Shown: positions 1-64,000 of the stretch, one piece after another
Numbering within the stretch: the first letter of the stretch is position 1
Layout of the letters: every line of letters begins with the position of its first letter
Assembly (NCBI GenBank): GCA_021846985.1
Contig: JAJZVX010000004.1
Span: 124,001-188,000, forward strand
Direction of reading: 5' to 3'
Length of the DNA stretch: 64,000 nucleotides
From: Acidobacteriota bacterium
GTDB lineage: Bacteria; Acidobacteriota; Terriglobia; Terriglobales; Acidobacteriaceae
Translations under genes and position numbers: made by a program
The notes under the pieces: model-generated
What the model was told of the DNA's origin: nothing
Seen by the model: the letters and a program-made list of their open reading frames with translations, nothing else
Database searches by the model: none

Positions 1-102
1 CCCGCCATCGGCGAGTCGTGATGACGCCATCTCCCCAGGCTCCAGGCGCTACACTTCTCTGGAGAACCTTCGGCCATCCCGGCCCCAGGAAAGGAATCCC
101 GT

Positions 103-585
103 ATGACCGAACCTGGCACTCTTGAAGCGCTTGTTGACCAGCAAGTTGTAGCCGCCATGAAGGCCCGTCAGGCTGAGCGCACCACCACCCTGCGGCTTAT
201 TAAGAATACTCTCAAAAACAAGGCTATCGAAAAACGCTCTCCGCTGACACCTCCCGAATCAGAACAGGCGCTGGCCTCCATGATCAAGCAGCGCCGCGAC
301 TCCATCGACCAGTTCACCAAAGGCAACCGCCCCGAGCTCGCCGCCAAAGAGGCCTCCGAGATCGCCATCATCGAGGAGTTTCTGCCCAAAGCCCTCGACG
401 CGGCTGGCCTTTCTGCGCTTGTCTCACAGGCGCTGGCCGAGTTCGCTTCCACCTCCGGCCACGCGCTGACACCCAAAGACATGGGCCCGGCTATGAAAGC
501 TGTCCAGGCCAGATTGCAGGCCAGCGGCGCCCGCGCCGAAGGCCGCCTGGTCAGCGAACTGGTGAAGAAGGCGCTGGCGGGATAA
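103..585 (+). CDS. GatB/YqeY domain protein
   Basis: A 160-residue helical protein of the YqeY family, the domain that also forms the C-terminal, tRNA-binding tail of GatB in the Asp/Glu-tRNA amidotransferase. Family-type segments are LRLIKNTLKNKAIE near residue 31, QRRDSIDQF near 62, EIAIIEEFLPK near 86, DMGPAMKAV near 124 and GRLVSELVKKAL at the C-terminus. Stand-alone members are usually about 150 residues, so this is full length. AGGAAAGG lies about 7 bases before the ATG and supports the start. The gene is monocistronic here, converging on the GH5 gene across a strong hairpin terminator. The molecular role of stand-alone YqeY proteins is not settled; tRNA-dependent amidation is the usual suggestion. 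Confidence 0.93.
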   Translation: MTEPGTLEALVDQQVVAAMKARQAERTTTLRLIKNTLKNKAIEKRSPLTPPESEQALASMIKQRRDSIDQFTKGNRPELAAKEASEIAIIEEFLPKALDAAGLSALVSQALAEFASTSGHALTPKDMGPAMKAVQARLQASGARAEGRLVSELVKKALAG

Positions 586-623
586 GCCTCTGCGCCCGCC
601 ATGGAGACGCCGGGAGACAAAAC

Positions 624-654
624 GCGCCCGCCCCTCAACGACCAGGGCGGGCGC
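624..654. terminator. Bidirectional intrinsic terminator
   Basis: A perfect 10-bp stem (GCGCCCGCCC at 624-633 with GGGCGGGCGC at 645-654), an 11-base loop, an A-rich run before it and TTTGT after it. It sits between the converging YqeY (ends 585) and GH5 (ends 675) genes and can serve both. Confidence 0.75.
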
Positions 655-674
655 TTTGTGTTGAACGCAGGCGG

Positions 675-1829
675 CTACCTCACGCCCGTCATCCGCCGGA
701 TGTGCGCCTGCAAAATCAACGCGCGCTGGTGCATGTCGGCGGCGGAGTTTTCGCCCGTGTCCAGCCCGTCGTAGTAGAGCGCCCACCACTCGCCACCCTC
801 GCCCGGCACCGGGAAGAGCTTGCCCGGCGCAATGTGCGCGCGCAGCGCCCAGAACATATCGCCGGCCACGCCGGGATTCTGCTCGACCTCCGACAGATGC
901 TTCTCCAGGTTCGCAACCGTCGTGTTGGAGCGGTCCCACCCGAACTCCTCGACGATAAAGGCCTTGCCGGCCTTCGTTACCTTGGCTGCGTCCGTCGCCA
1001 GGTTCCAGGGATTTTTCCAGTGCTCGTAGTAATGCTGCACGTAGATGTCGGCGTCCTTCTCAGCCAGGCGCTCCGGGATCGCCGCCGAGGCGACCAGCAC
1101 ATTCCCGTTGATCACCAGGTGGTTGGGATCGAGCGACTTGATATAGGAGCAGATGCGGTTCTCCCACCACACCGGCGAGTCGCCGATCTCGTTGTCGGTC
1201 TCCCAGGCAAAGATAGCCGGATCGTCCTTGTAGGCCACGCCCGTGATGCTGTTCACGCGCGTAACAACCTTGTGAATAAACTGCTCGAAGTCCGAAACCA
1301 CCTGATCGTCGTAGAAGCTTTTGTTGCCGCGCCAGTGCGAAAAAACGTCGCGTCCGCCTACGTAGTAATCCTGCTGGCTGACCAGCACCAGATCGAGCCG
1401 AATGCCATGCTCGCCGGCCGACTTGACCACGTAGTCGAGCTGCCGGAGAGCCGCTTCGTTGAAGACGCCGAGTTGGGGCTCGATGGCCAGCGGGCTACCC
1501 TGCGTGCCGGCCGAGTAGACACGGGCCACGGTACCGCCCATCTTGTGCAGCGTCTCGAAGGCGTCGTCGATCGCCCAGTGAGAGGGATAGAAGGCGTCGA
1601 TCCTGCCGGTTATGGAGCAGATCAGGCTATAGCGGTTGCTGGCCAGGTTCACATTATCCAGGTTGCCGCCGGCAAACCGGAACGGCTTGCCGTTCAGCAT
1701 CAGCCGCGCGCCCGACCGGGTCACGAAGCCGCTAAGCTTGCTGCTCGCCGCGCTTGTCTGCGCAAATACGCACGAGCAGAGGAGCATCACGGCGGAGAAG
1801 GCTAGCGCCTTGCAGATTCTTGTCATCAC
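675..1829 (-). CDS. Secreted GH5-family endo-beta-mannanase-like glycoside hydrolase
   Basis: A 384-residue exported glycoside hydrolase of clan GH-A, most like GH5 mannanases (endo-1,4-beta-mannosidase or a relative). Residues 1-23 form a Sec signal peptide ending in a VFA-Q cleavage site. The start of the barrel is marked by LNGKPFRFAGGNLDN near 45. The acid/base Glu is E214 in WETDNEIGD, and the nucleophile is E295 in IVEEFGW, the usual spacing for the clan. GAGGTAGTG just before the ATG is a plausible ribosome binding site. The esterase gene lies 286 bases upstream on the same strand, and a GH2 beta-mannosidase-like gene lies further along, suggesting mannan-type polysaccharide breakdown. 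Exact substrate is inferred; cellulase or other GH5 activity cannot be excluded. Confidence 0.88.
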   Translation of the reverse strand: MMTRICKALAFSAVMLLCSCVFAQTSAASSKLSGFVTRSGARLMLNGKPFRFAGGNLDNVNLASNRYSLICSITGRIDAFYPSHWAIDDAFETLHKMGGTVARVYSAGTQGSPLAIEPQLGVFNEAALRQLDYVVKSAGEHGIRLDLVLVSQQDYYVGGRDVFSHWRGNKSFYDDQVVSDFEQFIHKVVTRVNSITGVAYKDDPAIFAWETDNEIGDSPVWWENRICSYIKSLDPNHLVINGNVLVASAAIPERLAEKDADIYVQHYYEHWKNPWNLATDAAKVTKAGKAFIVEEFGWDRSNTTVANLEKHLSEVEQNPGVAGDMFWALRAHIAPGKLFPVPGEGGEWWALYYDGLDTGENSAADMHQRALILQAHIRRMTGVR

Positions 1830-2078
1830 TACCTCGCAGGGTCCGTGTGAATTTGGGCATCATCATTACGCCATCGCGCCGAACCGGTCAAGGCAACCAG
1901 AAATTCCTTGTCCCCTGGAGAGCCTTGCATCGACTCCATGCACCCAATCCCAGCCGATATCCTCCACAGCTTTGCGCTTGTGCGGATTCTGCCTTTTCGC
2001 GAAACCCGGCCGCAAATCGCGCCTTCGCAAATGCAACGGACTGAAAGACTGAATGAAGCGGCGCGTGGCAGAGTCCCT

Positions 2079-2109
2079 GCCGCCCGCGTGCCATGACTCC
2101 GCGGGCGGC
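2079..2109 (-). terminator. GC-rich hairpin after the esterase gene
   Basis: A perfect 10-bp stem (GCCGCCCGCG at 2079-2088 with CGCGGGCGGC at 2100-2109) and an 11-base loop, starting a few bases after the esterase stop codon. There is no clear U-tract in the minus direction, so it may terminate weakly or just protect the transcript 3' end. The rest of 1830-2115, the 5' region of the GH5 gene, shows no gene. Confidence 0.5.
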
Positions 2110-2115
2110 GGCGGC

Positions 2116-4008
2116 TTATTTGAAATTCGCCAGGTCCTGCGCTGTTCTCACGCCGCCCGCGCGCAGAATGCCCGGAACGTTGAAGTGATCCAGGTAATCC
2201 GCATCGTCGGAAAGCTTGGGAAGACCCCTCAGGTGCAGCGTAACCGGAAGGTCGCTTACGCTGGCCGCAAACAAGGCCCACAAAGCCGCATCGCCGTTGG
2301 CGTACACATCCAGCTTTCGCTTGCCCTTGGTGGCCCACGTCATGGCGGTGATCACATCCTGCACACGGGCGGCATCGTCGCTCACGTTGAAGGTGAGGAA
2401 CTTCGGATGACCGGCGGCCGCATCGGCCCGCGCCTCCACATCCATATCGGGCGCCATCAGGGCCGCAGGATCCTCGAGCCCGGTCTCGTTGCGCGGCGCT
2501 TTGGCCGATCCGGTCTGGAAGGCGCTGATCAGCAGCACCGGCCGGCCCGTTCTGCGCAGCAGCTTCACGGCCCCCATCTTGATTGCGGCCGCCGCGCCGC
2601 GCGGATCGATCACCAGCGCCATTTTGCCCTTGCCCGCCATCCACAAGCCGGGCACGCGATCTCCCCGCCCCGGCCGGCCCAGCACAATCGAGCGCCCATC
2701 CACTGCGGCAATGACGTTCTTCGGCGTCTCCACAGCCAGCGTCTGGCGCAACCGTTCGCGCAGAAAATCACGGTCCTGCCTGGCGGCGTTTTGCGTTTCC
2801 GCCATGTGCCGCCATTCGCGAAACAGACCCTCTTCATCCAGCGCGCCCGCCGGCAGGGTGCGATTCGACAATGCCAGCAAATCCTGCAGCAGCGGCACCT
2901 CGATATCGTGCTCGATCAATTCCCGCTTGTCGCTCAGGCCCGGATTCACCTTCGCCAAGAACTGATAGACCGCCTCGCGGCTCTGCTCGTTGAAATTGTG
3001 CGGGGCATCAAACTGCACCACACTCACCTGATCGCCCTTGCCATAAAGGTCATAGATGGCGCGGATGGCTGGAAACTCCTGCGTGGGCACGTTGCGCGTC
3101 CAGTCCCCGGTGGCCGAAACCAGCAGCATAGGCTTGGGCGCAAACATGGCCGCGATCTCCACGTTGCTCGTCCCTATGCGCAATCCCGGAGCGTTTTCGC
3201 ACAGGTCGCCGCCCTGCATGACGGAGGACACCATATTCACCGGTGAAACATACTGCAGCCGGTCGTCAACGGCTGCCAGCAGGAAGGTCTGTGTGCCGCC
3301 GCCGCTTGCGCCTACCATGCCCAGGCGGCTGGAATCCACGTCGTCCAGCGACGACAAAAAGTCCAGCGCGCGCATCGAATCCCAAAGCTGCAAACCCAGC
3401 GGCCCGAACGACCAGAGCCGCTGCCCCGCATTGCCGAACCGGTGCGGCAGTTGCACGGTGTCGGTATACCCCACCATATCGTAGGCGAAAACCACATACC
3501 CCTGCCGCGCCAGGCTGATGCCCAGCGCCGGACCGGAGTCCAACGGCTCGTTTTCCAGCCTTCCGTAGGGCCAGTGCCCGTGGGGATTGAGAATGCCCGG
3601 ATGCTTCGCCTTGCCGTCGCGCGGGCGGTAGAGATTGCCGCCCAGGTAGAACCCCGGCAGCGTTTCCAACAGCACTTTCTCGATGGAGTAGCCTTCGCCC
3701 TCGATGCGGCCGAAGACCTGCGCGTGCAAGGGTGTCTTTTCTGGCATGGGCGATAGCCCGGCGGCCACCAGAATCTGGTTGCGCAGGAAGGCCCGGCGCG
3801 CCTGCCAAGCCTCCAGACTTGTGAAATGCGGTAACGGCAGAGGCGTGGAAGTGGTGATAATGTCTGTGTTGCGCGCATCCTCGGCCGGTGGTGGCGCCGA
3901 CGCCCTCTGCGCCATCAGGTTCGGAACGCTCAAGCCCACAATCGCGGCAAAAACTGCAACGACCAACCGTTGCCGCCGTCTGCCGGCTTCATCCCCCACA
4001 CCATTCAC
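2116..4008 (-). CDS. AXE1-like alpha/beta-hydrolase (acetyl xylan esterase family), secreted
   Basis: A 630-residue exported hydrolase. It starts with GTG after GGAAGGGG, followed by an N-terminal hydrophobic segment at about residues 15-33 ending in MAQ, a likely signal peptide. The alpha/beta-hydrolase core spans about 110-355, with oxyanion-type HGHW near 143, a nucleophile elbow GASGGG (S235), an acid candidate D302 in ATGDW and the histidine H337 in APHNF. This set matches AXE1/DUF acetyl-esterase proteins that remove acetyl groups from polysaccharide or cephalosporin-like substrates. A C-terminal extension of about 250 residues resembles a second, non-catalytic alpha/beta-hydrolase-like repeat with no clear Ser motif, as in longer Acidobacteria members. 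It probably works with the neighbouring GH5 enzyme on acetylated hemicellulose (inference). Confidence 0.8.
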   Translation of the reverse strand: MNGVGDEAGRRRQRLVVAVFAAIVGLSVPNLMAQRASAPPPAEDARNTDIITTSTPLPLPHFTSLEAWQARRAFLRNQILVAAGLSPMPEKTPLHAQVFGRIEGEGYSIEKVLLETLPGFYLGGNLYRPRDGKAKHPGILNPHGHWPYGRLENEPLDSGPALGISLARQGYVVFAYDMVGYTDTVQLPHRFGNAGQRLWSFGPLGLQLWDSMRALDFLSSLDDVDSSRLGMVGASGGGTQTFLLAAVDDRLQYVSPVNMVSSVMQGGDLCENAPGLRIGTSNVEIAAMFAPKPMLLVSATGDWTRNVPTQEFPAIRAIYDLYGKGDQVSVVQFDAPHNFNEQSREAVYQFLAKVNPGLSDKRELIEHDIEVPLLQDLLALSNRTLPAGALDEEGLFREWRHMAETQNAARQDRDFLRERLRQTLAVETPKNVIAAVDGRSIVLGRPGRGDRVPGLWMAGKGKMALVIDPRGAAAAIKMGAVKLLRRTGRPVLLISAFQTGSAKAPRNETGLEDPAALMAPDMDVEARADAAAGHPKFLTFNVSDDAARVQDVITAMTWATKGKRKLDVYANGDAALWALFAASVSDLPVTLHLRGLPKLSDDADYLDHFNVPGILRAGGVRTAQDLANFK

Positions 4009-4064
4009 GGGCGCCCCTTCCCTGCTCCGAGTTCCCCGCTCCCCAAGGTTCCTCGGTTCCTGCG

Positions 4065-4997
4065 CTAAAACAACTCCGGTCTGAACCCCGCCTCGGGCGG
4101 CACGTTCTTCAGCAAACCCAACTCGCCGGCCAGACGTTCCAGCTTAGTACGGATGGCCGCCGGCGGGGGAACCAGTGGCAGCCGCACATGATCCGTACAC
4201 CGCCCCATCAGGCTCAGCACCGTCTTCACCGGGCAGGGATTCGAATCCCAGAAATTGGCCTCGATCAGCGGTCCGTAACGCCGCTCGATCTCGCGCGCCT
4301 CATTCCAGTCGTTCTTCAGCGCGCAGCGAACCATGTGGCCCATCTCCGCCGGAATCTCATTCGAGGCCACGCTGATCAGTCCGTGCGCGCCCACCCCAAT
4401 CGAAGCCAGCGCCATGTTATCGTCGCCTGAAAAAATCTTGAAGCTGCGCGGCAAAATGTGCACCAGTTCGGCAATCTGCGGCAGCTTGCCGCTCGACTCC
4501 TTGACGGCCTGGATGTTAGGCGCCGCCGCGGCCAGCCGCGCCACCGTGGTCGGCTCCAGATTCACGCCCGTCCGCCCGGGAATGTTGTAGAGCACCACCG
4601 GCAACGGATCGACCGTCTGGGCCAGCGTCAGAAAATGCTGGTACTGTCCTTCCTGCGACGGCTTGTTGTAGTAGGGGTTAGCCGACAGTACGGCCCCCAA
4701 CCCATGAATCCGCCGCAACTGGGCAGCCAGCCGCACCAGCGTCCGCGTCGAGTTGTGCGTGCACCCGGCCCACACCGGCGCCCGGCCCCGCGCCTCCTCT
4801 ACGGCGATGTGCACCGCCGTTAGCCACTCGTTCTCGTCCAACGTGGCCGCTTCGCCCGTCGACCCGCAGACCACCAGAAAGTCGATTCCCGACTCAATCT
4901 GCCAGTTCACGTGCGCCCGCAGAGCGCTCTCGTCCAGGGACCCATCCGCCCGAAAAGGCGTTACGATTGCTGTACCGCATCCTGTGGTTTCCATCAT
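4065..4997 (-). CDS. dapA: 4-hydroxy-tetrahydrodipicolinate synthase
   Basis: Condenses pyruvate with aspartate semialdehyde in diaminopimelate/lysine synthesis. The 310-residue TIM barrel carries GTAIVTPF at the N-terminus, GSTGEAATL (pyruvate-carboxylate binding), YYNKPSQEG, LYNIPGRTG (proton-relay Tyr) and AVKESSG (Schiff-base Lys), plus IFSGDD. The reading frame is open back to 5084, but the family start is the ATG at 4997 or the second ATG at 4994; upstream residues are not DapA-like. No Shine-Dalgarno sequence precedes it. A -10-like TATACA/TACACT lies 6-7 bases before the two ATGs, suggesting a leaderless mRNA. It is followed upstream by dapB, lysC and asd on the same strand. Confidence 0.95.
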   Translation of the reverse strand: MMETTGCGTAIVTPFRADGSLDESALRAHVNWQIESGIDFLVVCGSTGEAATLDENEWLTAVHIAVEEARGRAPVWAGCTHNSTRTLVRLAAQLRRIHGLGAVLSANPYYNKPSQEGQYQHFLTLAQTVDPLPVVLYNIPGRTGVNLEPTTVARLAAAAPNIQAVKESSGKLPQIAELVHILPRSFKIFSGDDNMALASIGVGAHGLISVASNEIPAEMGHMVRCALKNDWNEAREIERRYGPLIEANFWDSNPCPVKTVLSLMGRCTDHVRLPLVPPPAAIRTKLERLAGELGLLKNVPPEAGFRPELF

Positions 4998-5001
4998 CAA
5001 A

Positions 5002-5009
5002 AGTGTATA
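5002..5009 (-). promoter_or_regulatory. -10-like box directly before dapA
   Basis: On the minus strand TATACACT occupies 5009-5002, so TACACT ends 7 bases before the ATG at 4994 (TATACA ends 6 before the ATG at 4997). A -10 element here would start the RNA at or next to the start codon. No -35 box is visible at the usual spacing. Confidence 0.4.
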
Positions 5010-5125
5010 ACGAGCGGGGCCGGCTTGGGGCCGTGGCGCAACAAAAGCAGACGGCGGCGCGCCCGGCACGCATCCTCGCCCCATCGCGCTGCTCCCTGCC
5101 GGGCCGGCGTGAACGGAAAAGCAAT

Positions 5126-5800
5126 CTAGAGCTGATCGAAGATCTCCCGAAAATCAAACACGCCGCTCTTGCCGGCCAGCCATTCGGCCGCTCGCACCGC
5201 GCCCACCGCAAAGCCCCGCCGCGAGTGCGCATCGTGCCGCACCTCCAGTTCGTCCACATCGCTCTTGGCCAGCACCACGTGCTCGCCCTTGGCGTCGGCG
5301 ATGCGGTGCGACGTAATCTCGACCTTCTCGCCCGGCCGCGCCGTCTCGACAATCTCCCGCAGCGTCATGGCCGTGCCCGAAGGCGCGTCGAGCTTGGTCA
5401 CGTGATGGGTCTCTTCGATCGAAAAACGGTACCCCTCCAGCTTCGCCAGCTCCGCGGTCAGCCGGAAGAGCTTCTGCACGCCCATCGAGAAGTTCGTCCC
5501 GTAGAGCAGCGCTCCGCCCTTTTGCGCCTTCGTCTTCAGCTCGGCCAGGTGCGCATACCATCCGGTGGTGCCCACCACGATGCGCCCCCCCGCCGCCAGC
5601 ACCGCGCCGATGTTCTCCACCGCCGCTTCCGCAGCGGTAAAGTCCACCACCACATCCACGCCGGCCAGCGCTTCCGCCTTCAGCGCTGAAGCATGTTCAT
5701 TGTCGTTGATGTCGAGCGCGCTCACGCGGTGCCCGCGCTCCCGCGCCACATCGGCCACCAGCGAGCCGGTTTTTCCTTTGCCGAGAATGAGAATATGCAT
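5126..5800 (-). CDS. dapB: 4-hydroxy-tetrahydrodipicolinate reductase
   Basis: NAD(P)H-dependent reductase that follows DapA in the diaminopimelate pathway. The 224-residue protein has an N-terminal Rossmann fold with the dinucleotide motif GKGKTGSLV near residue 8, DVVVDFT near 50 and GTTGW near 78. The C-terminal domain has the family segment IEETHHVTKLDAPSGTA, with the HH pair, catalytic Lys and DAPSGT substrate loop. It is shorter than the E. coli enzyme (273), as in many other phyla. GGAG precedes the ATG by about 8 bases. It lies 128 bases upstream of dapA and 177 bases downstream of lysC, so co-transcription is possible but not certain. Confidence 0.94.
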   Translation of the reverse strand: MHILILGKGKTGSLVADVARERGHRVSALDINDNEHASALKAEALAGVDVVVDFTAAEAAVENIGAVLAAGGRIVVGTTGWYAHLAELKTKAQKGGALLYGTNFSMGVQKLFRLTAELAKLEGYRFSIEETHHVTKLDAPSGTAMTLREIVETARPGEKVEITSHRIADAKGEHVVLAKSDVDELEVRHDAHSRRGFAVGAVRAAEWLAGKSGVFDFREIFDQL

Positions 5801-5977
5801 GGTGCCTGCTCCGAATCACAGCCGTCAGCCATCCGCCTCCGGCTTGCAGAGGGTTCACTTGTGAGATCTCCCGGGGCGCCGCACGGAAACCCGGAAAGAT
5901 CCGCGCATTGTTGGCCGATTACAGGGGTTCAAAGGCGCGGCGTTTGAAGCGGACAGATTGACAGTCGAGAGCGGAAG

Positions 5978-7408
5978 CTAAGAGCCGATAGCTGCTTTTC
6001 TCGCATCCACATCGAAGATCGACGGGTCCGGATCCTTGAAAAACGCCGCGTGCAGCGAACGCACGGCCTCGTCAGCATCGTCCTCTTCGATCATAAAAGA
6101 CATATTGATTTCGCTGGCCCCCTGCGAGATCATCCTCACGTTGACGTGCCGGATGGCGCTGAACACCTGCGCGGCGATCCCGCTCTGGCCGCGAATATTA
6201 TCGCCCACCATGCACACCAGAGCCTTTTTGCCTTCGTATTTCACATCCGCCAGCTTGCTCAGGTCGGCGGCGATCAAAGGCAGCTTATCGTTCGAGTCCA
6301 CGGTCAGGGAAACCGAAACCTCGCTGGTCGAAACCATGTCCACCGGACAGCGGTGCTTGTCGAAGATGTCGAAGATGGCCTTCATATAGCCGTGGGTCAT
6401 CAGCATGCGGCTGGCCACCACGTCGATAATGCTCAGCTTCTTCTTGACGGCGATCGACTTGAAGGGGCTGTTGCAGTGCGGCGCCAGCGAGGTGATTTGC
6501 GTGCCCTCGCAGGCCGCGTTTCGGCTGTTCAGCACATACACCGGGATGTTTTTCTTCACCGCCGGCAGGATCGTGGCCGGGTGCAGCACTTTGGCCCCGA
6601 AATAGGCCAGTTCCGCCGCCTCCTCAAAGCTGATCACCTTGACCCGCAGCGCGTCTGGGCACACGCGCGGATCGCTGGTCATGATGCCGTCCACGTCGGT
6701 CCAGATCTCGATCGATTCCGAGGGCAGCGCGCCGCCCACCAGCGCGCCGGTGAAGTCCGAGCCGCCGCGGCCCAGCGTAGTGGTAATGCCGGCCTCGTTG
6801 GAGCCGATAAAGCCGCCCATCACCGGAACCTTGCCCTGCGCCAGCAGCGGGTGCAGCTTCTCCGCGGCCTTCTTTTCGATCACATCGTCGAGCGGCGTGG
6901 CCTTCTGGAACTGCGAGTCGGTGATAATTACCTCCCGCGCGTCCACATGCGCCGCATCGATGCTTTTCTCGCGGAAGGCCGCTGCCACAATGCGGCTCGA
7001 AATCCGCTCGCCGTAGCTCACAATCAGGTCGGAGATGCGCGGCGTCAATTCCAGGATTGCCGAAAGCCCCCGCAGCACCTCGTCCAGAGAGTCGAACTTC
7101 TGGTCGATGAAACTGAGAAGATCGGCCAGGTCGGCAACGTTCTTCACCAGATCGCTAGCCGTGTCGCGGTGCCGGCTGCGCAGCCGCGAACTGATGGCCA
7201 GCGCGCCCGTGCGGTCGCCCTGGGCCGCGGCTTCCCCGGCCCGGAGCAGTTGGTCGGTGACTTTGGCCATGGCGCTCACCACCACCACGGGCCGCTTGCC
7301 CGCAGACACGCGACCTGCCACAATGGCCGCCGTTCGCCCAATCGCCGCCGGATCCTCCACCGACGTGCCGCCAAACTTCATCACCACAAGGCTCATGCTT
7401 GTCTTCAC
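5978..7408 (-). CDS. lysC: Aspartate kinase
   Basis: Phosphorylates aspartate, the committed step to lysine, threonine, methionine and diaminopimelate. The 476-residue protein has the kinase motif VVMKFGGTSV at the N-terminus, SYGERISS and GRGGSDFTG for substrate binding, and two C-terminal ACT domains from about residue 320 (SIIDVVASRM, SVSLTVDSND, ALVCMVGDNI), the site of feedback inhibition by lysine or threonine. This is the monofunctional single-chain architecture. Its ATG overlaps the stop codon of asd by 4 bases (7405-7408), indicating translational coupling. An internal ATG at 7396 (MSLVVMKFGG) is an equally plausible start. Confidence 0.96.
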   Translation of the reverse strand: MKTSMSLVVMKFGGTSVEDPAAIGRTAAIVAGRVSAGKRPVVVVSAMAKVTDQLLRAGEAAAQGDRTGALAISSRLRSRHRDTASDLVKNVADLADLLSFIDQKFDSLDEVLRGLSAILELTPRISDLIVSYGERISSRIVAAAFREKSIDAAHVDAREVIITDSQFQKATPLDDVIEKKAAEKLHPLLAQGKVPVMGGFIGSNEAGITTTLGRGGSDFTGALVGGALPSESIEIWTDVDGIMTSDPRVCPDALRVKVISFEEAAELAYFGAKVLHPATILPAVKKNIPVYVLNSRNAACEGTQITSLAPHCNSPFKSIAVKKKLSIIDVVASRMLMTHGYMKAIFDIFDKHRCPVDMVSTSEVSVSLTVDSNDKLPLIAADLSKLADVKYEGKKALVCMVGDNIRGQSGIAAQVFSAIRHVNVRMISQGASEINMSFMIEEDDADEAVRSLHAAFFKDPDPSIFDVDARKAAIGS

Positions 7409-8463
7409 CTGTCGAGCTTGCCTTGGCTGGCCAGCAACTCGGCGTTCAGAATCGTTGCGCCCGCGGCGCCGCGCACCGTGTTGTGCGAAAGCGCCACGAA
7501 CTTCCAGTCCAGCAGGCCGCAGGGCCGTAACCGGCCCACCGTCACCGCCATCCCCCTGCCGCGATTGCGATCCAGCCGCGGCTGCGGCCGGTCGTTCTGC
7601 GGGGCGAACTGCACGGGCTGCTCGGGCGCAAACGGCAGATCCCTTCCGGCCAGCGGCTTATACTCCGCCCACGCCGCCAGAATCTCCTCGCGCGTGGCCG
7701 GCTTCACCGTCTTGATGGAAACGCACTCCGTGTGCCCGTCCTCGACCGCCACGCGGTTGCAGTGGGCGGTGATCCGCGCTGCCAGCGGCGTCACGGCATG
7801 GCCCTCGAGCTTGCCCAACAGCTTCAGGGTCTCGGCTTCCATTTTCTCTTCTTCGCTGCCGATGAAGGGCACCACATTGCCCAGGATGTCCATGGACGCC
7901 ACGCCGGGGTAACCCGCGCCGCTCACCGCCTGCATCGTGGTGACAAAAATCTGCTCGAGTCCGAACCGCTCCTCAATCGGCTTCAGCGCCATCACCAGGC
8001 CGATCGTCGAGCAGTTCGGATTGGTCACCATGTAGCCGCCCGACTGCTTCCGCCAGGGCTGCTCCTCGATCAGATGCAGGTGATCGGCATTGATCTCCGG
8101 AATCACCAGCGGCACATTGGGCGTCATGCGGAAGGCGCTGGAGTTCGACAGCACCGCGCAACCCGCCTCGGCAAACTTCGGTTCCATCTCCCGGGCAATC
8201 GCCGCGTCCACCGACGCAAAAATGATCTTCGGCGCGCCCCTGGGGTCTGCCTCGGACACCGTCATGTGTGCAATTCGATCCGGCAGCGGCGTGTCCAGCC
8301 GCCATTTGGCGGCCTCGCCGTAAGTCTTGCCGCTCGACCGGTCGCTGGCCGCCAGCCAAACGATCTCAAACCACGGGTGGTTCTCAAGAAGCTGAATATA
8401 GCGCTGCCCGACCATTCCGGTCGCGCCCAGAATGCCGATGGGATATTTGGTTTTCATAGTCAT
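7405..8463 (-). CDS. asd: Aspartate-semialdehyde dehydrogenase (archaeal/yeast-like class)
   Basis: Reduces aspartyl phosphate to aspartate semialdehyde. The 352-residue protein starts with GILGATGMVGQRY (NADP-binding Rossmann motif). The active-site Cys is in NPNCSTIGL, the substrate segment is QAVSGAGYPG, and the catalytic His region is RVAVEDGHTE. The longer N-terminal insert around SSGKTYGEAAKW and overall length place it with archaeal/fungal-type Asd rather than the short E. coli form. GGAGAG precedes the ATG. asd is the first gene of the asd-lysC pair, and its start faces the divergent GH2 gene across 163 bases. A TACACT box (8473-8478, read on minus) lies 9 bases before the ATG, so the leader may be very short. 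Confidence 0.95.
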   Translation of the reverse strand: MTMKTKYPIGILGATGMVGQRYIQLLENHPWFEIVWLAASDRSSGKTYGEAAKWRLDTPLPDRIAHMTVSEADPRGAPKIIFASVDAAIAREMEPKFAEAGCAVLSNSSAFRMTPNVPLVIPEINADHLHLIEEQPWRKQSGGYMVTNPNCSTIGLVMALKPIEERFGLEQIFVTTMQAVSGAGYPGVASMDILGNVVPFIGSEEEKMEAETLKLLGKLEGHAVTPLAARITAHCNRVAVEDGHTECVSIKTVKPATREEILAAWAEYKPLAGRDLPFAPEQPVQFAPQNDRPQPRLDRNRGRGMAVTVGRLRPCGLLDWKFVALSHNTVRGAAGATILNAELLASQGKLDR

Positions 8464-8521
8464 GAACTCTCCAGTGTACAGGAGAATGGGCGCGCTCTGG
8501 AAGAATCGCGCAGACGGCAGG

Positions 8522-8527
8522 TATACT
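8522..8527 (+). promoter_or_regulatory. Candidate -10 box for the GH2 gene
   Basis: TATACT lies about 100 bases upstream of the GH2 start in the 163-base divergent region. No convincing -35 is seen. The same TATACT occurs before the secreted-protein gene at 52444. Confidence 0.3.
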
Positions 8528-8626
8528 GGCGCGGAATCGAAGAGAGGTTCTGCCCGGCGCCATACTGGCGTATGTTCTGCTCAGGCCCTTTCCGACCCAC
8601 TCTTCCCGGCCAAGGAGTACCCGCCC

Positions 8627-11113
8627 ATGAAAGAAAAATCGTGCAGCGAATCCCCTGCCCTGTCGCGCCGCCGTTTTCTCGCCGGCTCCGGACTCGGCGC
8701 CGCCGCCGTCCTCGTGAACAACTTTCCCGGCGTCGCTTCCTGCCTCCCCCTTGAGACCTTTGCCCGGCCGCCGCTCGGCGGCGAAGCACCCGCCGCATCC
8801 GCCGTCCACATCCGCCTCGACGGCCAATGGAAGCTCTTTCACTTCCCCCAGGGCAAACATAACATCACCGAACCCGGTCAACTCACGAAGGCGGGACTCA
8901 ATGCCATCGACGCCACCGTCCCCGGCGACGCCCCCCTCGATCTGTCGCGTACCGGCGAGTTGCCCGCTGACCTCCTCTACGCGGAAAACATCACCAAACT
9001 CAAGCCCTACGAGCTTTACGAGTGGTGGTATCAGCGCGAGTTCCCCACTCCCGGGGAAGTTACTGGCCACTCCGTCGAGCTGCGCTTCCACGGCGTGGAC
9101 TGCCTGGCCACTTACTGGCTCAACGGCGCAAAACTTGGCGAGTCGGAAAACGCCCTGATCGAGCACAGCTTCGACGTGACCGGCAAACTGAACGCCTCCG
9201 CGCCCAATGTGCTCACCGTTCGCCTGCGCTCGGCCGTGATTGAGGCCGCAAGCAAAAGCTACGACCCCGCCATCACCATCGCCAGCGTCTCCTGCCAGGA
9301 AAGCGTATGGATCCGCAAGCCGGCGCACTCGTGGGGCTGGGACATCATGCCGCGCGCCGTCTCCGCGGGCCTGTGGCGCCCGGTCGAACTGATCGTTCAC
9401 GCTCCGCAGGAAATCTCCGAGATGTACTTCGCCACCATGGAGGCAGACGAGAAGAGCGCAGAGCTGGCCGTCTCCTTCGACCTTGCCACCGATCTCTCGC
9501 TGCTGCCCCAGTTGCATCTCAAGGTGCAGGGCGCGTGCGGGGATTCCACGTTCTCTCACCTCCACAAGCTCGAATTCAGCGCCGGACGGTTCACCTTCTC
9601 CGTCGTAAGCCCGCGGCTGTGGTGGCCGCGCGGCTATGGCGAAGCCAATTTGTATGAGGTAACCACGCAGCTTCTGCAGGGCGACAAGGTTCTCGCCTCG
9701 CGCCAGGACAGCATCGGCATCCGCAAACTGGAACTCCTCCGCACCGACATCACCACCGGGGAGAAGCCCGGCCAGTTCCTCTTCAAGGTCAACGGCGTTC
9801 CCATCCTTGTGAAAGGCTCCGCCTGGGTTCCGGCCGACGCCTTCCATAGCCGCGATGCCGCCCGCTACGAAACCATGCTCGACCTTTTCGCCGATCTTGA
9901 ATGCAACATGCTGCGCGCCTGGGGCGGCGGTGTCTACGAAGATCACGCCTTCTTCGACATCTGCGACCGCAGCGGCATCCTCGTCTGGCAGGATTTCGCC
10001 ATGGCCTGCGCTATCTACCCCCTCACTCCGGAGTTTCAGGAGGTGATCCGCAAGGAGGCCACTTCGGTCATCCGCAAGCTCCGCAATCACCCCTCTCTCG
10101 CCCTCTGGGTCGGCGACAACGAGTGCGATGAGGCGTATTACTTTTCCGGCCTCGACCCCGCCCACAACACGCTCACCCGCGAGCTCCTTCCCCAGGTCGT
10201 CTTCCAGTGCGACCCCTATCGCCCCTATCTGCCCAGCTCACCCTACATGGCCCCGGAGGTCATCGCGGCCCATAACCCGCGGCTGATGCCCGAAGATCAT
10301 CTCTGGGGCCCCAGGGATTACTTCAAAAGCTCTTTCTATACCAACCACTCCGCGCTCTTCCTGAGCGAAATCGGATTCAATGGCTGCCCCGGCCTCTCGT
10401 CGCTGAAGCGCTTCATCGATCCCCAGCACCTGTGGCCCTGGAAGGACAATCCGCAGTGGATTCTGCACTCCACCAGCCCGGTGGGAAGTCCCTATCAGAA
10501 CGATGTTCTCGCCAACGAGGGCCGCGAGTTCTTCGGCGTCCTGCCCGGCCATCTCGAAGACTTCGTCGTCGCCACCCAAATCGACCAGGCCGAGGCGTTC
10601 AAGTTTGTCGTCGAAATGACCCGCCTCAGAAAATGGACCCGGAGCACCGGCGTGCTGTGGTGGAACGTCATCGACGGCTGGCCCAATCTGAACGCCTCGC
10701 TGGTGGACTACTACTACAACAAGAAGCTGGGCTACCACTACGTGCGCCGCGTGCAGCAGCGCACCTGCCTGATGGTGGACGAACTGGAAGACTGGAATGT
10801 GCGTGTGGTGATGGGCAACGACTCCCGCGAGGACGCCAAAGGCCACTTCCGCATCTGGGATGCCGACACCAACACGACCGTGCTCACAGGCGAATATGCC
10901 TCGGCGGCAAACGAGAATACCGAACTGGGCAAAGTGCCGGCCTTCCACTCCGACAAGAAGCTCTGGCTCATGGAGTGGACCGCCCATGGCCAGCGCTATG
11001 TTAACCACTATCTGCTCGGCTCGCCGGCCTTCTCGCTGGCGCAATACAAGACGTGGCTGCCGAAGATCGCCGCGCTCGACAACAGCTTCGACGCCGCCCA
11101 AGTGGGAGCGTAG
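8627..11113 (+). CDS. Tat-exported GH2 beta-mannosidase-like glycoside hydrolase
   Basis: An 828-residue GH2 enzyme, closest in plan to beta-mannosidases (release of mannose from mannooligosaccharide ends). It opens with a twin-arginine signal, SRRRFLAGSG at residues 12-21 followed by a hydrophobic stretch, so it is exported folded. The GH2 sugar-binding domain includes WYQREF. The barrel has RAWGGGVYED, the acid/base Glu E499 in VGDNECDE and the nucleophile E581 in LSEIGFNG. The frame is open to 8432, but the ATG at 8627 is chosen because CAAGGAG sits about 9 bases before it and the Tat signal follows directly. Together with the GH5 enzyme it suggests mannan use. A sigma hairpin follows the stop. 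Confidence 0.9.
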   Translation: MKEKSCSESPALSRRRFLAGSGLGAAAVLVNNFPGVASCLPLETFARPPLGGEAPAASAVHIRLDGQWKLFHFPQGKHNITEPGQLTKAGLNAIDATVPGDAPLDLSRTGELPADLLYAENITKLKPYELYEWWYQREFPTPGEVTGHSVELRFHGVDCLATYWLNGAKLGESENALIEHSFDVTGKLNASAPNVLTVRLRSAVIEAASKSYDPAITIASVSCQESVWIRKPAHSWGWDIMPRAVSAGLWRPVELIVHAPQEISEMYFATMEADEKSAELAVSFDLATDLSLLPQLHLKVQGACGDSTFSHLHKLEFSAGRFTFSVVSPRLWWPRGYGEANLYEVTTQLLQGDKVLASRQDSIGIRKLELLRTDITTGEKPGQFLFKVNGVPILVKGSAWVPADAFHSRDAARYETMLDLFADLECNMLRAWGGGVYEDHAFFDICDRSGILVWQDFAMACAIYPLTPEFQEVIRKEATSVIRKLRNHPSLALWVGDNECDEAYYFSGLDPAHNTLTRELLPQVVFQCDPYRPYLPSSPYMAPEVIAAHNPRLMPEDHLWGPRDYFKSSFYTNHSALFLSEIGFNGCPGLSSLKRFIDPQHLWPWKDNPQWILHSTSPVGSPYQNDVLANEGREFFGVLPGHLEDFVVATQIDQAEAFKFVVEMTRLRKWTRSTGVLWWNVIDGWPNLNASLVDYYYNKKLGYHYVRRVQQRTCLMVDELEDWNVRVVMGNDSREDAKGHFRIWDADTNTTVLTGEYASAANENTELGKVPAFHSDKKLWLMEWTAHGQRYVNHYLLGSPAFSLAQYKTWLPKIAALDNSFDAAQVGA

Positions 11114-11168
11114 ACCGCCGCTGAGATGGGAAGGCAGAAGCGGTTGCGGCCGCCGGGATATGGACACG

Positions 11169-11195
11169 CGCGTTGCGCGACCGGCGCGCAACGCG
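11169..11195. terminator. Hairpin between convergent GH2 and M48 genes
   Basis: A perfect 11-bp stem (CGCGTTGCGCG at 11169-11179 with CGCGCAACGCG at 11185-11195) and a 5-base loop in the 129-base gap between converging genes. No U-tract follows on either side, so termination is inferred from position and stem strength. Confidence 0.45.
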
Positions 11196-11242
11196 AGCCG
11201 CGCCCGTGCGGCCCGCCGGTGCAGACCGCGGGTGCTCCGGAG

Positions 11243-12748
11243 CTAGAATTGCACGCTCTGGAGCATCCTCTCAAAGGTTGGGTTGAGCCGGCTGAAATCC
11301 CGCTCCGGCGCGATGAAGATAAGATAGACCACCGTATTGCCGGGAAGCGGGATGGTCACCAGCCGGTCCTTTTCCTTCTGTGCATGTCCTTGCGCATCGG
11401 AAAAAGGGGAGATCGATTGCATATAGACTGAGCGCCCTCGCGTGCCTGCAACTGGAAGGACGGAGGTTCCACCCACCGTTTGCAATCCGCTTTCACCCTT
11501 CTCCAGGCTGCGCACAATCTGGCCGGTCATCTGGTCAAGGCTCATGGACTGGGCGGTAAAGGTCACGGCGTTGATGACGACGCCGCAACCCACGCCCTTG
11601 CTCACAATACACGCGCCAGGAGCGATGGTAATGGCTTGCCCTTGTTGTTGCGGGGCGAATATCTCCCAGTTGCGCGGCCGGGCGATGCGCGCAAGGCTGA
11701 TGTCGGTCAGAACAAAATCCTGGCTTGGCGCAATCGCGGCCCATGCGTCAACCGGGGTGGCGCCGGCGCCGGCGGGAGCCTGGGACGTGGCCGGGACTGG
11801 CATGTCCGGCGGCGGCTGCAACACCGCCCCATTGGTCCGGTTCAGACCTTCCCATTGGCCGGTCTTCGCCCCTTGTGCAATCTGGTCCGAGGTATAGGCC
11901 TTCGTCTGGAGCGCCTGGCGGCGGATGGCGATAAATTCCGCGTTGTCGGAGCGATAGCGCTCGGGAGGCCAGTCCCGGATCTCTTTCCGAATCGCCTCTT
12001 CGCGGTTGCCGGGATTGGGGTGGTCGCTCAGGAGTTGCGGGGGCGTACCGCCCTGGGCCTCCAGTGTCTTGAAGAAATCGGCCAGCGCCATGGGGTTATA
12101 GCCGGCGCGATAGAGAATCATGGCTCCCACCGCGTCTGCCTGCGCCTCGTCGGTCCGCGAGTATTTGAGCAGCATCATGCCGGCGCCCATCTGGATGCCG
12201 GTTGCTCCGAGGGCTCCCAACAGGCCTCCCGCATCGCCAAGGATCGTGCCGGCAATACTCGCCAGGCCCTGCGTAAACCGGGACTTCTGCATCTGCTTGG
12301 CGGAGTGCTGCATGTAGACGTGCGACATTTCGTGCGCCATGACGCCGGCCAGTTGAGCCTCATCCGCGGCGGCGGTAATGGCGCCGAGATTGATGAACAT
12401 TTCGCCGCCGGGAAGCGCAAAGGCATTGATGTCTTTTTCGGCAACGACATGAAATTGGTAGGGCCACGATACCGCGGGCGGAATGACAGCCACCAGACGG
12501 CTCCCGATTTTGCGTACGTACTGCGTTTCCGGGCTGCTATCCGGCAGCACAGGCATCTGCTGGTAGACCTGCTGCGCCGCCTTGAACCCGAGTTGCTCCT
12601 GCTGCGCGCGGCTCAACGACGTTCTCCCCGGATCGGGAAGCTGCGGCTCGAACTGCTGCGCCAGGCAGGGATAGGCCAGAACGAAGAAAAACAACAGTCC
12701 GGCCTGCAACGCTGCATGCGGAGCCCTACCCTCCATTTTCGATCTCAT
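11243..12748 (-). CDS. M48-family periplasmic metalloprotease
   Basis: A 501-residue exported zinc protease of the M48 group, similar in plan to BepA/YfgC-type envelope quality-control proteases. An N-terminal signal peptide (about residues 12-30, ending in LA-Q) precedes the catalytic domain. The zinc motif is HEMSH (H139, E140, H143) and the third ligand is E201 in RTDEAQADAVG. There is no TPR domain; the last 200 residues form an unassigned C-terminal domain. GAGGAAG precedes the ATG. The gene is 118 bases downstream of the response regulator on the same strand. Substrates are unknown; surveillance of outer-membrane proteins is the family role. Confidence 0.87.
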   Translation of the reverse strand: MRSKMEGRAPHAALQAGLLFFFVLAYPCLAQQFEPQLPDPGRTSLSRAQQEQLGFKAAQQVYQQMPVLPDSSPETQYVRKIGSRLVAVIPPAVSWPYQFHVVAEKDINAFALPGGEMFINLGAITAAADEAQLAGVMAHEMSHVYMQHSAKQMQKSRFTQGLASIAGTILGDAGGLLGALGATGIQMGAGMMLLKYSRTDEAQADAVGAMILYRAGYNPMALADFFKTLEAQGGTPPQLLSDHPNPGNREEAIRKEIRDWPPERYRSDNAEFIAIRRQALQTKAYTSDQIAQGAKTGQWEGLNRTNGAVLQPPPDMPVPATSQAPAGAGATPVDAWAAIAPSQDFVLTDISLARIARPRNWEIFAPQQQGQAITIAPGACIVSKGVGCGVVINAVTFTAQSMSLDQMTGQIVRSLEKGESGLQTVGGTSVLPVAGTRGRSVYMQSISPFSDAQGHAQKEKDRLVTIPLPGNTVVYLIFIAPERDFSRLNPTFERMLQSVQF

Positions 12749-12866
12749 GTGCAGCTTCCTCGTCTTGAAATCAACCGCGCCGCCTCATTGCGGTCCGCCA
12801 GAATTCACTTTAACGCCGTTTTGTTCAAGGGGAAACCGCGTTTTTCAATGAACGGAAAGCAGATTC

Positions 12867-14255
12867 CTACTCCCGAAGATCGCCATCCTGACGAATTCCG
12901 TGCTTTTCCATCCTGTAGATGAGCGTGCGCCGGCTGACATCCAGGTAGCGCGCGGCATGCGTCTGGTTTCCGCCGAACTTTTCCAGAGCACGCAATATCA
13001 GCTCGCGTTCAATCGCTTCAAGGCTGATGCCTTCCTCGGGCAGTTCGACGAGTAACGACGGTTTCTGGTGAGAATCCGGAACTTCTTTCAGATAATCGGG
13101 GAGATCGGCTTCCGTTACCTGGTTTCCGTCCGAGAGCACCAGCATGCGCTCCACGACATTCTCCAACTCGCGCACATTGCCGGGCCACCGGTAACTGGAA
13201 AACTGCGCGGCCAGACAAGACGCCACGCGCACGTTGCGCATATCGTGGCGTTCCTTGGCCTTGTGGAACAGATTCTCCACCAGCTCCGGTATGTCTTCCT
13301 TGCGTTCACGCAGCGGCGGCAGATATAACGGCACCACGGCCAGGCGATAGAAAAGATCCTCGCGAAACGTACCGTCTTCCACCATGGCGCTGAGATTCCT
13401 GTGGGTGGCGGCCACAATCCGCACGTTCACTGTCTTCACGGCCGTGGCGCCAATCCGCTCCACCTCGCCGTTCTGGATCAGGCGCAGCAGCTTTACCTGC
13501 GCCTCGAGTGGAAGCTCGCCTACTTCGTCGAGGAAAAGCGTCCCGCCGTCCGCCATCTCCACCCTGCCCGGCTTGCTGGCCTGCGCGCCCGTAAAAGCGC
13601 CGCGCGCAAAACCAAACAGCTCCGACTCGATGAGGTCTTTGGGAATGGCTCCGCAGTTGATCGTGACAAAAGGCTGCGTGCGGCGCCGGCTGTTGTGGTG
13701 AATGGCGCGCGCCAGCAGTTCCTTGCCGGTTCCGGTTTCGCCATTGATCAGCACCGTGGTATCGTGCTGCGCCACGCGCGCCGCCATCTCCAGCACGCGC
13801 AGCAGGCTGGGCGCGCGCCCGATGATGTTCTCAAAGCCATATCGCTTGTCGAGCGCAGAACGCAGATTGCGCACCTCGTCGAGCAGGTTCTGCCGTTCCA
13901 TGGCGCGATTCACCGCCAGCAGCAGAGCCTCGTAGTCGATCGGCTTGGTGATGTAGTCGTAGGCCCCCAGGCGCATGGCCTCCACGGCGGACTCAATACT
14001 GCCGAACGCGGTAATGACGATGACGGTGGTCTGAATCTCATCGGCGGCGATGCGGCGCATCAGCTCAATACCGTCCAGGTCTGGCATGCGGAGATCCGTA
14101 ATCACCAGCTTGTGCCGATGCTCGACGAGCAGCCGGTGCGCCTGCTCGCCGTTCGCGGCTGGCTGCACTTCGTAACCGGCCTCGGAGAGTTGCATCTGCA
14201 GGACGCGGCGCACACTGCTGTCGTCGTCCACCACCAGAATCGCGTTAGCGGCCAT
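12867..14255 (-). CDS. NtrC-family sigma-54-dependent response regulator
   Basis: A 462-residue transcription activator. The receiver domain (1-120) has the acidic pair D10/D11, phospho-acceptor D54 in VITDLRMPD, and K104 in YITKP. The AAA+ domain has Walker A GETGTGKE (172-179), the sigma-54-contacting GAFTGA loop (219-224) and Walker B LFLDE (D243/E244). The C-terminal Fis-type helix-turn-helix is GGNQTHAARYLDVSRRTL. Its ATG overlaps the kinase 3' end by 11 bases, so the pair is translationally coupled. The sigma-54-like promoter upstream of the divergent efflux operon makes that operon the most likely target. Confidence 0.96.
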   Translation of the reverse strand: MAANAILVVDDDSSVRRVLQMQLSEAGYEVQPAANGEQAHRLLVEHRHKLVITDLRMPDLDGIELMRRIAADEIQTTVIVITAFGSIESAVEAMRLGAYDYITKPIDYEALLLAVNRAMERQNLLDEVRNLRSALDKRYGFENIIGRAPSLLRVLEMAARVAQHDTTVLINGETGTGKELLARAIHHNSRRRTQPFVTINCGAIPKDLIESELFGFARGAFTGAQASKPGRVEMADGGTLFLDEVGELPLEAQVKLLRLIQNGEVERIGATAVKTVNVRIVAATHRNLSAMVEDGTFREDLFYRLAVVPLYLPPLRERKEDIPELVENLFHKAKERHDMRNVRVASCLAAQFSSYRWPGNVRELENVVERMLVLSDGNQVTEADLPDYLKEVPDSHQKPSLLVELPEEGISLEAIERELILRALEKFGGNQTHAARYLDVSRRTLIYRMEKHGIRQDGDLRE

Positions 14256-15357
14256 TCGTCATCTCCCGGGCACGCGGCAGTTCGATGCAGAATGTCGTTC
14301 CGCCGCCAGGATTGCCGTTGAACGAAAGCGCCCCGCCATGCTGCGTGACGATGGTGGAGCAGATGGCCAGGCCGAGTCCGGTTCCCTTGGGCTTGGTCGT
14401 GAAAAACGGATCGAAAACGCGGTCGGCAATTTCTTCCGCAATGCCCGTCCCCGCGTCCTCAACCTCAATGCGCGTGCCGCTCGTTCCCGCCCGCGCGCGG
14501 AGACGAATCGTCGATCCCGGGGGCGATGCCTCAATCGCGTTCAGCACCAGATTCAACAGAACCTGCCGGATTTGCTCAGGGTCGCACTCGGCCTCGGGGA
14601 TCTCCGCCACCTTCTCGTGAACCAGTGCAATGCGGCTGGTTTCAGCAGCATGCGACGCCAGTGACGCCACCGAGCTCAGGATGGCGTCAAGATCGGTGCC
14701 CTGCAGCCGCAACGAGCGCGGCTTGGCAAAATTCAAAAATCCCGTGAGCAGCTTGTTCAGCCGCTGCGATTCCAAGTCGATGATGTGCAGGCTGTCTTCG
14801 ATATATTCCGGCCGGGCCGCGCCGCGGCGAAGAATCCCCGCCGCGCCTGAAATGCTGGCCAACGGATTGCGAATCTCATGAGCCAGGCTCGCGGCCAACT
14901 GGCCTGCTGCCAGAAGCCGCTCCGTCTTCTTCATGTGGGCCACGTTCTCCCGCAGCTCCAGGTAGACCTTCTCCAGTTCCTGCTTGGTTTGTTCCACCAT
15001 CCGCCGATGCGCGCTTTCGCGATCCGACAGATAGCCGGCAATCAATCCCGCGGCGCTGAAAATGGAGAGCTCGACAATCTGGTCCTTTGCGTCAAGCGGC
15101 CACTGCGACCAGTGCCACGCGATCAGCGGCGCATTCACCGCGCCGGCCAGCAGCGAAGCCACCGCCGCGCCTGGCACGCCAAACAGGATGCCCGCCATCA
15201 TCAGGGGAAGGAAGTTGAGATGGTGGAGGATGTTGTGGGCTGAAACATCCGAAGCCGGCACCGTGACGGTCAGTGCGGCCAACAGGAAAAGAAACAGTGC
15301 AATCATCACCGCTCCGGACCCCGGCCGATCAGGCCACCAGCGCTGTTTGCACTCCAT
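14245..15357 (-). CDS. Membrane sensor histidine kinase (partner of the sigma-54 regulator)
   Basis: A 370-residue kinase. The N-terminus has three to four hydrophobic segments (about 16-34, 45-80, 93-110) with almost no periplasmic loop, so sensing is probably within the membrane. A coiled coil (115-150) leads to the H-box SLAHEIRNPLASIS (H160) and an ATPase domain with the N-box LNLVLNAIEASP (N273), DAGTGI (G1), FDPFFTTKPKGTGLGL (F and G2). The frame is open to 15600, but the upstream part is not protein-like; the ATG at 15357 (alternative 15306) is chosen. It is followed with an 11-base overlap by its response regulator and is divergent from the efflux operon. The signal is not evident; no metal-binding loop is visible. 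Confidence 0.92.
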   Translation of the reverse strand: MECKQRWWPDRPGSGAVMIALFLFLLAALTVTVPASDVSAHNILHHLNFLPLMMAGILFGVPGAAVASLLAGAVNAPLIAWHWSQWPLDAKDQIVELSIFSAAGLIAGYLSDRESAHRRMVEQTKQELEKVYLELRENVAHMKKTERLLAAGQLAASLAHEIRNPLASISGAAGILRRGAARPEYIEDSLHIIDLESQRLNKLLTGFLNFAKPRSLRLQGTDLDAILSSVASLASHAAETSRIALVHEKVAEIPEAECDPEQIRQVLLNLVLNAIEASPPGSTIRLRARAGTSGTRIEVEDAGTGIAEEIADRVFDPFFTTKPKGTGLGLAICSTIVTQHGGALSFNGNPGGGTTFCIELPRAREMTNGR

Positions 15358-15472
15358 AAGGAAAGCATAACTGCAACGAGCCGGGTCGGGCGCAACGCAA
15401 ATCACGCCCCTGTGCCAGCAACTTACGTTCCAGTCCGGCAGAGGGGCTTTGGGGCGGTTTTCGTCCCCCCAT

Positions 15473-15522
15473 GTGTACCAAATGGGACATTGAAGCCCTC
15501 GCGCGTGTACCAATTGCGGCGG
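15473..15522 (+). promoter_or_regulatory. Two repeated half-site elements, probable activator sites
   Basis: GTGTACCAA occurs at 15473-15481 and again at 15505-15513, exactly 32 bases (three helical turns) apart. The first copy forms a near-perfect dyad, TGTACC-AAAT-GGGACA (15475-15490). The second continues into ATTGC-N7-GCAAT (15513-15529 approximately). They lie 50-90 bases upstream of the sigma-54 promoter, the right place for NtrC-type enhancer binding. The inverted core GGTACA recurs within the -24 box. Confidence 0.55.
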
Positions 15523-15562
15523 TTGCAATGTCCATCGCGCTGCAAAACAGGGCCTATCCGGC

Positions 15563-15580
15563 TTGGTACACAACGTGCTT
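15563..15580 (+). promoter_or_regulatory. Sigma-54 (-24/-12) promoter of the efflux operon
   Basis: TTGGTACACAACGTGCTT has GG at 15565-15566 and GC at 15577-15578, separated by exactly 10 bases as required for sigma-54 (consensus TGGCAC-N5-TTGCW). The predicted transcription start is about 15590, one base before the GTG at 15591. The regulator of this class is encoded next door on the opposite strand. Confidence 0.6.
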
Positions 15581-15590
15581 CGGCAAGGGC

Positions 15591-16892
15591 GTGCGACCAT
15601 TCATTCCCTCTCTGTTCACGGTTATCCTCCTGCTGGCGCCGGCCTGCGCGCCAGCCCTGAGCGCCGCGGCCGGCGAGCCCGCTCCGGCGGAACCTTCCGT
15701 GCGCGCGCAGGATCTTTCTGAAGGATCACCGCTCTCGCTCGATCAGGCGCTGCTGCTGGCCGAGCAAAACAGTCCTCTGCTCAAGGAGGCGTCTGCCACG
15801 GTCGATCGGTCGCACGCCGGAATCCAGACGGCGCGCGCATACACCAATCCCTCGGCTGAATTTCTGGCCGGCCAGCAGTCGGCGCGCGCGGTTGCCATTC
15901 CCGGCATTCCCGGGCTGCTGCTGCACTATAGCGCCGAGCAGACGATAGAAATCCCCTCCGAACGGCGCGCGCGCATTCTGGCGGCGAAGTTTGCGCTGGC
16001 CGGCTCCGAGTATCAGTTCGCCGGCATCCGCCTCGCCGTTGTGGCCAGCGTCAAACGGGCGTTTTACGACGTGCTGCGCCGCAAGCAGCAGGTGAAATAT
16101 GCCATGGACAATCTGGCCCTTGTGGAGGATCTGCGCCGCCGCGTCGGCGTTGAAGTGCAGGTGGGCGAAAAGGGCAAGCTGGAACTGACCCGCGCGGAAG
16201 CGGAGCTGGCCCGCGCGCGCGCGGCGGTGAAGAGCGCCGAAGTGGAGCTGTCGAACGCGCGCGCGGTGCTCAAAGCGGTGATGGGCACAGCCTCCGGCGT
16301 GGATTACGATCCGCAGGGCGCTCCCGAGGGCCCCGTGCCATTAGCGCCGCTGCCCGAGCTTCGCGCACAGGTGCTTTCCACGCATCCGGCCCTCTCCGAG
16401 TCCAACGCCCGGACCTTCGAAGCGGAGGCCACGGTGAAGCGCGAGCTTGCCCGCCGCCTGCCCCAGCCCGCCATTTACGGCGAATACGAGCGCCAGCCCG
16501 ACCTCACGTTCTATCGCTTCGGGGTGAACGTGCCCTTGCCGCTTTGGGATAAGCGCAAGGGTCCGATTGCCGAGGCCAGGGCCGAGGTTGACCGCTCCAA
16601 AGCCATGGCCCGCCAGCGCGAGCTCGAGATTGTCGCCATGCTCGACCGCGCCTACGACCAGTATCAGATTCGCGACCAGCAGGTGCAGAGCCTGCAGGCC
16701 GGATCGCTGCGCGAGGCCCAGGCAGCGGTGGATGCCGCGCTTTCCGCCTATCGCTTTGGCGAGCGTGGCATCCTCGAAGTGCTCGATGCGCAGCGGGTGC
16801 TGCAGGGCGTTCGCAACGACCTGCTGGACGCATTGTTCGCCAGGCAATCCGCTTTTATCGATCTTGAAGAACTGGGAGCCACGCAAAAGTGA
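15591..16892 (+). CDS. TolC/CusC-type outer-membrane efflux protein
   Basis: About 433 residues; the outer-membrane channel of an RND tripartite pump. The N-terminus has a hydrophobic export signal (VILLLAPACAPALSA) and then the family entry LSLDQALLLAEQNSPLL. Long heptad-rich helices typical of TolC repeats follow (ELTRAEAELARARAAVKSAEVELS and again near the C-terminus, QAAVDAALSAYRFGERGILEVLDAQRVL). The frame is open from an ATG at 15471, but that start would lie upstream of the sigma-54 promoter. GTG at 15591 is therefore preferred and would make the message nearly leaderless; the exact start remains uncertain. The stop overlaps the adaptor GTG by 4 bases. Confidence 0.88.
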   Translation: MRPFIPSLFTVILLLAPACAPALSAAAGEPAPAEPSVRAQDLSEGSPLSLDQALLLAEQNSPLLKEASATVDRSHAGIQTARAYTNPSAEFLAGQQSARAVAIPGIPGLLLHYSAEQTIEIPSERRARILAAKFALAGSEYQFAGIRLAVVASVKRAFYDVLRRKQQVKYAMDNLALVEDLRRRVGVEVQVGEKGKLELTRAEAELARARAAVKSAEVELSNARAVLKAVMGTASGVDYDPQGAPEGPVPLAPLPELRAQVLSTHPALSESNARTFEAEATVKRELARRLPQPAIYGEYERQPDLTFYRFGVNVPLPLWDKRKGPIAEARAEVDRSKAMARQRELEIVAMLDRAYDQYQIRDQQVQSLQAGSLREAQAAVDAALSAYRFGERGILEVLDAQRVLQGVRNDLLDALFARQSAFIDLEELGATQK

Positions 16893-18064
16893 AGACCCCA
16901 CCGATGCTCTGCGGAATGCGGATGTGCACAGCCCTGGCGGCCGCGGTTCTGGCGCTTGCCGCGGGCGGCTGCAAGCGCGCGGCCCATGAAAGCGGCGCTG
17001 CCGCCACGGCCGACCCTCTCAAAGTCAAAGTCACGCCCGCATTGCTGCGCAGCATGACCATTGGCGCGCCGGAACTTCAGGAAGTCATCACCGAGCAAAC
17101 AGTGGCGGCGCGCGTGGAAACGGATGCCGCGCGGGTGGCCCGCGTCGGCTCTCCCGTCGATGGCCGCATCACCAGGGTGCTGGTTTTCGAAGGCCAGAAG
17201 GTGAGGCAGGGCGAAGTTCTCGCCATGCTCCACAGCAATGCTCTTTCCGACACGCAGTTCGCCTTCGTCAAAGCCTTTTCGCAGGAGAAGCTCGCCGAAC
17301 AAGCCGCGGCGCGCGCGCGCCTGCTGGTCCAGTCCGACGTCATCGGAACCGCCGAACTGCAAAAACGCGAGGCTGAAGTCCTTCAGACATCGACCGAAGT
17401 GGCCGCACTGCGCGCGCAACTGCGCGGCCTGGGCATGTCGGATCGCGCCATCGCGCAGCTTGAAACCACGCGCAAGCTCAACTCCGATTACCCCATCATC
17501 GCTTCCATCTCCGGCACCGTCATTGAGCGCAAGGTCACCCTTGGCCAGGTGGTGCAACCCGCCGAACTGGCTTTCCTCATCGCCGATCTCTCCAACCTCT
17601 GGCTGGTAGCCGACGTTCCCGAAGTCAGTTCCTCCTCGCTCTACAAAGGCAAGACCGTCCTAGCCACCATTCCCGCGTTGCCCGGGATCACGGTCAAGGG
17701 CACGCTTACGTTCGTCAGCCCTGTAGTCGATGCGCAGACCCGAACCGTACGCGCGCGCATGGATCTGCCCAATGCGGAGGGAGCGTTCAAGCCCGACATG
17801 CTCGCCTCCATGACCTTTGAGAGCACGCCGCAGAAGGGACTTACCATCCCCGGCGCCGCCGTGGTGCGCGAAGAAAACAAGGACCAGGTCTTTGTGCAGT
17901 CGGGCCCCGATGAATTCACCATGCGCGAGGTAGAGCTCGGCGCCGAGGTTTCCGACCGGCGCGTGGTTCTTCGCGGCCTCTCCGCGCAAGAGAAGATCGC
18001 GCTCGACGGAGCCTTCCACCTGAACAACAAACGCAAGCAAGACCAGCTCAAGGGAGGCGAATAA
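16889..18064 (+). CDS. RND efflux periplasmic adaptor lipoprotein (CusB/CzcB-like)
   Basis: A 391-residue membrane-fusion protein linking the inner-membrane pump to the outer-membrane channel. The signal ends in a lipobox, LALAAGGC (C28), so the mature protein is a lipoprotein. Lipoyl/barrel-sandwich halves flank a helical hairpin: VGSPVDGRITRVLVFEGQKVRQGE, then residues about 115-180 alpha-helical, then YPIIASISGTVIERKVTLGQ. The beta-barrel region is LWLVADVPEV and FVSPVVDAQTRTVRARMDLPN. It starts with GTG overlapping the preceding TGA and ends TAATG with the pump start, so the three genes form one tightly coupled operon. No His- or Met-rich metal-binding tail is seen. Confidence 0.93.
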   Translation: MKTPPMLCGMRMCTALAAAVLALAAGGCKRAAHESGAAATADPLKVKVTPALLRSMTIGAPELQEVITEQTVAARVETDAARVARVGSPVDGRITRVLVFEGQKVRQGEVLAMLHSNALSDTQFAFVKAFSQEKLAEQAAARARLLVQSDVIGTAELQKREAEVLQTSTEVAALRAQLRGLGMSDRAIAQLETTRKLNSDYPIIASISGTVIERKVTLGQVVQPAELAFLIADLSNLWLVADVPEVSSSSLYKGKTVLATIPALPGITVKGTLTFVSPVVDAQTRTVRARMDLPNAEGAFKPDMLASMTFESTPQKGLTIPGAAVVREENKDQVFVQSGPDEFTMREVELGAEVSDRRVVLRGLSAQEKIALDGAFHLNNKRKQDQLKGGE

Positions 18065-21000
18065 TGCGCTCCCTGATCGCCGCGGTCCTTCATCAGCGTC
18101 TGGTTATCGTCGTTGTTTCCCTCATCCTGCTTTTCTTCGGCCTGAACGCCGCCAGGCATCTCTCCATTGATGCCTTTCCCGACGTGACCAACGTCCAGGT
18201 GCAGGTGGCTGCCGAAGCGCAGGGAAAATCGCCGGAGGAAGTGGAGCGTTTTGTCACCGTGCCCATCGAGATCGCGATGACCGGCCTTCCGGGTCTGACC
18301 GACATGCGCTCGCTCAACAAGCCCGGGCTCTCGCTCATCACCCTGGTGTTTGAAGACGGAAAAGGCGTCTACTTCGAGCGCCAACTGGTCAGCGAGCGCC
18401 TGAACGAAATCCGTGACCGCATGCCGGCGGGCGTCACTCCGGTGCTTGGACCCGTCTCGAACGCGCTGGGCGAGGTCTATCAGTACACACTGGAAAAGCC
18501 CGGCGACGGCAAGCGCGCGCTCACACACGACGAGCTGGTGGAGCGGCGCACCATCCAGGACTGGGTGGTGCGGCCTCTGTTGCGCTCCATCCCCGGTGTG
18601 GCGGAAATCAACTCCACCGGCGGATTCGTCAAACAGTATGAAACCCTCGTCGATCCGCAGAAGCTGCGCTACTTCGGCCTGACCATCGGCGACGTCTACG
18701 ATGCGCTGAAGCGGAACAACGAAAACGCGGGCGGAGGCATCCTGCCCCGCTACGCCGAACAGTATCTGATTCGCAGCGTAGGCCTCATCGGCGGCGTAGA
18801 CGACATCCGCTCCATTGTTCTGAAAGCAGCCAACGGCACCCCCGTCTACATCCGCGATGTGGCCGACGTACGTGTGGGCGAGGAAGTGCGCTACGGCGCC
18901 ATGGTCAAGGGCGGATACACGGAGTCGGTGGGCGGCGTGGTGATGATGATCGCGGGAGGCAACGCCAAGGAGATCGTCAGCCGCGTCAAGGAACGCGTGG
19001 CCGAAATCAATAACCGCAACATGATTCCTGGCGGCCTCAAAATCGCTCCTTACTACGACCGCTCGCGCCTTGTCGATGCCGCCATCCACACCGTCACCGA
19101 GGTTCTGGCCGAGGGTATTGTCCTTGTCGTCGTTGTTCTCTTTCTCTATCTGGGCGATCTGCGCTCGAGCCTTATTGTCAGCGCCAACCTGCTTCTTACT
19201 CCGCTCATGACGTTTCTGGTGATGAACCGCATCGGGCTCTCCGCCAACCTCATGTCGCTGGGCGGCCTGGCCATTGCCATCGGCCTCATGGTGGATGGTT
19301 CGGTGGTGGTGGTGGAGAACGTGTTTGCGCACATCAGCCACAAGCCGCAGGACAGCCGCCTGCACGTGGTGCGCGACGCGGTGGCCGAGGTGGCTACACC
19401 GGTCATTTTCGGCGTACTCATCATCGTGCTGGTGTTTCTGCCTTTGATGACGCTGGAGGGCACCGAGGGCAAGATGTTCGCGCCGCTTGCCTACACCATC
19501 GCCATCGCCCTCCTGCTTTCGCTGGGGCTTTCTCTCACACTTTCTCCGGCGCTCTCCTGCTTCTATCTCAAAGGGGGAACGGAAGAGGACACGCGCTTCG
19601 TGGCCATGCTGCGCCGGCCCTATCAGCGCATTCTCAGTTGGGCCTTGCGCCACAAACCGGCGAGCATCGCCTCTGTGATGGCGTTGTTTGCCATTTCGCT
19701 TGGCCTCTTTCCGTTTCTTGGAACCGCCTTCATACCGGAGATGCAGGAAGGCACGCTAGGCCCGGGCGCCGACCGCGTCCCCAATATCTCGCTCGATGAG
19801 TCCATCCGCATGGAGCTTCAGATGCAGCGCCTCATGCGCGACATCCCCGGCGTGGAAAGCGTGGTCTCGCGTCTCGGCCGCGGCGAGTCGCCCGCCGATC
19901 CCGCCGGCCCCAACGAGGCCGACGTAATCGCCACCCTCACCCCGGTTGGCGACCGGCCGCGCGCGCTCACGCAGGCCGTGATCGCCGACAAGATGCGGGA
20001 AGCCCTGAAGACCGTGCCCGGCATCAACCTGGTGATGTCGCAGCCCATCTCCGATCGCGTCGACGAAATGGTGACCGGCGTGCGCGCCGATGTCGCGGTC
20101 AAAATCTTCGGGGACGATCTCGACACGCTCATCGAAAAAGCGCGCCAGGTTGCCCAAGTCGCCGCCTCCATCAACGGCACGCAGGATACGCGCGTCGATC
20201 GCGTAGGCGGGCAGCAGTATCTGGAGATTGACATCGACCGCGCCGCTATCGCCCGCTATGGCCTCAATGCCTCCGACGTCAATCAGACCATCGAGATGGC
20301 CATCGCCGGAAAAAGCGCAACCGAAATCTACGAGGGCGAACGCCGCTTTCAGGCCATTGTTCGCCTGCCTGAGTCCTACCGCTCCAATGTGCAGAACATC
20401 AAGGAGATCACGGTCTCGTCGCCCGGCGGACCCAGGATCCCGCTGGAATACATCGCCAGGATTCGCGTGGTGGAAGGCCCTGCACAGATCAATCGCGATA
20501 TGGCCAAACGCCGCATCGTGGTGGGCATCAATGTGCGCGACCGCGACCTTGGCGGCTACGTGGCGGAACTGCAGAGCGCCGTCAGAGCCCGGGTGCCTCT
20601 GCCCTCCGGATACTTTATCCAATGGGGCGGTCAGTTCCAGAACATGCAGCGCGCGCTCCATCATCTGGCCATCATTGTGCCCATCACCATTGGAGCCATC
20701 TTCTTCCTTCTCTTTCTGCTCTTTCACTCCGTGCGCTTCGCCGCGCTCATTATCACGGTTCTGCCCTTTGCCTCCATCGGAGGCGTTTTTGGCCTTTTCT
20801 TCTCGCGCGAATATCTATCCGTGCCCGCCTCGGTCGGATTCATTGCCTTGTGGGGAATCGCCGTCCTCAATGGAGTGGTGCTTGTCTCTTACATTCGCAA
20901 GCTCCGGCAGGAGGGACACTCGCAATACGACGCCATAGTCGAAGGCACCCGGCTCCGCTTCCGGCCGGTCATGATGACCGCCACGGTGGCGGCCCTCGGT

Positions 21001-21189
21001 CTGGTGCCCTTCCTCTTCGCCACCGGCCCGGGCTCCGAGATTCAGCGCCCGCTGGCAATCGTGGTCATCGGCGGACTGGTCACATCGACAGCGCTCACCC
21101 TCGTTCTCATCCCCTGCCTCTACAGCATCTTTGAGGGCAAACCGCAAGACATCGCGGATGTGGAGATGGAGCATCACCTTTTGAGTTGA
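18064..21189 (+). CDS. CusA/CzcA-family RND efflux pump
   Basis: A 1041-residue inner-membrane proton-driven exporter. It has the RND plan: TM1 (VVVSLILLFFGLNAARHLS), a periplasmic loop beginning with DAFPDVTNVQVQV, TM2-6, a second large loop from about residue 560, and TM7-12. The family's DAFPDVT and SPEEVE segments identify the heavy-metal (HME) branch. The TM4 motif reads AIAIGLMVDGSVVVVEN; it keeps the proton-relay Asp but lacks the first Asp of the DFG-type zinc/cobalt pumps, resembling the Cu/Ag CusA type. Substrate is inferred only. It is the last gene of the sigma-54-linked operon, overlapping the adaptor by one base. Confidence 0.94.
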   Translation: MRSLIAAVLHQRLVIVVVSLILLFFGLNAARHLSIDAFPDVTNVQVQVAAEAQGKSPEEVERFVTVPIEIAMTGLPGLTDMRSLNKPGLSLITLVFEDGKGVYFERQLVSERLNEIRDRMPAGVTPVLGPVSNALGEVYQYTLEKPGDGKRALTHDELVERRTIQDWVVRPLLRSIPGVAEINSTGGFVKQYETLVDPQKLRYFGLTIGDVYDALKRNNENAGGGILPRYAEQYLIRSVGLIGGVDDIRSIVLKAANGTPVYIRDVADVRVGEEVRYGAMVKGGYTESVGGVVMMIAGGNAKEIVSRVKERVAEINNRNMIPGGLKIAPYYDRSRLVDAAIHTVTEVLAEGIVLVVVVLFLYLGDLRSSLIVSANLLLTPLMTFLVMNRIGLSANLMSLGGLAIAIGLMVDGSVVVVENVFAHISHKPQDSRLHVVRDAVAEVATPVIFGVLIIVLVFLPLMTLEGTEGKMFAPLAYTIAIALLLSLGLSLTLSPALSCFYLKGGTEEDTRFVAMLRRPYQRILSWALRHKPASIASVMALFAISLGLFPFLGTAFIPEMQEGTLGPGADRVPNISLDESIRMELQMQRLMRDIPGVESVVSRLGRGESPADPAGPNEADVIATLTPVGDRPRALTQAVIADKMREALKTVPGINLVMSQPISDRVDEMVTGVRADVAVKIFGDDLDTLIEKARQVAQVAASINGTQDTRVDRVGGQQYLEIDIDRAAIARYGLNASDVNQTIEMAIAGKSATEIYEGERRFQAIVRLPESYRSNVQNIKEITVSSPGGPRIPLEYIARIRVVEGPAQINRDMAKRRIVVGINVRDRDLGGYVAELQSAVRARVPLPSGYFIQWGGQFQNMQRALHHLAIIVPITIGAIFFLLFLLFHSVRFAALIITVLPFASIGGVFGLFFSREYLSVPASVGFIALWGIAVLNGVVLVSYIRKLRQEGHSQYDAIVEGTRLRFRPVMMTATVAALGLVPFLFATGPGSEIQRPLAIVVIGGLVTSTALTLVLIPCLYSIFEGKPQDIADVEMEHHLLS

Positions 21190-21711
21190 CGCGCCTATCT
21201 GTCGCGCGCAAGCTTACGCTTCGTTTCTGCTTTGATCGGGAATCGCAACAGATTGGCCCTGGCGGCCAGTTCCTGGACATTTGGCCTGCCTCTGCAGATT
21301 CATGGTGTAACCTTGGCGCGGATACGGGCTCAATTGTGAAAGCAGACCCGTTGCGATGATGCGCGAGCAAAGGAATGATGCGGCCAATGCAACGGAAGCG
21401 CTTTCTCCCACCTTCGGAATTCCGCGGCCTTCGCTCCGGAAACGCTGGACCGGCAGCACAGGCGCTATGTTGATCGGTATCTGCCCGGCCAGACTCGCAC
21501 CCGGACATCAGAAGCGCCGCCGTATCGTCTGGATCCAGGGCGCCGGATTCCATGCCGTGAAGTTACGTGCCCAGGTCCCTTCGTCCTGGCCGCGAACGCG
21601 CATGCGCCGCGATCCGGTCGCGCCGGGCGCAGAGCGGCGCCCGCCGAACAGGCCGGTGCAAAAACAAGAAAAGCCGGGAGATCGCAACGACACGAGGGGG
21701 AGCGCAGCGCT
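21190..21711. other. 522-base gap between efflux operon and phage cassette
   Basis: No convincing gene. Short open frames on both strands have no recognisable motif. It is the left boundary of the phage-derived cassette. A small palindrome GAGCGC-A-GCGCTC (21700-21712) overlaps the stop of the holin-like gene. I see no tRNA or obvious attachment repeat. Confidence 0.5.
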
Positions 21712-21939
21712 CTAGCGATGGTGCCAGGCCTGGAAAGCCACTTCAACCACGGCAAAGAGAACGCTGACCGCGGCCAGAAAGCCCTTGGCCCTCTGCCAGT
21801 TTTGCTCGTGGCGTTCCATGCGCCGCTCGAGTTCGGCGATACGCCCGCCGTTGCCATCGCCCATCAGACCGTTCATCTGCGTTTTGAGCACGCTCAGGTC
21901 GCTGAGCACCTGGGCTTCGAATTCATTCATCATCCGCAT
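21712..21939 (-). CDS. Small holin/XhlA-like phage membrane protein
   Basis: About 75 residues from ATG at 21939 (GGAG about 8 bases upstream; further in-frame ATGs at 21933 and 21930). A helical, charged N-terminal part (FEAQVLSDLSVLKTQMN, then RIAELERRMERHEQNWQRAK) is followed by one hydrophobic helix, FLAAVSVLFAVVEVAF. This matches the plan of XhlA-type haemolysin/holin-associated proteins: coiled coil plus a single C-terminal membrane segment. It is the last gene of the cassette, just after the tail protein, but no endolysin is found beside it, so a lysis role is uncertain. Confidence 0.6.
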   Translation of the reverse strand: MRMMNEFEAQVLSDLSVLKTQMNGLMGDGNGGRIAELERRMERHEQNWQRAKGFLAAVSVLFAVVEVAFQAWHHR

Positions 21940-21979
21940 GGGCAGGACTCCATCCGTATTCCGCGCGAGAGATTGCCGC

Positions 21980-24295
21980 TCACGATCCCACCGGCAGGTT
22001 GATAAAGAGGGCTGTTGAAAATTCGGAGTAGTTGGGCGGTGTGGCGCCGTCATACATCCGGATATAGAAGCGGTCGTTGGCGGCGGCTCGAGGAAAGGTG
22101 ATGTTCTGCGCCGAGGTGCGCATCACCAGGCCCGAATCTTGGCCGGGCATGAAATCGTAATCGCGCCGCCGGATCTCGAAGCCGCCGCCGGCCGGCGCGG
22201 CCACACCGGTGTTGATGGAGACCGTGGTCCCGTTCAGTGTGGCGACCGTCAGGTTGTTCAAATTGGCCAGCATCGTCGGCGCCACCAGCGCAGGGAGCCA
22301 GGCGTCGGCCGGCACTGTGGCGCTGGTCTTGATGGCCAGGCTGTCGGCCCAGTCGTTGGCAAAGGTCACAACATAGTTGACAAGGTCCGGGGAACTGGGC
22401 TGGTAGCTGATCTTGACGGTGCGCACCACCACCTGTGCGTTCAGGCTCATCGAAGGCGCATTCAACAGCAGCGCATCGCCGGGCCAAACGTCGGCGGCAA
22501 AGCTGGTCCGGGCGCCTTTGTATGCGCCGCTCCACAAGGCGCTGACGCCGGACGCCGCCTGCTGGAGCACCTGGGCCGCGTTGCGGCAGTCTGCCGAGCT
22601 GCGCGCCGGAGGGCTGGTGACGGTGCCGGTCCAGGAGACGACCGGAGGCAACCCTGCTTGAGCCAGAGACTGCTGGCTCGCGGAGTTGACCGCGCGGCCC
22701 ACGGCCCGATGCAGAACGCGATAGGTGACGGCAACCTGCTCGCCGGCGGCGGGCGCAAAGCCCGTGTAAAAAGCCAGGATGCCCGTACGCTCGAGATGAC
22801 ATTCGGCGGCTTCGACGGCCGAACCGATGCGGCGCGTGTAGGCGCCGCCGCCCTGGGGGGTGCTCACAACCCAGCCCGATCCAAGGTTGGTGAGGTTGAG
22901 CGCGCGCATGCTGCCGATCAGGTTGGTGCTGCTGGCGGCCACCACCGTACCGGTGGCCGGCAGGCTGGCGATGGAACCATCGTAGAGCGTAACCGGCATA
23001 CCGCCCACGCCGTTAACGAATTCCTGGATGTCCATCTGCACACTGGCTGGAGCAACACTCCACTGGCCGCCGGCGATCAGGGCTCCGCTATCTCCCTGCG
23101 CGCGGTAAACCGCGAGAGCGCGCTGGCTTTCCGGGCAATGCGCGCGCAGCCGCAGGGCGTACTGGTTGGAGGGATTGACGGAAAAAGCGGTTCCGGCGGG
23201 CGTACCCTGCACAAGGGGCTGCAACGTAACCGCGCCCGTACCCTGCTGCGCCGCCACCTGGAAGCCCGCGATGCAGCCCGCCTGTGTATCCAGCCCTGTG
23301 AAGAAGCCGGCCAGGACACCGGTACTGCCCGGCGAAAGCGTAATGCCGGTGGCCTCCAGCAGCAGGGTTCCGCCCATCTCCACGGGATCGAGCCAGGAAA
23401 GCAGCGTGCCGCCATCCACTCCGCTGCCCCCGTTCATGGTCAGGCCTCCGGGGCCAAGCGCAAGATAGCCGTTGCCGCCCGGATTGCCCCAGCGGCGCAG
23501 GTCGATCTGCGGTTCATCGAAGAGTTCATGAATCACGATGGTCTGGGAAGACGGCGGAAAGAAAGGTTCCTCGGAGAGATAGAACTTCGTGGTTGCGCCG
23601 TCGCCCAGAAAATACTCCGTCACGTAAGCCGACGGTTCATGCTCGCCGCAGACCGTAATGTCGTTGGCCAGCGCGCGCTCCACGCTGCCGCTCAGCGTGA
23701 GATTGGCAAGACTCAGGCTGCCGTCGGTTTCGTTCAATGGGTGTACGGCGGCGGGCACGGCGGAAAGCGTCAGCGCGCCGCTCAATGCCCGATAGGAGGC
23801 GCGCGCCTGGTTCGCCACCTGGCCCGCGCTCTTGCTCCAGGCCGCTCCGGACGCGGGAACAAAATGGCTCACCGCGGAGCTCAAGGTGAGCCCTTGCGTG
23901 GAAAGCGGCGATGCGCCGGTGCGAGTCACAAGGCCGGTCAGCAATGCGCCGGCAGTTTCGCCCGTGGAGCCTTTGCTGGGCGGCATCGGCAACTGGTCCA
24001 GCAGCAATTCGTCGCTGAGGGCCTGAAGGGCGATACGGTAGCGCGGACCTTCCGTCCCCATGCCGGCATACTCCGGCAGCGGGGTAACGGCGATGTAGCC
24101 GGTAAAGTACACCGTTCCGTCGTCGCCGGTCACCGCCAGGGGCAGGTTGCGCGTGGGCATGGCCAGGCTTCCGTCCGCGGGAAGGCTGAGCCAAAGCTGG
24201 CACCCCGAGGGCTCGTTCAGTCTGCGCTCAATCGTCAACGGATGCGCCGCGTCCAGCGCGCCGCTGTAGTCCTGACCTTTGATGGTGATCTTCAT
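21980..24295 (-). CDS. Phage tail/baseplate hub-like protein
   Basis: A 771-residue structural protein. The N-terminal half (KITIKGQDYSG, QLWLSLPADGS, VYFTGYIAV, RYRIALQALSDELLLDQ) resembles tail hub/baseplate proteins, with strand-rich domains that bind the tail end. The middle, from about residue 270, looks like a concanavalin-type beta-sandwich (HELFDEPQIDLRRWG; WLDPVEMGGTLLLEATGI). The last about 100 residues have a fibronectin-III-like run ending RFYIRMYDGATPPNYSEF. A carbohydrate-contacting or receptor-binding role is inferred. It follows the probable tail tube gene and precedes the holin-like gene, in the late part of the cassette. Exact family not recognised. Confidence 0.6.
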   Translation of the reverse strand: MKITIKGQDYSGALDAAHPLTIERRLNEPSGCQLWLSLPADGSLAMPTRNLPLAVTGDDGTVYFTGYIAVTPLPEYAGMGTEGPRYRIALQALSDELLLDQLPMPPSKGSTGETAGALLTGLVTRTGASPLSTQGLTLSSAVSHFVPASGAAWSKSAGQVANQARASYRALSGALTLSAVPAAVHPLNETDGSLSLANLTLSGSVERALANDITVCGEHEPSAYVTEYFLGDGATTKFYLSEEPFFPPSSQTIVIHELFDEPQIDLRRWGNPGGNGYLALGPGGLTMNGGSGVDGGTLLSWLDPVEMGGTLLLEATGITLSPGSTGVLAGFFTGLDTQAGCIAGFQVAAQQGTGAVTLQPLVQGTPAGTAFSVNPSNQYALRLRAHCPESQRALAVYRAQGDSGALIAGGQWSVAPASVQMDIQEFVNGVGGMPVTLYDGSIASLPATGTVVAASSTNLIGSMRALNLTNLGSGWVVSTPQGGGAYTRRIGSAVEAAECHLERTGILAFYTGFAPAAGEQVAVTYRVLHRAVGRAVNSASQQSLAQAGLPPVVSWTGTVTSPPARSSADCRNAAQVLQQAASGVSALWSGAYKGARTSFAADVWPGDALLLNAPSMSLNAQVVVRTVKISYQPSSPDLVNYVVTFANDWADSLAIKTSATVPADAWLPALVAPTMLANLNNLTVATLNGTTVSINTGVAAPAGGGFEIRRRDYDFMPGQDSGLVMRTSAQNITFPRAAANDRFYIRMYDGATPPNYSEFSTALFINLPVGS

Positions 24296-24342
24296 CCCGA
24301 CCTTCTAACCTCCCTGTGCGCCAGTCCTCAGTCTGCGCCGGC

Positions 24343-25317
24343 TCAGATCAGCGCCTTCGGCGCCGGCAAAAAGCTCCGATAGCAAACGATGCGTTCGCCG
24401 TCGAGCGCATCCACAACCGGCAGAGCCAGAAACTGGCCTTTGAGCAGAACGCGCCGCTGGCCCTCCTTCTGTTTGGCGTCGAGCGGAACCACGGTTTCAT
24501 CGGCGCCGGCCATGGTCTGCAAGCGCGGATAGTGGAAAAAGATGCGTTCGCCCTGTCCGCCTTCCATGACAAAAAGCGCCGACCACTCCTGATAGAAGCA
24601 GCCTCCCTCGCGGTCGACGAATCCCGTCACGGCCTGCAGTTTAGCGCCCGCGGCCGGAGCGCCCGCCGGCAACGGAGCGGCCAGCGTCAGGCCGGTTGAA
24701 TTCACCTGGGACACGAGCGCCACGTTGAACGTCACGCGGCGGATATAGTCCACATCCGTGAGCGCCTGGCGCACATAAGCGCCGGAGACGGGCGTGCCCA
24801 CGTAGCCGGTCTGGCCGGTGTAGTCCGCATCCAGCGCAATCATCGCGCCGGGCGCGAAGTTCGCCGCGTCGGCCGTGGCCAACGCTACAAAGGTTGCCGT
24901 CGATCCACTCTGCGCCATGACCGCCGCAGCGGCTTTCGCGCCGTCCGGAGCCAGGCCGGCGCCGCTCGCCGGGGCCAGCAGGTTCATGTGCTGCGAACCC
25001 GTTGCCAGCGCCATGGTGAGCTTGGTCCAGCTTAGAAACTCGCAGCTCACCTGCGCTGCCAGCGTCTCGCGCACCTGTTCGAGCGCGGCCGCAGGAATGC
25101 CCGTGAGCAAGGGGGCGGACTTGCCGGCCGCCTTGCGCGCGAAGTTCTGCATCCAGCCCAGGTCGATCCACGGCGCCGGCGGAGCGTCCAGATTCAGCGC
25201 GCCCTGTTCGGCCGGGTCAAAGAACACGGGAGTCTGCGTGGCCCGGTTCACCGGCGCAAAGTAGCCGCGGACCCGGCGGGCCACCGGGGCTGGAGCCGAA
25301 AACCAATTGGCAGCCAT
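24343..25317 (-). CDS. Probable phage tail tube / major tail protein
   Basis: A 324-residue protein with no signal peptide or membrane segment. It is strand-rich with repeated Gly/Ala turns (TADAANFAPGAMIALDADYTG; SGAYVRQALTDVDYIRR) and a basic C-terminus. Order in the cassette (after three head-tail joining proteins and before the hub-like gene) is where tail tube genes lie. Its ATG directly follows the stop of the preceding gene, indicating coupling. I recognise the position more than the sequence; it could also be another tail structural protein. Confidence 0.5.
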   Translation of the reverse strand: MAANWFSAPAPVARRVRGYFAPVNRATQTPVFFDPAEQGALNLDAPPAPWIDLGWMQNFARKAAGKSAPLLTGIPAAALEQVRETLAAQVSCEFLSWTKLTMALATGSQHMNLLAPASGAGLAPDGAKAAAAVMAQSGSTATFVALATADAANFAPGAMIALDADYTGQTGYVGTPVSGAYVRQALTDVDYIRRVTFNVALVSQVNSTGLTLAAPLPAGAPAAGAKLQAVTGFVDREGGCFYQEWSALFVMEGGQGERIFFHYPRLQTMAGADETVVPLDAKQKEGQRRVLLKGQFLALPVVDALDGERIVCYRSFLPAPKALI

Positions 25318-25803
25318 CTACTCCCCCTCTTCCTGGTAGCTGTAGACCATCATTTTTGCCGAGCGGATCAGTTTGTCCCGTTGCACAACGGCGGGCGTAA
25401 AGATCGGCGCGTCCCAGAAGACCTGCGTCAGCATGACCGACGGCGGAGTGGTTACGTAGCTCAGCTTGGGCGTCGCAAAGGGCTGCAAAATTGCAACCAG
25501 CTCTTCGTCCATCTCGCTTAGCGCGCGGCCGCGGTCGAGCCCGCCAAAGGCTTGCGTTCCGCAGGTCTGATAGATCACCTCGCACTCCTCGGCGGCCATC
25601 GCCGATCCCAGATCGAGATCCACGCCCAGGCCAAGCCAGCGCAGCACAAACACGTCGTCGGGGAGCTGGCTGAAGGGAGCCTCGGCTTCTTCCACCAGAA
25701 TTCCCGGCCGCGCCGCGCCGCGCAGCAGGATGGTGCGTTCGGGATTGACCGCCGCAAGCCGCGTGCGCAGGGCGACATAAAATGAGTCTTTTGCATTCTG
25801 CAT
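25318..25803 (-). CDS. Phage head-tail joining / tail terminator-like protein
   Basis: A 161-residue soluble protein (starts MQNAKDSFYVALRTRLAAVN) between the connector-type genes and the tail tube candidate. Length and position fit a tail terminator or tail completion protein. The segment YVALRTRLAAVNPERTILLRG near the N-terminus resembles the helix-strand opening of that group, but there is no diagnostic motif. Confidence 0.45.
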   Translation of the reverse strand: MQNAKDSFYVALRTRLAAVNPERTILLRGAARPGILVEEAEAPFSQLPDDVFVLRWLGLGVDLDLGSAMAAEECEVIYQTCGTQAFGGLDRGRALSEMDEELVAILQPFATPKLSYVTTPPSVMLTQVFWDAPIFTPAVVQRDKLIRSAKMMVYSYQEEGE

Positions 25804-25927
25804 GGAAAGTTGCTCCGCAACCGTAGTGAGTGGTCCATGCTCCGTTGCATGGCGTGTTTGTCATGAAGCGCGGACGATTCCGCACCGGCGGCCGGCGCAT
25901 GGAGCCAGCCGCCCCGGACCGCGTCCT

Positions 25928-26362
25928 TCAGATGGCCTGCTGCCGGGCTTCGCGCAGAAGCAGGCGGTAGAGATACACCGTGCCGAAGGCTTCGTTGGAC
26001 GACACCGACTCAATCAGGTAATCCTGCCCCGCCACGGTGACGGCCAGGGTCATGGCAAACAGGGCCTGTGCAGAAGCCAGACTGAGCGTGTTCACCTGCT
26101 GCTCCACACCGGTAGCCGAAATCAGCAGTTCCCACTTCGGCTGGTTGCCTTCCTGCCAGGTGGGCCGCAGCTTCCGCATCACCACCGGGCTGACCACGAC
26201 TTCGGCGAAGGTGGTTGCCACCAGGCCAACTTCCAGTTGGCTGGATTCCGCGTTCGCGCCGGTGACGCGCAGCAGAGCCGACGTTCCCGCCACACTCCGC
26301 AAAAGAGCGTCAGCCAGCATCTGCGGCGCACCCATCGGGTTGCGCGGCGCTGTATCGCTCAT
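25928..26362 (-). CDS. Conserved-position phage head-tail protein, unknown
   Basis: A 144-residue protein with no recognised domain (MSDTAPRNPMGAPQML start). The middle is strand-rich (VEVGL-like LEVGLVATTFAEVVVSPV, YLIESVSSNEAFGTVYLYRLLL). The start lies 4 bases after the connector gene stop, so it is part of the same operon. By position it is a head-completion or stopper protein; this is an inference. A 124-base gap separates it from the next gene. Confidence 0.5.
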   Translation of the reverse strand: MSDTAPRNPMGAPQMLADALLRSVAGTSALLRVTGANAESSQLEVGLVATTFAEVVVSPVVMRKLRPTWQEGNQPKWELLISATGVEQQVNTLSLASAQALFAMTLAVTVAGQDYLIESVSSNEAFGTVYLYRLLLREARQQAI

Positions 26363-26365
26363 GGC

Positions 26366-26989
26366 TCACCCCAGCCTGTTCGCCACGTAGGGGCGCAGCC
26401 AGGTCTGCACCGTCTCGTCCAGCAGCGAACTTGAAAAATACTGCATCCACATCGTGTCCATCTTGGTCCGGCTGGCATTCAACGCCGGCGTCGCCTGCGC
26501 GTTGCGCACAATCTGCGCGCACGCCGACTTCACGTCGTCGCCGATGGTGGCCAGCCCCGCCGTATACGTCGCCGAGACTTCGTTATATGGAAGCCCCAGC
26601 AGGTTCCACGGCAAGGTCAGCTCGCCCGTATTCACGTCGTAGTCCACGGTGTTGGGATCGATCCCTGTCCACTGTCCCGGCAGGGAAAATGCCCACACCA
26701 CATCGAAGAGCGGCTCCGCGAGAAGTTCTCCGCGGCGGGGCTTGGCATAGCGGCCCTGCAGGCTCACCAGCGGGCTGGTGGCTGTCCCCAGCGGCGCCAG
26801 GGGCAGATAACTGAGCCGCACCGTCTGCGCTCCACTGGTCATGCGGAGACGCTCCGTGTACTGGATGACGTTCAGGTCCGGACGCCTGCAGAAGCTGTTG
26901 ATCAATGCGCTGGCCGCGGTAATCCAGTCGGCCGATGTTGCGGCCGGCAATCCATAGTTTGGGTAATCCGCTGGCTGAAGATAGGCCAT
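26366..26989 (-). CDS. Phage head-tail connector (gp6-like adaptor)
   Basis: A 207-residue protein with the plan of gp6/HK97-type adaptors that form a ring under the portal. It has an N-terminal helix-rich start (YLQPADYPNYGLPAATSADW, ITAASALINSFCRRPDL), a strand-rich middle (TERLRMTSGAQTVRLSYLPL) and a C-terminal helical run (DVKSACAQIVRNAQATPAL) typical of the family. It directly follows the major capsid gene in transcription order, the usual adaptor location. Confidence 0.65.
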   Translation of the reverse strand: MAYLQPADYPNYGLPAATSADWITAASALINSFCRRPDLNVIQYTERLRMTSGAQTVRLSYLPLAPLGTATSPLVSLQGRYAKPRRGELLAEPLFDVVWAFSLPGQWTGIDPNTVDYDVNTGELTLPWNLLGLPYNEVSATYTAGLATIGDDVKSACAQIVRNAQATPALNASRTKMDTMWMQYFSSSLLDETVQTWLRPYVANRLG

Positions 26990-27095
26990 ACCCCACCCTT
27001 CCCTCGCTTACTTTCTGTCGTTGCTGGCTCTGGGCGTGCCGCCGGAAGAGGCTCCACCGCGTGGAGCCTCTTCGCCTGCCCGCGGCTGCGGCGTA

Positions 27096-28064
27096 TTACC
27101 GCTGCACCAGAACCTGGTAGTGGGCATAGTTGGCGCCCTTCACCACCGGAGCGCCAAACTTCACCGCCACGTACTGGTAGGTCAGCGAATTGGGCAACCC
27201 CAACTGGAAGATGCGGGGAGCCGGATCGCCCAGCCAGTGGTACTCGATCAGATCCTCGGTGACGATGTAGGCCGGGAGCGTGGCCGAGCCCGATCCGGGC
27301 GTGCCCGTATAGCCGAGGCTCCAGTCGGGAATCAGCGGCAGATCGCCGGCCTGGGTGGAGAGCATCTTCACGCGGAAGCCGCCCGTAATCTGGTCCGTGT
27401 TGAGCACCACGTTGAAGTCCGTCTTCATCTCCCGGTCGATCAGGTCCAGCAGAACCGGATTGGCGTAGATGGCCGTGGGCCGCACCTGATAGCCGTTGTT
27501 GGCCACCATCTGCGCCACGGTCCCCTTGAGGCCGTCCACGATCGAGGCGCTGGTGCCGATGCTCACGGTGTTGCCGCCGGCCACAATCTGCGCAATCGCG
27601 CCCATGTACTCGGTGGTGGTGGGCGAGCTCAGGCTGGTGTCGTTGCCGTTCCACAGGGCCACGTCGTGGGTCACCATCACGCCGCTCACGGTATCCACCA
27701 GATCCTTGGCCTGCAGGTAGGCGAACTGCTGCTGCTGGTTGCCCAGTTCGATGTCGAACAGGTTGTAGTTGATCTGCGAAACGATGGCCTTCAGCGGCAC
27801 GCTCCGCTCCACGCGGGTGGGGCTCACCACCGGCGCCGCGATGCTGCGCGGATTCACAAAGCCCGCCGCTCCGGGATTCGGAATGGCCGTCTCTTCAAAA
27901 AACCGCGACGGGTGGCCGGTGGCCGGAACCTGCTTGATGCGCTGCCCAAAGGGACTCGAACGCCGGCAGATGTCGAAGATCTCGGTCTGGTACAGTGGAA
28001 CTTCAATGGCGCCCGGCCCGATGAAATCGGCTGCCGCGTGAATGTCTGCAAAAGTTGCGTTCAT
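27096..28064 (-). CDS. Phage major capsid protein (HK97-fold type)
   Basis: A 322-residue capsid subunit. GGAAAGAG precedes the ATG at 28064; the frame is open to 28169 but the upstream part is not capsid-like. Recognisable features are an N-terminal arm, a Gln-rich helix (FDIELGNQQQQFAYLQAKDL, the spine-helix region), then VMVTHDVALWNGN, the P-domain-like VDGLKGTVAQMVANNGYQVRP and TAIYANPVLLDLIDREMKTD. Its position after the protease and scaffold-like genes and before the adaptor is the standard HK97-type head order. Confidence 0.82.
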   Translation of the reverse strand: MNATFADIHAAADFIGPGAIEVPLYQTEIFDICRRSSPFGQRIKQVPATGHPSRFFEETAIPNPGAAGFVNPRSIAAPVVSPTRVERSVPLKAIVSQINYNLFDIELGNQQQQFAYLQAKDLVDTVSGVMVTHDVALWNGNDTSLSSPTTTEYMGAIAQIVAGGNTVSIGTSASIVDGLKGTVAQMVANNGYQVRPTAIYANPVLLDLIDREMKTDFNVVLNTDQITGGFRVKMLSTQAGDLPLIPDWSLGYTGTPGSGSATLPAYIVTEDLIEYHWLGDPAPRIFQLGLPNSLTYQYVAVKFGAPVVKGANYAHYQVLVQR

Positions 28065-28189
28065 AGGCTCTTTCCGCCCCCTCCATGGGGCCGTGGTTCT
28101 GTTCTCCGTGGTCCGTCTTCGGTGATCGGCCGCCAGAAACTGCCATCGCTCGCGGCGGATCCCTGACAACCGGCCACTGACTGCTGCTC

Positions 28190-28588
28190 TTAGGCGATCG
28201 CTCCCGCCCGCAACAACTGGCTCTTCACGGCGATGCGCTGCTCCAGGCTCAGTCCGGCCAGCGCCGCGTCCAGGGTCCGCACATCCACCGGGCCCTCGCC
28301 AATGCCGTGCTTGGCCAGCATCTCCGTGGTGGCCGCGGGAACGGTCTTGCGCAAGGGATTGAGCGCGGAAGATGAGGCCGCGGCCTTCATCTCGGCCAAC
28401 TCGCGCTCCGCCTCAGCCAGCTTTTCCGCCAGTTCCGCTTCGCGCCGGGTTTGTTCCACCGTGGCCGAAATCTTCTCCACTTCGCCCGCCATGGCCTCCT
28501 GCCGCTCTTCCAACCAGTGCAGCGTCCGCTCCAGAAGGGTCGCCGCGGCCTCCAGCCGTTCCACCATCTCCTTCTCTTCCTGTTCCAT
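28190..28588 (-). CDS. Coiled-coil phage protein, possible scaffold
   Basis: About 132 residues from ATG at 28588 (AGGAAGGAG just before). Strongly acidic and helical: LEAAATLLERTLHWLEERQEAMAGE, then EAELAEKLAEAERELAEMKA forms a coiled coil. The C-terminus is a compact helical domain ending IAVKSQLLRAGAIA. It lies between the protease-like and capsid genes, where scaffolding proteins are encoded. A 39-base hairpin lies immediately upstream in its leader. Confidence 0.6.
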   Translation of the reverse strand: MEQEEKEMVERLEAAATLLERTLHWLEERQEAMAGEVEKISATVEQTRREAELAEKLAEAERELAEMKAAASSSALNPLRKTVPAATTEMLAKHGIGEGPVDVRTLDAALAGLSLEQRIAVKSQLLRAGAIA

Positions 28589-28625
28589 CTCCTTCCTTTC
28601 CCGGCTTTCGCCGTCCTCGCGCGCA

Positions 28626-28664
28626 AAAGGGAAGGGGCCTTGCAGCGCAAGACCCCTTCCCTTT
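28626..28664 (-). terminator. Strong hairpin in the leader of the scaffold-like gene
   Basis: AAAGGGAAGGGG (28626-28637) pairs perfectly with CCCCTTCCCTTT (28653-28664), and inside it CTTGC pairs with GCAAG around a 3-base loop; one mismatch separates the two stems. Read on the minus strand, four T residues follow. Placed before scaffold and capsid genes, it could terminate or attenuate transcription coming from the protease gene. Confidence 0.6.
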
Positions 28665-28798
28665 GCCGCGCCCTTCGTTTGTGCGGCATCTTGCGGCGAC
28701 TCCGGAATCCCTGCGCCTCCGGAAAGTCCGGCGGCCGGATGGTATTCCTGCCGCCCCGCCCGCTTTCCTAAGTTGCAGGAAGGCGCCAAAACCGCCCT

Positions 28799-28912
28799 AG
28801 AGCGGTTGCAGAGTCAACGTGCCCTTGTTGCTTCAGTGCGAGGTGGCATTTTCTTGGGGAAAATGCCCCTTTGCATCACGGTCTCTGGGTACAGCAACTC
28901 TGGAACCGCTTT
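28799..28912. repeat. 114-base imperfect palindromic element (MITE-like)
   Basis: Terminal arms AGAGCGGTTGCAGAGT (28799-28814) and ACTCTGGAACCGCTTT (28897-28912) are inverted with 14 of 16 matches. A central perfect 9-bp hairpin, GGCATTTTC (28845-28853) with GAAAATGCC (28859-28867), lies between. One arm overlaps the stop codon of the protease-like gene. The layout resembles a small non-autonomous palindromic element, but copies elsewhere in the genome cannot be checked here. Confidence 0.5.
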
Positions 28913-29411
28913 AGCCCGCCATTTTGAAACTGGTTGCCCGGTAGGCCGCCTTCTCCCGCAGCAGCACAGCCGCCCCTGTAAAGGTGACCCGCGTCAGTTT
29001 CCATACTTCGGCCCGCATGTCTTCCACCCGGGCGTCGGCTATTTCGTAGCTCATCCCCATGGCTTCGGGAGCGTGCGCCTGGATGGCACCCGTCACCTCG
29101 GGAAAGTCCCGCGCATACAGATAGCCGCGCACCGTCAGCCGCTGTCCGATCAGGTTCGCCTCGGTCAGCAGGCCAATCTTGCGCCGCGCATCGTGCCCGT
29201 CCCAGCCCGGCCGGTAATCCACCGCCATCCCCAGCAGCGAGGGCAGCGCCTTTTCCGCCGCCTCGCGCGTCAGCATCACCCGGTGACCGCGCGCTCCCGC
29301 CGGAGCCTTATCACTGGGCGTATTCACCACCGTCAGCACCCCCTCGAAGGGCACCCGGTTGGGATGTCCCTCCACATGGGGAATCCTTACCGCCATCGCT
29401 TCCAATCGCAT
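28911..29411 (-). CDS. Phage prohead protease-like protein
   Basis: A 166-residue protein from ATG at 29411 (frame open to 29639; upstream sequence is not protein-like). The segment MSYEIADARVEDMRAEVW, then KLTRVTFTGAAVLLREKAAY, follows the pattern of HK97-type prohead (U35/S78) proteases, with the strand-turn-strand around the family's conserved 'LTEVSL'-type region. GYLYARDFPEV near residue 91 also fits. Located between portal and scaffold/capsid genes as expected for head maturation. Catalytic Ser/His assignment is not clear, so an inactive or divergent form is possible. Confidence 0.6.
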   Translation of the reverse strand: MRLEAMAVRIPHVEGHPNRVPFEGVLTVVNTPSDKAPAGARGHRVMLTREAAEKALPSLLGMAVDYRPGWDGHDARRKIGLLTEANLIGQRLTVRGYLYARDFPEVTGAIQAHAPEAMGMSYEIADARVEDMRAEVWKLTRVTFTGAAVLLREKAAYRATSFKMAG

Positions 29412-29427
29412 GTCCGCTCCGCTTCTC

Positions 29428-29600
29428 AAGGGACCGGGGCAGCAAGGGACCGAGGCAACAAGAAGGCGGCTGCATTGTCTTCTCCCGTTCCCTCGCACCA
29501 TCTCCCCGCTTCCCTGGTCCTTCGTTCTCGCCCGTTTGGTTTCCCTTTCTGTTGCCGAGCTACCCGCTTGTCGCCTCCGTCCCTTGCGGCCCCGGTCCCT
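29428..29600. repeat. 34-base inverted repeat pair in the portal-protease gap
   Basis: The arm at 29428/29-29462 (AGGGACCGGGGCAGCAAGGG and on to CAACAAG) and the arm at 29567-29600 read on the opposite strand match at about 31 of 34 positions, separated by roughly 104 bases. Each arm itself repeats AGGGACCG/GGAGG-type units. The right arm encodes the last residues of the portal protein (GPGPQGTEAT). Confidence 0.55.
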
Positions 29601-30834
29601 GCCGCAGCGGTCCCAGACCCCGCATGGCCCGCACCTCATCCACCGTCAAAACACCCGCCTGCAGCAGTTGCACCTGCACCGCCAGTTCCGTCGCCTCGTC
29701 GCGCGCGCTCAGCTCGTTGAAGACAAACTCGAACTCCCGCCACCCGATGCACTTGCCAAAAAGATCGCGCGTAATGTGTCCGGCCAGCAGCAGAGCCAGC
29801 GGCTGAATCGCTCCGCGAAAGGCCTCGTCGGCCATCTCCGAGGCCGTGGACTGATTCACGTCCGCCTCCAGGCCCAGCATCAGCGGCGGCAGGCCGAAGG
29901 CATTGGCCACCATCCGGATCAGAAACTCCTGCCACGCCAGCCGCAGATCGGCGTCCGTGCCCTGCGCAAAGCGCAGCACCTCCGGCTTCTGCTCGCTCGA
30001 GAGCAGCGGCACGCGGCCCGTCCCTTCGATCTCGTCCTGCCACCAGCGGATCAGCCGGTCATGCTGCGCCGGGGTGGCCTCGTTCAGCCACAGCGCGTAT
30101 TGGGCCACCGCGTTCGCCGCCAGCTTCCCGGCAAAGCGGTGCGCGCTCAAAAACTGGTTCACCGTCTCGAAAGCCACCTCCAGCGGCCCCAGCCCGAAGG
30201 GCGTAAAGCTGCGCGGATTCATCCGCACATACATCAACTGGCGGTCCAGCAGTTCCACCGCAGCCGTCTCCAGTTGTCCCGGCAGCGCCTGCGCATACCG
30301 CGGCGTCTCCTCCTGCCCGTCCCACCTGGCGTTCATCCGGATCGAGGCGCCGTCCACCGGCCACAGCATCGCCGGCCGTTCCGCGTCGCCCGTGGCTTCC
30401 ATCTCCGCGGCCCCGAATCCGCCCGTCAGCGCATCCTCGATCACCTGCTCGATCAGGGTGCGGAAGCTGTCGGTGCAGTTGGGTTCTTCCAGGGTCCGCC
30501 GCAGCGCCCGCAACTTCCGCTCCACATAGGCCACCTCGCCCGTCCGCACGCCGCGCCGCACCCGTACCTGCCAGTCCATGGCCGCAATGCGATCCTTGAT
30601 GACGTTGATCGCCCTGCGCACCAGCGGCGTCTCCGCAAACCGCCGCAGGTTCGCCGGCGTCGGCTTGGGCAAGTGGCGTCCCGGAAAGCGGACCGGGCTC
30701 AGGATCGCCGGCAGCGCCAGCGTCTTCCGTTCCGCCTCGGCATCGGCCGCACCGGCCTCCACGCCGGCCCTCCAGGGCGCTCTGCCCCCCGTCGCCTGCC
30801 GCCATATCTCCCTCAACTGTTTTCCTACCCTCAC
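29560..30834 (-). CDS. Phage portal protein
   Basis: A 424-residue dodecameric-portal-type protein through which DNA enters the head. Family features: VRRAINVIKDRIAAMDWQV near the N-terminus, GGFGAAEMEATGD, then MYVRMNPRSFTPFGLGPLEVAF, the DQL-type tail region (WQEFLIRMVANAFGLPPLML) and NQSTASEMADEAFRG (the portal 'Q...A' helix). GTG at 30834 is chosen because AAGGAAG lies 6 bases upstream; GTG 30840 and TTG 30861 are alternatives. In the cassette it is separated from the terminase by the inserted HipA-like/DUF3037 pair, which normally would not be there. Confidence 0.87.
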   Translation of the reverse strand: MRVGKQLREIWRQATGGRAPWRAGVEAGAADAEAERKTLALPAILSPVRFPGRHLPKPTPANLRRFAETPLVRRAINVIKDRIAAMDWQVRVRRGVRTGEVAYVERKLRALRRTLEEPNCTDSFRTLIEQVIEDALTGGFGAAEMEATGDAERPAMLWPVDGASIRMNARWDGQEETPRYAQALPGQLETAAVELLDRQLMYVRMNPRSFTPFGLGPLEVAFETVNQFLSAHRFAGKLAANAVAQYALWLNEATPAQHDRLIRWWQDEIEGTGRVPLLSSEQKPEVLRFAQGTDADLRLAWQEFLIRMVANAFGLPPLMLGLEADVNQSTASEMADEAFRGAIQPLALLLAGHITRDLFGKCIGWREFEFVFNELSARDEATELAVQVQLLQAGVLTVDEVRAMRGLGPLRQGPGPQGTEATSG

Positions 30835-31144
30835 GCGCACCTTCCTTCTTCGCCGCCCCAAAAAGAAAACGGCACAGATCCCTAAGGAACCATGCCGCCC
30901 CTGACCGTTGTCCGTCCTCAGTTGTCAGTTCTCAGTGTTTGGCAGCCAGCGCCTGCGCGCCCTCCGCCTTCGATCCGCCGCTTCCCTGCCTCTCAACAGA
31001 ATCCATCCTAGCGCAAAGCCGCATAATTCCCTGCAAGCGCCCGCCGCTTTTTCTCAGGCTGCGCGCCAGCCTTTTTCCTCAGCCTCCGCGCGCATCGTCG
31101 CTCCGCGCCGGGAACCGCGAACAAACAATTGTGAGCGGCCCCTC
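30835..31144. other. 310-base gap, no gene
   Basis: Lies between the DUF3037 stop and the portal start on the minus strand. The composition is Arg/Ala-rich in all frames with no recognisable motif. It contains a short direct repeat, CTCAGTTGTCAGTTCTCAGT (near 30917), and marks the downstream junction of the inserted two-gene cargo. Confidence 0.45.
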
Positions 31145-31981
31145 TCACACCCGCAGTTCCCGCCGCGCCGTCTCCGCCACCCGCTCCAGGTCCGAGGTTG
31201 TGAGCACGCGAATCCGGTGCTCTTCCATCGTCTCCACGCCGAAGCGGTACATGGCCAGCCGCTCCGGATCCTCTCCGGTCGCGCCCAGCCGCGCCGCGGG
31301 CTCCACCACCGCCGTCAGTTCCAGCCCCGCCTTCTCCACCCGCTCCACTCCGGATCGCAAACCCGGCGCCGAAAACGCCAGCACCTTGGCCATCTCCACG
31401 CCCGGCTCCAGGCTCACCGCGTGAAACATGCGGATCACTCCGTTGGGCCGGTAGCCAAGATCGATGCGCAGCGGATCGCCCGGCCGCGTGTACTCCGACG
31501 CCGCAATGCGCTTGCGCAGAAGATCCCACACTCCGGCCTGTTCAAACTCGCTGCGCATCCGGGCTTGAATCGCCGCCCGGCCGCTCAACCGCTGCACGCG
31601 CTCCCGCGGAGGCGGCTCCACGTAGAGCTTCATCAGCTCTTCCACGCCGGCCGGAAGACTCTCCGCCAGATAAGCCTTGGGCTCGGTCATCTGCACGCTC
31701 AACGAAAGCGACTCGTCCAGCAGGCGCATCAGCCGCCCTTCCGGCTCTTCCTGGAACCGCCTGCGCAGCTCGCTCTCCATGCCTTCCAGAAGCGCGGTAT
31801 CGGCCTGCGGATCCAGGCAGCGCACCCGGCGCCAGTCGCGCGTAAACCGCACCTGCGCCGGCTCCCGGCTGCCCTGCTCGCGCAGAATCACCCCAATATG
31901 AACATACTCGTTCCGCACCGCGTCCGGCACATACCGAAGCAGTTGAAACTCGCAAGCCCGTCTTGGCGTTGCTCCGCTCAT
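31145..31981 (-). CDS. DUF3037 protein
   Basis: A 278-residue soluble protein of the DUF3037 family. The N-terminus has the family signature CEFQLLRYVPDAVRNEYVH followed by IGVILRE, a strand-helix unit. The rest is helical with Arg/Glu repeats (LEGMESELRRRFQEEPEGR). Members are commonly found next to HipA-like kinase genes, and here it directly follows one. The biochemical role is unknown. It sits inside a phage structural operon, between terminase and portal, so it is accessory cargo rather than a virion gene. Confidence 0.8.
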   Translation of the reverse strand: MSGATPRRACEFQLLRYVPDAVRNEYVHIGVILREQGSREPAQVRFTRDWRRVRCLDPQADTALLEGMESELRRRFQEEPEGRLMRLLDESLSLSVQMTEPKAYLAESLPAGVEELMKLYVEPPPRERVQRLSGRAAIQARMRSEFEQAGVWDLLRKRIAASEYTRPGDPLRIDLGYRPNGVIRMFHAVSLEPGVEMAKVLAFSAPGLRSGVERVEKAGLELTAVVEPAARLGATGEDPERLAMYRFGVETMEEHRIRVLTTSDLERVAETARRELRV

Positions 31982-32041
31982 GACTCCATTGCAGCCTTCA
32001 GCTCCCAGCCCTTAGCCGCATCCTCGTCCCCTTGTTCCCTT

Positions 32042-32115
32042 GTTCCCTGTCTTCGTGCTCCCTCGTTCCCTGTCTTCGTGCTCCCTCGTTTCCTGCTTCG
32101 TGCTCCCTCGTTTCC
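32042..32115. repeat. 23-bp tandem repeat
   Basis: Two identical 23-bp units (32042-32064, 32065-32087; GTTCCCTGTCTTCGTGCTCC then CTC), a 22-bp variant (32088-32109) and a partial unit (32110-32115). It fills the gap between the HipA-like kinase and DUF3037 genes, just after the kinase stop. Similar G/A-rich runs occur in other gaps of the window (4020-4064, 29430-29600). Confidence 0.85.
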
Positions 32116-32132
32116 AAACCTTACTTCCCTGT

Positions 32133-33005
32133 CTAATGCACTCTCCCCACGATGCTAGACCCCCACGGACCTGCTTTCCAATCTCCTTTTTCTCCCGCCT
32201 GCTCCCCTCTTCCCCATTTTGGAAACGGCTCCCGGTCCGACCGCCTGAATCCCTCAATCAGTTCCCGGATCCGCCCTCTCCGCCGGAGCAGCTTTTCCAC
32301 CAGCGCCTCCATCTCGGCCAGGTCGCCTCCGTACCACTCCGGAGGCACTTCGCCCGCCGCCGCCCACACCGTTTCCTCCGGCATGGTCTCCAAACGCATC
32401 AGCCACGGCTCGAAGGCCTCCCACCCCGCAATCTCCCGGTAGACCTCGTTGCGGTAGTAGACGCCCCGCAGCGGCGCATCCTCGAACCGCCACTCCCCAG
32501 CATGAAAGCAGTATCCGAAGTCGATAAAGACCGCCCGATACCGCCGCTCCCGCTGCCGGCGCGCGAACACCGCCTGACGTCCGTTGGCGTTCCCCGTCCA
32601 CTTGTCCAGGGCCAGGATGCCCGCAAACTCCGCCAGATTTCTCACCTCGGCCAGTTGTTCCGCAGGCAGATAATCCACCACCTGTCCCGGCATCAATCCG
32701 CCCACAAACCGCGATCCAAATTGCAGGCCCGGCTGGCATCGCTCCCGCGTCCGTCCCAGGTCCATCTCCAGTTCCGGCGTGTTCTCCACCAGCCAGCCCG
32801 ATACCTCCACCAACTCCACCTGCGGCACCGTCAGGCCGGCGGCCGCCGCCAGCCGCGAGGCCAGCAGTTCGTTGGCCAGCACCCTCCGGTGCTGCGGATT
32901 GTTCTGGAACTTCACCACATAGATCTGGCCGTCGGCGCCCAGCATCAACTGGCCCTGCGCGCCGCCTCTCATCCGCCGGATATGCTGCACCGCCAGAACC
33001 GCCAA
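32133..33005 (-). CDS. HipA-like Ser/Thr kinase (HipA_2 type)
   Basis: A 290-residue kinase-fold protein of the short HipA-like group (PF20613-type). Key residues: K32 in YVVKFQNNP (ATP-binding Lys), E46 in ANELLASRLA, the catalytic loop D134 and N139 in LDKWTGNANGRQAVF, and D162 in VFIDFGYCF (metal-binding DFG). Unlike canonical HipA it lacks the N-terminal HipA_N subdomain. TTG at 33005 is chosen because GAGGAG is 5-6 bases upstream. It is followed by a DUF3037 gene and both interrupt the phage terminase-portal order. Canonical HipA kinases phosphorylate aminoacyl-tRNA synthetases; the target of this branch is unknown. Confidence 0.82.
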   Translation of the reverse strand: MAVLAVQHIRRMRGGAQGQLMLGADGQIYVVKFQNNPQHRRVLANELLASRLAAAAGLTVPQVELVEVSGWLVENTPELEMDLGRTRERCQPGLQFGSRFVGGLMPGQVVDYLPAEQLAEVRNLAEFAGILALDKWTGNANGRQAVFARRQRERRYRAVFIDFGYCFHAGEWRFEDAPLRGVYYRNEVYREIAGWEAFEPWLMRLETMPEETVWAAAGEVPPEWYGGDLAEMEALVEKLLRRRGRIRELIEGFRRSDREPFPKWGRGEQAGEKGDWKAGPWGSSIVGRVH

Positions 33006-33131
33006 TCCCGCTCCTCAATCCCGCTCAATTCTTCTTCGCATTCTAATGCAGCCTTGCGCTTTCAGCCCCTGGCTGCCCGGCTTCCTGCCGCCACCTGAAA
33101 ACCGTGAGGCGAACGCCCCTGCGCGCTCGCC

Positions 33132-34661
33132 TCACGACTGGCGGCCAACCGTCAGCATCTCCCGCGCCGCCAGCCCAACGGCCATCGCCATCACCCGGTC
33201 GTCGTGCGCTCCGGCCTGCGCTCCCGTCCTGCCATCCGGCAGCCGCACAAAGCTCCTGCACTCCCCCAGCAGCCGCCGGCTCTGGAACCGCTCCGGCGTC
33301 TCCACCAGTGCCGCATCCAGCCTCCCCAGCGCCGCGGGCCGGCTCAGCGATGTCGTCAACCATCCGGGTTGACCACCCTGCCGGTAGACCCGCGCATAAC
33401 CGCACGCCGTCTCCGCCAGCGCCAGCACGCCGCTGCCGTGGTTGTTCCGCTCCACCACCAGCCAGGCCTGGTTATACTCCGATGCCAGCTCCGTCATCAC
33501 CTTGGCCAGTTCCAGTCCGCCCACGTGCCCGGCAAATTCCGCGCACTGCAACCCCGTCTCCAGCTCCAGCACCTGGGCCGCGGAGTAGTCTCCTTCGCTC
33601 CCTCCGCCGGCCGGGTCCACCGCAACCAGATATTCCTTGCCCTCGATCGGCGGCAGCCAGATCTCCAGTTCCCCGTTGCGCCGCCGCTCCACGGGTTCCG
33701 GCGCCGTCTTCCAGCGTTCCTCAATCGCCGCCAACTCAAACACGGAGTCGCCGCTGGCCAGAAAGCAGCTCTCCTCGTCCTCGGCATACTCCTGCCGGGC
33801 CAGCCCGCGAAAATTCGCGCGGATCTGCCGCCTGTATCCGATCTGCCCGGGATCGAGTCCGCGCCGGGCCATCAAGTCCAGCTCCTCTTCCGTCAGACTG
33901 GCCTCTTGCACCGCCCTGGCCCGGTAGCGCGGCTCCATCCACCAGGGAAAGAAGTGCCGTACCATCCCCGTCTCCGCAGCCTTCTGCCATTCCTCGTAAA
34001 AGCAGCCGCCTGCGCCCTCCGGCGTCGACTCCAGAATCACCTCCGCGCCAGGCGCCAGCGCGGCCCGCAACCCAGCCAGCGTCTCCGCCGGATCGCCTGG
34101 CCAGCGTGCCAGCTCCGAGCAGTGCAGGTTCTGCACCGTCAGTCCCCGCCCCGCATTGCGGTCACCCGCGGAAACCACCCGGTATTGCGAATCGATCTCC
34201 GGAAAAGCTATCTGCCGCACGTTCGCCCGCGAGGTCCGCAGCGGACCGGCACGCAAACCGTCAGGCATCCAGTCCAGAAACCGGTACACGATCCGGAAGA
34301 TCTCTTCCGCCGCCTCCTGCGTGTGCGCCACCTCCAGAGTCAACGTTCCGGGATGGGTGATCGTCTTCAGAAAAAACCGCGCCGCCGCCCACGTCGTCAG
34401 CCCCATCTGCCGCGCCTTCAGCACAATATTCCGCTGGCCGCGCCGCCGCTCAAACGCCTGCTGCACCGCGTTCGTATGCAACGGAGCGGCCTGTCCGTCG
34501 CGCGTCCGTACCACCAGAAGCCTCTCGGCCAGCGCCATTCCCACCGTACGTCCCTGGAAACGCGCGGGGCGCCGGTCGAGCATCCGGCCCAGCCGTTGCA
34601 GTTGGTCCCGGTCAAGCTCCTCCGGACAGAGATCCCACTCCCTCTCGTCTATGCCCACCAC
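33132..34661 (-). CDS. Phage terminase large subunit
   Basis: About 509 residues; the DNA-packaging motor with ATPase and nuclease domains. The adenine-binding and Walker A region is RNIVLKARQMGLTTW; Walker B-like acidic residues follow in NLHCSELARWP, and coupling segment ILESTPEGAGGCFYEEW. The RNase H-like nuclease begins with YLVAVDPAGGGSEGDYS (catalytic Asp) and includes VVERNNHG. GTG at 34661 is chosen from AGGAG about 6 bases upstream; the frame is open to 34859, but the extra residues are not terminase-like. It lies directly downstream of the giant fibre gene, an unusual neighbour for a packaging gene. Confidence 0.88.
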   Translation of the reverse strand: MVGIDEREWDLCPEELDRDQLQRLGRMLDRRPARFQGRTVGMALAERLLVVRTRDGQAAPLHTNAVQQAFERRRGQRNIVLKARQMGLTTWAAARFFLKTITHPGTLTLEVAHTQEAAEEIFRIVYRFLDWMPDGLRAGPLRTSRANVRQIAFPEIDSQYRVVSAGDRNAGRGLTVQNLHCSELARWPGDPAETLAGLRAALAPGAEVILESTPEGAGGCFYEEWQKAAETGMVRHFFPWWMEPRYRARAVQEASLTEEELDLMARRGLDPGQIGYRRQIRANFRGLARQEYAEDEESCFLASGDSVFELAAIEERWKTAPEPVERRRNGELEIWLPPIEGKEYLVAVDPAGGGSEGDYSAAQVLELETGLQCAEFAGHVGGLELAKVMTELASEYNQAWLVVERNNHGSGVLALAETACGYARVYRQGGQPGWLTTSLSRPAALGRLDAALVETPERFQSRRLLGECRSFVRLPDGRTGAQAGAHDDRVMAMAVGLAAREMLTVGRQS

Positions 34662-34852
34662 ACCCTGCTCCTCGTCTCCTTCGCGGCCACTGTGGAGAGG
34701 TGCCCGCAGCTGCGCGTCGCGCGCGCGGGCTGTCTCCGCACCGGCGCACGGTGTCCTGCGGCTTGGCCCGCCATGACGGTCACCTTGGCAATCGAGCTGC
34801 GCCGCTGCGGTTGCCGATGGCGCGAAGCCGATGCCGCGCCATCGCCCCTCCT

Positions 34853-37800
34853 CTACCACCCCTGATACGTGAAGACCTGTCCCGGCGCGCCGTCGCCGCC
34901 AGCGCCGGCCGTGGTGTAGGTGGCCGCGGTGTACCCGCTGCCGCCGGATGCCGTGCAGGAGGCCAGCGTGCCGTTGCTATTCCATGTGGGCGTGACCGTG
35001 CCGCCCGTGCCGCCGCCGCCCCGCACAATCATATTGACGCCCGCGCCGGTGGCCCCGCATCCCGCGCCCGCCTGCACCACCGTGCAGCTTGACAGCGCGC
35101 CGCTGGTCACGCCCAGCGTTGCCTTGGGCTCCTGCGTGCAGGAGCCGCCTTCGGCCGCCGCTTCAGGCACCGTGACCAGGCCGCCTGCGCCGGGAGCCAC
35201 CCAGGTATTCGGCCATGTAGTGACCGGCGCCTGGGAAGAGAGCAGGATGACGCCGCCGCCGGAGCCGCCGTTGGCCCCGATCCCGTTGCCCGTGGAAGGG
35301 TTGGCGGGCTGGCCGCTGGCGTCGATGGTTCCGGTATGCGTGCCGTCCGTGCCCACAATCTGGCCGCAGATGAGCGTGATGCCCACGCCCTGCGCGGAGT
35401 CGCTAGCACCCTGTCCCGTCGCCGGGTTGTTATAGCCCTTGCCTCCCGGACCGCCCCACAAGAAATTGCCGTCATAGGTGCCGTAAAAGGCAGCCGCCGG
35501 TCGCGGGGCTGGCTGGCCGGTCACTCCTGTGTAGTTTCCTCCGTTGCCACCGCTCGAAGCGCCCGCCGCGCCTCCGTTTTGGTAGATGAGATTACTCCAT
35601 GCTGGATTGGCCTTGATGGCATAGCCACCGGCGCCGGCGGACGCGCCGCCCCCGCCTCCGCCGCCCGCGCCGCCCGCGTTGGCATAGCTGCCGTAAAAGT
35701 AATTCTCACCAGCCTGGAACGAGTTGATGGTCCCGGCAAGGGTGCAGGTTCCGGTCGCGTGGATGGTCAGGCCATAGGCGCCCACCGTCACGGTGTTCCC
35801 ATAGGGAACGGTAAAGTTGGTGTAGTAGTAGTCGCCGTTGAGGTTGCCGCTGGCGCTGGTGTTCGCGCCGTCCGCGCCGCTGCCCAGGTTTTGCAGCCAC
35901 GCGGGGACGCCGCCGGCCACTCCCCCTCCTCCGCCGCTGTTGCACGCCGCCCCGGCATCCACCGTGTTTCCATTGGCGTCGAATTGCACGCAATGGCCGC
36001 TGGTTTTTGCGGCGCTGGTCGTCTGCTGCGCGTAGCCCCCGTTGCCCACGCTGCCGGTCATCGCCGTCCCGCCTCCAATGGCCACCGACGGAGCGGAAAG
36101 CGCTTGGTGCGCTGCGATCGAGCCGGTACTGAAATCGATCACATCGGTCGCATCGTCGGTCCCCAGCACCTGGATCCCCGAGCTCTGCCCAACCATGGCC
36201 CCGGAAAAATGCTGCGCGTTCGAAGACCAGTTGTAGAAGTTCAAGGGAGCCGTTTGCGATGTGCCATATCCCAATGTCAGTCCTAAAGGGAAATTCGTAT
36301 TTGTTTGCATTAACAAATTTTGGCGCGCTTGTCCGCCCGGACTTCCCGCGTTATTGCTCCACACCGTGTGGACCGGATCCCCTTGGGCCGTGATCGACCA
36401 AAGGTTCCGGTTCACCGTCCCCCCAGAGTACGAGATTCCGTTCAGCGTCGCGTGGTCGCCTCCCGAACTCGAGTACCCCGTATCCCCGAAAACCACCGCC
36501 CCTTCCTGCACGGCGGCATTTCGGTAGGGATCGCTGGTCAAGGGCGTACACCCCTCGCAGCTCAGGTTCGTCACTGTCATGGCGCCCAGATCACCGTAGA
36601 AAATGTAGCGGTTCACCTGCTTCACGGTCAGGTTGTTCATGACCGCGTTTCCCGCAGCCCGGTCGCCACGGGGAAGTACGGACATGCCCAGATCCGAGAT
36701 TCCGCGGTAGCAGTAGAAATTCGCCTGCTGCGGTATGGTCAGGCTGTGTGCGGTCTGCCGCTGGTTTGCTGCCTGCGGAAACTTGCAGGTCTCGCCGAAA
36801 TCCGTGCTGTTTGCGCTGAACTCCGCGTGCCAGAAGTTGTTGTTGAACCAGTCGTCCAGCTCCGACGAAACCGTTCCATAGGACGCCGGCCGCGCAATCA
36901 GGTTGGCCACGTACTCGGCGTCGAAGAAACCGCCTCCTTCGTTCGGCGCATCCTGCCGCGTTGTCCATGTCCCACCATTGATCCACGTGGCGTACCCGTT
37001 GAAACTCAGGTTTTCGAAGATCGAACCAATATCTGTCGCGTCTGTCCACATCCCCAGCGCGGTGTTAAACACCAGATCGCTCAGGCGCGCGTAATTCACA
37101 TTGTTCGTGGCCAGAATCCCTATAAAGCCGTTATTGAACCCCAGCCCCTTGATATCTTCAACGGCAATGGGGCCGCCAAAGATCGACGGCTCGTTATTGT
37201 CCACCGAGATTCTGTCCCACACCGATTGCAGGCTCGCGCTTCCCGCCTGCCCGCCTGAAACTCCCTGCCAGCTAACCCCGGGAACCATCATCACCTGCAC
37301 GGGAAGCGCGATCGGGTTGAGGGGAGCCATGTTGCTGCACTGGCCCCAAACCGGGCTTGCCTGCGTCCCCGTGTTGCACGCATAGTCTCCAAAGATCAGC
37401 GCTGGCGCGCTCGTGCAGCCCGATCCCGCGCTGCTCATGGTCACGCTCGTCACCTGGCCTGCCGCATTGGTGGCCGCCGTGCCCTTCGCTGTATAGGGCG
37501 TCCATCCGGTTCCAACGTAGTTCAGCGTCGCGCACCCCGCGCCGCCTATGCCGAAAACATCCACCGTGGAATTCGCCGCATAGCCTCCCCCGCCGTTGGT
37601 CACCGTAACGCTGCTGATCGAACCCCCTGAAATCGTCGCCGCCGCCGCCGCCCCGTCGCCTCCCAACGGGACCACGCTAACCGTAGGAGCTGACGTGTAT
37701 CCATATCCCGCGTAGACTGGGTTGATGCTCGTCACCTGGCCGCTGCTGTTGGTATTGGCCGTGGCAAATGCTCCCCCGCACGGGCCTGTATATGTCGAAC

Positions 37801-40800
37801 TGCATCCACCGGAAAAACTGATCTGCAGCACCGCGTTGGGCGTATAGCCGCTGCCCCCGCTCGTCACGCTATAGCCGCTGATCGCTCCGCCTGCAACCGT
37901 TGCGGTCACCACCGCTCCCGATCCGCCCGCGGGCGTGCCGTAGCTGCCATCGTCGCTGGCTCCCGTCACCACATAGTACGGGGCCGTGGCCAGCAGATAG
38001 GAGCCTGCGGGAACTGTGACCACGCCGCCGCCGTTGGCCGCCACGGCCGTCGCCGCCGCGTTGAATGCTGGCGAGTTGTCGGTACCCCAAGAGATAAACG
38101 CTGTGGTGGTGTTCGCCGCCGCACGGCTCAGCACTATGTGTTGCGCGTCGTTTACCCCTGTAATCTTCGCCACCGAGGGTGTCGTAGAAAATGGCTGCGC
38201 CGTCCAGCCCGAAAACATCACATATTTGCCGATGTCGGCGGATGTAAAGCTCCCCGACGATACATACAGTACGTTGCTGCCGCTCGTCAGGCTGCCTTGC
38301 ACATTCACGTTATGCCCTACCGGCAGTACATCGGCCTTGGCCCCATACGCCAGCACGCTCACGGTTGTTACCGCCGCGTTCGCGCTCGCCGCCTGGTGCC
38401 CGGCGGGTAGATCGGTGCTCAGATTCAGTGCGCCCGTCATCGTCCCGCCGGAAGAGGAAACACCGCCAAGATTCGCCAACGCGCTCGCCGCGGTGGATGC
38501 CCCCGTTCCGCCCGCCGCCAGCGGAACCGTGCTCACGCCGCCCACCGTCGTGCCGTTGGCCGTGTACACCGCAATCTGTCCCGTGGCGCCGGCATTGATT
38601 GTCCCCGTACCGGCGCTGCCCCCGCCCGTGCCGCACGACGATCCCGTATTCGTGATGTATCCAGAACTGTCGATCTGCAGACAGTTCTGCCCGCTGCTCG
38701 CCGCCAGACCTGGTAGCTTGATGCTCGTCGTCCCCAGAAATGCCGCGTCCAGAAACCCGTTCGAATAGATGTCCGTCTCCGTCCCGGAGCCGCTCTCGTA
38801 ATTCAGCCGGATATGCCCGCCCGGGTTCGACGCATTCACGTACGTATCGCCGCTGTTCGTGCTCTGGTACGCCTTAAAGCTGTCCAGCCCTCCCACCGCC
38901 GAGTTCAACGCCCAGTTGTTGCTCGCGTCCTTCACCATGTACCACTGGCTGTTGCCGTTCCAGTCCTTGTAGATGAACGACTCTTTCTGCGGCGCCGTCA
39001 GCCCCGCCCACAGCGTCGCGTCAACCTCCGCGTCCGCCTGGTTCTTCACCGTCGGCGTCCCGCCCAGCGTCGATGTCCCGCTCACCTGCAATGTGCCGTT
39101 GAACTGCGCATTGCCCGCATTGCTGATCGTCGCCACCGTGGTCTCGCTCGCGCCGCCCGAACCGAACACCACCCCGCCCGTGCCCGCGTTGTTCGAGCCG
39201 TTCAGCACCACCGCGCCCGTCCCTGCCGCGTTGATCACCGTCTGGTTGTTGGTGCTCGCCTGCCCCGGGTTGTACTGCCCGATCGACACCCGGTACACGT
39301 TGTTCAACTCGTCCAGAATCTGGTAGAACTGCTCGCCTCCCGTCGCATCGCTCAATCCCGTCGTCCACCGGTACCCGGAGTCTGTCTGGTACCGGTTAAG
39401 CAATCCGCGCTCATTCCCCGCTCCAATCCCCAGGCGATAGTGATTGGTAATCGTCGCGTCCTGCTGGCTCCCATACCAGTCGCCGTTCAGCCCGTTGAAG
39501 CTCCGATGAAATGTATCCAGAAAGCTGTTGCGCGTGCCGTTGTCCGTCAGCTTGCCCGTGAACATCGTCCCGCCCGTCATCCAGTTGTTGTACGCGCTGC
39601 CCGCGTCCGCCGTTACTTGATTCGTCGAGTTCTCGTTCCGCAACCCCACAAGGGTGTTGTTCTGCGCATTCGGGCCCAGGTGCAACGCCGTCGAGCATCC
39701 TTCTACATCGCCTCCCGTGAACGTGTTCCCATCGCCCTGCTGCAGATTGATCCCATATGTCCCGCTGATCGGATTCCCGCCGCTCGTCGGGCAGTCAATA
39801 TGCAGTCGCACAAACGTGCTCGCGTTCACCCAGTCCGTCGTCGCGGCGTTCGCCACCTGATGCCCCACCGCGTTCACCGCCGTCTGGAAACCTGTAAACT
39901 GATCGTCATAAAATGTGCCGCCCGTGTAGTTGCCCGTGCCGTCCAGCGTCATGCCCGTCTGGTTCTGATTCCCCAGAAAGTACACGCTCTCCAGATCCAT
40001 CTCCTGCGTCCGATACGCCGCCAGCCCCTGCGCCGTCGCGCTCGCCGCCTGCGTGGTGTTGATGGCCACGTTGTCCATGCGAAATCCCGGCGTGTCCACC
40101 GCGTAGGTTGCATCGCCCACCTGCACCATCGCGCCCGTCCCGGAATACAGAAACACCGTTCCGCCCTGGCTTCCGCTCGCCCCGCTCGTCCCCCGTAGCG
40201 CGCAGCCGCGCAGCGAAACATTCCGCGTCCCCGCCGTCACCACCACTTGGTTGGCCATCGCAATCGTCGCGCAGGGCAGCAGCACGCTCGCATTCGCCGT
40301 CGCAATGGTCAGGTTCGCGCCCATCGACAACGTCCCCGTGAAGTCCCGCGCATCGCACGTCCCGCCGTCCGTCGCGCTCAGCGCGTTCACGCATGCCTGC
40401 AGCTTGGCCCCGAAATCTCCCCCCGGAAACTGCTCCACAGCAAGCGAGCTTCCCGAGGCCGTGTTCGACACCAGGCCCGCGTATGTCCCCCCGCCCGGCA
40501 AACTCCCGCCGCCGCCGGCCATCTGCGTCCCGTAGCTCCGCGCGTTCGTCGCATTCCACACCGTGTACCCGCCATTGCCCTTCAGCAGGTTCCCGCCCAA
40601 CAGCATCGCGTTCTGCCCGCCAATCAGGTTCACCGGCGCCGCCGTATCCCACGTCCCCGCCACGTTCACGCTCGCCGTCGTGGTCGCCGAACAGCCCGTT
40701 CCGCCCTGCGTCACCGTCACAGCGCCAATCGACCCGTCGCTGTTCACGCTCGCCGTCGCCTGCGCCGTACACGCTCCGCTGAACGCCACCGGCGCCTGCG

Positions 40801-42625
40801 TCCCATAGGGATCGAATCCCAACCCATGCTCCGGTCCCACCGCCACCGCCGTCACCGCGCCGCCCGCCGCCGTCACCGCCAGTTGCGGCTGCACCGCATC
40901 CCACACCGGCGCCACCACGGCATTCCGCACCGTCCATCCCTGCGCTGCGCCGCTCAAATCCAACACCACGCCCGTCGGCGTCTCGCCCGTCGCCGCCGAG
41001 CTCTCCGCCGTCACCGCCACGTTGTCCAGCACGTCATTCGATCCCGCCGCCGCCGCAAACCCGTGCGTGGCCTCGATGGTGAGGTTCTCCCAGCGGTTCG
41101 AGTCCGCCGTCAGCCCCGCCGGCGCCGTCCCCGGCAGTGCGGGTAGCGCAATGCCCGTATTCAGCCCGCGGATGTCAATATTCCGGAACTCGCTCCCCTG
41201 CGGCCACTGCGCCAGGTACATCCCGCAGGTGTGCGTCGAGTGCGCCCCCGCGTACTGCGCCATCGGGTCCGCCCCCGTCGCCGCTATCTCCACGTTCTCG
41301 ATCGCTGCCACGCGCAGTCCGTTCCCGCCCGCGCCCGTCGCCGCCGGCATGGCGATCGCACAGTTGCCCACGGACCAGCCCGCGCCCTGCCCCGCCACGT
41401 CCGTCAGCCCGTTCCCGCCTGGCGAAAAAATCGACCCGCTTTCCACCGGCCGGTTCAGCGTGCAACTCCCCGCCGCCGCCCGCCCCTTCGCTGCCGAACA
41501 CGAAACATCCACGCTCTGGTCCACATAAATCGTCAGATCGTGCACGTGCGTGTAACTCAACAGGCTGCTGCTGTCTGCCGCCGTCGCCAGCACGTCCTGG
41601 CCCGGATAGCCCATCAGCGCCGACACCTGCTTCCCCATCCCGCCCAGCGATTCCCCGTGCCACGCCAGCGTATGCGTCTTGCATGTCCCCTGCGGAATCG
41701 TCAGCGACACCCAGTGCGCCTGCGCGTAGTTCAGAGCCGCCTGCAGCGCCGCCGTATCGTCCGTCGCGCCGTCGCACACCGCCCCAAACTCCTTCACGCT
41801 GCGCGCCGCCTGCTGCGCGCCCCCCGTCCGCCAATCCGTCACCCGCACGCCGTTCGGATTCGTAAAGCTGTCGCCCCCCGCATAGGTCGGCGGAATCTCC
41901 ATCGCCCCATTCGTCCCCGCCGCGTTCACCGCCGCCTGCAACGTCGTCTGCGCGCTGCCCGGCGAAGGCGCCTGCACGCCGTTCACCGTGGGCGCTGCCA
42001 GCGCTCCCGTCATGTTCCCGCCCGCCAGTGGCACCGCCGTCTGCACCGCTGTGTCCACATAGTGCTTGTCCGCCGCCTGTAACGCCTGGGTCGGATCGCC
42101 GCTCAAATACAGCGGGCCGTTCAATGTCCCGCCCGATGCCGTCAGTTCGCTCTGCGACAACTCCGCCAGCGACTGGTCCACGTACGCCTTGCTCACCGCC
42201 TGCACCGCCTGCGCCGCCGGCATCACCTGCGCCCGCACCTGCCCCAGCGTTGCCTGCGCCGCCGCCGGCACCACCCAATACTCCGTGCTGGTCGTGCCGT
42301 CGCTCATCTGATACACCGCCGTGTAATACAACCCCGCCGGCGTCGCCCCCAGGTTCGGAGCCAGGTTCACGCTCACAAATCCATCCGGCGCAATCGTCAC
42401 CGTTGTCCGGCCCGCTGCCACCGCCTGGTTGTTCGCCGTCGTAAATGCTGGCCAGCTCACGTCCAGTGTTCCCGCGCCCGGTTGCCCATTCGCCAGATAC
42501 ACCGTCCCCTGAACCGTCGTCGTGCTGACCGTCTGGCCGTTGGCCACGCACGCCAACACCATCCCGAACAGCCAAAGTCCCATCCATCTTCCGGTGCGCA
42601 AACACGTGTCCTTTGTGAGCTTCAT
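34853..42625 (-). CDS. 2590-residue fibre-like protein with Sec signal and pectate-lyase-type beta-helix modules
   Basis: One of the largest genes here. It starts at ATG 42625 with AGAGAGGG before it. Residues 1-31 are a Sec signal peptide (LWLFGMVLACVANGQ). A beta-rich domain with YLANGQPGAGTLDVSW follows, then a phage tail-fibre repeat, LQAADKHYVDTAV (about 185). A Pectate_lyase_3-type module begins near 280 with VKEFGAVCDGATDDTAALQA, and further beta-helix regions follow. GGSGYTSAP-type repeats occur near 1600-1750 and at the C-terminus; the last 300 residues are Gly-rich. The combination suggests a surface- or extracellular adhesin/depolymerase. A signal peptide is unusual for a phage fibre. 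It is transcribed in the cassette before terminase. Confidence 0.78.
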   Translation of the reverse strand: MKLTKDTCLRTGRWMGLWLFGMVLACVANGQTVSTTTVQGTVYLANGQPGAGTLDVSWPAFTTANNQAVAAGRTTVTIAPDGFVSVNLAPNLGATPAGLYYTAVYQMSDGTTSTEYWVVPAAAQATLGQVRAQVMPAAQAVQAVSKAYVDQSLAELSQSELTASGGTLNGPLYLSGDPTQALQAADKHYVDTAVQTAVPLAGGNMTGALAAPTVNGVQAPSPGSAQTTLQAAVNAAGTNGAMEIPPTYAGGDSFTNPNGVRVTDWRTGGAQQAARSVKEFGAVCDGATDDTAALQAALNYAQAHWVSLTIPQGTCKTHTLAWHGESLGGMGKQVSALMGYPGQDVLATAADSSSLLSYTHVHDLTIYVDQSVDVSCSAAKGRAAAGSCTLNRPVESGSIFSPGGNGLTDVAGQGAGWSVGNCAIAMPAATGAGGNGLRVAAIENVEIAATGADPMAQYAGAHSTHTCGMYLAQWPQGSEFRNIDIRGLNTGIALPALPGTAPAGLTADSNRWENLTIEATHGFAAAAGSNDVLDNVAVTAESSAATGETPTGVVLDLSGAAQGWTVRNAVVAPVWDAVQPQLAVTAAGGAVTAVAVGPEHGLGFDPYGTQAPVAFSGACTAQATASVNSDGSIGAVTVTQGGTGCSATTTASVNVAGTWDTAAPVNLIGGQNAMLLGGNLLKGNGGYTVWNATNARSYGTQMAGGGGSLPGGGTYAGLVSNTASGSSLAVEQFPGGDFGAKLQACVNALSATDGGTCDARDFTGTLSMGANLTIATANASVLLPCATIAMANQVVVTAGTRNVSLRGCALRGTSGASGSQGGTVFLYSGTGAMVQVGDATYAVDTPGFRMDNVAINTTQAASATAQGLAAYRTQEMDLESVYFLGNQNQTGMTLDGTGNYTGGTFYDDQFTGFQTAVNAVGHQVANAATTDWVNASTFVRLHIDCPTSGGNPISGTYGINLQQGDGNTFTGGDVEGCSTALHLGPNAQNNTLVGLRNENSTNQVTADAGSAYNNWMTGGTMFTGKLTDNGTRNSFLDTFHRSFNGLNGDWYGSQQDATITNHYRLGIGAGNERGLLNRYQTDSGYRWTTGLSDATGGEQFYQILDELNNVYRVSIGQYNPGQASTNNQTVINAAGTGAVVLNGSNNAGTGGVVFGSGGASETTVATISNAGNAQFNGTLQVSGTSTLGGTPTVKNQADAEVDATLWAGLTAPQKESFIYKDWNGNSQWYMVKDASNNWALNSAVGGLDSFKAYQSTNSGDTYVNASNPGGHIRLNYESGSGTETDIYSNGFLDAAFLGTTSIKLPGLAASSGQNCLQIDSSGYITNTGSSCGTGGGSAGTGTINAGATGQIAVYTANGTTVGGVSTVPLAAGGTGASTAASALANLGGVSSSGGTMTGALNLSTDLPAGHQAASANAAVTTVSVLAYGAKADVLPVGHNVNVQGSLTSGSNVLYVSSGSFTSADIGKYVMFSGWTAQPFSTTPSVAKITGVNDAQHIVLSRAAANTTTAFISWGTDNSPAFNAAATAVAANGGGVVTVPAGSYLLATAPYYVVTGASDDGSYGTPAGGSGAVVTATVAGGAISGYSVTSGGSGYTPNAVLQISFSGGCSSTYTGPCGGAFATANTNSSGQVTSINPVYAGYGYTSAPTVSVVPLGGDGAAAAATISGGSISSVTVTNGGGGYAANSTVDVFGIGGAGCATLNYVGTGWTPYTAKGTAATNAAGQVTSVTMSSAGSGCTSAPALIFGDYACNTGTQASPVWGQCSNMAPLNPIALPVQVMMVPGVSWQGVSGGQAGSASLQSVWDRISVDNNEPSIFGGPIAVEDIKGLGFNNGFIGILATNNVNYARLSDLVFNTALGMWTDATDIGSIFENLSFNGYATWINGGTWTTRQDAPNEGGGFFDAEYVANLIARPASYGTVSSELDDWFNNNFWHAEFSANSTDFGETCKFPQAANQRQTAHSLTIPQQANFYCYRGISDLGMSVLPRGDRAAGNAVMNNLTVKQVNRYIFYGDLGAMTVTNLSCEGCTPLTSDPYRNAAVQEGAVVFGDTGYSSSGGDHATLNGISYSGGTVNRNLWSITAQGDPVHTVWSNNAGSPGGQARQNLLMQTNTNFPLGLTLGYGTSQTAPLNFYNWSSNAQHFSGAMVGQSSGIQVLGTDDATDVIDFSTGSIAAHQALSAPSVAIGGGTAMTGSVGNGGYAQQTTSAAKTSGHCVQFDANGNTVDAGAACNSGGGGGVAGGVPAWLQNLGSGADGANTSASGNLNGDYYYTNFTVPYGNTVTVGAYGLTIHATGTCTLAGTINSFQAGENYFYGSYANAGGAGGGGGGGASAGAGGYAIKANPAWSNLIYQNGGAAGASSGGNGGNYTGVTGQPAPRPAAAFYGTYDGNFLWGGPGGKGYNNPATGQGASDSAQGVGITLICGQIVGTDGTHTGTIDASGQPANPSTGNGIGANGGSGGGVILLSSQAPVTTWPNTWVAPGAGGLVTVPEAAAEGGSCTQEPKATLGVTSGALSSCTVVQAGAGCGATGAGVNMIVRGGGGTGGTVTPTWNSNGTLASCTASGGSGYTAATYTTAGAGGDGAPGQVFTYQGW

Positions 42626-42873
42626 CCCTCTCTCTTCTTTCTTTCCTTCAGCACCACGGAAACACACTCCGTCCCGCTGCGCTCTGTCATCTCAGTCTTC
42701 TTCCCAAATCACTCGCCGCCGGCGCCACAACCCGCTTTCGGCCCCTCCCGCTCAAGCGGGCCGCGGCTTTCCGCCCTGCTTCCTCGCTCGCACCCTCCAG
42801 CGCGCAAAGTCGCAACCCGTCTTCCGCCCACCGTTCCTTCCGCCGTCTTCACGGAATTCCCGCCGGGCCTGCC

Positions 42874-43200
42874 TCAGTTCTCAGGTTCCAGGCCGCCCAA
42901 GCCGGTCTCTGCTCCACCCTCCCAGACTCCGTCCGTCCACTCCGGCTCACCCTCGAGTTCCTCCACCCAGTTCCGCCGCGGCCTGACCATCTCGGCCTCC
43001 TCGTCCTCCGTGCACCGCTCCACAAGGTCAAACAGCAGCCGCGTGCACTGCACATGCCCATTCAACGAATCGTCCACAAGTCGCTGGATGATTTCCTCGC
43101 ATTTCTCTTCCACCCGCTTGCCGGCCTCTTTCACCAGCTTGATCGTCGTTCCGGTTCCTCTCTTCTTTGAAGCACTGCGCGTCCGTCCTCTTCCTGCCAT
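42874..43200 (-). CDS. Small basic/acidic helical protein, first gene of the phage cassette
   Basis: About 108 residues from ATG 43200 (other in-frame starts at 43227 and 43344). A basic N-terminus (MAGRGRTRSASKKRGTG) leads into KLVKEAGKRVEEKCEEIIQR and LLFDLVERCTEDEEAEM, a helical domain, then an acidic Gly-rich tail. Position as first gene suggests a terminase small subunit, but there is no clear DNA-binding helix-turn-helix and the family is not recognised. Confidence 0.5.
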   Translation of the reverse strand: MAGRGRTRSASKKRGTGTTIKLVKEAGKRVEEKCEEIIQRLVDDSLNGHVQCTRLLFDLVERCTEDEEAEMVRPRRNWVEELEGEPEWTDGVWEGGAETGLGGLEPEN

Positions 43201-43800
43201 TGATCGTGTTCTGGTTCCTGCGTCCATTGGTCCGTCATTCCTGCCCGCCCCTCCGCGCGCTCGCGCTTCCATCCGCTGACAAAAAAGAGCGCCCTTGCGC
43301 TCCACAAGCGCCCCACATCTTCCCCATCGTCTTCGACGGAACAAAGCTTCCCCGGTGGCTCGCCCGCGGCCGGCGCATGCAAAACCGCCTCGCGCCGCTG
43401 ATGTGAACCGTCTGCCCGTTGTCGCTTTCTCTATTGCCCGCTTGCTTCGGAAGACGCTCCGGCATCTGCGCGGAGCGTGCCTCGATATCGCCGCGCCGGC
43501 CCTGGCCTGCCGTTCCGGATGCTCGCGCCTCTTTCCTGCCTCCGCTCACTCGCGGATAGGACTCAAAATAATTTTGGAGAGCCGCATCGCTCTCCCTGCC
43601 TCGCTCGTCTCGCTTTGATTGTCCCTAGCTTACCCAATCTCACTGGAATTCCCTGCAACTTCACTCTCATCGTCTTTCGACCTGTTTTCAATCACTTAGC
43701 CATCCTATCCCGCCGCCACTCTTTGACAGATTCCCGCCGCAGGACCGCCCTTTCCCAAAATCGCGCCTCGACCCCCGTCCATCTGCTCTACCATATCCGG
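43201..43800. other. 600-base gap at the right edge of the phage cassette
   Basis: No convincing gene. Features seen: an AT-rich palindrome CAAAAT-A-ATTTTG (43564-43576) that stands out in this GC-rich DNA, directly followed by a hairpin GGAGAGC (43576-43582) with GCTCTCC (43589-43595). A TTGACA hexamer lies at 43723-43728 with no matching -10. No integrase, tRNA or repeat matching the left boundary was found. Confidence 0.5.
43789..43794 (+). promoter_or_regulatory. -10-like TACCAT directly before the isoaspartyl peptidase start
   Basis: TACCAT fits the TAnnnT pattern and ends 6 bases before the GTG at 43801, with no Shine-Dalgarno between. It would produce a leaderless message. Confidence 0.35.
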
Positions 43801-44859
43801 GTGACCAGCCCTCATTCGCACACCCCCACCCTCCTCGTTCACGGCGGCGCCTGGGCCATCCCTGCCTCTGAAGCCGCCGCCCATCAAGCCGGCGTCCGCG
43901 CCGCACTCCAGACCGGCCACGCCATCCTCGACCGCCGCGGTTCCGCCCTCGACGCCGTCGAGGCCGCCGTCACCGTCCTCGAAAACGACCCCACCTTCGA
44001 CGCCGGCCGCGGCAGCTTCCTCACCTCCGACGGTCGCGTCCAGCTCGATGCCCTCCTCATGGACGGCGGACGCATGCGCGCCGGCGGCGTCGCCTGCGTC
44101 GAGCGCCTCCGCAACCCCATCCAGGCCGCCCGCCTCGTCCTCGAACAAAGCCCCCACGTCTACTTCGTCGGCCCCGGTGCCGAAGCCTTTGCCGCCGCCC
44201 ACGGCATGCCCCTCATCGCCAACGCCGAGCTCGTCCTCGACCGCGAACGCCAACGCCTCGCCCTCGCCCGGCAGCGCCAGGCCGCTGGCCTCGCCGATGA
44301 AACCTTCTCCGGTCCCGAATGCCAGCCCCCCGGCGATGGGTCCATCTCAACCCCGAGACAACACCCCTCTGATCCCATCCTCCGCGACGACAAAAGCCCC
44401 GAAACCGCCTTCCACCCTGCGACTCCTATCCAAAAGAAAGGCCGCCCGCAAGGCCACGATACCGTCGGCGCCGTCGCCCTCGACATCCACGGCAACCTCG
44501 CCGCCGCCACCTCCACCGGAGGCACCCTCAACAAAACTCCCGGCCGCGTCGGCGACTCCTCCCTCATCGGCTGCGGCTGCTATGCCGACAACCTCTCCGC
44601 CGCCGTCTCCCTCACCGGCTGGGGCGAGCCCATCATGAAGCTCGTCCTCGGCAAGTGGGCCACCGACCGCGTCGCCGCCGGCACATCCCCTGAGATCGCC
44701 GCCCGCGAAGCCATCGCCTACCTCTACAACCGCCTCCAGGGACACGGCGGCATCATCCTCCTCGGCCCCGACGGCCGCTTCGGCCTAGCCCACAACACCC
44801 CCGCCATGGCCTGGGGCATAGCCACCCCCAGCGGCCTCCAGACCGGCCTCACCGTTTAA
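43801..44859 (+). CDS. iaaA: Isoaspartyl peptidase / plant-type L-asparaginase
   Basis: A 352-residue Ntn-hydrolase that cleaves itself before a Thr and hydrolyses isoaspartyl dipeptides and asparagine. The N-terminal subunit starts LLVHGGAWAIP and includes DAGRGSFLTSDG. The nucleophile Thr begins the beta subunit in GHDTVGAVALD; GGTLNKTPGRVGDSSLIGCG follows with the substrate-binding Arg and Asp. GTG 43801 is chosen from the conserved N-terminus; the longer frame to 43477 is not family-like. The linker before the Thr is unusually long, with a Pro/Ser-rich stretch (PPGDGSISTPRQHPSDP) that may be an insertion. It lies just outside the phage cassette. Confidence 0.9.
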   Translation: MTSPHSHTPTLLVHGGAWAIPASEAAAHQAGVRAALQTGHAILDRRGSALDAVEAAVTVLENDPTFDAGRGSFLTSDGRVQLDALLMDGGRMRAGGVACVERLRNPIQAARLVLEQSPHVYFVGPGAEAFAAAHGMPLIANAELVLDRERQRLALARQRQAAGLADETFSGPECQPPGDGSISTPRQHPSDPILRDDKSPETAFHPATPIQKKGRPQGHDTVGAVALDIHGNLAAATSTGGTLNKTPGRVGDSSLIGCGCYADNLSAAVSLTGWGEPIMKLVLGKWATDRVAAGTSPEIAAREAIAYLYNRLQGHGGIILLGPDGRFGLAHNTPAMAWGIATPSGLQTGLTV

Positions 44860-45304
44860 TGCTCTTTTGTTTTGGATTGACTGGAACGGAAGGTCATCTG
44901 CGTGACAGATCAAACGGTGCAGGCTGGCGGGCAATCGGAAAGTAGCCTCATTCCCCTCGCCCCGGATCATCTCCGATACGGCCGGCTACCCCCGCTGTCA
45001 AGGCTCTCCCGCTGCGCTGCAATGAACGCGCAAACAACGCGCGCCCTTGACGGCAGCCGCATCCAGCCAAATCATCCAACTATCCGGGGCATAGGAAGGG
45101 AAGAAAATTCCGCCCGGACGAGAACAAACAGAAACGCCGTTTACACAAAATTCGGAACACTACCGTTGGCCCGGGAGCTGGGGAACGTTTCGTCTGGTCC
45201 CTGATTTTCCTGCCCGACAGGGCGGTTCCGGAAGTCAGCGGCGATGCGAGTGCATACAAGACCATCGCCGCTGCCAAAGGCGCCAAGCCGACCGCACGAG
45301 GTAG
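44860..45304. other. 445-base gap, no gene
   Basis: Lies between converging isoaspartyl peptidase and glycosyltransferase genes. Short frames on both strands have no motif. No terminator hairpin with U-tract was found. Confidence 0.4.
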
Positions 45305-46870
45305 TTAATCGGGCTTCATGGCGACGCGATAGACGGCATTTCCACCTAGCATCGAGATCAGCTTTATGTTGTCCTCGTCGTGCGCCAGACGTGCTGGCAA
45401 CCATTCCATTTGCCCGGTCCCCGCGACCAGAATAAACTCTCGGTGGCGAAAAACAAAAGTATCGAAATCTTCAACCTGCAGAGGATAGTAATGCCGGAGG
45501 GCGAGAAGGGCGAGATCTACAGAGTCCGATTTGGCCGGTGAGTAGGCAACCGCAGCAGTTGGATCCGAAACTGAATAAATCTCGTGTTTTGAATCGTTCG
45601 GCGCGTAAAACGCCATGGGCAGATAGCGTGTTCCATCTGATATGACAAGGGGCAGGCCTCCCTGGTCTGCTTCCGTCTCGATTTCCTGCGCCTCGCGGGC
45701 TGCGGAATGCCTCTTTCCCAGAAGGGAACCGTTTAAGGCTCGATGCACCACCAACACAGAGTTCAGAGCATAGGTCATGAGCACCAAAGCGAGCAGAAAC
45801 CCGCCGGCCTGCCTCGGCATCTTGCTGGTCAGATAGCCGATGGCAATCGCTGCGCCAAGAACGGCTGGCAACATATACGGAGCTGACATTCCGCCATGGC
45901 CCACTTTGGCTGCGACGGTAGCGTACTCCGGTAGCCACAGGAGCAGAAGAACCAGCACTTTTTCCTCAACCTTGAAGATGTCCTCCGCCATTTTTCGGCC
46001 GGGCGACTGTCCCGGCATTTTGGTTTTGCGGATGCTGCAATAAACAATAAGCAAGGTGAGGATGCATATCAGCGGCAATCCCCAGTTACCACTCAGTCTA
46101 AAAAGGTAATCTTGGGCCAACACCATCTGTGTAAAGCTGGGCTGTGCCCAGAAGTGATGTCCATAGTAGTCGCGCACTGCGAGGAGTAGTTTTGCATAGA
46201 AGATCAACGGCAAAGCGCCGACAACGAAAGATGCCCATGCGCCGAGTCGGAATCGACGGTGAAATGCCCACACTGACGCCTCGGCTCCTAGAAATGCTGG
46301 CCAAACCAGAACCGCATAATAATGAAGAGACAATGCGCCGCCCAGGCTCAATGCCGTCAGAACTGCATACAGTCTTGAATCTTCGATGCGTTGCCATGCG
46401 AGTACCGCGCAGGCAACACACCCAATCATCAAACTGCGTGGACGCGCTTCGCATGCCTGTGCCGCCAGGGGAGTGCACAGGATAAAAGCCGCGCCGGCAA
46501 GCGCCGCCAGCCGGCCCGCCTTTCTGGTAAGGGTTAGATAAATACAAGTTATAGTGCCTAACATCCCAATGAGCGCTGGAAGCCGGTAACCAACGTAATC
46601 ATCTGGAATAAGATGCCGAGCTAGGCGAGTAATGAAATAGAAAAACGGTGGATTGGTATCAGCGGCATGTTGCAGCGCGTTCCATATCTCCCTCGAGTTA
46701 GGCAGCCGACAGAGGACTACCGTGATGACCTCATCGAACCAGAAGGGCTGGTTAATGTCGTGGAGCACTGTGCAGAGGGCAGCTGCCAACAAAATCAGCA
46801 CAAGGCCTACTGCGCCCCAATCGATACTGCTCTTCTTGCCGCCTAAGATGCGGCCATCGTCTTGATTCAT
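45305..46870 (-). CDS. Polytopic glycosyltransferase (GT39/ArnT-like)
   Basis: A 521-residue membrane protein with about 11 hydrophobic segments, the first at about 21-37. FWFDEVITV (44-52) is the PMT/ArnT/GT-C signature, with the catalytic Asp/Glu in the first extracytoplasmic loop. The C-terminal about 140 residues form a soluble domain (LVISDGTRYLPMAFY). GT-C enzymes move sugars from polyprenyl-phosphate carriers to lipid or protein in the periplasm. It is the last gene of a minus-strand operon GT2-methyltransferase-GT39, and 15 bases separate it from the methyltransferase stop. A lipid-linked sugar supplied by the GT2 protein is a reasonable inference. Confidence 0.82.
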   Translation of the reverse strand: MNQDDGRILGGKKSSIDWGAVGLVLILLAAALCTVLHDINQPFWFDEVITVVLCRLPNSREIWNALQHAADTNPPFFYFITRLARHLIPDDYVGYRLPALIGMLGTITCIYLTLTRKAGRLAALAGAAFILCTPLAAQACEARPRSLMIGCVACAVLAWQRIEDSRLYAVLTALSLGGALSLHYYAVLVWPAFLGAEASVWAFHRRFRLGAWASFVVGALPLIFYAKLLLAVRDYYGHHFWAQPSFTQMVLAQDYLFRLSGNWGLPLICILTLLIVYCSIRKTKMPGQSPGRKMAEDIFKVEEKVLVLLLLWLPEYATVAAKVGHGGMSAPYMLPAVLGAAIAIGYLTSKMPRQAGGFLLALVLMTYALNSVLVVHRALNGSLLGKRHSAAREAQEIETEADQGGLPLVISDGTRYLPMAFYAPNDSKHEIYSVSDPTAAVAYSPAKSDSVDLALLALRHYYPLQVEDFDTFVFRHREFILVAGTGQMEWLPARLAHDEDNIKLISMLGGNAVYRVAMKPD

Positions 46871-46885
46871 TGCCTGTCACCCGCA

Positions 46886-47590
46886 CTACTTGTGCCAGAT
46901 CGCGAAGATGGACTTCCCCAGCGAGTCAAAGAATATCCGGTCGGCGATTCGAGAGATGGGAATAAGATATTGATCCCAAATCCGAAGTTGTGCTTTGGTT
47001 GGCATCGATTGCCTGAGGAGCATGCGGTTTGCGCTCGACAACAGAAGGCCAGCGGAATCGAGGTAAGCCATTTGTTCGAGGCTCAGTTCTGGGGGCGAAA
47101 TCTGCCGAAGCATGGGGCGATTGTACCTGCGGAAGTGTCCTATGGCGGCATCGAAAGGAGTGAATAGCCACCGGTGGGCCGGTGAAAGAACGATGAGCCG
47201 CCCGTCGCTGCGAAGACGGGAGGCAGCGTTCCGCAACTCTTCTCGATCGTCTTCGATATGTTCCAGAACATCGATGTAAAGAATGGTGTCGAACAAGCTG
47301 TCCGGATCGAGATTCTGGATCGTCCCCGTTACAACTTCGTAATTCTCCCGTTCCGGAGCGCGCCGCATGTTGCCGTATAGATAGCCAGAAAGTTTCGCAT
47401 CCGGTTCAAGGCAGACCCAACGCCGGCAGTTGCCCGGGTCGAGATACCGAGTGTTCGATCCAATTCCCGCGCCAACCTCAAGAACATCGCCTCGCACATA
47501 TGGCCGCATCCGCCTTGACCAATAAGTCTTCCAGTTGTCAACCGCCGCGAACAGATCCAGTTCGGAGCCGGGGTAGGTGAAATCAGTCAA
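46886..47590 (-). CDS. SAM-dependent methyltransferase (class I)
   Basis: A 234-residue methyltransferase. Motif I is DVLEVGAGIGSNTRYL near residue 34; the acidic motif II is WVCLEPDAKL, and DTILYIDVLEHIEDD is the motif III/IV region with LIVLSPAHRWL later. No membrane segment. Its start overlaps the preceding glycosyltransferase by 8 bases, so translation is coupled. A target in sugar or polyprenyl-linked glycan synthesis is inferred from the operon. Confidence 0.88.
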   Translation of the reverse strand: MTDFTYPGSELDLFAAVDNWKTYWSRRMRPYVRGDVLEVGAGIGSNTRYLDPGNCRRWVCLEPDAKLSGYLYGNMRRAPERENYEVVTGTIQNLDPDSLFDTILYIDVLEHIEDDREELRNAASRLRSDGRLIVLSPAHRWLFTPFDAAIGHFRRYNRPMLRQISPPELSLEQMAYLDSAGLLLSSANRMLLRQSMPTKAQLRIWDQYLIPISRIADRIFFDSLGKSIFAIWHK

Positions 47591-48617
47591 CTGGATATAC
47601 CTCCGCGCTTTCCTTGATAAAAAGCTGCGCGTCGCGAAGCGGGACGAAGTTCAGCATAACTCGATTGGATAAAGTAGTGAACGTGAAGCTGGCGGCGATT
47701 GTGAATAGCTGCATAAGAATAATCAGGAGAAATCCTGCGGTATAAGTTGCCCATCCGGGTACGGCTTTGCTGGTGAAGAGCCTGATTCCGACCACGGCCA
47801 CGATGCCCGACACCGCAATCGCCGAGCCTGCTCCGCACGCCATCAGGATGCGCACGCCTACAACGTCTCCGAAAACAGAGATGGCACTCATCCCGTGCGC
47901 CACCAAAGAGACGTAATTCATCTTCGATTTGCCCGCAATCCGGTGTCCGCGCGGAATCGGCGTGGTGGTGAGCGGCAGGCCGGAGCGGAAGACCGCGGCG
48001 GCATAATGATTCCATAGCTCGGACATAACACTAAGGCTCTCGATATAGGAAAACGGGACAATGCTAAAGTTCCCCACGCGCACGCGGATGCCAGTCAGCA
48101 TGTAGTGTAAGGCTTTGTAAAACAGATACCCCATGCGGAAAAGGAAAGATTCCGTGCGTCGGCTGCGCTCGGCAAAGACCGCTCTGACCTGGCCGTGATT
48201 ATCTAAAAAGGCACGAAGTAACTGCAGAACGCCCTCCGGGGTGTCCTCTCCATCCGCATCCATGATAAGGACGGCGTCACCCTTCATGGTTTCCACGGTA
48301 TGAACAATGCCCAATGCGATGGCACGCTGATGTCCGACATTGCGCCGCAGACGCAGCAACCGGATACTCTCTACAGCCGAGTAGCCGACATGAAAATCGG
48401 CAGGGTTACAGGCTTCTTTCGAGCCGTCATCAACTAACAATACATCGACCGCACAGGGATAGCCGATTAACGTTTGGTCAATTCTCCGCACAAGTTCCGC
48501 CGCCGATGCCCAGTCGTCTTTAAGCGGCATCAGAATAACTGCACGAAATGTGGAAGTACTCTCGCTGCGAGAGTCCATATGCGGATTCATTAAACAGAAC
48601 GGGTCCGGGGATGTCAA
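47583..48617 (-). CDS. GT2 glycosyltransferase with C-terminal membrane helices (polyprenyl-phosphate sugar synthase-like)
   Basis: A 344-residue GT-A enzyme. The N-terminal catalytic domain has VILMPLKDD, DVLLVDDGS (nucleotide binding) and LIMDADGEDTPEG (metal-binding DxD), then a helical segment. Two hydrophobic helices (about 240-265 and 275-300) anchor the C-terminus. This is the plan of dolichyl/undecaprenyl-phosphate glucose or mannose synthases, which feed GT-C enzymes such as the GT39 protein in the same operon. ATG alternatives are 48590 and 48578. Confidence 0.85.
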   Translation of the reverse strand: MTSPDPFCLMNPHMDSRSESTSTFRAVILMPLKDDWASAAELVRRIDQTLIGYPCAVDVLLVDDGSKEACNPADFHVGYSAVESIRLLRLRRNVGHQRAIALGIVHTVETMKGDAVLIMDADGEDTPEGVLQLLRAFLDNHGQVRAVFAERSRRTESFLFRMGYLFYKALHYMLTGIRVRVGNFSIVPFSYIESLSVMSELWNHYAAAVFRSGLPLTTTPIPRGHRIAGKSKMNYVSLVAHGMSAISVFGDVVGVRILMACGAGSAIAVSGIVAVVGIRLFTSKAVPGWATYTAGFLLIILMQLFTIAASFTFTTLSNRVMLNFVPLRDAQLFIKESAEVYPVD

Positions 48618-48919
48618 GCGTGCGCTTGTGTATTGTCTTGTTTCCTAGCAGTGTGGCAGGTAGCCTTCAGGTCAAAGGTCAAAAATGAGCCAGATCGCAA
48701 GATATCACGCTGCGCACCGTGTGTGATAGCTCACACTCCATGTCAGATGGCAACAAACACGCGCAGCGTCTCGTGAAGGGGAATTTTCCGCAAGGGGGAG
48801 GATCGGGCGGCGGAGCTTATGCACAAAGGAACCCTCGCACTCCCACCGGCTGCGGACGCCGGCTCTCTGCATCCGCCGTTGCGCCTGCTCTTCCGTTAAC
48901 CGGCCACCCGCCAACCCCG
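48618..48919. other. 302-base region upstream of the GT2 operon
   Basis: No gene. Contains the CRP/FNR-like dyad at 48721-48736 and a perfect tandem 7-mer, AGGTCAA at 48669-48675 and 48676-48682, which read on the minus strand gives two TTGACC boxes (possible -35) but no clear -10 at the right distance. Confidence 0.5.
48721..48736. promoter_or_regulatory. CRP/FNR-type dyad upstream of the GT2 operon
   Basis: GTGTGA-TAGC-TCACAC is a perfect inverted repeat of 6-bp arms with a 4-base spacer. The half-site TGTGA is that of CRP-family factors, but the usual CRP spacer is 6; a 4-base spacer is as in FNR-like regulators. It lies about 105-145 bases upstream of the GT2 start (minus strand). Confidence 0.4.
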
Positions 48920-49954
48920 CTACTTCACCCCCCGCCAGTCCAGCACCACCTTCCCCGCATTCCCCGACAGCATCGCCCGAAACCCCTCCTCAAACTCGTC
49001 GTACTTCAACCGGTGCGTAATCACCGGCGAGATATCCAGCCCCGCCTCCAGCATCACGCTCATCTTGTACCACGTCTCGTACATCTCCCGCCCATAGATG
49101 CCACTGATCGTCAGCATGTCGAAGATCACCGGCCGCCAGTCCATCTCCGATTCCTTCCCCGGAATCCCCAGCATCGCAATCTTCGCCCCATGGCTCATGT
49201 TCGCAATCATCTCTTTCAGCGCCGAGGGGTTCCCTGACATCTCCAGACCCACGTCGAACCCTTCCGCCATCCCCAGTTGCTTCTGCACCTCGCCCAGCGG
49301 CGTCTCATGGGTGTTCACCGCCAGCGTCGCGCCCATCTTCCGCGCCAGTTCCAGCCGGTAGGGATTCACATCGGTGATCACCACGTGCCGCGCCCCCGCC
49401 TTCTTCACCACCGGAATCGCCATCACCCCAATCGGCCCCGCGCCCGTAATCAGTACATCCTCGCCCAACACCGGAAACTTGAGCGCCGTGTGCACCGCAT
49501 TCCCAAACGGATCGAAGATCGCCGCTACCTCCAGGTCCACACCCGCGTGGTGCCGCCAGATGTTCGTCATCGGCAGCGAAATCAGCTCCGCGAACGCTCC
49601 CGGCCGGTTCACCCCCACCCCGTGCGTCAAGGCGCACAAGTGCCGGCGCCCGGCCAGGCAATTCCGGCACCGCCCGCACGTCACGTGTCCCTCGCCGCTC
49701 ACCACGTCGCCAGGAAAAAAGTCGTTCACATTCGACCCCACCGCCACAATCTCGCCCACAAACTCGTGCCCCACCGTCATCGGCACCGGAATCGTCTTCT
49801 GCGCCCACTCGTCCCACTTGTAAATATGCACGTCCGTCCCACAAATGCCCGTATACAGCACGCGGATCAGCACATCGTTGATCCCCATCGCCGGTTCCGG
49901 CACATCTTCCAGCCAAAGTCCCGCTTCCGCGCGCGATTTCACAAGAGCTTTCAT
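48920..49954 (-). CDS. tdh: L-threonine 3-dehydrogenase
   Basis: Zinc-dependent medium-chain dehydrogenase oxidising L-threonine to 2-amino-3-ketobutyrate. The 344-residue protein has the catalytic-zinc Cys in [15 protein letters not shown] (the Tdh signature), VGHEFVGEI, four-Cys structural-zinc loop [15 protein letters not shown] and the Rossmann motif [11 protein letters not shown]. The C-terminus [13 protein letters not shown] is also family-typical. GAGGAG precedes the ATG by about 8 bases. A kbl gene is not adjacent. Divergent from maf, 86 bases away. Confidence 0.95.
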
Positions 49955-50028
49955 CGTGGCATCTCCTCACTCCGGCCACCGGCCGGCTCACTCCCGAGTG
50001 TACTAACTCCCCGCCCCACCTCATCCGC

Positions 50029-50034
50029 GATAAT
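50029..50034 (+). promoter_or_regulatory. -10-like GATAAT directly before maf
   Basis: GATAAT is one base off TATAAT and ends 6 bases before the GTG at 50041, with no ribosome binding site in between; leaderless transcription is possible. No -35 is evident. Confidence 0.4.
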
Positions 50035-50040
50035 CGAACT

Positions 50041-50697
50041 GTGACCCTCGTCCTCGCCTCCGCCTCTCCCCGCCGCAGCCAGATCCTCGCTCAGGCTGGC
50101 TTTCAATTCACCGTCCATCCCGCCCACATCCCCGAAGACCCTTACCCCAGCGAAGACCCCGCAGACTATGTCACCCGCCTCGCCCTCCAAAAGGCCCAGG
50201 CCGTCTTTGCAAAAATCTCATCCCAAACCAGCTCCGGCGCTCCGGATCCCTCGCTTTTGGGAATCCGGGATACCACGGCCCTCGGCAACTCCGGCCTGAC
50301 CGTCTTGGGCGCCGACACCACCGTCACCCTCGACGGCCACATCCTCGGCAAGCCCGTAGACCCCGATGACGCTGCCCGCATGCTGCGCCTCCTCTCCGGC
50401 CGCGTCCACAAAGTCCTCACCGGCGTCGCTCTCGTCACTCCGCACGCCACCCGCACCGCCTACGAGGCCACCGCCGTCCACTTCCTCCCCCTCTCTGACG
50501 CCCGCATCTCCGCTTACATTGCCTCCGAAGAGCCTATGGACAAAGCCGGCGCCTACGCCATCCAGGGCCGCGCGGCCCGCTGGATTCCCCGCATCGAGGG
50601 CTGTTACTTCAACGTCGTCGGCCTCCCCATAGCCCTCGTCGCCTCCCTCCTCGCCGCCGTCCCTTCCGTTTCCGGCGCTTCGCTCGAAAGCGTCTGA
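50041..50697 (+). CDS. maf: Maf-like nucleotide pyrophosphatase
   Basis: A 218-residue Maf/Ham1-fold house-cleaning enzyme that hydrolyses nonstandard NTPs (dTTP/UTP class by motif). LVLASASPRRSQIL is the substrate-binding start; VLGADTTVTLDG contains the catalytic Asp; GKPVDPDDA, then SGRVHKVLTGVAL and YAIQGRAARWIPRIEG follow. GTG start is fixed by the conserved N-terminus. It is longer than usual (about 195) because of an extra stretch around SGAPDPSLLGIRDTTALG (about residues 64-82) just before the catalytic motif, possibly an insertion. Confidence 0.93.
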   Translation: MTLVLASASPRRSQILAQAGFQFTVHPAHIPEDPYPSEDPADYVTRLALQKAQAVFAKISSQTSSGAPDPSLLGIRDTTALGNSGLTVLGADTTVTLDGHILGKPVDPDDAARMLRLLSGRVHKVLTGVALVTPHATRTAYEATAVHFLPLSDARISAYIASEEPMDKAGAYAIQGRAARWIPRIEGCYFNVVGLPIALVASLLAAVPSVSGASLESV

Positions 50698-50829
50698 ACC
50701 TCGCCCCCTCTCAGTCTTCACGCCATCCACAGGGACTGCCTAACTCGCCGAAACTGACTTTGCGCCCCTCTTTCCCCCATCCTCCCTCTTCCTCCCCGCT
50801 CGCACCACAACCCGCACGCTCTCTCCGCA

Positions 50830-52263
50830 TCAATTCCCAAACTGCGCCAGTTGCTCCTCCGTCGGTTTCGGCGTCAGCAGGCTCACCACCACCAGCGCCG
50901 CCACCGACACCATCAGCGCCGGAAAAATCGCGTCCCGCTCCGCCAGAATCCGCGGCAATTGTTCCCTCACCCCCGGCACATCCCACAGCAGCGTCACCAC
51001 CGTCCCGCTGCCGATCGCCGCCACCGCCCCCCACGCCGTCACCCGCTTCGAGAAAAACGCCGCCAGCACCACCGGCGTCAGCGCCGCCGAGTAGATCGTG
51101 TACGCCCACAGCATCTTCTCCAGAATGCTCGGCGCATACACCGCCTGGTACAACGCCCAGCACCCTAGAAGCACCACCGCCAGCCGCGAAATAATCAGCA
51201 CCCGCTTGTTGGAAGCCTGAGGCGCGATGTACCGCACAAACACGTCGTTGATCAGATTCGTCGCCGGTGAAAACAGATAGTTTGAGGCTGTCGAAATCAC
51301 CTTGGCAAACACTGCCCCCAGCAGCAGCGCTCCCATCAGCGCCGGCAGTCCGTGCCGCGCCGTGTAAGGAATAATCTCGTACGGCGCCCGCGCCACCTCG
51401 CCCGTCCGGTAGAGCGCCGATCCGAAGACCGCAATCGCCACAATCAGCGTCTCCAGCACCACCGTGCCCACAATCCATCCCACCACTGAAACGCGCGCGT
51501 CCCTTTCCGACTTCGCCGAAAAAAACTTCTGATACATCACCTGGTTGCCCAGCATCAGCAGCAACACCGGCGCCAGAAACTCCATCGCCCGCATCGCCGT
51601 CAGGTTGCCCAGCACCTCAAAGTGCGTCGGCGGCAGCGCCGCGTGCAGCCCCGCCCAGCCCCCGGCCTTCACAAACAGCATGGGCGCGGCCGCCAGGCAG
51701 ATCACCGTCACCAGCGACCCGATGGCCACGTCCATATACGCCACCGACGACATCCCCGCCATCGCCGTCGTCACAATCACAAACGCGGCAATCATGTAGG
51801 TGCCCAGCTCCGGCGTCACCGCCTCCGGAAAAATCAGGTGCAGCACGTTCCCGCCGCCCTTGAACTGATAGCTCGTGATCCCCACATACGCACACAGAAT
51901 CGCAATCGTCCCTAGCACCCGCGCCGTCTGGTTATAGCGCGACTCCAGCAGGTCCGGCAGCGTAAACTGCGCGAACTTCCGCGCCCGCGGCGCAATAAAG
52001 TAGATCAGCAACAGACCCAGCCATCCTCCCGCCGGCTGCCACAGCGCCGCAAACCCGTTCCGGTACGCGTTCTCCGCCCCGGCAAACAGCGACCCTGCCC
52101 CAATCCACGATGTCAGCAGCGTCAACACCAGCACCGCCGTCGGCAATGACCGCCCCGCCACCAGATAGTCCGCCTTGGTCTTCACCCGCGAGGTCCGGTC
52201 CACTGCCACTGCCAGCAGCAAAACCACAATCACCGCCAGCACAATTACATAAAGTTCTGACAT
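50830..52263 (-). CDS. Sodium:solute symporter family transporter
   Basis: A 477-residue polytopic protein with about 13 hydrophobic segments, typical of SSF transporters that move sugars, amino acids, nucleosides or anions with sodium. Recognisable are DYLVAGRSLPTAVLVLT, LTSWIGAGSLFAGAENAY (sodium/substrate region), LPDLLESRYN and ISTASNYLFSPATN (near the SSF signature). GAGAGGGAAG precedes the ATG. It is divergent from the secreted-protein gene, with 180 bases between them. Substrate cannot be told from sequence. Confidence 0.92.
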   Translation of the reverse strand: MSELYVIVLAVIVVLLLAVAVDRTSRVKTKADYLVAGRSLPTAVLVLTLLTSWIGAGSLFAGAENAYRNGFAALWQPAGGWLGLLLIYFIAPRARKFAQFTLPDLLESRYNQTARVLGTIAILCAYVGITSYQFKGGGNVLHLIFPEAVTPELGTYMIAAFVIVTTAMAGMSSVAYMDVAIGSLVTVICLAAAPMLFVKAGGWAGLHAALPPTHFEVLGNLTAMRAMEFLAPVLLLMLGNQVMYQKFFSAKSERDARVSVVGWIVGTVVLETLIVAIAVFGSALYRTGEVARAPYEIIPYTARHGLPALMGALLLGAVFAKVISTASNYLFSPATNLINDVFVRYIAPQASNKRVLIISRLAVVLLGCWALYQAVYAPSILEKMLWAYTIYSAALTPVVLAAFFSKRVTAWGAVAAIGSGTVVTLLWDVPGVREQLPRILAERDAIFPALMVSVAALVVVSLLTPKPTEEQLAQFGN

Positions 52264-52356
52264 GCGCCCGCTTCCCTCTCCATTTGGCTCTCCCGAGTGT
52301 ACCGGATCGCCTCCTCCACGGGCTCGTTTCGCAGCGTTCCACGCGGCCGGAAGGCG

Positions 52357-52362
52357 TATACT
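52357..52362 (+). promoter_or_regulatory. Candidate -10 box for the secreted-protein gene
   Basis: TATACT about 80 bases before the GTG at 52444, in the divergent region. No -35 match at 17 bases. Confidence 0.3.
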
Positions 52363-52443
52363 TGCCCCGCGCGCGTGAACCTGAATCCCTGAGGAGCCCT
52401 GCTCGCAGCCAAACCGCGCGGCGGCGTCAAGGAGAAATCAAAA

Positions 52444-54393
52444 GTGGCTCATCGCATTCGCTTGCTCTTGCCGGTTCTGGTTGCCTTGTCTGGTCTGCAA
52501 CTCGCAGCCGCACCGCCCCCGGCCCGCAACCGCTTTCACGTCGCCGTCTACATCCCCGTGGGCGTCGTCGAACAGATGAAGGACCCCGCCTGGCTCCACA
52601 AGTCCTGGAAAGAAATCTCCAGCCAGGTCCACGTCGATAAGGTCTACATCGAGACCTACCGCAGCGGACTTGTCGCCGACGATGCCCTCCTCGATTCCGT
52701 CCAGCAGTTCTTTGTTGACCATGGCGTCCAGGTCGCCGGCGGCATTGCTTATGTCGGCGGCGGCGACAACGCGGGCCGTGTCGGCAACTTCAAGGTCACC
52801 CAGAAGGTCGAGCCCGGACAGTTCATCTCCCTGTGCTACACCGACCCCGCCCAGCGTGAATTCGTCCAGCACATTGCCCAGCTCACCGCCCGCCGCTTCG
52901 ACGAGATCATCCTCGACGACTTCTTCTTCTACAACACCAAAACCGCCTCCGATATCGCCGCCAAGGGGGACGGCAGTTGGACCGATTTCCGCCTGCGCAC
53001 CATGGACGATGTCGCCCGCAACCTCGTTGTCGCCGCCGCGCGGCATGTCAACCCCAAGGTCAAGGTCATCATCAAATTCCCCAACTGGTACGAGCACTTC
53101 CAGGCCAACGGTTACGACCTCGATCAGGAGCCGAAGATCTTCGACGGAATCTACACCGGCACGGAAACCCGCGATCCCGTCTTCAACGATCAACACCTCC
53201 AGCAATACGAAAGCTACGAAATCGTCCGCTACTTCAACAACGTCGCCCCCGGACGCAATGGCGGCGGCTGGGTCGATACCTACGGCACTCTCTACCTCGA
53301 CCGCTATGCCGAGCAGCTATGGGACACCCTGCTGGCCAAAACCCCGCAGATCATGCTCTTCCAATACAGCGATCTGCTCCGCGCCGCCCAGGTGGGCAAT
53401 CGCTCGGCCTGGGACAAACTCGACACCACCTTCAACATGGAGGATCTCGATAAATGGAGCGCCCGCGGTGGCGCCGCCGGCCCGCCCACCTACGCGGCCG
53501 CCGCAGGTTATGCGCTCTCCGAGATCAATGCCATCGTTGGCCAGCTCGGCAACCCCGTCGCCATCGCCAACTACAGGCCCAACCAATCCATCGGTGAGGA
53601 CTTCCTGCCTAACTACCTGGGCATGATCGGCATCCCCATCGAGATGTACCCCGACTTCCCCACCCAGGCCAAAACCATCCTGCTCACCGAAGATGCCAAA
53701 TTCGACCCGCGGATCGTCAGCAAGATCAAAACGCATCTCCTGCAGGGCGGAACGGTCATCATTACCAGCGGGCTCCTCAAGGCTCTCCAGGGCGATGGAC
53801 CCAACCGAATCGGGCAAATCGCCGAGATCGCCATCACCGGCAACCAGCTCAGCGCCGACCACTACCAGGGATTCTTCGGCATGCCCGGCGGCGCGCTGCC
53901 TCACAACATCCTCGTGCCGCAAATCTCCTTCATGACCAACGACGCATGGCCCGAGGTTCGCCTCACCGCCAACGGCAACGGCGCCCCGCTCCTCCTGGAG
54001 GATCACTACGCCAACGGCCTGCTCTACGTCCTCGACATTCCCGACAATCCCTTCGATCTCTATGCCCTGCCGCAGCCGGTGCTCACCTCGCTCCGCCGCT
54101 TCCTGCTGCGCGGCTTCCCGGTGCAGTTCGATGCGCCCAGCCAAATCGCCCTCTTCACCTACGACAACAACACCTTCGTCGCCGAGTCTTTCCTCGACCA
54201 TCCCGCGGCGGTCACGGTTTCCCTGGCAGGCACGGGCCGCCATCTCCGCAATCTCCTCACGGGACAAGTGCTCGCTGGCCAGGCGCCACCCCCCATCAAA
54301 ACGCCGTTCGGACGGCCTCTGCCGCCTCCGCCTGCCACGGAATTTCACATCGCCGTGCAGCCGCACAGCTTCGCAGCCTTCGCCGAGCAGTAA
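52444..54393 (+). CDS. Large secreted protein, GH42-like architecture, unknown function
   Basis: A 649-residue exported protein. GTG start with AAGGAG 9 bases upstream; a signal peptide (residues 1-24, LSGLQLAAA). The first half looks like a TIM barrel, with FHVAVYIPVGVVEQM near the start and EIILDDFFFYNTK, a candidate acid, near 155; VIIKFPNWYEHF and IFDGIYTGTETRD follow. From about 380 a flavodoxin/GATase-like domain (YLGMIGIPIEMYPDFP, GGTVIITSGLL) is followed by a C-terminal beta-sandwich. This order resembles GH42/beta-galactosidase-type enzymes, but no known family is recognised. A sugar-active role is inferred from fold and from its polysaccharide neighbours. Confidence 0.6.
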   Translation: MAHRIRLLLPVLVALSGLQLAAAPPPARNRFHVAVYIPVGVVEQMKDPAWLHKSWKEISSQVHVDKVYIETYRSGLVADDALLDSVQQFFVDHGVQVAGGIAYVGGGDNAGRVGNFKVTQKVEPGQFISLCYTDPAQREFVQHIAQLTARRFDEIILDDFFFYNTKTASDIAAKGDGSWTDFRLRTMDDVARNLVVAAARHVNPKVKVIIKFPNWYEHFQANGYDLDQEPKIFDGIYTGTETRDPVFNDQHLQQYESYEIVRYFNNVAPGRNGGGWVDTYGTLYLDRYAEQLWDTLLAKTPQIMLFQYSDLLRAAQVGNRSAWDKLDTTFNMEDLDKWSARGGAAGPPTYAAAAGYALSEINAIVGQLGNPVAIANYRPNQSIGEDFLPNYLGMIGIPIEMYPDFPTQAKTILLTEDAKFDPRIVSKIKTHLLQGGTVIITSGLLKALQGDGPNRIGQIAEIAITGNQLSADHYQGFFGMPGGALPHNILVPQISFMTNDAWPEVRLTANGNGAPLLLEDHYANGLLYVLDIPDNPFDLYALPQPVLTSLRRFLLRGFPVQFDAPSQIALFTYDNNTFVAESFLDHPAAVTVSLAGTGRHLRNLLTGQVLAGQAPPPIKTPFGRPLPPPPATEFHIAVQPHSFAAFAEQ

Positions 54394-54521
54394 CTTGCTT
54401 TGCCTTCCCTGAAAAGAAAAAACGAACGGCCGTCCCGGAGCCCATGCGCCCTCTGAAATGAGTTTCGATCTGTCGTTCTGATTCGCGCTGTAACCGCTGA
54501 CCCGAATTCCGTCTGCCCCTG

Positions 54522-54530
54522 TGCTAAACT
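54522..54530 (+). promoter_or_regulatory. Extended -10 promoter of the ACP operon
   Basis: TG-C-TAAACT matches an extended -10 element (TGnTAnnnT). It would start RNA near 54537, upstream of the GGAG site and ATG of the acyl carrier protein gene. Confidence 0.45.
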
Positions 54531-54565
54531 GAATTCCACACGAGACTTTGGAGATGATTTCCGCT

Positions 54566-54805
54566 ATGGACGAACAACAGATTTATGCCCGCCTGGCAGA
54601 AATCTTTGAAGACGTCTTCGATGACGATTCCATCCAGGTCACGCCGGATCTCTCGGCCAAGGATGTCGATGGCTGGGATAGCCTTTCCCATATCCGGCTG
54701 ATTCTTACCGTTGAAAAAGCATTTAAGATCAAGTTCTCGACTTCGGAGATTGGCAAGCTCGAAAACGTTGGCGACTTGGCGGCGCTCATCAAGGCCCGCA
54801 TTTAG
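54566..54805 (+). CDS. Acyl carrier protein
   Basis: About 80 residues, the size of a free-standing ACP. The phosphopantetheine Ser is S39 in DGWDSLSHIRL, and acidic helix II (LTVEKAFKIKF) follows, the partner-binding face. ATG 54566 is preceded by GGAG at 12 bases; ATG 54554 is an alternative. It is the first gene of an operon with an FkbH-like protein, an SGNH protein and an MBOAT, and probably carries the acyl group used by them rather than serving fatty-acid synthesis. Confidence 0.92.
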   Translation: MDEQQIYARLAEIFEDVFDDDSIQVTPDLSAKDVDGWDSLSHIRLILTVEKAFKIKFSTSEIGKLENVGDLAALIKARI

Positions 54806-55092
54806 TTTTTTCTCGCGGCCTGGGGTTCTTCTATGTGCTTCTCCCGGCAATTGGATGACTGACAATAGCAGGTTTTCTCAAACGGTCCAGAGTCGTTCCA
54901 ACCGCAACTGCAGAAGCCGTGCGGCATCATCTGGAAGAGTGTCTTGCCCTGTTCTCAAAAGGGTTTGCGGACTCCGAACCTGCATGCAAGGTTGCGCCCG
55001 AGGCTGCCGGCTTTCGCGGCGCATCGACGCTTGGTAAACCGCCGCGCATATCGAGGAACGCTCGCGCCGCCGGCAAGGATGCGAATTCGCCC

Positions 55093-57024
55093 ATGAACGC
55101 GCTTTACTCCGAACTGCAGTGGCTGCCCCGCCCGCCGCGTGACTTCCCCGCGAGACTGAAGGCATTGGCGCACGCCTCTGACCCGCTGGGCCGGGAGTTC
55201 CAGTCGCTCGCTCTGCCCGCCCTCGACCTCAATCAGCTTACCCGGCTCGCCAAAGCCATCGACAGGGAACGCGAGGCCGGCAAATCTCTCGCGCCGCTCG
55301 CGCCCTTTCGCCTGGCCGTGCTCAGCAACTCCACCATCGACATGATTGTTCCCGCCCTGGTGGCCAGTGCCGCGCGTCATGGCGTCGCTCTTGAGGTCAT
55401 CCAGCCCTCTTACGACCAGGTTGCCCAGGAAGCGCTTACTCCGGATTCTAGGATCAACAGCGCCAAACCCGATGCTGTCCTCTTCGCCCTCGACTACCGC
55501 GCCCTGCCGCTCAAACTAGTCCCTGGCGATGCCGAAACCTCTACTCGTGTCGTGGACGCCGCCCTCGACTACCTGCAATCCCTGTGCAGCGGCATCAAGG
55601 CCCATTCCACTGCCGTCTGCATTCTGCAGAACTTCGTCCCGCCTCCCGAAACACTCTTCGGCAGCCTCGACCGCGCGCTGCCTGGAACACTCCGCCATCA
55701 TCTCGACGCCATCAATCGAGAGCTTGCTTCACTTACGTTCCAATCGGGCCATGTCCTGCTCGACATTGCCGGCCTGGCCGAAACCGTCGGCCTCGCCAAC
55801 TGGCATAACCCGCAACTCTGGAACATGGCCAAGTTCGCCTTCTCCGGCGAACTCATTCCCCTCTACGCCGATCACGTGGCTCGCACCATCGCTGCTATCC
55901 GCGGCAAAAGCGCCAAGGCTCTCATCCTCGATCTCGACAACACCGTGTGGGGCGGCGTCATCGGCGACGACGGCCTCGAAGGCATCCACATCGCCCAGGG
56001 TGACGCTCGCGGCGAAGCTCACCTTGCCGTGCAGCGGCTCGCGCTCGACCTGCGCCAGCGCGGCATCGTCCTCGCCGTCTGCTCCAAAAATACCGACGAG
56101 ATCGCCCGCCAGCCTTTCGAAAAACAGCCTGAGATGCTGCTCCGGCTCGACCACATCGCCGTCTTCCAGGCCAACTGGAACGACAAGGCCAGCAATATCC
56201 AGGCCATCGCCGAGGCTCTCTCCCTCGGCCTCGATGCCATGGTCTTCCTCGACGATAATCCGGTCGAGCGCGGCCTCGTCCGCCAGCTACTGCCTCAAGT
56301 CCGTGTCCCCGAGCTGCCCGAGGATCCCGCCGGCTACGCGCGCACCCTGGCTGCCGCGGGCTACTTCGAAGCCACCGCCTTCGCCGCAGAAGACCTCCAG
56401 CGCGCCGGCTTCTATCAGGACAATGCCCGCCGCGCCACCCTGCAAAAACAGATGGGAGGTGTCGATGCCTACCTCGCCTCGCTCGACATGACCATCACCT
56501 TCCAGCCCTTCGACGCCACCGGCCGCGCGCGCATCGTACAGCTCATCAACAAGTCCAACCAGTACAACCTCACCACCCGCCGCTACACCGGCCCGGAAAT
56601 CCTCGAAGCGGAAAACGATCCCCACGTCTTCACCCTCCAGGTCCGCCTTGCCGACATCTTCGGCGACAACGGCATGATCAGCGTCGTCATCTGCCGTCCC
56701 GCAGCGGAGGGCGTTTGGGACATCGACACTTGGCTAATGAGCTGCCGTGTCCTCGGACGCAAGGTAGAACACATGGTTCTGGCTGAAATCCTGCGCCATG
56801 CGCGCGCCGCCGGCATCTGCAAGCTTACGGGAACCTACAAGCCCACCGAGCGCAACCAGCTCGTTGTCGATCACTATGCCCGTCTCGGATTCGTCAAGGT
56901 GGCCGAAGAAACGTCAGGCCTTACGCGCTGGGAGATGAACGTTCACAGCGCTTCTCCCGAGCAAGCTCCCATGAAGATTGTCTCGCAGGGTTTTGCTGCG
57001 GCCGGGGAGACGCTGCACGCATGA
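55093..57024 (+). CDS. FkbH-like HAD-IIIC protein with C-terminal GNAT domain
   Basis: A 643-residue protein. The N-terminal about 260 residues have an SGNH-like fold (FRLAVLSNSTIDMIVPAL). A HAD-IIIC domain has ILDLDNTVWGGVIGDDG (D280, D282 catalytic), CSKN (C330, which in FkbH proteins takes the glyceryl thioester) and FLDDNPVERGLV. The C-terminal about 150 residues look like a GNAT acyltransferase. FkbH enzymes load D-glycerate from 1,3-bisphosphoglycerate onto an ACP, and an ACP gene is directly upstream. ATG 55093 is chosen; the frame is open to 54919. It overlaps the next gene by 4 bases. Confidence 0.9.
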   Translation: MNALYSELQWLPRPPRDFPARLKALAHASDPLGREFQSLALPALDLNQLTRLAKAIDREREAGKSLAPLAPFRLAVLSNSTIDMIVPALVASAARHGVALEVIQPSYDQVAQEALTPDSRINSAKPDAVLFALDYRALPLKLVPGDAETSTRVVDAALDYLQSLCSGIKAHSTAVCILQNFVPPPETLFGSLDRALPGTLRHHLDAINRELASLTFQSGHVLLDIAGLAETVGLANWHNPQLWNMAKFAFSGELIPLYADHVARTIAAIRGKSAKALILDLDNTVWGGVIGDDGLEGIHIAQGDARGEAHLAVQRLALDLRQRGIVLAVCSKNTDEIARQPFEKQPEMLLRLDHIAVFQANWNDKASNIQAIAEALSLGLDAMVFLDDNPVERGLVRQLLPQVRVPELPEDPAGYARTLAAAGYFEATAFAAEDLQRAGFYQDNARRATLQKQMGGVDAYLASLDMTITFQPFDATGRARIVQLINKSNQYNLTTRRYTGPEILEAENDPHVFTLQVRLADIFGDNGMISVVICRPAAEGVWDIDTWLMSCRVLGRKVEHMVLAEILRHARAAGICKLTGTYKPTERNQLVVDHYARLGFVKVAEETSGLTRWEMNVHSASPEQAPMKIVSQGFAAAGETLHA

Positions 57025-58247
57025 CGCAGCCCGCCGGGTCCACCCCTCCTGAACCGGAGAAATCGAAACTCCCGCCGCGGGACTGGCTGCTTCTGCCGCT
57101 GCTCGGCCTGCTGACCGTCTGCCTCGTCGCCGCCTTGACGGAATTCCTCGCCCGCCGCGCCTTCTCCGACTCCGTGGGCCATCGTCCCGCCTGCAGCGTC
57201 CGCGACGACAACCCCCAAGGCGCCCGCGCAACTCCCAACTCCATCTGCTGGGAAAAACCTCCTGAAGGCTCGTTGACCCGCTACGACTTCAACCGCTGCG
57301 GCGACCGCGCCGGCATGGAGTGCGGCGTCAAGCCTCCCGGCGTCTACCGCATCGTCGTCACCGGAACCTCGGTGGCCGAGGGGCGCTATGTTCCCCGCGA
57401 ACAAACCGTCGCCGTCCTGCTGCCCACCGCTCTCTCCCGCCTCGCCGGCCGCCCCGTTGATCTCTACAACGCCAGCACCATGCAGGGATTCCTCGACAGC
57501 ACCCCCCTGCGCCTCGACGATCTTCTCGCCAACAAGCCCGACCTGATTCTCTGGCTGGTCACGCCTCTTGACGTCTGGAACTCTTCGTTTGTCTCTTACG
57601 ACGCGCATCCTCCCGCGCTGCCCGCGAGCGCCGGCAAGGCGCTCTCGCTCCAGCGCGCCTGGTACCTGCTCCGTAAGGCCTACGCCGCGGGCTCCGTGCA
57701 GGAGGTCGTCCGCGATCACTTCGACCGCACCCGCACCGCCTTCGCCCTGCGCTATCTCCTTTTCGAGAGCCAGAGCCAGTACGTCAAGTCCTACCTGATG
57801 GGCCCCGACAGCGAATCCGGCTACCTGAAGTCCGATCTGAGCCCCGGCTGGCGCCAGCGCCTGCAACACTTCGACCAGGATGTCGCCCTTTTGCGTCAGC
57901 GTGCCGCCGCCTCCGGTGTCCAGCTTGCCGTGACCCTGATTCCCTATCGCGCTCAGGCCGCCATGATCTCCATGGGCCGCTGGCCCGCCGGCTACAACCC
58001 TTATCGGCTCGACAACGAAATGCGCGCCATCGTCACCCGCAACGGCGCCATCTATCTCGACATCCTGCCCGGCTTCCGCGCCATCCCCAACCCCGAGCGC
58101 GACTACTTCCCCGTCGACGGCCACCCCAATGCCCGCGGTGAATCCATCCTCGCCCGCCTCCTCGCTGACCAGCTTTTCGCCCAGCGCGTGCCAGCTCCCA
58201 AACCACCCGGCCGCCAACCCATCCTGCTGAAGCAGGACCGCAAATAA
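57021..58247 (+). CDS. Membrane-anchored SGNH/GDSL-like protein
   Basis: A 408-residue protein with one N-terminal membrane helix (about 22-41) and the rest periplasmic. The catalytic Ser is S117 in VVTGTSVAEG (block I), with Asn-containing YNASTMQGF later and D366/H368 in FPVDGHPNARG (block V). This is the plan of DltD, AlgX/AlgJ and other SGNH proteins that work with MBOAT acyltransferases. It overlaps the FkbH-like gene (ATGA) and is 2 bases before the MBOAT gene, so the set is one operon. Confidence 0.88.
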   Translation: MTQPAGSTPPEPEKSKLPPRDWLLLPLLGLLTVCLVAALTEFLARRAFSDSVGHRPACSVRDDNPQGARATPNSICWEKPPEGSLTRYDFNRCGDRAGMECGVKPPGVYRIVVTGTSVAEGRYVPREQTVAVLLPTALSRLAGRPVDLYNASTMQGFLDSTPLRLDDLLANKPDLILWLVTPLDVWNSSFVSYDAHPPALPASAGKALSLQRAWYLLRKAYAAGSVQEVVRDHFDRTRTAFALRYLLFESQSQYVKSYLMGPDSESGYLKSDLSPGWRQRLQHFDQDVALLRQRAAASGVQLAVTLIPYRAQAAMISMGRWPAGYNPYRLDNEMRAIVTRNGAIYLDILPGFRAIPNPERDYFPVDGHPNARGESILARLLADQLFAQRVPAPKPPGRQPILLKQDRK

Positions 58248-58249
58248 CC

Positions 58250-59686
58250 ATGGATACGGCTTCCTTCCAGTTCGTGCTCTTCGGCCTCGCCGTAGCGGTG
58301 GTCTCGAACTTCAGCCGCGCGCGTCTCTGGCGTTCGGCAGTGCTGTTCGCTGCCAGCCTGCTCTTCCTCGGCCTTGCCGCGCATAACCCCTGGGCCTTTC
58401 TTCCCCTGGCTGGCTTCCTCCTTCTCGGCTACGCCGCCATCGTGCTGCTGGAGCGCGGCTGGGTGCGCTCCTCCGCCTGGTTCATCGTGGCCGTCCTCTT
58501 TGTCTACATCTGGCTCAAAAAGTACACCTTCCTCCCCGAAACCATCTTCCTGCGCTCGCCCTATTTCACCCTCGGCCTCTCCTACATCTTCTTCCGCGTC
58601 CTGCATGTCGTCATCGAAACTGGCGACCGCACCCGCAGGCGGCACATTGGCCTCGGCGCTTACCTCCTCTATACCCTCAACTTCACCACCCTGGTCTCCG
58701 GACCCATCCAGCCCTACGACGAGTTCGCCCGCGACCAGTTCGCCGTCCAGCCCATCCCTCTCGATGCTCGCGTCGTTGGCCTGCAACTCGAACGCATCGT
58801 CCGCGGATTCTTCAAGGTCAACGTCCTGGCCATGATCTTCGACATGGTCCGCATTGACGCCCTCGCCCAGCTCTCCTACGCTCTGCCTCTGCCGCTCAAG
58901 CTTTACGCGGCCTTCCGGCTCGTCCTCATGTATCCGCTCTTCCTCTACTGCAACTTCTCCGGCTACATCGATATCGTGATCGCCCTCGCCCGGCTGATGC
59001 GCGTCCGCCTGCCGGAGAACTTCAACCGGCCCTTCTCTGCCTCCTCGGCCCTCGACTTCTGGAACCAGTGGCACATCACCCTCTCCAACTGGCTCAAAAC
59101 CTACGTCTACAATCCGCTGCTCATCACCCTGATGCGCCGCATCTCCTCGGTCGCTCTCGAACCCCTGCTCGGCGTCTTCGCCTTCTTTGTCACCTTCTTC
59201 CTCATCGGCGTCTGGCACGGCCGCACGTCGGAGTTCATCATGTTCGGCCTGCTCACCGGTGGCGGCATGTCCCTCAACAAGCTCTGGCAGCTTGGCCTCG
59301 CGCGCGCGCTCGGCCGTAAGGGTTACAGAACCCTCGCCCGCCATCCCCTCTACCAGGCCTTCGGCCGCGGCCTCAACTTCGTCTGGTTCTCGTTCACGCT
59401 CTTCTGGTTCTGGGCTTCCTGGCAACAGATCGGCAAGGCCTTCGCCGGCCTGGCGCTCGCGCCCTGGCTCGCCGTCTGGCTGGCCGCGTGGCTCTTTGCC
59501 GCGGTCGTCTTCAGCCTGTGGGAGTGGATTCGTCCCGCGCTCTTGTCGGTCACGGCCGCCGGCTCGCCCCTCTTCACCAGCCGCTATGCGCGCGTGGTCT
59601 ATGCCTCGGCTATGGGCCTGGCGGCCTTTGTTATGACCTTCCTGCTCAACCAGCCTGCGCCCGGCATCGTCTATCGCGCCTTTTAA
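58250..59686 (+). CDS. MBOAT family O-acyltransferase
   Basis: A 478-residue membrane acyltransferase of the DltB/AlgI type. About 11 hydrophobic segments; the conserved catalytic His is H323 in VWHGRTSEF, with a second conserved His H275 in FWNQWHITLS and ENFNRPFSA before it. MBOATs move an acyl group across the membrane to a surface polymer or lipid. Its partners are an ACP, an FkbH-like protein and an SGNH protein, which suggests an ACP-bound donor. It converges with the VOC gene 15 bases away. Confidence 0.94.
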   Translation: MDTASFQFVLFGLAVAVVSNFSRARLWRSAVLFAASLLFLGLAAHNPWAFLPLAGFLLLGYAAIVLLERGWVRSSAWFIVAVLFVYIWLKKYTFLPETIFLRSPYFTLGLSYIFFRVLHVVIETGDRTRRRHIGLGAYLLYTLNFTTLVSGPIQPYDEFARDQFAVQPIPLDARVVGLQLERIVRGFFKVNVLAMIFDMVRIDALAQLSYALPLPLKLYAAFRLVLMYPLFLYCNFSGYIDIVIALARLMRVRLPENFNRPFSASSALDFWNQWHITLSNWLKTYVYNPLLITLMRRISSVALEPLLGVFAFFVTFFLIGVWHGRTSEFIMFGLLTGGGMSLNKLWQLGLARALGRKGYRTLARHPLYQAFGRGLNFVWFSFTLFWFWASWQQIGKAFAGLALAPWLAVWLAAWLFAAVVFSLWEWIRPALLSVTAAGSPLFTSRYARVVYASAMGLAAFVMTFLLNQPAPGIVYRAF

Positions 59687-59701
59687 CGAACCGCCGCCCT
59701 C

Positions 59702-60106
59702 TCAGGCCTCTACCAGTTCCACCAGCAGGTTGGCTTCCGTCATCAGCCACGCGATCCGGCGCATGGCAAAGGCCACCGCCGGCACTGGCCCGCTGATCAG
59801 AAACGACCCATTCTCCACCAGGTGCCCGATGGCGGCCTCCATCTCGCGCGCTTCATAGCACAGGTGATACGTTCCCCCGCCCTTCTTCAGAATGCGGTCC
59901 ACCGGCGAGTTCGGCCCCAGCGGCGCCACCAACTCCAGCGTCGCATCCCCTGCCCCACGGCTCAGAAAACACACCGAAACGTTCTGGATGGGGTCGTCAA
60001 ACGGTCCCGACGTGACCTCGTACCCGAAGAGCTTCTGGTACACCGGAATCGCGGCCGTCAGATCCTTCACCGCGATCCCCACGTGATGAAAACGGAACCC
60101 CTCCAT
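59702..60106 (-). CDS. VOC-family (glyoxalase-like) protein
   Basis: A 134-residue protein with two beta-alpha-beta3 modules. Metal-ligand candidates are the His pair in FHHVGIAVKDL and the Glu in LELVAPLG of the first half, and the His of TYHLCYEA with the last Glu of ELVEA in the second. Closest in plan to methylmalonyl-CoA epimerase or glyoxalase-like enzymes, often a helper in acyl or sugar metabolism. GGAAAG lies 5 bases before the ATG at 60106. It follows araD on the same strand; its function with the MBOAT operon is not known. Confidence 0.86.
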   Translation of the reverse strand: MEGFRFHHVGIAVKDLTAAIPVYQKLFGYEVTSGPFDDPIQNVSVCFLSRGAGDATLELVAPLGPNSPVDRILKKGGGTYHLCYEAREMEAAIGHLVENGSFLISGPVPAVAFAMRRIAWLMTEANLLVELVEA

Positions 60107-60170
60107 GCGGCTTTCCTTCCCTCGCGCCGCGGCGGCGTCTCTTCCCGCCACCACCGCCCGCCATCTCCTT

Positions 60171-60863
60171 TTACCGCTGTCCGTAGGTCGCGTTTGGCCC
60201 ATGCTTGCGCTCGTAGTGGCGCCGCAACAAGGCCGGCGACACCTCGCCCAGCCCCGGGTTGATCTGCCGGCTGCGATACGCCATCCGCGCCACGTACTCC
60301 AGTACCACCGCGTTGTGCGCCGCCTCGGCCGCCGTACGGCCCCACGCAAAGGGCGCATGGCCCGCCACCAGCACCGCCGGCGTCGCCATCGGGTCCAGCC
60401 CCCGGAAGCGTTCCACAATCACACGGCCCGTATTCAGCTCGTAATCGCCTGCGATCTGCTCGTCGTTCAGCGGCGGCGTCACCGGCACTCCGCCGTTAAA
60501 GTAGTCCGCATGCGTCGTGCCGTAACACGGAATCGCCGTCCCTGCCTGCGCCCACGCCGTAGCAAACTCGGAATGCGTGTGCACCACCCCGCCGATCCCC
60601 GTGAACTCCCGGTAAAGCTCCAGATGCGTATCCAGATCCGACGAGGGCTTCAGTCTTCCTTCCACAATCCTGCCGTCGAGATCCGTAATCACCAGGTCCG
60701 AAGCCTGCATCGCCTCGTACGGCACCCCGCTCGGCTTGATCGCCACCAACCCTTCCCCGCGATCCATCCCGCTGGCGTTGCCGAAAGTGTAAAGAATCAG
60801 TCCCCGCCTCTGCAGTTCCAGGTTCGCTTCCAGAACCGCCTCTCGTAATTCTGCAAGTAGCAT
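60171..60863 (-). CDS. araD: L-ribulose-5-phosphate 4-epimerase (AraD-type)
   Basis: A 230-residue class II aldolase/epimerase. Zinc ligands are in VVHTHSEFATA (HTH) and GHAPFAWG; NASGMDRGEG and IKPSGVPYEAM form the phosphate and substrate site, and TTHADYFNG is AraD-typical. ATG 60863 with GGAAAGG upstream is preferred to the ATG at 60887. It links pentose metabolism (L-arabinose) to xylulose 5-phosphate. Related UlaF/SgbE proteins share these motifs, so the exact substrate is not fixed. Confidence 0.9.
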   Translation of the reverse strand: MLLAELREAVLEANLELQRRGLILYTFGNASGMDRGEGLVAIKPSGVPYEAMQASDLVITDLDGRIVEGRLKPSSDLDTHLELYREFTGIGGVVHTHSEFATAWAQAGTAIPCYGTTHADYFNGGVPVTPPLNDEQIAGDYELNTGRVIVERFRGLDPMATPAVLVAGHAPFAWGRTAAEAAHNAVVLEYVARMAYRSRQINPGLGEVSPALLRRHYERKHGPNATYGQR

Positions 60864-60933
60864 CTTCGCCTTTCCATCCGCCGCCAAACCACTTCCATTC
60901 TATGCAAGCTGGGACGGCCTACCGTCGCCGCTC

Positions 60934-62229
60934 CTACGAGGCGACGGCTTTCTCTTCCCCAGCCCGCGCATGTATCGACAGCCCTTGGATCAAATACGCC
61001 ACCTGCACTGCCAGCGCGCCAAATGCCGTAAAGAGATTCATCTTCAACACGCCCTCCGAGCTGTTCAACGGCAACAAAATGACGCAAACCGCCTGTACCA
61101 CCGTCAGCACAACCACCTGCAGCGTACCGCTCCACCAGAATACCCATTTCCTCGCCGAGGCAATAGCCCACATCGAGTTCAGAAAGTAACCGACCGCCGC
61201 GCTGTATACCACCAGTTGCACCTGGTATGTTAGGTTGCGATATTTCGAGCCGAGAATGAACAGATAAATCTCCGGAAAAAGCCAGGCCGAAGCGGCGATT
61301 GCGATCCCCGCGGTGGCCGTCGCGCTCAAAGCGTAGACCAGGCGCCTGTAAAACTGCGCCCGCGGCGTCTTGGCAAAGAACGGCATCACCAGCACGGTGT
61401 TGGATGTCCCCAGCAACAGGAAGATCTGCCCGATCCTGCTGGCCGCTGCCACCTCGGCTATCTGGCTCATGTGGCCGAAGATGGTGATCAGAAAAAGAGA
61501 AATCTGCCCCTGCAGGGCGGTGTAGATATACATGGGAACCAGCGGCGCAAGGTAGCGAATCATCTCCCGGGCCTGCTCCCTCGGAAATCTCCGCGGCAGC
61601 GTGATCCACGGCCGCGCCATAACCCTGTAGGCCACGCCCGTGGCCACATACATCGCCGTGTTCACCCAGATCACGGTGACCGCGGAGATGATATGCAGGT
61701 AGTAAAGAACAAAGACGCCCGCTAACCTGCACAGCGCCGAGCCCACCTGGGGCGTGTAGAAAGCGACAAGCCGCGTGTGCAGCAGGAGCGGAGCTTCATA
61801 GTAGGCTGTCCAAGCCTGAAATTGAAGAGTTACCAAAACCGCGATTGCAAGCAGGATGATCTCCGTCCCGCCGTGTGATTCAAACCGCGTGTTACGCAGC
61901 AGGATGACCGCTGCAAAAGCAATGAAGGTAACCACCAGCACCAGACCGCGCCGGATCGCGCTCGCCGCATAAATGTACCTTCCAAGCACCTCCTTTTCCC
62001 GATGCCGCGTGCCCGTCAGCCCGATAATTGCCCCGCTGAACCCCACCTCCGTCAGCACCGTAATCATGGACTGCGCGCCCAGCGCCAAGGCGTACATGGC
62101 GAATTCCGGCTTGGACAGCAGGCGAAGCAGCACCAGTCCCGCCGCCGCATTGAGCGCCTGCACGCTCCCCTGCCCGCCGACAAAGGCCGATACCCGCTTC
62201 CCGATGCGTTTAATGGAAGCCAGATTCAT
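60934..62229 (-). CDS. Wzx-type polysaccharide flippase (MATE/MOP superfamily)
   Basis: A 431-residue protein with about 12 hydrophobic segments and no soluble domain, the Wzx/RfbX plan. The N-terminus has a basic start (IKRIGKRVSAFVGGQGSVQAL) followed by LVLLRLLSKPEFAMYALALG, the family-typical helix pair. It would flip undecaprenyl-linked sugar repeats to the periplasm. It is in a minus-strand polysaccharide group with a GT-A enzyme, an acetyltransferase and a probable GT4 enzyme. Confidence 0.88.
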   Translation of the reverse strand: MNLASIKRIGKRVSAFVGGQGSVQALNAAAGLVLLRLLSKPEFAMYALALGAQSMITVLTEVGFSGAIIGLTGTRHREKEVLGRYIYAASAIRRGLVLVVTFIAFAAVILLRNTRFESHGGTEIILLAIAVLVTLQFQAWTAYYEAPLLLHTRLVAFYTPQVGSALCRLAGVFVLYYLHIISAVTVIWVNTAMYVATGVAYRVMARPWITLPRRFPREQAREMIRYLAPLVPMYIYTALQGQISLFLITIFGHMSQIAEVAAASRIGQIFLLLGTSNTVLVMPFFAKTPRAQFYRRLVYALSATATAGIAIAASAWLFPEIYLFILGSKYRNLTYQVQLVVYSAAVGYFLNSMWAIASARKWVFWWSGTLQVVVLTVVQAVCVILLPLNSSEGVLKMNLFTAFGALAVQVAYLIQGLSIHARAGEEKAVAS

Positions 62230-62289
62230 GCGCTCAGCGCCCTGCTGCTTCCGGATCTCGAGATATGACCATGCGCTCTTTGCCTCTTT

Positions 62290-63066
62290 CTATCCTCTTC
62301 CCCGAAGCCGTCTCAACTTCACTCTCAGCTCGTGGGCAAGCCGGCCCGGCGTTGAAATCTCGCTCGTCGCGCTATAAAAATACGACGTGTTTTCCACCTC
62401 AAAAGGCGTCTTCTTATTTGCAACCACAAATTCCGCCGGGCTGTTGCTTACTTCGTTTTCCCACCCCCCTCGCTGGTTCGCGCCGCGCCGCAGCAACTCC
62501 TCGTAGGAAAGCCGGCACAGAAGTTCCCGGCGGATAATCGAAACGGCATTCCCAAAATACTTCTTCGGGTGATAAAGCCCCAGTTCCTCGCGATAAGGCC
62601 GATCGGGAAGAAAATCCGGCCCGTGAAACGACGGATCGAGATGGAGCAGGTTAAACCCCATGATCTTGGGATCCTCCTCCATCACGCGGATCGCCAGATC
62701 GATCCACTGCGCGCACTCCTGCTGCGAACCAGTGACGCTTACATCGTCGTCAAGATGCAGTATGTAAGGCGACACTGCCAGTTGTACCGCGCCCACATAA
62801 CCAAAATTGCAATGTGCCGGATGAGCCACGCTGCAATACTCCACCCGCGTAAACTTCTCCAGCAGATGCGTCGAAGCCAGCAGTCGCAACGCGCCCAAAT
62901 CGGGACTGCGATCGTCCAGGAAGATCTTCTCCGCAAAAGGCAGATCCAGCAGATCCCCCCACGACGACAGCGCCCGCAAAACCATCGCCTTGCGCGCGCC
63001 CGGACGCCTCTTCAGATAAGAGCATGTTGCAAAAGCAACGGGCTGAAGAAAATTTGTCTTCCCCAT
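62290..63066 (-). CDS. Glycosyltransferase, GT-A fold
   Basis: A 258-residue enzyme. ATCSYLKRRPGA and FLDDRSPD are the nucleotide-binding region, and LHLDDDVSV is the metal-binding DxD motif of GT-A enzymes. The remaining part has SIIRRELLCRLS and NPAEF-like regions; no membrane segment. The acceptor and donor sugars are unknown. GGATGGGGG precedes the ATG. It lies 60 bases upstream of the flippase in the same direction and is probably co-transcribed. Confidence 0.8.
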   Translation of the reverse strand: MGKTNFLQPVAFATCSYLKRRPGARKAMVLRALSSWGDLLDLPFAEKIFLDDRSPDLGALRLLASTHLLEKFTRVEYCSVAHPAHCNFGYVGAVQLAVSPYILHLDDDVSVTGSQQECAQWIDLAIRVMEEDPKIMGFNLLHLDPSFHGPDFLPDRPYREELGLYHPKKYFGNAVSIIRRELLCRLSYEELLRRGANQRGGWENEVSNSPAEFVVANKKTPFEVENTSYFYSATSEISTPGRLAHELRVKLRRLRGRG

Positions 63067-63153
63067 CCCCCATCCTTTCCGCAGGCGGCTTCTGCCTTGC
63101 GCGCCGCTTGCTATCCAGCTTTCCTCATGCCGTCGAAATTCCCTGCCGCGGTC

Positions 63154-63771
63154 TCAACGTCCTTCCTGCTTCTCTCCCGCGGCGCCTATCCCGGCTCCCG
63201 GCACGGCATCTTCCTTCATCCGCCGCTCGCCAATCACCTTTGCCGGCGAGCCCACCGCAATCACGCCCGGCGGAATATCCTTGAAAACCGAGCTCCGCGC
63301 TCCGATCACCGCGCCATAACCCACCGTCACGCCCGGCCCCACATAGACATCGGCCGCCACCCATGCCTCCGGCCCGATCGCAATCTTCTTCGCCAGCAGG
63401 TCAAACCGCGGACTCGTGTGGTCGTGGTAGCCGGTGCATAAATACGACCGCTGCGACACCACCGCGCAATCCCCTATCTCGATCTCGCCATAGGTATAGA
63501 GATGAACCTCATCGCCAATATGGCTGTAGTCCCCGATTGTCAGCTTCCATGGATAGGCAGTCTTCACGGACGGCCGTATGATGGCTCCCCGCCCGATCTT
63601 CGCCCCGAAAAGCCGCAGCAGCCACCTGCGCCATCCGTAGCAGACCTGCGGCGACAGCGCAAAAAGCGTCGCTTGCGTCAGCCACCAAAGCTGCACATAA
63701 ACCCTCGATCGCCCCCGAAATCCCGGAGGCACCCGAAACTGATCGAGTTGCTGATACTTTCGCGCATCCAT
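63154..63771 (-). CDS. WcaF-like polysaccharide O-acetyltransferase
   Basis: A 205-residue left-handed beta-helix acetyltransferase of the WcaF (colanic acid) type. Hexapeptide repeats run from about residue 55 (KIGRGAIIRPSV, IGDYSHIGDEVHL) to about 180 (VGPGVTVGYGAVIGARS), with the catalytic His in TGYHDHTS. The C-terminus GSPAKVIGERR is family typical. An N-terminal helical stretch precedes the helix. It acetylates an exopolysaccharide sugar using acetyl-CoA (family knowledge). Confidence 0.87.
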   Translation of the reverse strand: MDARKYQQLDQFRVPPGFRGRSRVYVQLWWLTQATLFALSPQVCYGWRRWLLRLFGAKIGRGAIIRPSVKTAYPWKLTIGDYSHIGDEVHLYTYGEIEIGDCAVVSQRSYLCTGYHDHTSPRFDLLAKKIAIGPEAWVAADVYVGPGVTVGYGAVIGARSSVFKDIPPGVIAVGSPAKVIGERRMKEDAVPGAGIGAAGEKQEGR

Positions 63772-64000
63772 GCCAGCCGTCTTCCCTCACCGCGCTTCGC
63801 TTCGTTCCGCAACCCCGGCGCCACGCGCCTTGGCGCGCTCTCTTTCCACCCTGACCTTCGTTCTTCCGACATCTCGATCGCAGCCCCTACCGCATCGGCG
63901 AGTGCTTCGCCGTTGGCCAGGCGCCTCCCTCGGCCTTCCCGCTCAACACCGCGTGGATCGACTCGCAGCCCGCGCAACAGGGCGGAAACAGCCTCCGGGC
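63678..64000 (-). CDS. 3' end of a probable GT4 glycosyltransferase (partial)
   Basis: Only the C-terminal about 107 codons are in the window; the 5' part lies beyond 64000. The first residues read PEAVSALLRGLRVDPRG and then GEALADAVGAAIEM, the pattern of the GT4 acceptor/donor region ('PEAV...GLLVDP...ALADAI'). The C-terminus is Arg-rich and runs 94 bases into wcaF. The assignment rests on this short match and is tentative. Confidence 0.45.
   Translation of the reverse strand, partial: PEAVSALLRGLRVDPRGVEREGRGRRLANGEALADAVGAAIEMSEERRSGWKESAPRRVAPGLRNEAKRGEGRRLAWMRESISNSISFGCLRDFGGDRGFMCSFGG

Follow-up and report, generated by a model that had tools for sequence, protein, structure and literature searches.

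The window, a stretch of 64,000 nucleotides from an Acidobacteriota bacterium, contains four genes that encode an acyl carrier protein (ACP), an FkbH-family protein, a membrane-anchored SGNH protein and an MBOAT with His323, all present and all on the forward strand (Table 1). Open reading frames, profile matches and predicted folds bear out this operon as it was first read in the preliminary description. The overlaps between genes proposed there hold for FkbH and SGNH (4 nt) but not for SGNH and MBOAT, which lie 2 nt apart, or for ACP and FkbH, which are separated by 287 nt. The best start of the ACP gene is the ATG at 54566, and the protein of the sister genome G008 begins MDKSQIYARL. The longest FkbH open reading frame starts at 54919; this start was rejected, and a length of 643 aa adopted, because the orthologs of G008 and a second sister, G005, begin at an ATG that aligns with 55093. 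PF00550 (PP-binding) matches the ACP with 27.2 bits (cut-off 20.8), and a canonical fatty-acid ACP is encoded separately in the same genome (114.1 bits versus 27.6 for the operon ACP).

Table 1 Features of the operon and its surroundings (positions in the window).
Feature	Position	Strand	Details
ACP, dedicated acyl carrier protein	54566..54805	+	79 aa; phosphopantetheine Ser39 in DSL; PF00550
FkbH-family loader (putative)	55093..57024	+	643 aa; FkbH_N, HAD-IIIC phosphatase, C-terminal GNAT-fold domain; TIGR01686
Membrane-anchored SGNH protein	57021..58247	+	408 aa; S117, H368; fold matches
DltB-like MBOAT	58250..59686	+	478 aa; H323; PF03062
C-terminal hexapeptide IVYRAF of MBOAT	59666..59683	+	acyl-Tyr shuttle motif, FxYxxF type, I at first F
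VOC-fold protein, methylmalonyl-CoA epimerase-like	59702..60106	-	convergent with MBOAT; TIGR03081 below cut-off
Class II aldolase/adducin family gene, neighbour	60171..60887	-	PF00596, 166.8 bits
Start of adjacent polysaccharide cluster	60934..63771	-	presumed flippase-like and glycosyltransferase-like ORFs; hexapeptide acyltransferase

TIGR01686 matches the FkbH protein with 279.5 bits (cut-off 146.65), which places it in the FkbH family, and the structural matches of its predicted model (pLDDT 89.8) are 3slr and GNAT structures. BF1531 of Bacteroides fragilis (PDB 3slr), to which it is 33% identical, shares the FkbH_N domain plus HAD fold and differs in that the solved structure comprises the N-terminal part only, under an entry title without an assigned function. 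In an alignment of 89 FkbH sequences, which excluded L056 (a cut FkbH), L068 and L109, the HAD residues Asp280, Asp282, Thr284, Ser331, Lys365 and Asp387 are present in all 89. Cys330 of the CSKN motif, initially regarded as catalytic, is kept in only 63 of these sequences and is replaced by Ser, Ala or Val in the other 26, including the G005 and G008 orthologs, so that it was rejected as the catalytic residue; the invariant cysteine is Cys551 of the GNAT-fold domain. The excerpted text of PMC7489565 assigns to FkbH proteins of the tetronate and methoxymalonyl pathways the conversion of 1,3-bisphosphoglycerate into glyceryl-ACP, and that of PMC10143770 assigns a methylated, FkbH-loaded glycerate to the aeruginosins.

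Pfam matches to the SGNH protein all lie below cut-off, and its predicted model (pLDDT 77.9) matches SGNH/GDSL structures, SGNH esterases among them, with PatB (8tlb) at rank 41 (E 1.1e-3). Gly115, Ser117 and His368 are invariant in 15 SGNH sequences, and the protein thus has the catalytic-type serine and histidine of a PatA/PatB-type partner; a neighbour with both SGNH motifs, counted by hand with a loose pattern, occurs at 41 of 50 MBOAT loci. The MBOAT matches PF03062 above cut-off (55.4 bits), its His323 is invariant in 19 sequences, and the nearest solved MBOAT to a profile from 19 relatives is DltB 6bug (E 4.3e-69). Its score with TIGR04091 (160.7 bits versus a cut-off of 375) does not reach the DltB equivalog level. 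In a tree from which we claim little, because the method was quick, the branches are long, the root is arbitrary and there is no bootstrap, it falls in a set made up solely of FkbH-associated MBOATs.

FxYxxF is the acyl-shuttle tyrosine motif of DltX and PatA. The MBOAT ends in IVYRAF, a relaxed form of this motif with isoleucine where DltX and PatA have phenylalanine, and so carries a shuttle peptide of the kind found both in Dlt systems and at the C-terminus of PatA-type proteins. A hydrophobic residue followed by xYxxF ends 43 of 50 FkbH-linked MBOAT open reading frames of more than 300 aa (strict FxYxxF in 37), a set from which L025 (the MBOAT of Tistrella) and L032 (a split MBOAT) are missing. 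The motif recurs at the C-terminus of 10 of 13 MBOATs in a second sample, two of the 13 being identical, and at that of none of 760 other genes of at least 250 aa. The L065 MBOAT lacks the motif at its own end, and the motif is present there in another frame; the C-terminal string of L163, annotated as DltB, happens to fit the relaxed form.

All nine intact FkbH-linked MBOATs without a shuttle C-terminus are accompanied by a DltX-like microprotein with one hydrophobic stretch (one TM helix) and a C-terminal xYxxF, encoded beside the MBOAT or the SGNH gene. These nine amount to fewer independent cases, since three, taken from the later sample, form one close lineage (L138-L140) and L045 and L075 are sisters. 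No such microprotein was found in 20 control regions. The rule for recognising them was set after examples had been seen and then run unchanged on new loci, where the scan also returns the C-termini of long MBOATs themselves.

FkbH-ACP-MBOAT sets recur across phyla. A search of 247 Acidobacteriota genomes with the window FkbH gave 30 matches, 15 of them with an MBOAT within 3 kb and 14 with it on the same strand (tallied by hand from coordinates), and the linkage of the four genes is therefore not a matter of chance. In a separate scan with a biased query, 46 of 80 named FkbH loci had an MBOAT and 34 had none nearby, some on short contigs; the 46 of 80 is no prevalence figure, because these are the best 80 of 524 confirmed loci and the query alignment included MBOAT-linked members. 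The same best 80 of 524 comprise 41 same-strand FkbH-MBOAT pairs less than 3 kb apart; for L104 the distance was measured from a stray partial match (its true MBOAT lies 22 nt from FkbH). Marker profiles were seeded partly from loci that were counted. MBOAT is absent from two of the first five plasmid FkbH loci examined, and four sphingomonad loci (L049, L051, L053 and L061) each carry FkbH, MBOAT, SGNH and VOC genes. Sinorhizobium meliloti has FkbH, ACP, MBOAT and SGNH-like genes in a cluster on pSymB (L028). In G008, the set is divided between contigs, with ACP and FkbH on one and SGNH and MBOAT on another, so the two halves of the set can part.

The preliminary description did not include the shuttle hexapeptide, the VOC gene or the variation in tailoring genes. 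The VOC-fold protein scores 59.9 bits with TIGR03081, below the cut-off of 114.95, and a copy that is 68% identical adjoins the MBOAT of G008; of the six close loci searched, the remaining five gave no match. VOC genes were counted at 14 of the best 80 of 524 named loci, the L049 gene being missed by the count, and in 1 of 20 control regions; MaoC, alone or fused to SDR, occurs at 18 and a methyltransferase at 16 of the same best 80. In G005, a MaoC-SDR fusion lies immediately 3' of the MBOAT. This fusion has no match in the window's own genome at E 1e-6, and no gene of its type was seen beside the window operon, where the VOC protein is the sole added neighbour of tailoring type. The adjoining class II aldolase/adducin gene has no counterpart in the loci of six relatives searched. 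We consider the epimerase-like VOC protein a possible tailoring enzyme. The presence of VOC in the window and one sister against a MaoC-SDR fusion in another suggests that the C3 acid can be tailored, and the MaoC, methyltransferase and VOC genes at FkbH loci imply that something other than unmodified glyceryl may be exported.

The polysaccharide genes described beside the operon are present: the adjacent cluster includes a hexapeptide acyltransferase and extends beyond the window, where GT2, WecG, epimerase, GDP-mannose dehydratase, AT3 and Glycos_transf_1 genes follow. Two of its open reading frames, which we take to be flippase-like and glycosyltransferase-like, have no Pfam match at 1e-5. 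The G005 operon presumably also adjoins exopolysaccharide-type genes. The expectation that the set always lies near such genes was rejected, as only part of the loci have glycosyltransferase genes; proximity holds for the window and for part of its relatives, with at least two such genes at 4 of 14 Acidobacteriota loci (the 14 include L131, a locus of just 5.9 kb) versus 0 of 20 control regions, but MBOAT loci are no richer than others (8 of 38 named FkbH loci with MBOAT versus 5 of 21 without). Any glycosyltransferase gene was found at 19 of 38 long named MBOAT loci and 10 of 21 FkbH loci without MBOAT, and at 5 of 14 Acidobacteriota loci versus 4 of 20 control regions. The screen, which gave P 0.09 in the matched and P 0.008 in the unmatched comparison, is crude, with ten single-seed profiles, two of them not built, and named loci from the best 80 of 524. 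The 20 control stretches, placed at round coordinates, were all drawn from five Acidobacteriota genomes and are therefore a matched set for the 14 Acidobacteriota loci but not for the named ones.

The recurrent FkbH-ACP-MBOAT sets, the shuttle motif and the DltX-like microproteins support the Dlt-like logic initially proposed, in which FkbH seems to replace DltA as the loader. The evidence consists of the gene set itself with its motifs, its conserved residues, its predicted folds and its recurrence, and from it we infer the catalytic steps, the acyl group and the acceptor of what is probably a carrier-protein-dependent, Dlt-like export-acylation system that passes an FkbH-loaded glyceryl group by way of ACP, MBOAT and SGNH protein to a surface polysaccharide. 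FkbH would draw its three-carbon acyl group from the glycolytic intermediate 1,3-bisphosphoglycerate and bind it, probably at Cys551 of its GNAT-fold domain, its HAD domain would strip the 3-phosphate, and D-glyceryl would be loaded on the operon ACP, as FkbH enzymology implies; glyceryl is the favoured acyl group. C2 could then be inverted by the VOC protein. The MBOAT would take the acyl group from the ACP at His323 and place it, on the periplasmic side, on the tyrosine of its own IVYRAF, from which it would pass to Ser117 of the SGNH protein for esterification of a surface polysaccharide, plausibly the product of the neighbouring cluster. More tentatively, and with slightly less than even confidence, we propose a widespread class of envelope modification in Gram-negative phyla in which a glycolytic acyl phosphate, in place of ATP and a ligase, charges a carrier protein, DltB-like MBOATs work with a fused shuttle or a separate DltX-like microprotein, and interchangeable tailoring enzymes (VOC epimerase, O-methyltransferase or MaoC-SDR) determine which group reaches the surface, be it D-glyceryl, L-glyceryl, methylglyceryl or lactyl. 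Such a system could be a candidate route to glyceryl-bearing gums in sphingomonads.

The same machine might export another cargo, the ACP-bound C3 acid being converted before export, for example by dehydration and reduction to lactyl or by O-methylation, so that the ester is not glyceryl. In bryostatin, lactyl presumably arises through a dehydratase and a ketoreductase acting after the FkbH loader, and the MaoC and methyltransferase genes at FkbH loci and the fusion directly downstream of the G005 MBOAT fit such a conversion; the window genome, however, lacks a match to that fusion and adds only VOC beside the operon, and we regard this reading as unlikely. Equally improbable in our estimate is an acceptor other than a polysaccharide, such as a lipid, a glycolipid or a secreted metabolite, which the modest frequency of glycosyltransferase genes at MBOAT and Acidobacteriota loci would accommodate, but a polysaccharide cluster adjoins the window operon, the G005 neighbours are presumably exopolysaccharide-type, and characterised MBOAT/SGNH pairs modify envelope polymers according to the excerpted text of PMC12148441.

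Very unlikely, finally, is an MBOAT/SGNH pair that is an ordinary acetyl-CoA-fed O-acetyltransferase beside an ACP-FkbH pair of another pathway. PatA uses acetyl-CoA, acyl-CoA is regarded as the donor for the remaining non-Dlt pairs (PMC12148441, excerpted text), and the two halves of the set are split in G008; the tight linkage of FkbH, ACP and MBOAT, recurrent across phyla, argues against it, as do the DltX-like microproteins and, in the quick tree, the place of the MBOAT among FkbH-associated MBOATs only.

Among the titles and abstract starts listed, in a search with most subscription journals outside its scope, no report describing FkbH and MBOAT as one system was found. PMC10143770, the only listed paper in which both are named, has them, in its excerpted text, as separate steps of one peptide pathway, and PMC3684757 has MBOAT genes in a polysaccharide cluster and contains neither 'FkbH' nor 'acyl carrier'. 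The proposed system would join FkbH glyceryl loading, known from polyketides, with the MBOAT/SGNH shuttle acylation of cell envelopes, a union we did not find in print. It would also give a predicted function to the recurrent annotation 'HAD-IIIC phosphatase / ACP / MBOAT' and tie the level of a glycolytic intermediate to surface chemistry.

The system shares with Dlt, the D-alanylation of teichoic acids by DltA-B-C-D-X, a carrier, a DltB-like MBOAT, an acyl-Tyr shuttle and an SGNH protein; some of its relatives also encode a DltX-like microprotein on its own. It differs in its FkbH/HAD/GNAT loader, where Dlt uses the ATP-dependent ligase DltA, in the fusion of the window shuttle to the MBOAT and in the occurrence of FkbH-type sets in Gram-negative phyla. 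No protein of the genome exceeds the DltA cut-off of TIGR01734 (eight weak matches, best 42.9 versus 559.85 bits), and the ACP, a carrier protein nevertheless, does not reach the DltC equivalog level (PRK05087, 25.8 versus 68 bits); with DltB level also unreached and only the shuttle peptide in common by these measures, membership of Dlt was rejected. With the PatA/PatB pair of peptidoglycan O-acetylation and other MBOAT/SGNH pairs (alginate, cellulose) it shares a shuttle hexapeptide on an MBOAT extension and an SGNH transferase, but membership was again rejected, as the window operon encodes a carrier protein and its putative loader, whereas such pairs are described as carrier-free and supplied by acyl-CoA. 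The excerpted text of PMC12148441 states that MBOAT/SGNH pairs outside Dlt have neither a carrier protein nor a DltX-like microprotein, a rule to which the proposed system would be an exception. In the FkbH-ACP neighbourhood, no FabH-like condensing enzyme, a mark of tetronate pathways, was found among the Pfam-scanned genes, and we presume none among the remaining open reading frames of the window; a Methylosinus comparison locus (L117) has one beside FkbH-ACP. FkbH-type glyceryl-ACP synthases of tetronate and methoxymalonyl pathways (Mad7/Mad14 and, presumably in the same group, OzmB) have in common with the window set an FkbH domain that carries the HAD motif, an ACP encoded as a separate protein and the invariant Cys551, and differ in that no FabH, acyl-ACP dehydrogenase or PKS was seen next to the window set, whose apparent output is an MBOAT/SGNH exporter.

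The ACP, FkbH, SGNH and MBOAT genes named in a preliminary description were all found on the + strand between 54566 and 59686 of the window, which its relatives assign to an Acidobacteriota genome. Of the gene overlaps it had described, that between the FkbH and SGNH genes (4 nt) was recovered, whereas gaps of 2 nt and 287 nt separate SGNH from MBOAT and ACP from FkbH, respectively. The genome encodes a separate fatty-acid ACP, which supports a dedicated carrier role for the operon ACP. The FkbH protein scored 279.5 bits (cut-off 146.65), and its predicted structure (pLDDT 89.8) matched BF1531 (3slr) over the N-terminal and HAD parts (TM 0.93 by target). A further stretch of about 170 residues matched GNAT acetyltransferases; we place this GNAT-like region at the C-terminus. 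Because Pfam scores for SGNH were weak, the SGNH protein was also modelled (mean pLDDT 77.9). SGNH/GDSL enzymes were the top structural matches, with PatB at rank 41 (E 1.1e-3), and VIA-align gave Z 21.0 (r.m.s.d. 4.6, 243 residues) for 8a2n and Z 14 to 16 for many esterases.

Features of the window and of related loci
Feature	Location	Strand	Remark
ACP, 79 aa	within 54566-59686	+	first of four genes
FkbH protein, 643 aa	start 55093	+	start by alignment with orthologs of sister genomes G005 and G008
SGNH protein, 408 aa	within 54566-59686	+	weak Pfam scores and predicted fold
MBOAT, 478 aa	within 54566-59686	+	C-terminus IVYRAF
VOC protein	59702-60106		directly convergent with MBOAT
649-aa protein	52444-54393	+	just 5' of ACP; probably secreted; 0 Pfam families over cut-off
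Phage-like run	about 22000-43000	-	tail, head, portal and terminase-like ORFs, presumably a prophage; includes a 2604-aa protein we take to be repetitive
HipA-like pair (presumed)	31145-33005		inside phage-like run
Hexapeptide acyltransferase	polysaccharide cluster right of operon		
GT2	same cluster		
WecG-type transferase	same cluster		
NAD-dependent epimerase	same cluster		
GDP-mannose dehydratase	same cluster		
AT3 acyltransferase	same cluster		
Glycos_transf_1 transferase	same cluster		
MaoC-SDR fusion	L018:14896-16329 (G005)		after MBOAT
DltX-like microproteins	L045, L068, L075, L099, L103, L107, L138, L139, L140		beside MBOATs without shuttle C-terminus

With the window FkbH as sole query, 30 matches at E 1e-60 were obtained in 23 of 247 Acidobacteriota genomes. 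When coordinates were compared by hand, an MBOAT lay within 3 kb of 15 of these (14 of the 23 genomes), on the same strand in 14 cases; for the 16 top-ranking matches (E 1e-105 or lower), the number with an MBOAT within that distance was 14. Across 25 genomes (the 23, G005 and G008), the MBOAT search gave just 33 matches, so linkage by chance would be rare. A separate scan, with a query biased towards MBOAT-linked FkbHs, supplied 524 confirmed loci, and gene calls in the best 80 gave FkbH in 79, ACP in 66 and MBOAT in 46. Loci with MBOAT came from Sphingomonas, Bradyrhizobium, Stutzerimonas and Massilia, among others, and from Eremiobacterota, Elusimicrobia, Planctomycetota and Myxococcaceae. 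Among the five plasmid loci examined first, those of Rhodobacteraceae SC52, Sinorhizobium meliloti pSymB and Tistrella carry the set, and the other two carry FkbH and ACP but no MBOAT. We rate the set as widespread. The G008 locus is split, with the ACP-FkbH pair on a different contig from MBOAT; an ORF between SGNH and MBOAT there (L020) resembles an AT3 acyltransferase.

No variation was found across 89 FkbH sequences (four of which derive from plasmid-borne clusters of polyketide or peptide type) at the HAD residues D280, D282, T284, S331, K365 and D387 or in the motif S550-C551-R552. The cysteine of CSKN, C330, had been proposed as catalytic, a role that its variability does not support: just 63 sequences have C there, against 21 with S, 3 with A and 2 with V, and both the G005 and the G008 ortholog have S. 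The invariant C551, not C330, is thus the candidate acyl-holding cysteine on sequence grounds. One FkbH match (L133, in genome G257) contains a single in-frame TAG in the genome search.

According to the available part of PMC12148441, PatA acetylates the Tyr of a C-terminal FxYxxF peptide, the same motif is described in DltX, and MBOAT/SGNH pathways other than Dlt have neither a carrier protein nor a DltX-like microprotein. The window MBOAT ends in IVYRAF; among 50 FkbH-linked MBOAT ORFs of >300 aa, 37 end in the strict motif and 43 in its relaxed form ([hydrophobic]xYxxF), as do 0 of 760 other genes of at least 250 aa. It is absent from seven. In L065 the motif lies in a different frame, immediately beyond what looks like a frameshift, and the remaining six MBOATs are short (402-415 aa) and DltB-sized. 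In all six, a microprotein with one hydrophobic stretch and an xYxxF end adjoins the MBOAT or SGNH gene; of the long-MBOAT loci, 0 of 44 have such a microprotein, and the 835 kb scanned contained no further ORF of the type. A later sample, drawn with the window FkbH alone, added three motif-less MBOATs of one lineage (L138-L140), each with a microprotein ending in NLVYQAF directly upstream, and the microprotein scan found none in 360 kb of control sequence (20 regions) from that phylum. Overall, with L065 set aside, all nine motif-less MBOATs have a microprotein (about 25-52 aa, hosts in Gram-negative phyla), perhaps representing six independent cases. In a quick tree with long branches and no bootstrap, the window MBOAT falls in a 15-row set, apart from a larger group, that mixes fused and microprotein types and comes entirely from FkbH-bearing genomes or loci.

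FkbH proteins are assigned to glyceryl-ACP formation from 1,3-bisphosphoglycerate in the part available of PMC7489565, and that of PMC10143770 states methylation of FkbH-loaded glycerate for aeruginosins. The VOC protein beside the window MBOAT is nearest to methylmalonyl-CoA epimerase, below the cut-off (59.9 vs 114.95 bits), and related solved structures were found. G008 has a 68% identical copy in the same place, and five other close loci tried have none. In G005, the operon is full and the MaoC-SDR fusion takes the place of VOC; the window genome has no match to this fusion at E 1e-6. Given these neighbours, we favour glyceryl, perhaps inverted at C2, as the acyl group of the window operon, whereas for G005 a C3 acid in reduced form is preferred. 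The suggestion of lactyl draws on the bryostatin precedent. The best 80 of 524 loci include methyltransferase in 16, VOC in 14 and MaoC, as a single gene or an SDR fusion, in 18, and 14 sampled Acidobacteriota loci have VOC in 2 and MaoC in 3, against 1 and 0 of 20 control regions. Four sphingomonad loci (L049, L051, L053 and L061) combine FkbH, MBOAT, SGNH and VOC, three with a methyltransferase as well; their comparison with glyceryl-bearing sphingan gums would be of interest.

Nearness to polysaccharide genes holds for the window, where the cluster adjoins the operon and continues past the window end, but for only part of the relatives. Two or more glycosyltransferase genes occur in 4 of 14 Acidobacteriota loci vs 0 of 20 control regions, and one or more in 5 of 14 vs 4 of 20 (gene counts, P 0.09); for the named loci, 19 of 38 with MBOAT have one or more, vs 10 of 21 without. 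From the MBOAT/SGNH pair itself, a surface polymer would be a likely acceptor. The MBOAT is flanked by a tandem pair of SGNH genes at L032 and at L048, which may reflect two acceptors, or a transferase and an esterase.

No description of the FkbH-ACP-SGNH-MBOAT set as one system was found among the literature matches listed, and the set is directly testable. The proposed likeness to Dlt is supported by the carrier, the shuttle motif, the DltX-like microproteins and the recurrence. The operon would work like Dlt yet is not Dlt, since no DltA over the cut-off was found in the genome and the carrier and MBOAT score far under the Dlt equivalog cut-offs. With PatA it shares a shuttle fused to the MBOAT C-terminus, whereas PatA-type systems are said to be without a carrier and a loader, both of which the window operon encodes.
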